Source of the DNA: Bacteroidales bacterium
GTDB taxonomy: Bacteria > Bacteroidota > Bacteroidia > Bacteroidales > VadinHA17
Direction: 5' to 3'
DNA length: 32,452 nucleotides
Assembly: GCA_012517605.1 (NCBI GenBank)
Contig: JAAYUS010000012.1
Location: 1-32,452 of the forward strand
This document shows, in pieces, positions 1 through 32,452 of the stretch. Every line of letters starts with the position of its first letter. Positions within the stretch are counted from its first letter, which is position 1. A program made the translations under genes and the position numbers. The notes under the pieces were generated by a model, which saw only the letters and a list, made by a program, of their open reading frames with translations, was not told the DNA's origin and did no database searches.

Positions 1-147
1 ACCTATCATATCTCAGGCAAGGAATCACTGATTAAGTTTGTAAAGAACCAGGAAGAACATCATAAGTCTGTTTCTTTCAAAGACGAACTGATCATACTGC
101 TGAATGAACATGGTGTTGATTACAAAGAAGAATATTTATTTACCTGA
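1..147 (+). CDS. REP-associated/IS200-like transposase, C-terminal fragment (cut by window edge)
   Basis: The frame is open from the first base and ends at TGA 145-147, giving 48 residues. The tail contains the pattern IKFVKNQEEHH followed by a Glu-rich helix and GVDYKEEYLF. This is the usual C-terminal end of REP-associated tyrosine transposases (Y1/IS200-like family) of Bacteroidota, where a YIxNQxxHH stretch is followed by a short helix and a terminal aromatic motif. The catalytic HUH and Tyr motifs lie upstream, outside the window, so I cannot tell whether the gene is intact. The family normally acts on neighbouring short palindromes, and such hairpins follow immediately (154-236). Confidence 0.75.
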   Translation, partial: TYHISGKESLIKFVKNQEEHHKSVSFKDELIILLNEHGVDYKEEYLFT

Positions 148-153
148 TTTTCT

Positions 154-236
154 TCAACACCTCTGGTGTTGATTGCTTACTTTGCCATTTACCATGGATG
201 TAACCATGGATATTAGACTTGGATGCCTCCGGCATC
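154..236. repeat. REP-like hairpin cluster downstream of the transposase
   Basis: Three inverted repeats lie in 83 bp. At 154-172 TCAACACC and GGTGTTGA pair around a TCT loop. At 192-209 two CCATGG copies pair around ATGTAA. At 222-236 GATGCC and GGCATC pair around TCC. The first and third share a CC-TCY-GG core, as expected for one REP family. The 11-mer TGGTGTTGATT at 164-174 also occurs inside the transposase coding end at 111-121. REP-associated transposases characteristically sit beside such repeats. The remaining sequence up to 422 shows no gene and no strong terminator. Confidence 0.55.
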
Positions 237-422
237 TCACAATTTCGATCATTTCTGTACCTTTCTTTACCGCCTTCTATTTAATGATTTCAAAACTTTA
301 AGAATGAATTTTAAAGCAAAGATGTATACATGGAGTAGCTCTGAAGCTAGAATATGAAGAATGCCAAAAGGTCTATCAAAGGATTTCTGATATAGCCTAG
401 TTCGAATAAAATGTATTACGGC

Positions 423-2585
423 TCATCTGGATTCGACCAGCAAAGAGCCTTTCAATTTTATATCTGAAGAGGATGATCCCACAAAGAAATCGATTTTCCC
501 TGGTTCAAGTACCCATTTCTCCGATTCAGTATCCCAATATGTAAGATCACTGGCTTTAACCGGAATTGTAACAAGCTTTTCTTCTCCCTTTCTGACCATA
601 ACCCTTGCAAATCCTTTCAGCGCCTTTGCAGCTCTCTCAACCTTCGAACCGGGAAAACTAACATAAAGCTGAGGCACCTCATCACTGTCAAAATTGCCGG
701 TATTCCTGATTCTGAAACTTACATTGACAGTTCCATCTTTTGAAATTGTCTTAGCGTCGGTTTTAAGATCCGAATAGCTGAAGCTTGTATATGTAAGACC
801 GTAGCCAAAAGGGAAAAGCGGAACCGACTTGTCATACATATAGGTCCTGCCATGCCGGATATTGTAATCAAGGATCGGAGGAAGGGCTTCAATTGATGAA
901 ACCCATGTCTGTACCAGCCTTCCCGAAGGGCTTTCTTTCCCGAATATGATATCAGCCAGGCCGTTACCCAGTTCCTGACTCGATTGTGAAACATGCAGTA
1001 CCGCAGGAATATTCTCTTTCGACCATGGGATGGAATAAGGGAAGCTTGATACAATTACCATGACAGTATTGGGATTTGCTTTATAAACAAGCTTTACAAG
1101 GTCTTCCTGTTCCAGAGATATTGCCTGTCTGTCGACATCTTCGCGGCCGTCGCTCGGAACATAATTCTGTCCCCATCCAAGGCCGTAGCTCAAAGGATGG
1201 TTCCCGACACATACTATTGCAACATCGCTTTGTGCCGCTGCTATAACTGCGGAATCTGCCTTGTTGCTCATTGCAAACCTGATTTTAATGTCATCCCCTG
1301 AAGCATTCTTTATACCATTCAGTATATTTACACTATAAGGAGGTGTGCCGGAATACCAGTCGGAGATGACTTTGTTTGCAGAGGGTCCGATAACAGCAAT
1401 CGACTTTACCTTATCCTTCTTCAGGGGTAGCAATGAGTTCTGGTTTTTCAGAAGGACAACTGATTTCCGTGTTGCAAGACGTGCAAGCTCACGGGCTTCG
1501 GGTTTGTTCCATGGTGCAATGGTATCACTAATCCCGATTTTGTTGTACGGATCACCCGGCTGATCATCGAGCAGTCCAAGTTTAAGAAGTACCCTGAGGT
1601 TACCGTAAATTGCCTCATCAATTTCCGATTCGGATATAAGTTTTTTTGACAATGCTTCACGAAGCGGAGCCATGTAATTATCAAGGAAAACTGTTATTCC
1701 GGCTTTTATGCATTCGGCAGCAGCCACATCGAGTGACGGGAAATATGCATGGGTCGAAAGAAGCTGTCGGTATGCGCCTCCGTCAGTACAAATTATTCCC
1801 CTCAGGCCCCAGTCCTTCATTGTGACATTTCTCAGAACGGGGTGAACAGTGCATGGTATTCCGTTGTATTTGTTGTATGCTGCCATGAAGCATTGTGATC
1901 CTCCATCGACAACTCCTTTATAGAAAGCATATGAATAATATTCCCTGAAGAGCCTTTCATCAAAGTCGGAGCTGTTGTATGACCGGTTATTCTCGTTGCT
2001 GTTTGCAAGGAAATGCTTCATCAGGGAAGCTGTTTTCCAGTAAACCGGATCATTGCCCTGAAGCCCTTTAACAAATGCTGTCACAAGGGTTGCATTAAGG
2101 AAAGGATCTTCACCATAACACTCCTCGGTCCTGCCCCATCGTATATCCCTGCCCATGTCGGCATTAGGGGCGAAGACAATAAGTCCGGATGTTCCGAAAC
2201 GTCTGTTCTGTGCAAGGAATCTGGCTTCAGTGGCCTGCCAGTCGGCGACTCTTTTCAGAAGTTCAGGATCCCACATCTGTGCAAGGCCGATAGCCTGGGG
2301 AAATGTGGTTGTCGGCGAGGCTTTGGGTCCTTTCACGGCCCAGTTGGCAGGACCGCTGTATGCAAGCCCATGCAATCCTTCTATAGTCATTGTCCCTTTG
2401 ATGCCAAGCCTCGGAACTGCCAGTCGTGGTGAAAGGCATGAGATCTTTTCATCAATAGTCATAAGTGAAATAAGGTTCTTTATCCTGGCATCTTCAGGAA
2501 GATTTTTGTCCCGGAAAGGATAGGACTGTGCCGATACACCAATACAAATGAAAAGCAATATCAGCAGGCCGTAAAGTCTGTTCAT
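423..2585 (-). CDS. GH3 family beta-glycosidase (beta-glucosidase/beta-xylosidase-like), secreted
   Basis: This 720-residue protein probably hydrolyses beta-linked glucosides or xylosides from non-reducing ends in the periplasm. A signal peptide (MNRLYGLLILLFICIGVSA, cut before QS) starts it. The N-terminal barrel carries KHFLANSNEN around residues 190-199 and GIICTDGGA, in which Asp268 fits the GH3 nucleophile. The C-terminal sandwich domain carries GREDVDRQ, where Glu481 is a likely acid/base. A fibronectin-III-like domain occupies about 630-710. Length and order are normal for three-domain GH3 enzymes. It follows the DoxX-fusion gene by 20 bp on the same strand, so co-transcription is likely. 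Sequence alone does not separate glucosidase from xylosidase activity. Confidence 0.9.
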   Translation of the reverse strand: MNRLYGLLILLFICIGVSAQSYPFRDKNLPEDARIKNLISLMTIDEKISCLSPRLAVPRLGIKGTMTIEGLHGLAYSGPANWAVKGPKASPTTTFPQAIGLAQMWDPELLKRVADWQATEARFLAQNRRFGTSGLIVFAPNADMGRDIRWGRTEECYGEDPFLNATLVTAFVKGLQGNDPVYWKTASLMKHFLANSNENNRSYNSSDFDERLFREYYSYAFYKGVVDGGSQCFMAAYNKYNGIPCTVHPVLRNVTMKDWGLRGIICTDGGAYRQLLSTHAYFPSLDVAAAECIKAGITVFLDNYMAPLREALSKKLISESEIDEAIYGNLRVLLKLGLLDDQPGDPYNKIGISDTIAPWNKPEARELARLATRKSVVLLKNQNSLLPLKKDKVKSIAVIGPSANKVISDWYSGTPPYSVNILNGIKNASGDDIKIRFAMSNKADSAVIAAAQSDVAIVCVGNHPLSYGLGWGQNYVPSDGREDVDRQAISLEQEDLVKLVYKANPNTVMVIVSSFPYSIPWSKENIPAVLHVSQSSQELGNGLADIIFGKESPSGRLVQTWVSSIEALPPILDYNIRHGRTYMYDKSVPLFPFGYGLTYTSFSYSDLKTDAKTISKDGTVNVSFRIRNTGNFDSDEVPQLYVSFPGSKVERAAKALKGFARVMVRKGEEKLVTIPVKASDLTYWDTESEKWVLEPGKIDFFVGSSSSDIKLKGSLLVESR

Positions 2586-2605
2586 GGTATTTGATTTGGA
2601 ATTGT

Positions 2606-4198
2606 TTATGCCAGCCAGGGTCTTGAAGTGCGGTTGCGGGCTCCGGCAATTGCGTCAAGGGCTATATTGACATCCTCGACGATCTGGAAATCATACATGC
2701 CGAGACAGACAAAATCTGCCCCATTGTCAAATGCATATTTAAGTCCGACTTCAGGCTTTATTGCACCGGCAGCCAGTACCTTAAATGCAATCCATGGCTC
2801 CTTCAGTGTACCCATATACCTGACTGTCTCTTCAGGATCGAAGTCAAACTTATTATCATTCCAGTCCTGGTTGGTCTGTGCTGACCAGTAATTATAGTTA
2901 TGACATGTCTTTACCCAGAAATCGGGTTTCAGCCCGTAATCAACGCATGCCTTTATGGCTTCTATTCTGTGAGCCCCAATGCCTGCCGGCTTGCCATTTG
3001 AACGTATTTCTTCGAGGCCGGCCTTTATAAGCTCCATACGTTCGGTAAGAGTTCTCTTTTTCGGATCGTCCCATTCGGGATTTGTAAAACGGTCGGTGAT
3101 CTCACCCTGACAATACAGGGCATCCCAGTCGGCCGCCAGCGACATTCTTATTCCCTGCTGGAAATCGAGATTTGTCCCACAGTCGGAAATGAATTTTATC
3201 TTACCCCTGAATTCATGTCTGTACTTCTGGAATATCCTTCCCATCTGCGGATTTGAAATAATGGCATTCATCCCGCATTTCTCGCCAAGAGCCAGTGTCT
3301 GAAGCACCTTCTCGTCGGTATGATATGTCTTGACAAGCTTTGAAACATATATAAGATCTCTTGCATGGGCCCATCCTCCGATAAGATTGCCGCCCATAAG
3401 CAGCCGGCTCAGCTCAAAATCAGCAAGATTGCCATTCTTATCTGTATATTTTATCACTCCTTTCGGAACCTGTCCTTTCAGATCCTTAAGAGTTGAATAA
3501 TTGAATTTAAGAAGAGTGGCCCCGGAGTTTGCATCCATGCCGTCGATGGCAAGAAGTTTCTCCTCGAAACTGTCCCATTTCCTTTTCCTGTATAGGGCAT
3601 AGGCAAAAGCCCCTAAGGCAGGAACCGAAATAAGATCACGAAGTACCTCCCTTCGTCCCACACCTTCTGGCCGATCGGCGGGCATCTCCCCCACAGGCTT
3701 TCTTGCTTTTTCAGATTTCCATCTTTGCAGGAGCCTGTCGATCCCGAATTGAGATCCGGGCGAGAGGAATATGAAAACTGAAAGTGCAAAGAACTCTATA
3801 AGGTTTCTGTTTACCCACAGATAACTTCCCTCTACAGGCACGCCGAACATATATCCGGGAATTGGAGGATATGCAACAAAATAAAAGAATAACATTATGG
3901 CTCCTGCAAGGCTGGCCCATCTCGTAAAAAGACCTGTTATGAGACCCAGCCCGACAAGTATCATTCCCCATATATTTATGAAGTCGACCACCGAAACTAC
4001 CGACTGGTTGCCTGCCATTGCCGTGAACAGCGGGGCAAGGATCCACTTGGAACCCGCCAGATAAGGCGCAGAACTCCAACCTGATGCCACGATCTTTGCA
4101 ATTCCTTCATAAAGGAAATGCCATCCGATTACTATTCTTACGAGTGTCAGTACCCATGGAATGATCCGTCCTGTTGCAGAACCAGTCTGTGATTTCAT
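2606..4198 (-). CDS. DoxX-like membrane domain fused to an exported TIM-barrel-like domain
   Basis: A 530-residue protein. Residues 1-150 contain four hydrophobic segments (about 15-33, 73-90, 94-110, 132-147) with the look of the DoxX/SURF4-type quinone-linked membrane family. A hydrophilic linker then leads to GRREVLRDLISVPALGAFAY (181-200), which resembles a Tat signal: twin Arg 182-183 followed by a hydrophobic stretch. From about 215 to 530 a soluble domain follows, with GGNLIGGWAHARDLIYV, ISDCGTN and GADFVCLGMYDFQIV. I recognise this as a conserved but uncharacterised Bacteroidota/Planctomycetes-type barrel, often seen alone behind a Tat signal. Four helices place the twin-Arg in the cytoplasm, so the barrel would be periplasmic. 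Function is unknown; a redox or sugar-acting role is a guess from context. Confidence 0.7.
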   Translation of the reverse strand: MKSQTGSATGRIIPWVLTLVRIVIGWHFLYEGIAKIVASGWSSAPYLAGSKWILAPLFTAMAGNQSVVSVVDFINIWGMILVGLGLITGLFTRWASLAGAIMLFFYFVAYPPIPGYMFGVPVEGSYLWVNRNLIEFFALSVFIFLSPGSQFGIDRLLQRWKSEKARKPVGEMPADRPEGVGRREVLRDLISVPALGAFAYALYRKRKWDSFEEKLLAIDGMDANSGATLLKFNYSTLKDLKGQVPKGVIKYTDKNGNLADFELSRLLMGGNLIGGWAHARDLIYVSKLVKTYHTDEKVLQTLALGEKCGMNAIISNPQMGRIFQKYRHEFRGKIKFISDCGTNLDFQQGIRMSLAADWDALYCQGEITDRFTNPEWDDPKKRTLTERMELIKAGLEEIRSNGKPAGIGAHRIEAIKACVDYGLKPDFWVKTCHNYNYWSAQTNQDWNDNKFDFDPEETVRYMGTLKEPWIAFKVLAAGAIKPEVGLKYAFDNGADFVCLGMYDFQIVEDVNIALDAIAGARNRTSRPWLA

Positions 4199-4355
4199 AA
4201 AAATTTGATTTTATGGGTTTTCAGAGAACCAAAATACAATAATAATTAATTTATTTGTATATAGTATTGCATGACATATACGATTTTGTGTGCGTTTTTT
4301 TGGAGAACTTCATTCATAAACAGAACTTTACTTAACTGATAAATATACTACTCCG
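4199..4355. other. Divergent intergenic region between the DoxX-fusion and GH30 genes
   Basis: This 157-bp A/T-rich spacer separates two divergently transcribed genes and must hold both their promoters. A TTTG at 4254-4257 could be a -33 element for the GH30 gene, but no TAnnTTTG box sits at the expected distance. I see no operator-like palindrome. Confidence 0.4.
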
Positions 4356-5780
4356 ATGAAAGTTCACTTCCCGACTTCTGCAAAATTCCTCAACACGCTG
4401 TTATACCTGGGATTGCTGGCAATAATGCCATTGTCTTGCCGGACAGGAAATCAAGAAAGGGTTGAATGGTATCTGACAAATCCCGACAAATCGGCGCTTC
4501 TGACAAGGCAGGTTCCTTTACATCCTGAGAAGATACATTCTGAAGATACCAGCGCCATCATTGTTGATGAGTTTTCTGCCTATCAGCAGATGGATGGTTT
4601 TGGCTTTGCTCTTACAGGAGGAAGCGCAATCCATATTAATGCCATGGAGCCTGTGTCCCGCAAAAAGCTTCTTGTGGAGTTATTCGGCAAAGGCGACAGT
4701 TCAATCAACGTCTCATATCTCAGGATAAGCATCGGGGCATCAGACCTGAGCGACAGAGTATTCAGCTATGATGACCTTCCGGCCGGTGAGACTGATCCCG
4801 GGATGAAAAAATTCAGCATCGAACCCGATCGGATGGACCTCTTACCTGTCCTGAAGGAAATAATTGCAATAAATCCCTCAATAAAAATACTTGGCTCACC
4901 ATGGTCAGCGCCTGTTTGGATGAAGACCAATGGCAGTTCAAAGGGAGGAAGCCTTAAACCTGAATTTTATGATGCCTATGCACTGTATTTCGTGAAATAC
5001 ATTGAAGCAATGAAGGCGGAAGGGATCACAATCGATGCAATAACAATTCAGAATGAACCCCTCCATCCGGGTAATAATCCAAGCATGTACATGCCTCCCG
5101 AAGAACAGGCTGCATTCATAAAGAACAGTCTTGGACCGGCATTTAAAAATGCCGGGATAAAAACGAAGATCATAATTTATGATCATAACCCGAACAGGAC
5201 AGATTATCCGATCACTGTACTAAATGATACGGCTGCACGAAAATATGTCGACGGCACTGCATTCCACATGTATGAAGGAAAGGTTGATGCTATATCTGAT
5301 GTTAAAAAGGCTCATCCTGATAAGAACCTTTATTTTACGGAGCAGTGGGTAGGCGCTCCGGGCAACTTCGCCGGAGATGTCAGATGGCACACCAGAACAC
5401 TCATTATAGGGGCCGTCCGGAACTGGTGCAGAAATGTAATTGAATGGAACCTTGCTGCCGATCCCAACCAGGATCCCCATACTGAGGGAGGTTGTACTGA
5501 GTGCCTGGGGGCGCTGACAATCGATGGGAATGCCGTAACAAGGAATCCTGCTTATTACATAATTGCCCATGCATCGAAATTTGTAGCTCCGGGATCTGTC
5601 AGGGTAGCTTCAAGCATACCGGAAAAAATTCCGAATGTGGCTTTCAAAACACCTGAAGGTAAAATTGTATTGATAGCGCTTAATGATTCCGACTCAGAAC
5701 GGATGGTAACGATAGTACTAAATAACAGAAGAATAGAAGCTGCCATGAAACCAGGTGCAGTGGCTACATTTATCTGGTAG
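4356..5780 (+). CDS. GH30 family glycosidase, lipoprotein
   Basis: A 474-residue retaining glycosidase of clan GH-A. A hydrophobic leader ends at LSC, with Cys28 a probable lipidation site. DGFGFALTGGSA (80-91) is the family's N-terminal signature (usually DGFGGALTDS). TIQNEP holds the acid/base Glu234. YFTEQW holds the nucleophile Glu329. The C-terminal beta segment ends in AVATFIW, as in glucosylceramidase/beta-1,6-glucanase-type GH30 enzymes. The likely substrate is a beta-glucan or beta-glucoside, but GH30 also includes xylanases and fucosidases, so I leave this open. It stands alone on its strand, divergent from the DoxX-fusion gene. Confidence 0.9.
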   Translation: MKVHFPTSAKFLNTLLYLGLLAIMPLSCRTGNQERVEWYLTNPDKSALLTRQVPLHPEKIHSEDTSAIIVDEFSAYQQMDGFGFALTGGSAIHINAMEPVSRKKLLVELFGKGDSSINVSYLRISIGASDLSDRVFSYDDLPAGETDPGMKKFSIEPDRMDLLPVLKEIIAINPSIKILGSPWSAPVWMKTNGSSKGGSLKPEFYDAYALYFVKYIEAMKAEGITIDAITIQNEPLHPGNNPSMYMPPEEQAAFIKNSLGPAFKNAGIKTKIIIYDHNPNRTDYPITVLNDTAARKYVDGTAFHMYEGKVDAISDVKKAHPDKNLYFTEQWVGAPGNFAGDVRWHTRTLIIGAVRNWCRNVIEWNLAADPNQDPHTEGGCTECLGALTIDGNAVTRNPAYYIIAHASKFVAPGSVRVASSIPEKIPNVAFKTPEGKIVLIALNDSDSERMVTIVLNNRRIEAAMKPGAVATFIW

Positions 5781-6148
5781 TATTATTTGAAGAAAGTTTT
5801 AATAAATCCTCCTCTCCCCTGGTTTCCCTCATCCTGAACAAGTCAAATAATGGCAACCAATGGATGGCATGGGATATCCCTTTATGAACGGCAACAATAA
5901 ACAGGTCGCTCCTACAGAGCTCGCACCGCATCAATGCCCTGAAATCTGCAAACAGGCCGCGTCTGCGACGCTGGAAAGGAAACAGGAATACAGGAGTGGA
6001 AAGAAAATTACTTAATACCCGTGGCCCTTATCAAAGGGTGGAAACATTATTTAAATAAGACATAGGAGATATTAAGACAAAGTCCTATAAACCGGGGCGG
6101 CATGAAAAAGAGGCAGATTCGACAGTAAAAAAGCCGGAGGTCTTGCAT
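5781..6148. other. Gene-poor intergenic stretch with small repeats
   Basis: No convincing reading frame lies here. Visible structures are a perfect palindrome GGGATATCCC (5871-5880), a near-identical pair AAACAGGTCGC (5899-5909) and AAACAGGCCGC (5950-5960), a small hairpin GCGTC-TGC-GACGC (5959-5971) and CCCTT-ATCA-AAGGG (6025-6038). The segment around GGTCGCTCCTACAGAGCTCGC (5904-5924) resembles interspersed intergenic repeats I have seen in uncultured Bacteroidota, but only one copy is in this window, so this is weakly supported. No T-rich terminator follows the GH30 stop. Confidence 0.3.
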
Positions 6149-6180
6149 CTATGTAGGAAACTACGTAACTTCCTACATAG
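6149..6180. promoter_or_regulatory. 32-bp interrupted palindrome, putative operator of the AbrB-like gene
   Basis: Arms CTATGTAGGAA (6149-6159) and TTCCTACATAG (6170-6180) are exact reverse complements. Between them lies ACTACGTAAC, whose centre TACGTA is itself palindromic, so 28 of 32 positions are two-fold symmetric. The right arm ends 14 bp before the ATG of the AbrB-like gene. No T-run follows on either strand, which argues against a terminator. The position fits an autoregulatory operator or a 5'-UTR hairpin controlling translation. Confidence 0.5.
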
Positions 6181-6194
6181 AAAAAACTAAAGCT

Positions 6195-6377
6195 ATGGCA
6201 CTTAAGAAAACCGATAATGTAAAAAAAAGAAGCCTGAACAAAATAGCAGGAGGTACAAGCTATGCAGTCACAATCCCGATCGAGTATATCAGGGAACTGA
6301 AATGGCGAGGCAAACAGAAACTGGAAGTAAAACTTTACCACGACAGAATCATAATCCGCGACTGGAAACCCAGGTGA
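6195..6377 (+). CDS. AbrB/MazE-like (SpoVT-AbrB fold) DNA-binding protein, orphan
   Basis: This 60-residue basic protein carries a single swapped-hairpin-type domain: a Lys/Arg-rich N terminus, then KIAGGTSYAVTIPIEYIREL (21-35 core) and KLEVKLYHDRIIIRDW. The pattern S-Y-A-V-T-[IL]-P followed by [LV]-x-V-x-x-x-x-D-[RK]-I-[IV]-I-R is typical of AbrB-like transition regulators and antitoxins. No toxin gene (PemK, PIN or similar) lies beside it: the next gene is convergent and encodes a beta-helix enzyme. Upstream in-frame TAG limits the start to ATG 6195. The palindrome 14 bp upstream is a natural candidate for its own binding site. A free-standing regulator is the simplest reading. Confidence 0.65.
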   Translation: MALKKTDNVKKRSLNKIAGGTSYAVTIPIEYIRELKWRGKQKLEVKLYHDRIIIRDWKPR

Positions 6378-6406
6378 CCCGGTTGATAATATTAATCTGT
6401 CCCGGA

Positions 6407-6423
6407 TACCTGCCTCACAGGTA
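6407..6423. terminator. Weak hairpin between convergent genes
   Basis: TACCTG (6407-6412) and CAGGTA (6418-6423) form a 6-bp stem around CCTCA. It sits between the converging AbrB-like and beta-helix genes and could end transcription from both sides, but neither side has a good T-run. Confidence 0.2.
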
Positions 6424-6436
6424 ACATCTTCCTGAT

Positions 6437-8551
6437 TTACCGCTGTATTCTTTCGTTCGCTTCGATCACACTGTCGAATTTCAACTCCAGATCAGTATCG
6501 AACTTTGCAAGTTCTTTCCATTCTTTTGTCCCGTAAACCCCTGCCTGTGTATAATCAAATGGCACAAATTTTATCTTTCTGACAGGACTGTTCCTTTTGA
6601 AATGAAAATCAAATCCAGGTGCGTTGACGAAAAGAGGATCTGCAATTATTGAATGTGCATCTTTCCCTGATTTTTTCCAGGCATCGAAAGTCAGATCCCC
6701 AAACATGATATCCTTGGTCCGGGTGTCCCAGTAAATATTATAGTCTGTAAAAAGATTGAATTTGTGCCAGTTGCTGCTTAACAGGGTGCCTTTGTCAAAA
6801 TAAACAATGTTGTTTGTAAATGACAGTGACAGGTGCTCCTCTATCCTTGTAGCCTGCAACTGCGATCGTATGTTAAAGGCGAAAATATTGTTCCGTATTA
6901 TATTCTCCTTTCCGTAATGCTGATGGAACCCTGAATTCTTGCAAGCATATACAAGATTGTTCTCCATGGTTATATCAAAGGAACCTTCATCCGTATAAAG
7001 TCCCCAGCCTCCGTAATCGAACGAATACACATGATGGATATGATTATTCGATACGACTGTCCCTTCCGACGCTCCGAGAGTATATACACCACCCATGTCA
7101 CAAAGCTCCCCCCATCCAAGGTGATGGATATGGTTGTAGCTTATTGTGTTGCGTTTTGTCGGGCTGTATGCATATCCCCAGACCCATCCTACTGAGATGC
7201 CTGAATATCTGAGATCTGCAATTTCATTATGGGTAATCCTGTTGTCGCTTGCATTGAAAATTATCACCCCCACGGCGCACGGGAAAACATGACCGGCATC
7301 CCTGATTATATTGTTGTCGGCTGTAATATTGTTCGTAATTTCCTGCTGGTCAGCCCTTATGACAGTCTCCCCTATTTTAATTCCTCCTGCTCCAAGATCA
7401 TGGAGATAGCACCGGCTCACCGTACAATTGCTGCACGCCCTTCTGAACCAGAAACCATAGGTTCCTGTATGAGCAATTTCGCATCTCTCGAATCCGATGT
7501 TATCCGCAAAATCAAGTGTGATCACTGCATCAACAGGTGCTGCGGCCTGGGCCGGTTCGTTACCGTTTGAAGGCGTCAGATAACCTGCAACCTCAAAGAC
7601 AATATCCCTGAATTGTATATTTTCAACTTTTTTGCCTGTCATCTCATCGCCCTTAACTGTAACAAATTCCTTAAGGACAGGAACATGGAATGTAGTATTT
7701 GACAAGGTTTCGCCTTCGCGCGGAATATAATACAGATAGCCTGACCGTTCAAGGAACCATTCCCCGGGAGCATCGAGGGCAGATCTGAAGTTTTCGACAA
7801 GCCACCGCGATTTTGAGTTGATGGGGTTCCACGGTTTCATACCCTCACCTACAGTATAAACTGAGGAAGACTCCTTTGAATATCCGGTAACACGTTTCCT
7901 TGTATTGTCCCAGTTATGATAGAATATCATCAGGGCATCCCTGTAATCATCATCATTGAAGGACGAAAAACACCGGGCATCTATCGAGTCAATCCCTATT
8001 TTCTGAACCGCCAGTTCAGGCGACCTGCCTGTACCCTTTTCAAGAATTGTCTCCGACACATTTTTTACCCTGTAAAATCCCTCATTCGGTGTTCTTGCCC
8101 TTACCGCTCTTTTCCCATTTACATAGAGCTGCTCAAAATACGAATTATTATATGCGACCTGTGGAATAAATGCCTTCCAGAGTTTCTCCCCTGCCTTCTC
8201 CCATCCTGTTACGGGTATTCCTCCCCGGAATATTGCCTTCCCGGAACTGTCGCCTCTTATGATCAGGGGAGCCGATAAGGTGCCGGAATCTTCAGGCCGG
8301 AGAATCAGAGGCTGCATCAGGAAATACTCACCAGGAAGAGCAATTATCTCGACCGGATATTCAGGATTATTTTGCTTCCTGTATTCCCCGGCTTTCGTTA
8401 CCGCAGCGGCCAGGGTTGCCAGAGGTTTGTTGATTGTCCCTTCGAAGGAATCATTACCGGCAGGTGAGACATAAAATTTCTGCCCTTGGGTATCCGCTGG
8501 AAACACCAGGGTTGAAATAAAAATGCAGAATGAAAGAAATCCGGTTTTCAT
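6437..8551 (-). CDS. Secreted right-handed beta-helix glycosidase-like protein (GH141-type suspected)
   Basis: A 704-residue protein with a signal peptide ending near TQGQ (about 24). The N-terminal part reads KFYVSPAGNDSFEGT and KPLATLAAA, followed by FRGGIPVTGW and GEWFLERSGYLYYIPREGE. This arrangement is typical of Bacteroidota proteins with a beta-helix interrupted by a sandwich insert, including GH141 fucosidases/xylanases. From about 310 to 600 runs a parallel beta-helix with short turns and Asn-rich rungs (NRITHNEIAD, VSNNHIHHV, NNIFAFN). Catalytic residues cannot be assigned by eye, and a polysaccharide lyase or non-catalytic role is possible. It starts 9 bp after the isomerase-like gene, so the two are probably one transcript. 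Confidence 0.75.
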   Translation of the reverse strand: MKTGFLSFCIFISTLVFPADTQGQKFYVSPAGNDSFEGTINKPLATLAAAVTKAGEYRKQNNPEYPVEIIALPGEYFLMQPLILRPEDSGTLSAPLIIRGDSSGKAIFRGGIPVTGWEKAGEKLWKAFIPQVAYNNSYFEQLYVNGKRAVRARTPNEGFYRVKNVSETILEKGTGRSPELAVQKIGIDSIDARCFSSFNDDDYRDALMIFYHNWDNTRKRVTGYSKESSSVYTVGEGMKPWNPINSKSRWLVENFRSALDAPGEWFLERSGYLYYIPREGETLSNTTFHVPVLKEFVTVKGDEMTGKKVENIQFRDIVFEVAGYLTPSNGNEPAQAAAPVDAVITLDFADNIGFERCEIAHTGTYGFWFRRACSNCTVSRCYLHDLGAGGIKIGETVIRADQQEITNNITADNNIIRDAGHVFPCAVGVIIFNASDNRITHNEIADLRYSGISVGWVWGYAYSPTKRNTISYNHIHHLGWGELCDMGGVYTLGASEGTVVSNNHIHHVYSFDYGGWGLYTDEGSFDITMENNLVYACKNSGFHQHYGKENIIRNNIFAFNIRSQLQATRIEEHLSLSFTNNIVYFDKGTLLSSNWHKFNLFTDYNIYWDTRTKDIMFGDLTFDAWKKSGKDAHSIIADPLFVNAPGFDFHFKRNSPVRKIKFVPFDYTQAGVYGTKEWKELAKFDTDLELKFDSVIEANERIQR

Positions 8552-8560
8552 AGGAACAGA

Positions 8561-9472
8561 CTAAATAAACTGACTTAAATATCTTTTTGTGATGGCAAGC
8601 GCTTTTTTCCTGTCTTCAAGTGATCCCTCAAAAGCCTTGTCTTCAACCTCAATGCAAACCGGACCGTCATACCTGATATCATAAAGAGCCGAGAAGAATG
8701 CTGACCAGTCAATATCTCCGAGACCCGGGAGCTTTGGAGAATGAAATTCGAGAGGAGTAGCCATAATGCCTACATTATCAAGCTTATCCCGATACACCTT
8801 TGCATCCTTGAGATGAATGTGGAAAAGCTTTTCCCTGAACTCATAAATCGGTTTAATATAATCCATCTGCTGCCATAGCATATGTGAGGGATCATAATTC
8901 AGTCCGAAATGGCCGCTGTTTATCTCACCGAACATCCTCCTCCAGATTGCAGGCGTTGTGGCCAGGTTATTGCCTCCGGGCCATTCATCCTTTGTAAAGA
9001 TCATCGGGCAGTTTTCAATTCCTATTTTTACATCCTTCTCGCCGGCATGCCAGATTATTTCAGGCCACACCTTCCTGAATGCTTCAAAATTCTCCTCAAC
9101 ATTTCTATTCTTATCCTTACCGATAAATGTATTTATCTTATTGATGCCCAGCATGGCGGAAGCATCGATGACTTTCATAATATGGTTTATGAAAAACCTG
9201 CTTTTCTCTTCATCGGGATCGAGGGGATTCGGGTAATAACCAAGGGCGGAGATCTCAACTCCCTTCTTCCGGCAATGGTCATTTATTGACCGGGCTCTCT
9301 GTTCGTCGAGCGTATCAACATCGATATGCGTCACGCCGGCATATCTGCGTTCCGCTTTTCCGACAGGCCAGCAGCATATTTCAACACATGAGAATCCATA
9401 ATCGGATGCCAGATCGATAAGCTCTTCAAAGCTCAGTTCAGGCAAAATTGCGCTTACAAATCCCAGTTTCAT
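8561..9472 (-). CDS. Sugar phosphate isomerase/epimerase family protein (xylose isomerase-like TIM barrel)
   Basis: A 303-residue cytoplasmic barrel without a signal peptide. Metal-ligand positions look complete: Glu153 in IGIENCP, Asp194 in LNYDPSH, His220 in FHIHLKDA and Glu275 in CIEVED. PGLGDIDW near 249-256 is the familiar loop before the last strands. Proteins of this superfamily isomerise, epimerise, dehydrate or decarboxylate sugars and sugar acids, and the exact reaction cannot be read from the motifs. It lies 9 bp upstream of the secreted beta-helix gene on the same strand, suggesting it processes a product released by that enzyme. Confidence 0.8.
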   Translation of the reverse strand: MKLGFVSAILPELSFEELIDLASDYGFSCVEICCWPVGKAERRYAGVTHIDVDTLDEQRARSINDHCRKKGVEISALGYYPNPLDPDEEKSRFFINHIMKVIDASAMLGINKINTFIGKDKNRNVEENFEAFRKVWPEIIWHAGEKDVKIGIENCPMIFTKDEWPGGNNLATTPAIWRRMFGEINSGHFGLNYDPSHMLWQQMDYIKPIYEFREKLFHIHLKDAKVYRDKLDNVGIMATPLEFHSPKLPGLGDIDWSAFFSALYDIRYDGPVCIEVEDKAFEGSLEDRKKALAITKRYLSQFI

Positions 9473-9516
9473 AATTCCATAAATTTTAATTACACAATCT
9501 ATAATTTTCTTTTTTA

Positions 9517-9547
9517 CCCTCTTTCCGGTTTCCCCAGGGGGGGAAGG
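9517..9547. repeat. C/G-run palindromic repeat, short copy
   Basis: A stretch beginning CCCTCTTTCCGG and running into TTCCCC-AGGG-GGGGAA (hairpin 9530-9545). Its left part aligns with the start of the longer element at 11011 (ACCCYCTTYCCGGYYT pattern). It lies just past the stop of the hexokinase gene, between two minus-strand genes. This looks like a partial copy of the same intergenic repeat family. Confidence 0.5.
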
Positions 9548-9554
9548 CAGGATT

Positions 9555-10835
9555 TCAGTCGATCAATCCTGCAAGTGCGGCTCCTATCAGACTTGACTGT
9601 GGAACCTCGGTAAATTCCACATACCGTTTCCTGTCGCCGTCAAGTATTTCAAAAAAGTACTTTTCAAATCTTTCCTTCAGTCTGAAAAGCTTATAGAAAG
9701 TAGTCCCCTCAATTGTGACAAGTATGGGTTTTTCAGGATATATCCCTTTTCCCGTCTTCAGTACAACCGCAGCCATGCTGGCGGCAACGAGCCTTGCCGA
9801 ACGGTTTATCATGTTATCGATTATGGTTACTGCACTAATGATGTCTTCGCGGGTTGTGAAACATTCAAAAAGAATATTCTCTTTTCCGCTATTCTCAACA
9901 AAGCTGCCTGCCTGTTCAGATGTGAGTTCGCTGATTTTCATAAGAGCTTCTGCTGCCTGGTCTGAAAACACGCCTTCCTCTGCCGCTTTTTTCAGAATGA
10001 ATAGGCAGAGCCCTCCGAAATATCCTCCTGAAAACATCTTCTCGAAGGTATAATTATCAGGGTTCATCGTGGTAAGGTCGAAGGCGATATCCAGTCCAGT
10101 TCTGGGAGCTTTCCCGAAATTTCCCGATTCAATATTTATTATCATGCTCCCTGCAGGATCAAGTTCCCTGTTCTTTATTATATTCCGGTTCGACTCGATG
10201 TAGCACATATTTGTACCTGTCCCGAGGATAAACCCGATGTATGAATCATAAGTCTTACTGAAGGCAGCCGATTTGCCAGCCAGAAGTGTGGCAACAGTGT
10301 CGTTGAGAAGCACTATTTTCTTTTCCGGAGTTCCAAGCGCTTCGAGCAGCGATTTGCCGATCGTCTGTCCAATCACCTCCGGTGCCTGCACTTCCTTGCA
10401 GAACTGCAGAAGCCTTCCGTCCTTGTCAGGAAAGATCTCAGTCGGATAGGAAAAGCAAAAACCAATTCTGTCAGACTTTGAAACATACGGACTTATATAT
10501 CGTGCCATGACATCAAAAAATTCCTTCTTCGATACTTCTCTCTCAAGACCCGGCATCCCGAAATTCCTGATGCCATCCATCTGAAGTTTGCCGCTGCTTG
10601 TAAAGGACACAAGTGAACATCTGAAATTCGTACCTCCGGCATCAATTGCGATTACAGGAGTATCTTTCAGAAACTCATTATCAGCTTCAATGTATGTCGG
10701 GATCATCCTCAGTGAATCAGGTTCGCCCCTGAGGCCTTTTTCCATATCGGAAAGGAAAACATCAATCAGTTTGCCGACATCAGTATCAGAGGCGCTCAAT
10801 CCGTGAGCTTTAAGGAATTTTCCTGCTTTTTCCAT
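9555..10835 (-). CDS. Hexokinase family sugar kinase (eukaryote-type fold signature)
   Basis: A 426-residue cytoplasmic protein that phosphorylates a hexose, probably glucose, with ATP. Phosphate-1 motif IAIDAGGTNFR begins at residue 62, sugar-binding SYP is at 129-131, and LLNDTVATLL holds the probable catalytic Asp179. GFILGTGTNMCY (201-212) is the second phosphate loop, and NIESGNFG (234-241) supplies Glu236 for sugar contact. The C terminus SSLIGAALAG closes the fold as in hexokinases. The length is near the single-domain hexokinase size and clearly above ROK kinases. Upstream of the start is a 348-bp divergent spacer shared with deoC. It could feed glucose released by the GH3/GH30 enzymes into glycolysis. 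Confidence 0.88.
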   Translation of the reverse strand: MEKAGKFLKAHGLSASDTDVGKLIDVFLSDMEKGLRGEPDSLRMIPTYIEADNEFLKDTPVIAIDAGGTNFRCSLVSFTSSGKLQMDGIRNFGMPGLEREVSKKEFFDVMARYISPYVSKSDRIGFCFSYPTEIFPDKDGRLLQFCKEVQAPEVIGQTIGKSLLEALGTPEKKIVLLNDTVATLLAGKSAAFSKTYDSYIGFILGTGTNMCYIESNRNIIKNRELDPAGSMIINIESGNFGKAPRTGLDIAFDLTTMNPDNYTFEKMFSGGYFGGLCLFILKKAAEEGVFSDQAAEALMKISELTSEQAGSFVENSGKENILFECFTTREDIISAVTIIDNMINRSARLVAASMAAVVLKTGKGIYPEKPILVTIEGTTFYKLFRLKERFEKYFFEILDGDRKRYVEFTEVPQSSLIGAALAGLID

Positions 10836-11010
10836 ATTATTTGCGTTTTGTTGAAGTTTACGGGAATTTACATTTCATTTTCCCATTACCAAAGTATGAA
10901 AAAAATTTCGCTTACCTTTAGATCAAAGGAACATCAACCTGATAAACTGATAAGAAATTTTCAAAATGAGTGTCGGTAATTATAAATAAAAGAAAAACTA
11001 TTTGAAGCTT

Positions 11011-11089
11011 ACCCCCTTCCCGGCCTTCCCCCACAGGGGAAGGGGCAGCGAAAAAAGCTTTTCCCCTTTGGGGGAAACGGGAAAGGAGG
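11011..11089. repeat. C/G-run palindromic repeat, full copy with two hairpins
   Basis: The left hairpin is CCTTCCCC (11024-11031) with GGGGAAGG (11036-11043). The right hairpin is TTTCCCC (11060-11066) with GGGGAAA (11071-11077). The outer ends, CCTTCCCG and CGGGAAAGG, can pair with one bulge, so the whole 79 bp can fold as a branched cruciform. Such C/G-run elements recur between genes in Bacteroidota. The related short copy at 9517-9547 lies on the other side of the hexokinase gene. Confidence 0.6.
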
Positions 11090-11110
11090 TCTGATAAAAG
11101 AAGAAAATGA

Positions 11111-11148
11111 TTGAAAATAAGTCATCAATGGTTGTTAATATATCTTTG
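11111..11148 (+). promoter_or_regulatory. Bacteroidota-type promoter for deoC
   Basis: TATCTTTG at 11141-11148 is a perfect TAnnTTTG -7 element. A TTGA at 11111-11114 is a candidate -33 element with 26 bp between. Transcription would start near 11155 and leave an untranslated leader of about 30 nt before ATG 11184. Confidence 0.45.
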
Positions 11149-11183
11149 TTAATGACTAATGACACTAATTAACTTTTAATAAC

Positions 11184-11894
11184 ATGGATAAGGTAAAGGA
11201 AATTGCCAAAATGATCGATCATTCAATTCTTCATCCGACATTTACGGATGAGGATCTTAGGAGGGAATGCGAAACAGCAAGAAAGTATGATGTAGCATCA
11301 GTATGTGTAAAACCTTATGCTGTCAGTATGGCTGCAGAACTCCTTAAGGGAAGCGATGTTCTTGTCGGCGCTGTCATAGGATTTCCGGCAGGAAATTCGA
11401 CTGTCGGAGTAAAAGTTTTTGAGACTGAGACCGCCTGCCGTGACGGAGCGAAGGAAATCGATATGGTGATCAATATTGGCAAGGCGCTTCAGGAGGATTG
11501 GGATTATATTAAAAGGGAGGTCAGTGCCGTCGTTGATGCCTCACATAAATATGGAGCGATCACAAAAGTCATTTTTGAAACAGACTATGTTACTAAGGAT
11601 GAACAAAAGATAAAACTCTGTGAAATCTGTTCAGAAGCCGGAGCCGATTATGTGAAAACCTCCACAGGATATGGATTCGTAAAAGGAGCCGACGGCAAAT
11701 ATTCATATACAGGCGCTACTGCTCATGATATTGAGCTTATGCGGAAACATTGCCCTCCACATGTAAAAATAAAGGCTGCAGGCGGAGTACGTACCCTGTC
11801 CGACCTGCTGAAGCTTAAAGAATTAGGCATATCCCGGTGCGGAGCGACGGCCACTGCTGCAATGCTTGAGGAGGCAAAAAGGATTTTCGGATGA
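11184..11894 (+). CDS. deoC: Deoxyribose-phosphate aldolase
   Basis: A 236-residue class I aldolase that cleaves 2-deoxyribose 5-phosphate to acetaldehyde and glyceraldehyde 3-phosphate in the cytoplasm. KEIDMVINIG places Asp93, YVKTSTGYG places the Schiff-base Lys158, and VKIKAAGGVRT places Lys197, the three expected active-site residues. VGAVIGFPAGN (61-71) is also conserved. The length matches the short bacterial form. It has a good promoter upstream and is followed after 54 bp by a run of glycosidase genes on the same strand. Whether it is functionally linked to them or only a promoter-proximal neighbour is unclear. Confidence 0.95.
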   Translation: MDKVKEIAKMIDHSILHPTFTDEDLRRECETARKYDVASVCVKPYAVSMAAELLKGSDVLVGAVIGFPAGNSTVGVKVFETETACRDGAKEIDMVINIGKALQEDWDYIKREVSAVVDASHKYGAITKVIFETDYVTKDEQKIKLCEICSEAGADYVKTSTGYGFVKGADGKYSYTGATAHDIELMRKHCPPHVKIKAAGGVRTLSDLLKLKELGISRCGATATAAMLEEAKRIFG

Positions 11895-11948
11895 AAAATC
11901 ATAAGCTTACATAAGTATTTCAATTTCAAACTCTAAAAACAAAATCTG

Positions 11949-13409
11949 ATGAAGACCAGATTCTGCTGCGGGGTAATTATCGTCATCGTGCTGGTAATTA
12001 CTTCCTGTAAAAATGAGTATCAGCCATTAAGCCTCCATCCAGGTAACAATCACTATTTTCTTTTCAGGGAAAAACCGACTGTTTTAATAGGTTCCACCGA
12101 ACATTACGGTGCGGTGATGAACCTCGATTTCGACTACATAAAATATCTTGATGAACTGGCTTCTTACGGACTAAACATTACAAGAACATTTTCAGGAATA
12201 TATGTTGAACCTCAGGGTGCCTTCAATATTTCAAAGAACACTCTTGCTCCCCAACAGGGGAGATATATCTGCCCGTGGGCAAGGAGCAACGAACCCGGAT
12301 ATCCCGGGGGTGGCAATAAGTTCGACCTGACAAAATGGGATCCTGGCTATTTCGCCCGCTTAAAGGATTTTATTTCAGAAGCCGGAAAGCGGAATATTGT
12401 CGTAGAACTCGATCTTTTTTCAAACTTTTACGACACGATTCAGTGGAAACTAAGTCCGTTGTATTATTCAAATAATGTCAACGGCTTCAAACCGGTTAAG
12501 GATCACAGGGAGGTTCTTTCATTACGCCATCCCCGGCTGTTAAAGATACAGGAGGACATGGTAAAGAAGATACTTGAAGAATGCAACTCCTTCGACAACC
12601 TTTATTATGAGGTCTGCAATGAGCCTTATTTCGGCGACAAGGAGGCTCTCGACGCATGGGAGGAACACATGACGGGGATCATTGAAGGTATCGAAAAGGG
12701 ATTGCCCAGGAAACACCTTATCTCCCAGAACATTGAGAACTTTTCATTGAAAGTTGAAAACCCTCATCCTGCCGTTTCCATTTTCAATTTCCACTATGCG
12801 CAACCACCCGTAACAGTTGAAATGAACTACGGATTGAATAAGCCGGTCGGCGACAATGAAACAGGGTTCAGAGGTATTGAGGACGTACATTACCGGACAG
12901 AAGGCTGGGATTTTATGACTGCCGGAGGAGCTCTTTACAATAACCTGGATTACTCATTTACAACTGACAATGAAGATGGAAGCTTTCAGTTCCCCGCAAC
13001 TCAGCCGGGAGGTGGCGGCGCTAAGCTCAGAAGTCAGCTTTCAATGCTTAAATCCGTTTTCGGAGAAATCGATTTCATAAAAATGAAACCTGTAAATTAT
13101 TCCTGCAAGCCGGTACTTCCGGAAAAAGCTACTGTAAGGATACTTGCTGAGGAAGGCAGGCAATATCTTGTCTATATCAACAACTGGCATCCGCAGAAGG
13201 AGGAGCCACCTTTAAATGAGAATCTGAATCAGGAAAATTTCAGGGTTCCGGTTGAGTTGCCATCAGGCAATTATTCGTGCGAATGGATCGATCCTGTAAC
13301 CGGTCGGCGTACAAAATTAATTGTGAACGGACATGAAGGCGGGGAGCATGAGTTTATTCCTCCTTCACTGACAGAGGATATTGTTCTGTTAATAAAAAAA
13401 CAGTTGTGA
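11949..13409 (+). CDS. Clan GH-A glycosidase-like lipoprotein (GH5-like barrel)
   Basis: A 486-residue lipoprotein: the leader ends VLVITSC with Cys20. A TIM barrel spans about 40-400. LYYEVCNEP holds Glu225 as acid/base on strand 4, and KPVGDNETGF holds Glu304 as a plausible nucleophile on strand 7, the clan GH-A layout. The C-terminal 90 residues (YLVYINNW to VLLIKKQL) look like the small beta domain found behind DUF4038-type barrels. I cannot assign a numbered GH family. Only one base separates its stop from the next ATG, so translation is probably coupled. Confidence 0.75.
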   Translation: MKTRFCCGVIIVIVLVITSCKNEYQPLSLHPGNNHYFLFREKPTVLIGSTEHYGAVMNLDFDYIKYLDELASYGLNITRTFSGIYVEPQGAFNISKNTLAPQQGRYICPWARSNEPGYPGGGNKFDLTKWDPGYFARLKDFISEAGKRNIVVELDLFSNFYDTIQWKLSPLYYSNNVNGFKPVKDHREVLSLRHPRLLKIQEDMVKKILEECNSFDNLYYEVCNEPYFGDKEALDAWEEHMTGIIEGIEKGLPRKHLISQNIENFSLKVENPHPAVSIFNFHYAQPPVTVEMNYGLNKPVGDNETGFRGIEDVHYRTEGWDFMTAGGALYNNLDYSFTTDNEDGSFQFPATQPGGGGAKLRSQLSMLKSVFGEIDFIKMKPVNYSCKPVLPEKATVRILAEEGRQYLVYINNWHPQKEEPPLNENLNQENFRVPVELPSGNYSCEWIDPVTGRRTKLIVNGHEGGEHEFIPPSLTEDIVLLIKKQL

Positions 13410-13410
13410 C

Positions 13411-14679
13411 ATGGGAAAGAAAACTGTGCTTCCCTTACTTGCCATTTTACTGCATCTGGCCTCTTTCAGTCAGGCAAATTCTCAGAATCTTCTTAAAACA
13501 TGGGATGTATTTGAACTTACACTTGTTTCGAAGAGCTCTTCTTCGAATCCTTACCTGGAAATAGTGCCCGGCAAGACTCCTTTTCTGACAGCCCGTTTTA
13601 CAGGAACGGATGGTTTGGCAGCAGGCCAATCGATGACAGTTCCCGGTTTCTGGGACGGTGAAAGAACCTGGAAGATAAAGTTTGCCAATTCAAAGGGCAT
13701 AACAGTGTGGATCCATGCCTGGTGGAGCCGTGAAGGAATCAGTAAGTCGATCGGAGAAGAAAATATTATTCGCTGGTGGAGGTATGTGGTGCAAAGGCTT
13801 CACGCATACAATGTAATCTGGGTAATTGCAGGTGAATATAATATGAATGACTACGGCGGATTTCCTCTGGAATTCTGGAACGGGCTGGGGAAAATTATAA
13901 AAGATGAAGATCCCTATGAGAGGATTATGGGCGCACATCCGACCCCTCCGATGTGGAGCGGAGGTGCGGATGCCCCTCAGTGGTCAACAGCCGAGGCAAT
14001 TCACGACCAGCAATGGTCCGATTACAACCAGGGTCAGACCGGTCACGCCAGATGGTGCAATGAACTGACCCCATGGATAATAACGAATGCATATAATAGG
14101 AAGCCCGCAAAGCCGGTAGTTGTAACCGAACCGTGGTATGAATTCATCGAAGGTAACCCGACCGCAATGGACATACGCTTCGGAGCCTGGAGCGCTGTAA
14201 TGTCGGGAGCAGCAGGACACTCATACGGCGGCGGACATATCTGGCGGGTCCATCTGCCTGAACGACCGACAGGGGTTGGATCATGGCCGATGGATACGAG
14301 TTTTGCAACAAATACTATGCTCTATCCGGGAGCTGTCTCCGTCGGTTTCATGGGTAAATTCCTGAGAAAACTCGATTGGTGGAAGCTTGAGCCGCATCCT
14401 GAACTGGTGCCTGAAAATCCTTCACCCTACTGCCTGGCCGATCCGGGAAGGGAATATTTGTTTTATCTCAGGTACGGAGGGTCGGTTAAAATTGATTTAA
14501 CGGCTTACCCTGGTTCCTCGGAATTTGAATTCACCTGGACCGACCTTGTCAACAGCCGTGAATCAAAAAAGGGTGTGATCAGCGGAGGGTCTGTAACAGA
14601 AATAAAATGCCCGGAAGATTACCCCGGTACTGTTAACTTCAAGGACTGGTTACTGTATGTTGTGAGAACAGATAAATAA
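13411..14679 (+). CDS. DUF5060/DUF4038-type glycosidase with an internal in-frame deletion
   Basis: A 422-residue secreted protein with a signal peptide ending near SQANS. Residues 30-92 are the first part of a DUF5060 sandwich (GQSMTVPGFWDGERTWKIKFA). The sequence then jumps straight into NSKGITVWIHAWW, which belongs to about strand 3 of the barrel. Compared with the next gene, where the corresponding points are residues 73 and about 212, some 135-140 residues are missing: the end of DUF5060 and the first third of the barrel. Later parts remain: VIAGEYN (Glu142), VVVTEPWYE (Glu240), SGAAGHSYGGGHIW and a C-terminal beta domain. The frame is intact, so this is either a recent deletion, an assembly join or an odd functional variant. 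Enzyme activity is doubtful. Confidence 0.7.
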   Translation: MGKKTVLPLLAILLHLASFSQANSQNLLKTWDVFELTLVSKSSSSNPYLEIVPGKTPFLTARFTGTDGLAAGQSMTVPGFWDGERTWKIKFANSKGITVWIHAWWSREGISKSIGEENIIRWWRYVVQRLHAYNVIWVIAGEYNMNDYGGFPLEFWNGLGKIIKDEDPYERIMGAHPTPPMWSGGADAPQWSTAEAIHDQQWSDYNQGQTGHARWCNELTPWIITNAYNRKPAKPVVVTEPWYEFIEGNPTAMDIRFGAWSAVMSGAAGHSYGGGHIWRVHLPERPTGVGSWPMDTSFATNTMLYPGAVSVGFMGKFLRKLDWWKLEPHPELVPENPSPYCLADPGREYLFYLRYGGSVKIDLTAYPGSSEFEFTWTDLVNSRESKKGVISGGSVTEIKCPEDYPGTVNFKDWLLYVVRTDK

Positions 14680-14703
14680 CCAATAATAACAATCCTTAAC
14701 AAA

Positions 14704-16206
14704 ATGAAAAGACAAATCCTGCTTATTTCATGTTTATTTATATCAGCTGCACTGGATGCCACGCAGGTTGAGCAGTACTCAGTTTTTGAACTTGAATTAA
14801 AGGGACCTTCCGCAGGCAATCCTTTTACCGGGGTGCAAATGTCTGCCGAATTCAGATTGATGAACAGGTCACTGTTCTGCGAAGGATTTTATGACGGGGA
14901 TGGCATCTACAGGATCAGGTTCATGCCCGATGAACCCGGAAACTGGACATACATAACAAAAAGCAACATTAAGGAAATGGACCTAAAGAAGGGCAGTTTT
15001 ACATGCGTTGCCGCTGCATCCGGGAATCATGGGCCTGTAAAAGTCCGGAACACCTTCGACTTTGGATATGCCGACGGAACACCGTTTTACCCTGTGGGAA
15101 CAACATGCTATGCATGGGTCCATCAGCCGGAGGAGCTTGTAAACGAGACTCTTGCCACTCTTAAGAAAACTGCATTCAACAAAATAAGAATGACAGTTAT
15201 GCCGAAGAATTATGACGTTTATATTAACAATGAGCCTCCGTTTTATCCATTTGAGGGTTCAAAAGATAAAGGCTGGGATTTTTTCAGACCAAATCCGGAA
15301 TTCTTCAGGAATTTTGAACAGAAAATTCTTGAACTGCAAAAACTAGGCATTGAAGCTGACGTTATCCTTTTCCATCCATATGACTGGGGAAAATGGAACT
15401 TTGACAAGATGAACACCGAACAGGCAGTATTCTATCTGCGCTATCTTATTGCCCGGATTGCTGCATACCGCAATGTATGGTGGTCGATGGCAAATGAATA
15501 TGATATAATGAGAAAAACTGACCAGGAATGGGAAAAATACTTCAGGGTTATTCAGAGTTATGATCCTTATTCACACCTGCGCAGTATCCATAATGGTATG
15601 GAATGGTATAACCATTCCCTGCCCTGGATTACCCATCTGAGCATTCAGACCGCTTACCTGGAGGATATCCAGGACTGGCGGGAACTTTATAGGAAACCTG
15701 TTATCATTGATGAATGTGTTTACGAGGGCAATGTTCCGAACGACTGGGGAAATCTGACACCTGAAGAAATGGTTAACCGGTTCTGGATCTCATATTGCAG
15801 AGGAGCCTACTGTACTCATGGAGAGACATATATCCATCCTGAAAATATCCTATGGTGGTCGAAGGGAGGTAAATTGTATGGTAAAAGTCCGGAACGGATT
15901 GCTTTCCTCCACAAAATAATGACAGAAACTCCCCTGGAAGGAGTATATCCTCATCACAGCATATGGAACAAGGAGACATATCTGATCAAAGACAATGAAT
16001 TTTACCTTCATTACTATGGCAACAGCCAGCAGGCAAAAGCAAGGCTATATCTTCCGAAGAATATCAGGTTCAGGCTTGAAGTTATTGATACATGGAACAT
16101 GACCGTAACCCCTGTTAACGGCGAATTCAGCGGAATGATCGAGATACCTTTGCCGGGGCTCCCTTACATTGCTGTAAGGGCAACTGCATTAAATGGCAAC
16201 AAATGA
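14704..16206 (+). CDS. DUF5060-GH-A barrel-DUF5605 glycosidase-like protein, secreted
   Basis: A 500-residue secreted protein with a signal peptide ending near ALDAT. DUF5060 covers about 22-105 (YSVFELELKGPS, FYDGDGIYRIRFMPDEPGNW). The barrel spans about 118-410, with FYPVGTTCYAWV as strand 1, WWSMANEYD placing acid/base Glu265 and PVIIDECVYEG placing Glu337. The final 90 residues fit a DUF5605-like beta domain (LEGVYPHHSIW to YIAVRAT). Similar proteins occur in plant-polysaccharide loci, but their substrates are largely unassigned. Its stop overlaps the start of the next gene by 4 bp (ATGA), so the two are translationally coupled. Confidence 0.78.
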   Translation: MKRQILLISCLFISAALDATQVEQYSVFELELKGPSAGNPFTGVQMSAEFRLMNRSLFCEGFYDGDGIYRIRFMPDEPGNWTYITKSNIKEMDLKKGSFTCVAAASGNHGPVKVRNTFDFGYADGTPFYPVGTTCYAWVHQPEELVNETLATLKKTAFNKIRMTVMPKNYDVYINNEPPFYPFEGSKDKGWDFFRPNPEFFRNFEQKILELQKLGIEADVILFHPYDWGKWNFDKMNTEQAVFYLRYLIARIAAYRNVWWSMANEYDIMRKTDQEWEKYFRVIQSYDPYSHLRSIHNGMEWYNHSLPWITHLSIQTAYLEDIQDWRELYRKPVIIDECVYEGNVPNDWGNLTPEEMVNRFWISYCRGAYCTHGETYIHPENILWWSKGGKLYGKSPERIAFLHKIMTETPLEGVYPHHSIWNKETYLIKDNEFYLHYYGNSQQAKARLYLPKNIRFRLEVIDTWNMTVTPVNGEFSGMIEIPLPGLPYIAVRATALNGNK

Positions 16207-19190
16207 AAAGAACGGGTTTGATTTTAATTGTGCTCCTGCTTGTGTCCTGTATCAGCAATAAAAATACAGTAAGAATAAAAGAGTTTCATCCCTTGTGGGA
16301 CACAGTAAGGGTGCTTAGTAATCCTGGCAAAGGCTGGTACCATCACCTTCTGGATAATGGGATCAGTAAATATAAGATCAGGAATGACTCCATTTTCTTT
16401 TCATTTCCTGGCATGGATCATCTTTATCTTCGCCTTGCCTGGAGTTACCTTGAACCTGAAGAAGGAATCTTTAACTGGCAGGTTATTGACACTATTATTG
16501 ACAAATATGTGCCTTTGGGTTACGGAATCTCATTCAGGATTACGAGCAAAGAAACCGGTAAGTTCCCGGGATCAGTAAATCAGGAAGTTGCCGGAGTACA
16601 ATACGCAACCCCTTTCTGGGTAGTAAAAGCCGGAGCTGGAGGGAGTGTCGCGGAAAGGAACGGAACAAAATCATGGGTGCCCGACTGGGACGACCCGGTC
16701 TACCTGAAAAAGCTTGATGCTTTCCATAAAGCCTTTGCAGAAAGATATGATGGAAAGCCGTGGTTAAGATATGTCGACATTGGCAGTATAGGTGAGTGGG
16801 GCGAAGGGCATACCAGTTTTTCTACAAAGGTACCTCCCTCAGTGGAAGAGGTAAAGGCAAACATGGACATTTTCCTTAAACACTACAAAAAGAGCCAGCT
16901 TGTATGTACTGATGATCTTATTTATTATGGGAAGAATGAGGAAGATGTGAAGTCGATTCTCTCTTATGCACTTGGAAACGGGATCTCCCTGCGAGATGAC
17001 AGTCCTCTTGTAGACTGGTATGTTCAGAATTATCCCGATACATGGTCGGTAAGCCATCCCTGGTTTTATGATCCATTGTACCTCTCCAGTCCGGTCGTGT
17101 TTGAACTTCAGCACTACGGAACTGTAAAGAAAGACGGAAACTGGCTTGGCCCTGACGGGTCTGACACTATTCCCCGGTTCAGGAAGTCAGGTGCACGAAT
17201 TATGCGCAGGGCAATTGAAACAATGCACGCCACATATATTGGATATCATGGCTATGCTGAAGAGTGGCTGGCTGATAACCCCGTCCTGACCAAAGAGCTG
17301 GCGAACCTTTGCGGATACTGGTATTTCCCGGTAACCATTACATATCCTAAAAAATTGTTGACGGGCTTGAACACTATTGAAATGGAGTGGATTAATAAAG
17401 GTGTCGCCCCTGCTTACAATTCATTTGCAATTATATTCCGGTTTACCTCTGCAACCGATGGTCAGGTTTTCGACGTGGTTGTTGAAGATTCGGGAAACAG
17501 GAACTGGCTGCCGGGCAAAATACAAAAAGAACGATACGATATTGAGCTGCCATCAGCCCTTAAAAAAGGTGAATATTTCATGAAATTTAAACTGATGGAG
17601 ATAAATAATGATGTAAAGAACGAAGTAAAGGTGGGCTTAAAGGAATCACTGATTGATGGCGATGGATTTGCTCTGATCGGTAAAATCACTCTGCTGCTGG
17701 CATCAGGTTGCAGAAAGCCTGCAGAAACAGGCCTCTGGCAGATCTTTGAATCGTCAATTGAAAATAGGAAAATTTACTCCAACCCTTTTGCTGATGTAAG
17801 CCTTAATGTTATTTATACCAGGCCTGACGGCAGCAAGATTGAATTTCCTGGTTTCTACGCAGGCAACAGCCTGTGGAAGATAAGGCTTATGCCCGATCAG
17901 GCCGGCAGGTGGAAATACCGGGCTGTTTTTTCTGATAAAAGCAAAAGGATGAGGGGCTCTTTTATGTGCAATGAATCTGACGTTCCCGGAATGGTAACCC
18001 TTTATGAAGATAATCCCATCTGGTTTGGATACACATCAGGAAAACCTCTCCTTCTGCGCAGTTTTCAAGTTGGAGACAGGTTTTTCGCTGACACTTCAAA
18101 TTTCATAACCGGCGAGGTATGGAGTGATATTCACAGAAGCAGGTTCCTTAACTGGCTCCAGGCAAACAGGTACAATATGATCTCTGCAGCAAGCCATTAC
18201 CTCAACAGGAATAGTGAGGGGCGTGGCAAAGGCTGGAATACCCCAGATCTGTGGGATGAAAATGCACAACTGCCGGTTCCCGCTGAATATGAAAAAATGG
18301 AAAAAGTACTTAACGAATTGGCCGCAAGGAAAATAATTGTATTTCCGTTTTCAGGATTTCTCGGAAGAAATGCTGATTACCCCTCTGACCCGGTAAAACG
18401 TGAACTTTATCTAACATATACAATTTCCAGGCTTGCCTCTTACTGGAACGTTGTGTTCAATACAGGCGGACCTGAACCTACTCTTCCTCATTCTCCTTAT
18501 TTGTCACGGGAAGAGATAATACAAACAGGCATGGCAATAAAGGAGCTTAACAAAAACAATCATCTCATTACGGTACATACACCAACAGGCGACAGTGAAT
18601 TCAGGGATGAACCATGGCTCGATTTTATTACGCTTCAGGGACCAAAAACAACCAACCGAAAAGAGCTGTATGAAGGATTGCTAAGAAACCATACTAAGAA
18701 AAAGGGGCTCTATGCACAGGAAACCCTCTGGCCTGGAAATAAATATCATCCTGCCTATACGAACAGTGATATCAGAAAAAACACAATAGTGGCAACAATG
18801 GCGGCAGCAATGATAAATTTTGCCGATATGAACGGGGATTCATCGTCAGGATTCTCAGGCTCACTTGATACTGAAAAGGCAAATGATGAGATTCATAAAA
18901 TTTATAATAATACGCTTGATTTCTTTGAATCTGTCGACTACTATAAAATGAGTCCGATGAATGAAATCGCAGATAATGGCTATTGTCTTGCTCTGCCCGG
19001 TAAAGAATATCTTGTTTATCTCGAGGAAGGTGGAATGGTGAACCTGGAAGTGGAACAGGGGGAGTACAAAGTAACCTGGGTGAATGCAAGTAATCCTAAA
19101 GAGATTATTGACGGAGGATTAACTACAGATGGTAAGGGATTTACTTCTCCCAGACATGGGGTTGACTGGTTTCTAAGACTTGTAAAGTGA
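16203..19190 (+). CDS. Fusion of a DUF4832-type barrel lipoprotein with a DUF5060/DUF4038-type glycosidase
   Basis: A 995-residue protein, about twice the size of its relatives. The leader ends LLLVSC (Cys16), so it is a lipoprotein. Residues 30-490 form a barrel plus beta domain of DUF4874/DUF4832 type (GSIGEWGEGHTSF, LANLCGYWYFPVTITYP, EWINKGVAPAYNSF). Residues 496-503 then read TLLLASGC, an apparent lipobox with Cys503 followed by RKPAETG, as at the start of a separate lipoprotein. A complete DUF5060 (510-590) and DUF4038-like barrel follow, with Glu758 in NTGGPEP and Glu840 in YAQETLWP. There is no start codon in frame at the junction, so as read it is one polypeptide. It starts inside the preceding stop (ATGA). 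Confidence 0.75.
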   Translation: MKRTGLILIVLLLVSCISNKNTVRIKEFHPLWDTVRVLSNPGKGWYHHLLDNGISKYKIRNDSIFFSFPGMDHLYLRLAWSYLEPEEGIFNWQVIDTIIDKYVPLGYGISFRITSKETGKFPGSVNQEVAGVQYATPFWVVKAGAGGSVAERNGTKSWVPDWDDPVYLKKLDAFHKAFAERYDGKPWLRYVDIGSIGEWGEGHTSFSTKVPPSVEEVKANMDIFLKHYKKSQLVCTDDLIYYGKNEEDVKSILSYALGNGISLRDDSPLVDWYVQNYPDTWSVSHPWFYDPLYLSSPVVFELQHYGTVKKDGNWLGPDGSDTIPRFRKSGARIMRRAIETMHATYIGYHGYAEEWLADNPVLTKELANLCGYWYFPVTITYPKKLLTGLNTIEMEWINKGVAPAYNSFAIIFRFTSATDGQVFDVVVEDSGNRNWLPGKIQKERYDIELPSALKKGEYFMKFKLMEINNDVKNEVKVGLKESLIDGDGFALIGKITLLLASGCRKPAETGLWQIFESSIENRKIYSNPFADVSLNVIYTRPDGSKIEFPGFYAGNSLWKIRLMPDQAGRWKYRAVFSDKSKRMRGSFMCNESDVPGMVTLYEDNPIWFGYTSGKPLLLRSFQVGDRFFADTSNFITGEVWSDIHRSRFLNWLQANRYNMISAASHYLNRNSEGRGKGWNTPDLWDENAQLPVPAEYEKMEKVLNELAARKIIVFPFSGFLGRNADYPSDPVKRELYLTYTISRLASYWNVVFNTGGPEPTLPHSPYLSREEIIQTGMAIKELNKNNHLITVHTPTGDSEFRDEPWLDFITLQGPKTTNRKELYEGLLRNHTKKKGLYAQETLWPGNKYHPAYTNSDIRKNTIVATMAAAMINFADMNGDSSSGFSGSLDTEKANDEIHKIYNNTLDFFESVDYYKMSPMNEIADNGYCLALPGKEYLVYLEEGGMVNLEVEQGEYKVTWVNASNPKEIIDGGLTTDGKGFTSPRHGVDWFLRLVK

Positions 19191-19365
19191 GTCTTCTTCC
19201 GGCCGATACTTATGCTTTTTGCTGCCAGATTCAACAATACAACTTATGGCAAATCTGCTTCAGACTATAAAACCCTGGTGGAAAGCCCTGCCATATGTAG
19301 TCGTCAGCCAGAGTCTGCTTAACCTGACGGCAATGAGAAAGGTTTCAATTATATAAAACATAAAT

Positions 19366-20670
19366 ATGGCATTATCTTTTTACGGACTGCTGGTCAATCT
19401 GACTTTTCTTTTTGGTCTTTTCAATCCCATTCCAAATAGAAATATAATTATTCTGAAACCCTCAGGAGATTCTTTAATGACGGGGCTTATACAGAAGGCT
19501 GTTGATGATTGTGAAAGCAGAGGCGGCGGAGCTGTCCGTTTTGCAAAAGGAGAGTATCATTCCGGAACCATCCTTTTAAAAAGCAATGTTAGGTTGCATC
19601 TTAAAAGAAATGCAATAATAAAAGGCAGTGATAAATATTCCGACTACAGAAATGATGCTTTTTTTTACGGCAAAGACCTGAACAATGTCGAGATAACAGG
19701 CAGAGGAAGCATTGACGGCGTCGATTGTTATAATCCGCGAGGTGAGGAAGGATTCAGGGGTCCGCACTGCATACGTCTCATTAATTGCGAAGGAATAAAG
19801 CTGGAAGGATTTACTATAAAGAATGCAGCAAACTGGGCAATCAATTGCCGTAATTGCTCAGGTGGAAATGTAACAAATGTTACAATCCGTGGCGGACATG
19901 ACGGCCTGCACACAAGGTTCTGCAAAAATTTCATAGTTAAAAAATGTGATTTCCGTACCGGCGATGATGCCTTTGCCGGAAATGACAACCAGGATTTTTT
20001 TATTTCTGACTGCCTTATTAATACATCCTGTAATGGTTTCAGACTGGGCTGTCTCAACCTGAAAGTTCAGCGGTGCAAATTATGGGGCCCGGGGGAGTAT
20101 ATGCATAAAATCCAGAAAAGGAACAATATGCTTTCAGCCTTTGTCCATTTTTCACCTCCCGATGAAAAACCCACCCTAAAAAGCGGTAACTGGATCATTA
20201 AGGATGTAACAGTTGAGAATGTCGACCATTTTTACATGTACAACTACAAAAAAGGACTGTGGCAGACGGGGAAACCTGTAACTTCTGTATCATTTGAAAA
20301 TATAGATGCCAAAGACATCCTCAATGCCTTTTATATTTCAGGAGATACCGGGCGCCTCTTCAACATGAACCTTATAAAATGCAAATTCAGCTTCAGGGAT
20401 GATTCGGAATACATTGGAAAAAGCTTTGAAGGAGCCAGGCTGGAATCTGATTATTTCTTCCATGCTGAGAACTTTAACCGGATATCTCTTTCCAATGTCG
20501 ATTTCACTAAAAAGAATTCATCAGTGATTCTGGATTGTTTATCAGGCAATTCAATTGCCATGAAATCAGTAAGATTCAATACCGGATCACAAATGACTCC
20601 ATATTTCCTTGAAAACACTAAAGAAACAGAACTAAGCCATATGAGATTGAATGGCTCAAAAATAAACTGA
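19366..20670 (+). CDS. GH28-like beta-helix protein (polygalacturonase superfamily), divergent active site
   Basis: A 434-residue right-handed beta-helix with a hydrophobic N terminus (3-20) but no clear cleavage site. The family-like N-terminal part reads GLIQKAVDDCESRGGGAVRFAKGEYHSGTILLKSNV. The active-site region has HDGLHTRFC (Asp179, in place of NTDG) and TGDDAFA (Asp200-Asp201). The usual GHG is replaced by CNGFRLG and no RIK is seen. Two of the three aspartate sites of GH28 are thus kept and the histidine and Arg/Lys sites are lost or moved. It precedes the apiose-utilisation genes by 186 bp, so a galacturonan bearing apiose is a plausible substrate. A lyase or exo-acting role is also possible. 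Confidence 0.7.
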   Translation: MALSFYGLLVNLTFLFGLFNPIPNRNIIILKPSGDSLMTGLIQKAVDDCESRGGGAVRFAKGEYHSGTILLKSNVRLHLKRNAIIKGSDKYSDYRNDAFFYGKDLNNVEITGRGSIDGVDCYNPRGEEGFRGPHCIRLINCEGIKLEGFTIKNAANWAINCRNCSGGNVTNVTIRGGHDGLHTRFCKNFIVKKCDFRTGDDAFAGNDNQDFFISDCLINTSCNGFRLGCLNLKVQRCKLWGPGEYMHKIQKRNNMLSAFVHFSPPDEKPTLKSGNWIIKDVTVENVDHFYMYNYKKGLWQTGKPVTSVSFENIDAKDILNAFYISGDTGRLFNMNLIKCKFSFRDDSEYIGKSFEGARLESDYFFHAENFNRISLSNVDFTKKNSSVILDCLSGNSIAMKSVRFNTGSQMTPYFLENTKETELSHMRLNGSKIN

Positions 20671-20759
20671 AATAGAAACAATCCTGCCATTACCATATAA
20701 AAAGTAAAATCGATTAATAAACAGACCTCTCGCATCCCATAAGTAATGCAGAAACCAAT

Positions 20760-20790
20760 TTTGGATAAAAAATATTTCATATTAACTTTA
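20760..20790 (+). promoter_or_regulatory. Candidate promoter for the apiose operon
   Basis: TTTG at 20760-20763 is followed after 19 bp by TAACTTTA (20783-20790), which matches TAnnTTTG at 7 of 8 positions. Spacing fits Bacteroidota sigma-ABfr promoters. The leader to ATG 20857 would be about 60 nt. A second partial box, TAAGTTTA, lies at 20794-20801. Confidence 0.3.
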
Positions 20791-20856
20791 AGATAAGTTT
20801 AAGGCCAGATTCTGTAATGCTAATTTTATAACAACGCCCGGAAAAACCACCGATTT

Positions 20857-22824
20857 ATGAATCATGGAAATTCTATTAAGAAATTTACAGATGATCTTCC
20901 CGAAAGAATTAAACAAATCGGGACAACAGAAGAAGTTAATGAATGGAAATACCTGAGAGCCGGTAAGCTTAAAATGATTTACCGAAATGGCACGATACGT
21001 TATCTTTCAGGTGGAAATAATGAATTGATAAGGATGATTTATGCTGCAGTCCGCGACAAGGATTGGCAGGTAGTTCTTCCACATATTGAAGATGAGAATA
21101 TTACAATTGATGGAAATTCATTCAGCATAGAATTCAAATGCCGTTACAAAAATGCCGGAATTGATTTCCTTGCCGGATTCACGATATACGGCAGCGAGGA
21201 TAACAGCATCACTCTGATAATGGATGGGCAGGCTCTTGAAACATTCGAAAAGAACCGTATTGGATGGTGCGTTTTACATCCTGTAGAAGGTTGTGCCGGG
21301 ACAAACTGTATAATAGAACACTCAAACGGATCAACTACGCAATCAGCTTTTCCTGAAGAAATCAGTCCGTATCAGATCTTTTCAAACATAAGATCAATGA
21401 ACTGGATGAATGGAAAAATCAATTGCAAAATTTCTTTTGAAGGTGATGTTTTTGAAACGGAGGATCAACGTAACTGGACAGATGCATCATTCAAAACCTA
21501 TTCCACCCCGCTTTCTCTGCCATTTCCTGTAACCATTGATAAAGATACCAGGATATATCAGAAAATAGTCCTGAACTTTAATGGTCAGTTTGAAGAAGAT
21601 CGTGATGGTGATAAGGTAAATATAGTCAGACTTTACCCTGATGAAACTTACAGGATCCCTGAGCTTGGCATATGCAGGCGATCCTCTGGTGATGGCTCCC
21701 TAAGGGAAAACGAAGCAAAAATACTCAGAGCACTCCGTTTTGATCACTACAGGATTGACATTCACCTTTATAAAAAAGACTGGCAGAAGGAAGCCTCAAA
21801 AGCTGCTTCCGAATCTCATGATCTTGGTTTTCCGGTTGAAGTTGCCCTTTTCTTCGACGATAGCTATGAAACTCTGATAAAGAGTTTTATAAAATGGTAT
21901 TCTGAAGAAAGAATAACTATTGCATCGGTTCTTCTGTATCATTTCTCAATACCATTGATTCCTGACGAACGGGTATGGGAGATTATCAGAAATCTCAGGG
22001 AAACAGATCCGCAGATCAAAGTTGCAGCCGGAACAAACGCAAATTTTGCACAGCTGAACCGTAACCGTCCGGGTGATTCCAGAAATGATTCGGTATGCTT
22101 TTCCATTCATCCGCAGGAACATCTTTCAGACAATCTTACCCTTGTCGAGAATCTGAAAGCACAGGGCTATGCAGTGTCAAGTGCCAAAAGATATTTTGGA
22201 AATAAAAAGATTGCCGTTTCGCCTGTCACTATTCAGAGAAGGTTCAATGCAAACAAATCACTTTTTGAAATACCATATATTGGTAATGACATGCCACCGC
22301 AGGTCGACAGTCGTCTAATGTCACTTTTTGGGGCATGCTGGACTGCCATCAGTGTAAAATATATATGTGAAGCAGGGGCCGACAGCATCACATACTATGA
22401 AACTGCAGGAGAAAGAGGTATAATTCAGGGAGAAACCGACCCGCAATGGCCCGGACAATTCAGAACGGTAAAAGGAATGATATTCCCTGTTTACCACGTT
22501 TTCAGGTTCATTCTTGCCAATAAATCATTCCATGTGTTGAAAAGTACAAGCTCAAGACCATTGGATGTTGACTGCCTGGCCCTCTCCGACGGCAAACAGG
22601 CAAGATTAATACTTGTGAACTTTACATCCGGCGTACAAACTGTACTTCTTGAATGCTGCTCGGGTTTGTTCAGGATAAGGACTCTAAGTACAGACAGCTT
22701 CAGTGAAGCTGCATCAAACATGAGGTGGACAGGTATGGAAAAGGAAAAAGTAATTAAATCACAAAACATTTTTGATCTGGAACCCTTTTCAATAAATTTT
22801 ATTGAAGGCTGGAAAAAACATTAA
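20857..22824 (+). CDS. apnL: D-apionate lactonase (D-apionolactonase) family protein
   Basis: A 655-residue protein without a signal peptide, hence cytoplasmic. It should hydrolyse D-apionolactone to D-apionate. The N-terminal domain carries the family strings RMIYAAVRDKDW (59-70), NRIGWCVLHPVEGCAG (133-148) and TEDQRNWTDASFKTY (201-215), which I associate specifically with ApnL. A TIM barrel runs from about 285 to 560 and a C-terminal beta domain follows. The family's typical size is about 600 residues. All downstream neighbours fit the same pathway: permease, GH140-type apiosidase, OiaC-, ApsD- and ApnO-like enzymes. The name rests on motif recall and gene order, not on a search. Confidence 0.83.
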   Translation: MNHGNSIKKFTDDLPERIKQIGTTEEVNEWKYLRAGKLKMIYRNGTIRYLSGGNNELIRMIYAAVRDKDWQVVLPHIEDENITIDGNSFSIEFKCRYKNAGIDFLAGFTIYGSEDNSITLIMDGQALETFEKNRIGWCVLHPVEGCAGTNCIIEHSNGSTTQSAFPEEISPYQIFSNIRSMNWMNGKINCKISFEGDVFETEDQRNWTDASFKTYSTPLSLPFPVTIDKDTRIYQKIVLNFNGQFEEDRDGDKVNIVRLYPDETYRIPELGICRRSSGDGSLRENEAKILRALRFDHYRIDIHLYKKDWQKEASKAASESHDLGFPVEVALFFDDSYETLIKSFIKWYSEERITIASVLLYHFSIPLIPDERVWEIIRNLRETDPQIKVAAGTNANFAQLNRNRPGDSRNDSVCFSIHPQEHLSDNLTLVENLKAQGYAVSSAKRYFGNKKIAVSPVTIQRRFNANKSLFEIPYIGNDMPPQVDSRLMSLFGACWTAISVKYICEAGADSITYYETAGERGIIQGETDPQWPGQFRTVKGMIFPVYHVFRFILANKSFHVLKSTSSRPLDVDCLALSDGKQARLILVNFTSGVQTVLLECCSGLFRIRTLSTDSFSEAASNMRWTGMEKEKVIKSQNIFDLEPFSINFIEGWKKH

Positions 22825-22867
22825 ATCCCTGAAATTTATAATTTTAATAAACTTAAAATAACATTAA

Positions 22868-23869
22868 ATGGTACTTGTTCAAAACTATGCATTAGCAGTA
22901 TTCCTGTGTTTTGTTGCAATGGTATGCTGGGGCTCATGGCAGAATACAAGAAATTTGATCGGTAAGGACTGGCGGTTTGAATTATATTATTGGGATTACA
23001 CGGCCGGTATATTGATTTTTGCCATTATAATGGCTTTTACATTCGGTAGTTTCGGAAATCAGGGCCGGAGTTTTTTAACAGATCTTGCTCAGGCTGATGC
23101 CAGAAATCTTCTTTTTTCAGCTCTTGGCGGATTCATATGGAACATAGGCACCCTGCTGCTTGTTGCTTCCATCTCTATAGCCGGAATGTCGGTGGCATTT
23201 CCAATAGGAGGAGGTCTGGGATGGATACTCGGGATTTTCATAAACTACCTTGGTAAGCCGGAAGGAAATCCAGTTTTTCTTTTTGGCGGATCTGCCGTAA
23301 TACTTGTTGCAATACTTTTAAGCATGCAGTCGTACCGAAAACTTGCCAGCAACCAGAATAAACCTCCTGCCAAGGGCATTATTCTCGCACTTCTGGCAGG
23401 GCTTTGTATAGCATTCTTTTACAGATTTGTGGCATCATCACTGGCAACCGATTTCTCGCCAGCCGACGATGGGAAAATAAGTTCATACACTGCAGTGGTA
23501 TTCTTCTCCCTTGGAGCCATGTTCAGCACTGTCATCATTAATCCATTCTTTATGGCAAAACCTGTTGAGGGTAACCCGGTAAAAATATCGGAATGGAGTA
23601 CAGGAGGAACACGTACTCATATTTTAGGCTTACTTGGAGGAGCGATATGGTGTATCGGAAATTCGGTAAGTTTCATGTCGGTGGGAGCTGCCAGTCCGGC
23701 AATATCATATGGATTGAGCAACGCAGCACCTGTCATCGCAGCAATCTGGGGCATCTTTGTCTGGAAAGAATTCAGAGACTCTCCTAAAGGGACAAATACA
23801 CTCCTGACATTTATGTTTGTATGTTACCTTATTGGACTTGTTATGATTGTTTATTCAAAAATGGGATGA
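22868..23869 (+). CDS. DMT-superfamily sugar permease (GRP/RhaT-like), candidate apiose importer
   Basis: A 333-residue, very hydrophobic protein with about ten membrane segments and an internal repeat of the DMT type. The start MVLVQNYALAVFLCFVAMVCWGSWQNT and the paired GGFIWNIGTLLLVASISIAGMSVAFPIGGGLGW (first half) and GGAIWCIGNSVSFMSVGAASPAISYGLSNAAP (second half) recall the glucose/rhamnose/ureide permease branch. Tight packing (43 bp after apnL, 61 bp before the GH140-type gene) suggests it carries the sugar released by the apiosidase across the inner membrane. Substrate is inferred from context; apionate or an apioside are alternatives. Confidence 0.75.
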   Translation: MVLVQNYALAVFLCFVAMVCWGSWQNTRNLIGKDWRFELYYWDYTAGILIFAIIMAFTFGSFGNQGRSFLTDLAQADARNLLFSALGGFIWNIGTLLLVASISIAGMSVAFPIGGGLGWILGIFINYLGKPEGNPVFLFGGSAVILVAILLSMQSYRKLASNQNKPPAKGIILALLAGLCIAFFYRFVASSLATDFSPADDGKISSYTAVVFFSLGAMFSTVIINPFFMAKPVEGNPVKISEWSTGGTRTHILGLLGGAIWCIGNSVSFMSVGAASPAISYGLSNAAPVIAAIWGIFVWKEFRDSPKGTNTLLTFMFVCYLIGLVMIVYSKMG

Positions 23870-23930
23870 TAAGATTCAACCGGTATATTTAGTAATCTCT
23901 GTTCACCTTTAATATTTAATTTCCTCAATT

Positions 23931-25370
23931 ATGATCAAAAGAATATTATTCACGGCCGGCTTATTTTGCATAGCTTTTTATGCCCTGCCGCAACAGGGTA
24001 GAAATTGGATCGGCATGTCGGCTGACCTTTCACACGGGAAACTCAAAGTATCGGAAAACAAAAGGTTTCTGGAATTTGAAGATGGAACTCCATTTTTTTA
24101 TCTTGGAGACACGGGCTGGGAGCTTTTTCACCGGCTTAACAAGGATGAAACAGAAAAGTATCTGGAGAACAGGAGGGCAAAGGGTTTTACTGTAATCCAG
24201 GCTGTGATCCTTGCAGAGGTTGATGGTCTCAATACTCCTAACGCTGAAGGCAACAAACCGCTTATCAATAACGATCCGCTTAAACCCAACGAAGCATATT
24301 TTGCACATGTCGACTGGGTTATAAAGAAAGCAGCTGAAAAAGGTATTTTTATCGGGCTTCTGCCAACCTGGGGCGACAAATGGAACAGGAAATGGGGAAC
24401 GGGGCCTGTGATCTTCAATCCTGAAAATGCATTTAAATACGGGAAATTCCTTGGAGAACGTTACCGTAACCAATCCAACATAATCTGGATCCTGGGAGGC
24501 GACAGACCAGTGGAAGTTGAACTCCAGCGTCAGACAGTTTCAGCAATGGCTGAAGGGCTGAGAGAAGGTGACGGCGGATCACATCTCATCAGCTTTCATC
24601 CTACAGGAGGTTCGGGCTCTTCCCAGTATTTTCACAATGAACCCTGGCTCGACTTCAATATGAGGCAGAACGGTCACAGTCTGAGCTTCACCGAGCGCTA
24701 CTCAGCAACTTACGAAGATTACCGGCTCGAACCTCCAAAACCTGTAATAGATGCTGAACCCATTTATGAAGATCACCCTATAAACTTCAGCCCCGATGCA
24801 AACAGTCATTCCACGGCAGCGGATGTTCGTAGGCCTCTTTACTGGGATCTTTTCAGCGGCGCATGCGGCCATACTTACGGACACCATTCAGTATGGCAGA
24901 TGTGGACACCGTCGAGGTCTCCTATCAACCGTCCGCTTATGCCATGGTATGAAGCAATTGATCAGCCTGGAGCTGCACAGATGATGTATGGAAGGTTGCT
25001 CCTGGAGTCAAGACCATTCCTGACACGCATTCCCGACAATTCGGTAATTGTTCCTGATAACATCGTATCAGCAGTACCGGGTTCAGGTTCATACAGGTTC
25101 GTTGCCACACGCGACCAGGATGGTACCTATGCTATGATATATGCTCCTGTCGGAAGAAAATTTACAGTCAGAATGGATGCTATTAAAGGTAAAGAAATTG
25201 TTGCCTGGTGGTTTAATCCCCGGAACGGGGAATCAACAATTATCGGGAAATTCTCCGGTACAGGCAACCAGGTATTTAACACCCCTGCACCTGGCGAAAA
25301 CCTCGACTGGATCCTTGTACTTGATGATGCATCAAAGAAATACCCCGCTCCTGGGACAAGAAAACAATAA
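23931..25370 (+). CDS. GH140-type apiosidase-like enzyme (DUF4038), secreted
   Basis: A 479-residue secreted enzyme with a signal peptide in the first 20 residues. DUF4038 barrel hallmarks are [15 protein letters not shown] (55-69), [20 protein letters not shown] with Asp191, and [11 protein letters not shown] with Glu276. An Asp/Glu pair at about these positions is what the characterised RG-II apiosidase of GH140 uses. The C terminus ([10 protein letters not shown] to LDWILVLDD) is the small collagen-binding-like domain that usually follows. Unlike its DUF5060-bearing relatives upstream, it starts directly at the barrel. Its stop shares one base with the next start codon. Release of apiose from a pectic chain fits the neighbouring catabolic genes. 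Confidence 0.82.
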
Positions 25371-26188
25371 TGATGCGGTTGGGATTGTCATCATATACAT
25401 TCACCTGGGCCGTAGGTGTACCAGGATCTGAACCGTACAATCCACTTACAGTTTTCCGCCTTATGGAAAAAGCTGAATCAATGGGCATTAGCCTTGTTCA
25501 GATAGCAGATAACCTTCCGCTGGAAAATATGCCGGAGGAAGAACTCGGAATGTTATGTGAATTTGCTGAAGGCAAAGGTATAAATATTGAAATGGGCGGA
25601 AAAGGCCTTACCCCCGACCATGCGATGAAATGCCTGAAAACTGCTGAAAAAATCGGTTCTCCAATTCTCAGAATGGTAATTGATGCGAATAATTTCCACC
25701 CTGATATTCAGGAAATTACCGCAATTATAAGAGAGCTTATACCGGAATTCAGATCGAGATGTATCAGGTTGGCAATTGAAAATCACGACAGGCTTAAAGC
25801 AAGGGAATTTGAAAAAATAATCCAGGGAGTCGGATCGGAATGGATCGGAATCTGTCTCGACTCGGTAAATTCAATGGGTGCAGGGGAAGGATTTGAACAG
25901 GTGTCGGAAATATTAATGCCATACACAATAAACCTTCACATCAAAGACTTCACAATCAGGCGTCTGTCACATAAGATGGGGATCATCATCGAGGGCGCTC
26001 CGGCAGGAAAAGGTTTTCTGAATATTCCCTCTCTTGTTGAAAGAGTCGAAAAGCATGGGAAATGCTCAAGCGCAATTCTTGAATTATGGACTCCTCCTGA
26101 ACCTGATATTGAGTCAACGATAAATAAGGAAAATAAGTGGGCCGAGGAGAGTATTAAGTATCTTATGAATCTGATAAAAGAAAATTAA
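25370..26188 (+). CDS. oiaC: 3-oxo-isoapionate decarboxylase-like sugar isomerase/epimerase family protein
   Basis: A 272-residue cytoplasmic TIM barrel that should convert 3-oxo-isoapionate to L-erythrulose and CO2. Strings LGLSSYTFTWAVGVPG (4-19), QIADNLPL (44-51) and ILELWTPPEP (236-245) match my recollection of OiaC proteins. Metal ligands are all present: Glu137 (AIENHD), Asp164 (CLDSVNS), His190 (NLHIKDF) and Glu238. The start at 25370 overlaps the preceding stop by one base; the second ATG (25373) is an equal alternative. It lies 3 bp before the ApsD-like gene. A generic sugar isomerase is the fallback reading. Confidence 0.78.
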   Translation: MMRLGLSSYTFTWAVGVPGSEPYNPLTVFRLMEKAESMGISLVQIADNLPLENMPEEELGMLCEFAEGKGINIEMGGKGLTPDHAMKCLKTAEKIGSPILRMVIDANNFHPDIQEITAIIRELIPEFRSRCIRLAIENHDRLKAREFEKIIQGVGSEWIGICLDSVNSMGAGEGFEQVSEILMPYTINLHIKDFTIRRLSHKMGIIIEGAPAGKGFLNIPSLVERVEKHGKCSSAILELWTPPEPDIESTINKENKWAEESIKYLMNLIKEN

Positions 26189-26191
26189 AGT

Positions 26192-27214
26192 ATGGAAAAG
26201 TTAAAATTTGCCGTGCTTGGCTGCGGATTCTGGTCGAAATACCAGATCGGAGCATGGAGTGAAATTGAAGGTGCAGAACTTGTTGCCGTGTATAACCGGA
26301 CCCGTTCAAAAGCGGAAAAAACAGCTGCTTATTTCAATATTCCACATGTTTATGACAATGCTGAGGACCTGTTTAAAAACGAAAAACTTGATTTTGTTGA
26401 TATAATTACTGACGTCGGCACTCATTATGCCTTTGTAGCAATGGCTGCCAGATTCGGAATCAAAAAGATAATATGCCAGAAACCGATGGCTCCTGACCTG
26501 GAGACAGCCAGACAAATGGTAAAAATCTGCAAGGATGCCGGGGCGAAGCTTTATATCCATGAAAATTACAGATGGCAGGCACCTGTAAGGCGGTTTAAAC
26601 AGATAATTGACTCCGGGATTATCGGGAAACCATTCAAGGCCAGAGTTTCATTTCTTTCGGGTTACCCCGTTTTCGATAATCAGCCATTCCTTAGAGAACT
26701 GGATCATTTCATACTTACCGACATGGGCTCTCATGTTCTGGATGTAATCCGGTTTTTATTCGGTGAGTGCAATGAACTTTGGTGCCATACCAAAGCTGTT
26801 AATAAAGGAATAAAGGGTGAAGACCTTGCCGTGATCCTTATGGACATGAAAAACGGCATGCCTGTATATGCAGAATTATCATATGCATCAATTGTTGAAT
26901 ATGATTCCTTCTCCACACTTCATATTCTTGTTGAAGGAGAAAAAGGATCTGTTTACCTTGGTCCGGGATTTGAAATAAGGACCACAACAAGGAATGGAAC
27001 AGTGCCGGAGAAAGTCACTTTCCCGACATATCCGTGGGCTGAACCGGACTATATAGTAAATCATGAATCGGGTATACATATAAACCGTAATATTCTTGAT
27101 GATATGACCGGGAAAGATAAAGCAGAAAATACCGGTGAAGATAATTTTGAGACAGTAAGGCTTATCTGGGCCTGCTACGATTCGGCAAAAACCGGAAGAA
27201 CAATTAAACTCTGA
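26192..27214 (+). CDS. apsD: D-apiose dehydrogenase-like Gfo/Idh/MocA oxidoreductase
   Basis: A 340-residue NAD(P)-dependent dehydrogenase expected to oxidise D-apiose to D-apionolactone. The Rossmann motif is VLGCGFWSKYQ (8-18). ICQKPMAP holds the conserved Lys97 (a QKP variant of the usual EKP). IHENYRWQAP (122-131) and TDMGSHVLDVIRFLFGE (with Asp177 and His181) complete the substrate site. FVDIITDVGTH and SGYPVFDNQPFLREL are strings I associate with ApsD rather than with inositol dehydrogenases. It sits 3 bp after oiaC and 22 bp before apnO, giving strong operon support. Confidence 0.78.
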   Translation: MEKLKFAVLGCGFWSKYQIGAWSEIEGAELVAVYNRTRSKAEKTAAYFNIPHVYDNAEDLFKNEKLDFVDIITDVGTHYAFVAMAARFGIKKIICQKPMAPDLETARQMVKICKDAGAKLYIHENYRWQAPVRRFKQIIDSGIIGKPFKARVSFLSGYPVFDNQPFLRELDHFILTDMGSHVLDVIRFLFGECNELWCHTKAVNKGIKGEDLAVILMDMKNGMPVYAELSYASIVEYDSFSTLHILVEGEKGSVYLGPGFEIRTTTRNGTVPEKVTFPTYPWAEPDYIVNHESGIHINRNILDDMTGKDKAENTGEDNFETVRLIWACYDSAKTGRTIKL

Positions 27215-27236
27215 AAAAAAATCTAATGTAACCTTT

Positions 27237-28064
27237 ATGAACAAAGTAACACTTGTCGGTGCAGGTGGTAAGATGGGATTACGGCTGACGCATAATCTAA
27301 GAAATTCTGATTATGAGACATCGTACCTTGAAGTAAGCCAGCCTGGAATTGAAAAGCTCGGAAAACTGGGGATAGCAGTTCAGGACTCGATGGATTGTGC
27401 AGGAATTTCAGACTTTGTGATTCTTGCGGTTCCGGATGTAGCGCTCGAAAAAGTATCATCCCGGATAATTCCGATGATGAAAACCGGAGCAGTCGCAGTA
27501 ACTCTTGATCCCGCAGCCGCCCTTGCAGGAAAACTATTCTTCAGGGATGACATCTCATATTTTATTACCCATCCCTGTCATCCTTCAATATTCAACTGGG
27601 AACCTGATGAACATAAAATGAAAGATCATTTCGGCGGGCAGCTCGCAAAACAGTCTATCGTTTGCTCATTGTTGCACGGTAAAGAGGAAGATTATGCTGC
27701 CGGTGAAATGCTTGCCAGAACCTTTTATGCACCAGTAGCCAGAGCGCACAGGATTACTACAGAACAGATGGGACTGCTCGAACCGGCTCTTGTTGAAACA
27801 CTTGCCTCAACATGTGTTTTTGTCATAAGAGAAGGTTTGAATGAAGTAATTAAAATGGGTGTCCCTCCTGATGCAGCAAGAGACTTCCTTCTGGGACATC
27901 TGCGGATACAGATGGCAGTTCTGTTCGACGAACTGCCCGGAGCAGTTTTCTCTGATGCTGCCAATAAAGCTCTCCAAAGAGGGCTCAGGGAATTTATAAA
28001 GGACGACTGGAAAAAGGTTTTCGAACCCGAAAATGTCAGGGATCAGATTAATGCCATAACTTAA
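27237..28064 (+). CDS. apnO: D-apionate oxidoisomerase-like protein
   Basis: A 275-residue NAD-dependent enzyme expected to oxidise and rearrange D-apionate to 3-oxo-isoapionate. It begins MNKVTLVGAGGKMGLRLTHN, with dinucleotide loop G8-G14. VILAVPDVAL (61-70), FITHPCHPSIFN (109-120) and RITTEQMGLLEPALVETLA (172-190) follow, and it ends DWKKVFEPENVRDQINAIT. This combination of an N-terminal Rossmann domain and a phosphogluconate-dehydrogenase-like helical C terminus with HPCHP is the ApnO pattern. It is the last gene of the run; a convergent gene begins 68 bp later. No obvious terminator hairpin follows. Confidence 0.82.
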   Translation: MNKVTLVGAGGKMGLRLTHNLRNSDYETSYLEVSQPGIEKLGKLGIAVQDSMDCAGISDFVILAVPDVALEKVSSRIIPMMKTGAVAVTLDPAAALAGKLFFRDDISYFITHPCHPSIFNWEPDEHKMKDHFGGQLAKQSIVCSLLHGKEEDYAAGEMLARTFYAPVARAHRITTEQMGLLEPALVETLASTCVFVIREGLNEVIKMGVPPDAARDFLLGHLRIQMAVLFDELPGAVFSDAANKALQRGLREFIKDDWKKVFEPENVRDQINAIT

Positions 28065-28132
28065 TTTTCAATGTGAAGCCCGGGATATTACAATTCCGGT
28101 CACCTACCTCATGCATCTCCTGAACTAAGGAA

Positions 28133-29086
28133 TTACCTTAGCTTGTATTTGTCTATATAGCCATTGAGAAAGTCCATATCTTTCTTCAACTTTCTGACAA
28201 TTATATCCTGCTGCTTTATGAGAGGAAGTCCTTCCTCACCGTTCTCCAGGAGCGGATATTCTACATGAAGGGTGACAGGTCCCTCTATCCGGAGCTCCTT
28301 TATGGTTCCGAAGTATTTATCCCAGTCGACAATACCTTCTCCCAGGGGAACAGTTACAGCTTCAGGTTTCCCATTTATCTGTTTCCATGTAAAATCCTTA
28401 ATAGCCAGACTGTTAATCCGGTCAGAAATCAGCCTCATGCCAAGATTCCAGGTATTGGCCCCTTCAACCGTTGCATGACGGACATCGTACTGACATCCCA
28501 CATACCCGGGCGAAATTCCACTGAGAAGTTCATTTATATCCCATACCGGTCCTCCTATCCTTGTTCCTGAATGATTCTGATAGCCCGCACTTATCTTGTA
28601 TTTTTGGTTCAGGACTGCAATTTCCCTAAGCTCATTCCGGCATTTCTGAATCGACTTCCTGATACCTGCTTTAAGATCATAATCATACCACCCGAGCCTG
28701 TAATACTTTATACCAAGACCGGATGCAGTCTTAAGTACTTTTTCCGTAAACGGATCACTGGCCGATAAAATTCCTGTCACCATCATATCGAGCTTAAGAC
28801 CATACTTTTCAGTTTCTTCAGCAAGCCTGGGAAGAACCGATTCAACATGTGTCGGTTCTGCTTTGCCACCCTGACGGACAGTAATGTCAAATCCATCGAT
28901 TCCGGAACGGACAAGGCATTCGCACATAAAATCGAATTCGTAGCTGTCGAGAGGCTTTGAAAAAAGTCGGACCGGATAATTCTGTCCTGATTTTTTATCT
29001 TCTTCAGCGGGCAAGTGCGATATGAGCGGGATAGCCGCTCCGGCCATGGTCAAAGTACTTACAAATTCCCTTCTGGTCTGTTTCAT
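28133..29086 (-). CDS. Tat-exported sugar isomerase/epimerase-like protein with altered metal ligands
   Basis: A 317-residue protein starting MKQTRREFVSTLTMAGAAIP, a clear twin-arginine signal (Arg5-Arg6), so it acts folded in the periplasm. The rest is a xylose-isomerase-like barrel. The usual metal-binding Glu is replaced by Gln170 (AGYQNHSG) and the usual His by Ala228 (SLAIKDF). Asp201 (QYDVRHAT) and Glu276 (HVEYPL) are kept. Such exported relatives are common in Bacteroidota, with unknown reactions. It lies 50 bp after the macroglobulin-like gene on the same strand and is convergent with apnO. A role in periplasmic sugar handling is conjecture. Confidence 0.75.
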   Translation of the reverse strand: MKQTRREFVSTLTMAGAAIPLISHLPAEEDKKSGQNYPVRLFSKPLDSYEFDFMCECLVRSGIDGFDITVRQGGKAEPTHVESVLPRLAEETEKYGLKLDMMVTGILSASDPFTEKVLKTASGLGIKYYRLGWYDYDLKAGIRKSIQKCRNELREIAVLNQKYKISAGYQNHSGTRIGGPVWDINELLSGISPGYVGCQYDVRHATVEGANTWNLGMRLISDRINSLAIKDFTWKQINGKPEAVTVPLGEGIVDWDKYFGTIKELRIEGPVTLHVEYPLLENGEEGLPLIKQQDIIVRKLKKDMDFLNGYIDKYKLR

Positions 29087-29116
29087 GATCTTATGATTTT
29101 GGAATGTAAGATCTTA
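29087..29116. promoter_or_regulatory. Repeated TAAGATC sites upstream of the Tat-exported isomerase gene
   Basis: GATCTTA (29087-29093) and TAAGATC (29107-29113) form an inverted repeat with a 13-bp spacer, and TAAGATCTTA at 29107-29116 is itself a perfect palindrome. The first copy abuts the ATG at 29084-29086. Possible operator or chance A/T-rich symmetry. Confidence 0.2.
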
Positions 29117-29136
29117 AAAAATCCCGGGACCTGATA

Positions 29137-31323
29137 CTACTTTACCCTGATTATTTTTTCTGCAGAAAATAAATCTCCTTGTTTGGAAACACCCTGTATC
29201 ACGATTTTATAATCTGACTTTATATCGGAAGTAAAAAACTCAACAGAACAACTGCCTTGCCTGTTAAATTTTAATTCCGGATTCCAGTATATTGTATTTC
29301 TGAAGTCCGGCAGCCTGCTTTGTGTCTTTTCCGCAGAGCCGTAATCCGGTGATGAAAAGGACTTCGTCTCTTCAATGGCCCTGTATCGGATCCTGACGGC
29401 ATAATCCGGAAGTGTAAAATGGCTGAAATCACCTGACCGCGTAATTACATTTACAAGTCCGTAAAACATATAATCACCTACAAAATACCTGGCTTTGATG
29501 GCATCAACCTTTTCCACAAGTTCAGGGTCGATGTTTGCAATTATTGCCGGATCGTTAATAATAACCCCGTCTGCAAACAACATCGGCGGTTTGTCGAAGA
29601 ACTTATTTTCGACAGGATCAAGAATAGTTATTTCATAATCCGATTTCCTCTTCTTCAGGGAAATCCCGGGCATCAATTCAAAAAAAACTTCCTGCATCAC
29701 GGGCAGCTTAATATAGTCATCCATGACAAGCTCAATATCAGGCTTACCGTAAAACCTTTTTCTTCCTGAAGCCAAAGCAACCTGTGAAGTAGTTGCCTTA
29801 AGATCTTCCGAAGTATAAATTTTCATAACCTGATAATTTACACCAAGCCTTGACAATTCCTCTGATACGATCATACCGGAGCTGTCACCTTTACCCCAAA
29901 GGAAAGGATATCTCAGGGAAAAGGAGTTTTCTATTTCCAGATTATTGTTTCTTTCGGGATCCTCCGGTTGAATAATAAGATCCCGCAGGTTTTCATCCAA
30001 AGGTAAAGAAAAGCTGAACTCACCCTTTTTGTCCGTCAGGGCATACTGGAAATATGCATTTTTCCCCGGGATTGAAAGAAATACGTAATGTCCGCTGTCG
30101 GGCTTCTGTGTAGTTTTATTCAGTAACCGTCCGTACAGAAAGTGGTCTTCTGTTTCCTTCTTATAGGTGACAGACGGGGATTTCCCCGACAGAATTGCTT
30201 CCCAGTCAATCCAGTTGCTCTTAAGGCCGCGCAGGATGTTATCAAGGGTGTCACGCCCTATTTCATCCAGATCAGAATGAAAAAGTTCACCCGGAAGAGC
30301 CCCGAATTCCGAGCCAAAAACAAGATAATCGGCAATGTCCGGAAAACTTTCACTGCCTGCAGGAACAACTGAAACGCTGGCATTAAGATCAGTTCCGATC
30401 TCAGATGACCCGGACTCGGCTTTAAATGAAGCAGCAACTTTATCCCTCAGGTTATAGCTTTCCTCCGATATAACTTCCATGCCTGCTTTATCGAAAGGTG
30501 TATAGATATATTTCTCGTACACCGGTCTTCCCGAAATGTTGAACAATGTAATCTGATTGATGCCAGGTGTAATAAGATTGCCCGGGATCTCGACATTTGT
30601 TATATCTCCTGTAATTCCGACAGGCGAGGCAAAGTTCATGGATCCGCGGGTCTGAACTGACAGATAATGAGCAGTACCTTTTGCAGAACGATATTCAGGT
30701 GAAGAATTAATTTCAATGATTGCTTTCCGGTTACCTTCCCGTCTTACGTTTAGTGCAAGTCCGGGCTGCTGCAACACTGTAACATTTCCTGCCGGAGTTC
30801 CCACTTTAGCTCGTTTATCCTTAAAGCTTCTGTTTTTCAATGGATTAAAGACCAATATGTTTTTAGAAAAGCAGTTGTCCGGCATGAAGTTCTTCATCCA
30901 GTTTGTATAAGCTCTAATTATGTAAATCCCTGAGCTAATCGTATCAGGAAGTGAAACCTGTCCGGGCCCCACTCCATCATAAATTCCAATTCTCTTCTGC
31001 ACAACTGGTCTGTTCTCAGGATTCAGGATCTCAAAATAGACTATTCCATTACCAGTCAGCGGTTTTAGAATTTGTCTGTCAAATGCATATATTTTGAACC
31101 AGATATCTTCACCCGCGATATATTCCTGCCTGTCGGTATGTATATAGATTTCCTCCCGCGGAAACAGCCTGACATATTCAGCCAGTTTTTTTGACAGGAC
31201 ATCTGTAAAACCAGTCTGCGATTGTCCTGAAACCGGGAACAGCAGCAGGAAGAACATGCTGAATATCAACCCCGGATTAACCAGCATCAGTTTATTCATT
31301 AATTGCTTATTACTTTTCTTCAT
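29137..31323 (-). CDS. Macroglobulin-like (MG2) surface protein with carboxypeptidase-regulatory-like and TonB-plug-like domains
   Basis: A 728-residue secreted protein of a Bacteroidota-specific type. A signal peptide ends near SGQSQ (about 36). Residues 50-140 resemble an MG2 domain (REEIYIHTDRQEYIAGEDIWFKIYAFD, SGIYIIRAYTNWMKN). A regulatory-like fold follows near 400-450 (KNAYFQYALTDKKGEFSFSLPL). A plug-like domain without a barrel lies around 530-630 (PPMLFADGVIINDPAIIANIDPELVEKVDAI, YGLVNVITRSG). Members sit at the outer membrane beside TonB-dependent systems; the function is not established. The start overlaps the DUF4249 gene by 14 bp. Met9 (ATG 31297-31299) would avoid this and is an equally good start. 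Confidence 0.75.
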   Translation of the reverse strand: MKKSNKQLMNKLMLVNPGLIFSMFFLLLFPVSGQSQTGFTDVLSKKLAEYVRLFPREEIYIHTDRQEYIAGEDIWFKIYAFDRQILKPLTGNGIVYFEILNPENRPVVQKRIGIYDGVGPGQVSLPDTISSGIYIIRAYTNWMKNFMPDNCFSKNILVFNPLKNRSFKDKRAKVGTPAGNVTVLQQPGLALNVRREGNRKAIIEINSSPEYRSAKGTAHYLSVQTRGSMNFASPVGITGDITNVEIPGNLITPGINQITLFNISGRPVYEKYIYTPFDKAGMEVISEESYNLRDKVAASFKAESGSSEIGTDLNASVSVVPAGSESFPDIADYLVFGSEFGALPGELFHSDLDEIGRDTLDNILRGLKSNWIDWEAILSGKSPSVTYKKETEDHFLYGRLLNKTTQKPDSGHYVFLSIPGKNAYFQYALTDKKGEFSFSLPLDENLRDLIIQPEDPERNNNLEIENSFSLRYPFLWGKGDSSGMIVSEELSRLGVNYQVMKIYTSEDLKATTSQVALASGRKRFYGKPDIELVMDDYIKLPVMQEVFFELMPGISLKKRKSDYEITILDPVENKFFDKPPMLFADGVIINDPAIIANIDPELVEKVDAIKARYFVGDYMFYGLVNVITRSGDFSHFTLPDYAVRIRYRAIEETKSFSSPDYGSAEKTQSRLPDFRNTIYWNPELKFNRQGSCSVEFFTSDIKSDYKIVIQGVSKQGDLFSAEKIIRVK

Positions 31324-32446
31324 CCCAGAAATCAGGTTTTATTGTAACGCCTCGGGTTGTACAATCGGCACAGTATTTCTTATCGGTGATAATTTTGTAT
31401 GGAGGCATGGAATAAGGCTCATCGACTATCACCCATACCGATGAATTCAGGTTCGGAATCGGTTTGTTTCCGTAAATAGTGTCGACCGGACATTGTCTGT
31501 AAAGGTTTATCAGTCCTCTGAAAGTCTCTTTTATGAAGATCCTTTCTGAAGATTTTCCTGATACGCTGAAATACCCAAGAACCCTTTCAGCCGGATCTTC
31601 GACGCAAAAAATATTACCAGGTATTGATGCGGGAATGACATCGTACAAACCGCCTACATCCTGTGAGACATTCTGCAGTTTTTCCCAGTAATTGAACTCA
31701 TCCTCGTTTAAGGAATACTGATTTACAAGAAGGCTGTATTTTTGACTTAATCTGTCTGTCTCACTTGATATGAAATTCAGGGGATACTTTCTGATAACGT
31801 TTTCAGAAAGCACTGAAGTGTTTTTGATCTTTATCACAGTCGAATTATTTGTGATCCAGCATATATGGTTTGTAACCATATAAGGGAGCCTGAATTCCCA
31901 GGTTTCTGTGTAATCCCACCTGTAATACTTGCATTTACCCGATTCATCATGAGTGTTCAGATAGATCTGGCATCCTTCCTTTGGACCGGAATTCTCATCC
32001 TTCTCCTTGATTACCACTTTCTCGTAATACAGGCTGTCAATGGGAGGAGTTGAGATCAGCTCCATTGGAAGAGACTGGTAGGAATAATGACTTGGTGTGG
32101 CATTTCCAGTAAAGATATGCAGCGTATATTTTCTTCCAACCACGCCACTGAAAACTGACTTATCTGAAAGATATGTTCCGGCTGTTGACGACTCCCTGAA
32201 CTGGTAATAATTCCCTTTGTCGTCACTTACAGAAACCGAACATCCCTTTAACGGTTTTAAAGCTGCCTTTTTGCCAAGCGGCATCGATTTTGAGAGTTTT
32301 ACAGTATAGGTTTCCGGCTGATCAGTAATCATTCCCTCTACCACCAGGATATCTTTATCCTCATCTGTTTCGGGAACAAACTGTGTTATACATCCTGTAA
32401 ATGAAATAGTTAACAGTAATATGATTATGTTCTTGATTGGATTCAT
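31310..32446 (-). CDS. DUF4249 domain lipoprotein
   Basis: A 378-residue lipoprotein with leader NIIILLLTISFTGC (Cys19 lipidated). It opens with DKDILVVEGMITDQPETYTVKLSKS, the standard start of DUF4249 proteins: a carboxypeptidase-regulatory-like segment (CSVSVSDDKGNYY) followed by RKYTLHI and a beta-rich body. DUF4249 genes usually lie directly beside a TonB-dependent receptor, which may be beyond the window end, since only 6 bp remain upstream of the ATG. It heads an apparent minus-strand transcript with the macroglobulin-like gene. The biochemical role is unknown, perhaps as an outer-membrane partner in uptake or surface export. Confidence 0.82.
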   Translation of the reverse strand: MNPIKNIIILLLTISFTGCITQFVPETDEDKDILVVEGMITDQPETYTVKLSKSMPLGKKAALKPLKGCSVSVSDDKGNYYQFRESSTAGTYLSDKSVFSGVVGRKYTLHIFTGNATPSHYSYQSLPMELISTPPIDSLYYEKVVIKEKDENSGPKEGCQIYLNTHDESGKCKYYRWDYTETWEFRLPYMVTNHICWITNNSTVIKIKNTSVLSENVIRKYPLNFISSETDRLSQKYSLLVNQYSLNEDEFNYWEKLQNVSQDVGGLYDVIPASIPGNIFCVEDPAERVLGYFSVSGKSSERIFIKETFRGLINLYRQCPVDTIYGNKPIPNLNSSVWVIVDEPYSMPPYKIITDKKYCADCTTRGVTIKPDFWDEEK

Positions 32447-32452
32447 GTCAGT

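Follow-up and report, generated by a model that had tools for sequence, protein, structure and literature searches.

The window, by which we mean the whole 32,452-nucleotide stretch analysed (Bacteroidales bacterium, assembly GCA_012517605.1, contig JAAYUS010000012.1), carries on its minus strand an open reading frame for a four-part fusion protein consisting of a DoxX membrane domain, an arginine-arginine (RR) helix, a linker and an aldo-keto reductase (AKR)-like TIM barrel (Table 1). As stated by an earlier sequence-only reading, a GH3 enzyme gene adjoins the fusion, on the same strand and 20 bases further on (423-2585). Positions 423-28064 form a plant-glycan island, apparently a locus for degrading apiose or pectin. 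Its genes encode GH3, GH30, GH141-like and GH28 enzymes, several apiosidase-like proteins with DUF5060, a LacD/DeoC-type aldolase, a hexokinase, xylose-isomerase-like barrels, Gfo/Idh/MocA, a PGDH_C protein and a ureide/sugar permease. A 655-amino-acid ORF amid the glycan genes (20857-22824) has no Pfam match at E 0.001. In addition, at 29137-32446 on the minus strand, an MG2-domain protein (a weak match, 23.6 vs. 32.8 bits) overlaps a DUF4249 protein by 14 bases. Deducing a substrate from the neighbours of fusions was tried and abandoned: the 90 scanned, out of 290 chosen, revealed no dominant family or single pathway, the commonest being NosD (5), sulfatase (4) and beta-helix proteins (4).

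Table 1. Features of the fusion gene and its neighbour, with positions in the window.
Feature	Position	Strand	Basis
DoxX - RR helix - linker - AKR-like TIM barrel fusion, 530 aa, ATG start	2606..4198	-	ORF, Pfam, AlphaFold model
DoxX domain, residues 9-164, four long helices and a short fifth	3707..4174	-	Pfam DoxX, predicted models
RR helix, residues 182-203, Tat-type, weakly hydrophobic	3590..3655	-	residue invariance, hydropathy
YRKRK basic stretch, residues 203-207, directly after the RR helix	3578..3592	-	alignment columns
Flexible linker, residues 218-232	3503..3547	-	pLDDT <50 in AlphaFold model
DANSGAT, ApbE-type flavinylation motif, residues 222-228, predicted FMN site Thr228	3515..3535	-	motif match, conservation
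AKR-like TIM barrel, residues 238-524	2627..3487	-	predicted model, structure comparison
GH3 enzyme gene, next downstream	423..2585	-	ORF, family match

A search of genome contigs yielded at least 571 relatives, of which the best 80 were kept. The window protein and 52 proteins from related loci were combined in an alignment (A2, 53 rows) that served as input for an AlphaFold model of the fusion (mean pLDDT 84.2, pTM 0.64). The model places long helices at residues 9-37, 65-88, 92-109 and 131-144, plus one at 153-164, and a further helix at 180-188/191-206 that precedes the linker and the TIM barrel. Residues 17-106 match DoxX in Pfam (PF07681, 27.6 bits vs. a cut-off of 23.6), and the predicted models give the four-helix membrane domain expected of the DoxX family.

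By predicted structure, the barrel aligns best with the aldo-keto reductase PA4992 (VIA-align, Z 20.6, rmsd 2.6, 224 residues). In the window protein it matches no Pfam or NCBIfam family and has no credible PDB sequence relative, no AKR or oxidoreductase family is among the Pfam matches that 28 members gave at E up to 5, and the sole outcome of one sequence search with the barrel was a short IMPDH stretch (E 0.002). Aldo-keto reductases use an Asp-Tyr-Lys-His catalytic tetrad; the invariant barrel residues include N271, H278, R280, D281, D339, H410, K430, H433, K473, D503 and Q505, and the tetrad is not evident among them, as judged from alignment columns. Two further comparisons were set aside as weak, one with a single AKR as a guide to function (51 columns at 3% probability) and one with the window's own DeoC/LacD protein as a sign of kinship.

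Residues 181-200, GRREVLRDLISVPALGAFAY, had been taken for a Tat-like signal lying behind four membrane helices, and this description holds: the sequence is as given, the helices are present in the model, and the arginine pair is invariant. R182, R183 and P193 are unchanged in 53/53 aligned fusions of A2 and in 103/103 non-redundant fusions, so that the helix is conserved beyond chance. Its hydropathy peaks at 1.30 (best 19-residue Kyte-Doolittle mean) vs. approximately 1.5-2.0 for the DoxX helices, and a lysine or arginine stands at position 204 in 46/53 rows of A2 and at 205 in 46/53. Dual Sec-Tat proteins, as described in the available text of the defining study, possess a weakly hydrophobic last segment with positive charges behind it, and in two families RR lies immediately ahead of TMD5; known examples are actinobacterial Rieske proteins, Sco3746, polyferredoxin and YkuE-like proteins (eLife 2017, PMC5449189). 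As in these proteins, hydropathy and the model place an even number of helices ahead of the RR in the fusion and a single one directly behind it. Furthermore, the last helix of the fusion combines low hydrophobicity with trailing positive charge (YRKRK), hydrophobicity being expressed here on the Kyte-Doolittle scale and in the text of that study as insertion free energies (PMC5449189).

Free-standing barrels with an N-terminal Tat-type RR, whose absence would have counted against the sequence-only reading, were sought and found. The RR lies within the first 60 residues in 29 of the 34 free barrels, and four of the five without it are doubtful or cut frames; in relatives of the source genome, free barrels are mostly 336-357 amino acids long. 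The history proposed in the sequence-only reading, a single fusion of DoxX to a once-separate Tat substrate, is not borne out, because the barrel tree (72 fused, 28 free and 4 outgroup rows) forces at least nine architecture switches on well-supported branches, with free barrels nested among fusions. One clade of 22 Bacteroidota rows interleaves 12 free barrels, all retaining RR, with 10 fusions; these free barrels look like the outcome of repeated DoxX loss, as far as their sequences can tell.

Several architectural variants were also encountered. Four free barrels of 255-358 amino acids (L047-L050), three with an RR motif, are only remotely related to the barrel of the fusion. Two or three Tat-type free barrels stand in tandem in Planctomycetota and Sumerlaeota (L160, L161, L165, L171), the copies sitting in different clades of the tree. 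A Kiritimatiellales MAG encodes two DoxX-barrel fusion genes in tandem (L124:5266-8460), and in L020:1-2136 a DoxX-barrel is followed in one frame by a second partial barrel (712 amino acids, open at the contig end), either a tandem or an assembly artefact.

The linker between the RR helix and the barrel holds a motif that the sequence-only reading overlooked. Residues 222-228, DANSGAT, exactly match the ApbE flavinylation site D-x-x-[ST]-G-A-[ST], for which seven residues are enough according to section 8 of a review that also describes ApbE as a periplasmic enzyme (PMC12052999). All 103 non-redundant fusions have Thr (85) or Ser (18) at position 228, a site thus invariant as Thr/Ser; D occupies 222 in 93, S or T occupies 225 in 95, and A occupies 227 in 94. 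Position 226 is G in 60 and S in 38, and the strict motif was counted as D..[ST][GS]A[TS], with G or S allowed at the fifth place. Just upstream of the motif, linker length varies (alignment A2). The strict motif occurs in 83/103 fusions vs. 2/34 free barrels (L166 and L132; Fisher p 2.7e-15, in a test that ignores relatedness) and in 17/30,900 shuffled linkers (0.06%). It is missing from 20/103 fusions, these misses including one-residue-shifted forms in Acidobacteriota, and the fusions L017, L018 and L101 read DANSSET in its place.

The distribution of the motif follows that of DoxX. None of the 12 clade-nested free barrels has the motif intact; in L042 it reads DAVSGAP. Three free rows carry the strict or a near form, namely L166 (DAFTGAT), L132 (DAITSAT, in a doubtful frame) and L134 (DTVTAAT), and a search with a DoxX alignment finds DoxX at another place in each of the three genomes (E 1e-48 or better); in the L166 and L134 genomes, this DoxX is part of another DoxX-barrel fusion with the motif. 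Nine other free-barrel genomes gave no DoxX match in eight cases and a weaker one (E 4e-14) in the ninth. This test was devised with the motif already in view and its outcome not yet known. Sequence comparison thus indicates that the motif travels with DoxX across genomes. The window protein has no match to the FMN-binding domain, which we take to be PF04205, in Pfam at E up to 1.

With these elements in place, the topology of the barrel can be weighed. The weak hydrophobicity of the RR helix and the basic residues at both its flanks would also suit a re-entrant or amphipathic helix with positive charges on both sides, the barrel staying in the cytoplasm and the arginine pair being a relic. 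We consider such a topology very improbable: no fusion among the 103 has lost the pair, the free homologs begin with RR signals, and TatC is present in 39/42 genomes behind diverse loci. Moreover, ApbE acts in the periplasm according to the review text (PMC12052999), and weak hydrophobicity with C-terminal charges is, in the text of the dual Sec-Tat study, the very rule for Tat-dependent last helices (PMC5449189).

A second arrangement was found through short RR-helix matches, in which a stand-alone DoxX gene lies beside a separate gene for a Tat-type Gfo/Idh/MocA protein. Of the 26 such proteins compared, 24 adjoin DoxX and 2 lie at contig ends; the motif Thr is kept in 26/26 and the strict form in 23/26. 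The segment bearing the motif aligns to gaps in 8 non-partner Gfo proteins. These 8 come from a set of 22 further Gfo-like ORFs in flanking DNA, all of which (22/22) lack the motif. Within the Bacteroidota sample, 7/247 genomes carry DoxX of this subfamily (E 1e-15 or better), and all seven have a stand-alone copy beside a Tat-type Gfo that bears the motif in six cases and the near form DAVASAT in one; the source genome of the window is among the seven (pair L179/L236). For the two partner Gfo proteins scanned, the nearest NCBIfam family is the BT_2158 glycoside 3-dehydrogenase, at 110 and 118 bits vs. a cut-off of 750. One Gfo protein beside a stand-alone DoxX (L283) lacks the strict motif in the part examined.

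Stand-alone DoxX genes are frequently linked to apbE. In phylum samples, a DoxX match was found in 25/199 Acidobacteriota and 13/199 Planctomycetota genomes, and stand-alone DoxX has an apbE gene no more than 2 kb away in 20/25 Acidobacteriota loci, all 25 of which were read with extended flanks, and in 9/11 Planctomycetota loci. All 15 of the neighbouring ORFs tested were confirmed as ApbE by Pfam. Among the Acidobacteriota, apbE is on the opposite strand in L239, none occurs within 2 kb in L227, L233, L234, L240 and L243, and in L242 the contig stops within the Gfo. Eleven Acidobacteriota loci have a motif-bearing Gfo (5 strict, 6 DAVTTAT), nine of them with apbE, and most of these nine show the order apbE-doxX-gfo with touching or overlapping ends. 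The thirteen loci with a motif-less Gfo have apbE in 10 cases; a flavin site in this motif-less group was sought and none was found. These motif-less loci, the L283 pair and the odd Planctomycete loci need another flavin carrier or another role. An RDAAGxxVSG-like stretch near the C-terminus of several motif-less Gfo proteins (L224-L235, L258) might be a divergent site. The Planctomycetota DoxX proteins of 343-494 amino acids (L213-L222, L237, L238, L259-L266) are unlike the rest; one, L218:337-1809, has a long charged segment between the first helix and the remainder, and apbE directly adjoins 9/10 loci with DoxX of this type.

In Bacteroidota, apbE is not beside the DoxX-Gfo pairs in any of 7 phylum-sample loci or 6 further loci. 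In one Bacteroidota locus (L223), the order doxX-gfo-gfo-...-apbE-tatC runs on a single strand, with apbE 5.4 kb away. Within the flanks examined, apbE adjoins 0/93 fusion rows; the source genome of the window encodes ApbE on another contig (G000:C96:8171-9004, 275 bits). ApbE occurs in 135/146 relatives and in 41/42 genomes behind diverse loci. Because it is nearly ubiquitous, its presence by itself says little, and it was dropped as support for flavinylation. Five relatives have barrel-family matches and no ApbE match: G042, G048 and G050 (94-95% complete), G064 (68%) and G074 (74%). The motif is intact all the same in the fusions from G042 and G048, and reads DANSSET in that from G050.

The lack of apbE next to the fusions, the existence of free barrels without DoxX and motif, the predicted disorder of the linker and the absence of an oxidoreductase Pfam match for the barrel would each agree with a plainer account, in which DoxX and the RR helix merely anchor the protein in the membrane and DANSGAT serves as a structural linker or caps a helix, with no electron flow. 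We regard this account as unlikely. It leaves unexplained the recurrence of the motif in an unrelated fold that is likewise paired with DoxX, its company with DoxX across genomes, the apbE-DoxX operons of two phyla, and a Ser or Thr retained at one linker position in 103/103 fusions.

DoxX and DoxD are components of thiosulfate:quinone oxidoreductase (TQO), and the window protein falls below the cut-offs of the TQO subunit DoxD models (13.5 vs. 22.7 bits and 15.6 vs. 300). Searched by itself with Foldseek, DoxX had no match that reached E 0.001. With VIA-align, DoxX alone is most similar to NACHO/TMEM35A (Z 11.3), followed by the vitamin K carboxylase GGCX (9.1) and VKOR (6.0), values that could arise by chance for helical bundles. 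NACHO/TMEM35A is an assembly factor, and this best match, the lack of a solved DoxX-quinone structure among the fold matches and the pairing of motif-less Gfo proteins with DoxX are what one might expect if the motif were flavinylated and DoxX acted as an assembly or lipid-binding partner or as a thiol handler, the FMN serving the enzyme or some other acceptor. Such a role appears quite improbable given the coupling between motif and DoxX and the nearly invariant polar residues R21, E31, K35 and E135 of the DoxX helices. DoxX residues separating motif-bearing from motif-less partners were also sought, and none was clear.

Our preferred reading, to which we assign a probability of roughly 0.7, is that the window protein is a one-chain flavinylated electron-transfer oxidoreductase in which DoxX, a Tat-exported barrel and covalent FMN are coupled to quinone. 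Sec would insert DoxX with its four helices. The RR helix, weakly hydrophobic as it is, would then be released, and Tat would export a barrel that had folded in the cytoplasm and probably carried a cofactor. This part of the scheme is suggested by the sequence features together with the published dual Sec-Tat rule. Linker and barrel would thereby end in the periplasm, tethered to DoxX, where ApbE would attach FMN to Thr228 within the flexible linker, a step predicted because the motif is exact, conserved and ApbE-linked. The tethered FMN could shuttle electrons between the barrel active site and DoxX, which in turn may exchange them with the quinone pool; TQO biology points this way, as does the weak resemblance that the DoxX fold bears to vitamin K carboxylase and VKOR. 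Glycan-enzyme neighbours and Gfo relatives hint, weakly, at a sugar-type substrate and at a flow most likely running from substrate to quinone. The two-gene pairs of DoxX with Tat-type Gfo/Idh/MocA proteins would represent the same system, with a Rossmann-type dehydrogenase replacing the barrel. The original proposal of a membrane redox-type module linked to a periplasmic enzyme gains in strength through the flavinylation motif and the apbE-doxX-dehydrogenase operons of other phyla.

A wider generalization is more tentative, and we would put it at somewhat worse than even odds: DoxX may be the membrane half of an unrecognised flavinylated conduit, in which electrons pass from Tat-exported, NAD(P)-loaded dehydrogenases through ApbE-attached FMN and DoxX to quinone, the tags of the barrel and Gfo proteins having been gained independently. 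If so, periplasmic sugar oxidation of the NAD(P) type would feed respiration, and the unrelated barrel and Gfo/Idh/MocA enzymes would each have acquired a flavin tag in order to plug into DoxX. To our knowledge, the route by which Tat-exported sugar dehydrogenases are re-oxidised outside the cytoplasm is not settled, and a conserved module that joins DoxX to a flavin tag and a Tat signal would offer a concrete answer. It would also assign a role to a widespread and poorly understood membrane family.

Comparison with known systems places each part of the fusion in context. The TQO proteins DoxX and DoxD share with it a DoxX-type membrane domain of four helices, whereas the partner here is another protein and the DoxD models remain under cut-off. 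With aldo-keto reductases such as PA4992 and the L-galactose dehydrogenases, the likeness lies in the barrel fold (Z 20.6 over 224 residues); unlike them, the window barrel is apparently exported, tied to DoxX and without a sequence-family match. The BT_2158-type glycoside 3-dehydrogenase (NF058561) is the nearest named family of two DoxX-paired Gfo proteins, although these fall far below its cut-off of 750, and the resemblance is one of the two-gene relatives rather than of the barrel in the window. Dual Sec-Tat proteins, as far as the main text of their description goes, have in common with the fusion an RR before a weakly hydrophobic last helix, positive charges behind it, an even number of helices ahead and a folded domain outside, while the exported domain here is a TIM barrel with no recognised metal or Fe-S cofactor motif; that main text does not mention the DoxX family (PMC5449189).

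The closest parallel is provided by ApbE-flavinylated extracytosolic electron transfer, which has been surveyed twice (eLife 2021, PMC8238504; mSystems 2024, PMC11334425). The text available from these surveys contains no mention of DoxX (PMC8238504, PMC11334425). A literature search, with most subscription papers, all bioRxiv preprints and supplements outside its scope, returned no paper with both ApbE and DoxX and, among the papers it matched, none with DoxX and MocA together. Flavinylated proteins of the present kind would escape searches limited to FMN-binding domains or apbE neighbours. Judged against the surveyed systems as their available text presents them, the resemblance comprises the motif type, a genomic ApbE and a non-cytosolic enzyme tied to a membrane component, with apbE as direct neighbour here in the DoxX relatives and not beside the fusions themselves; the differences are DoxX as membrane component, an AKR-like barrel and Gfo/Idh/MocA proteins as carriers, and no FMN-binding domain (PMC8238504, PMC11334425). 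If the assignment is correct, these two carriers would join the known ApbE substrates, and one family would join the few dual Sec-Tat proteins. Altogether, the membrane component, the carriers and the assembly by a dual Sec-Tat route are what is probably new here within ApbE-flavinylated electron transfer.
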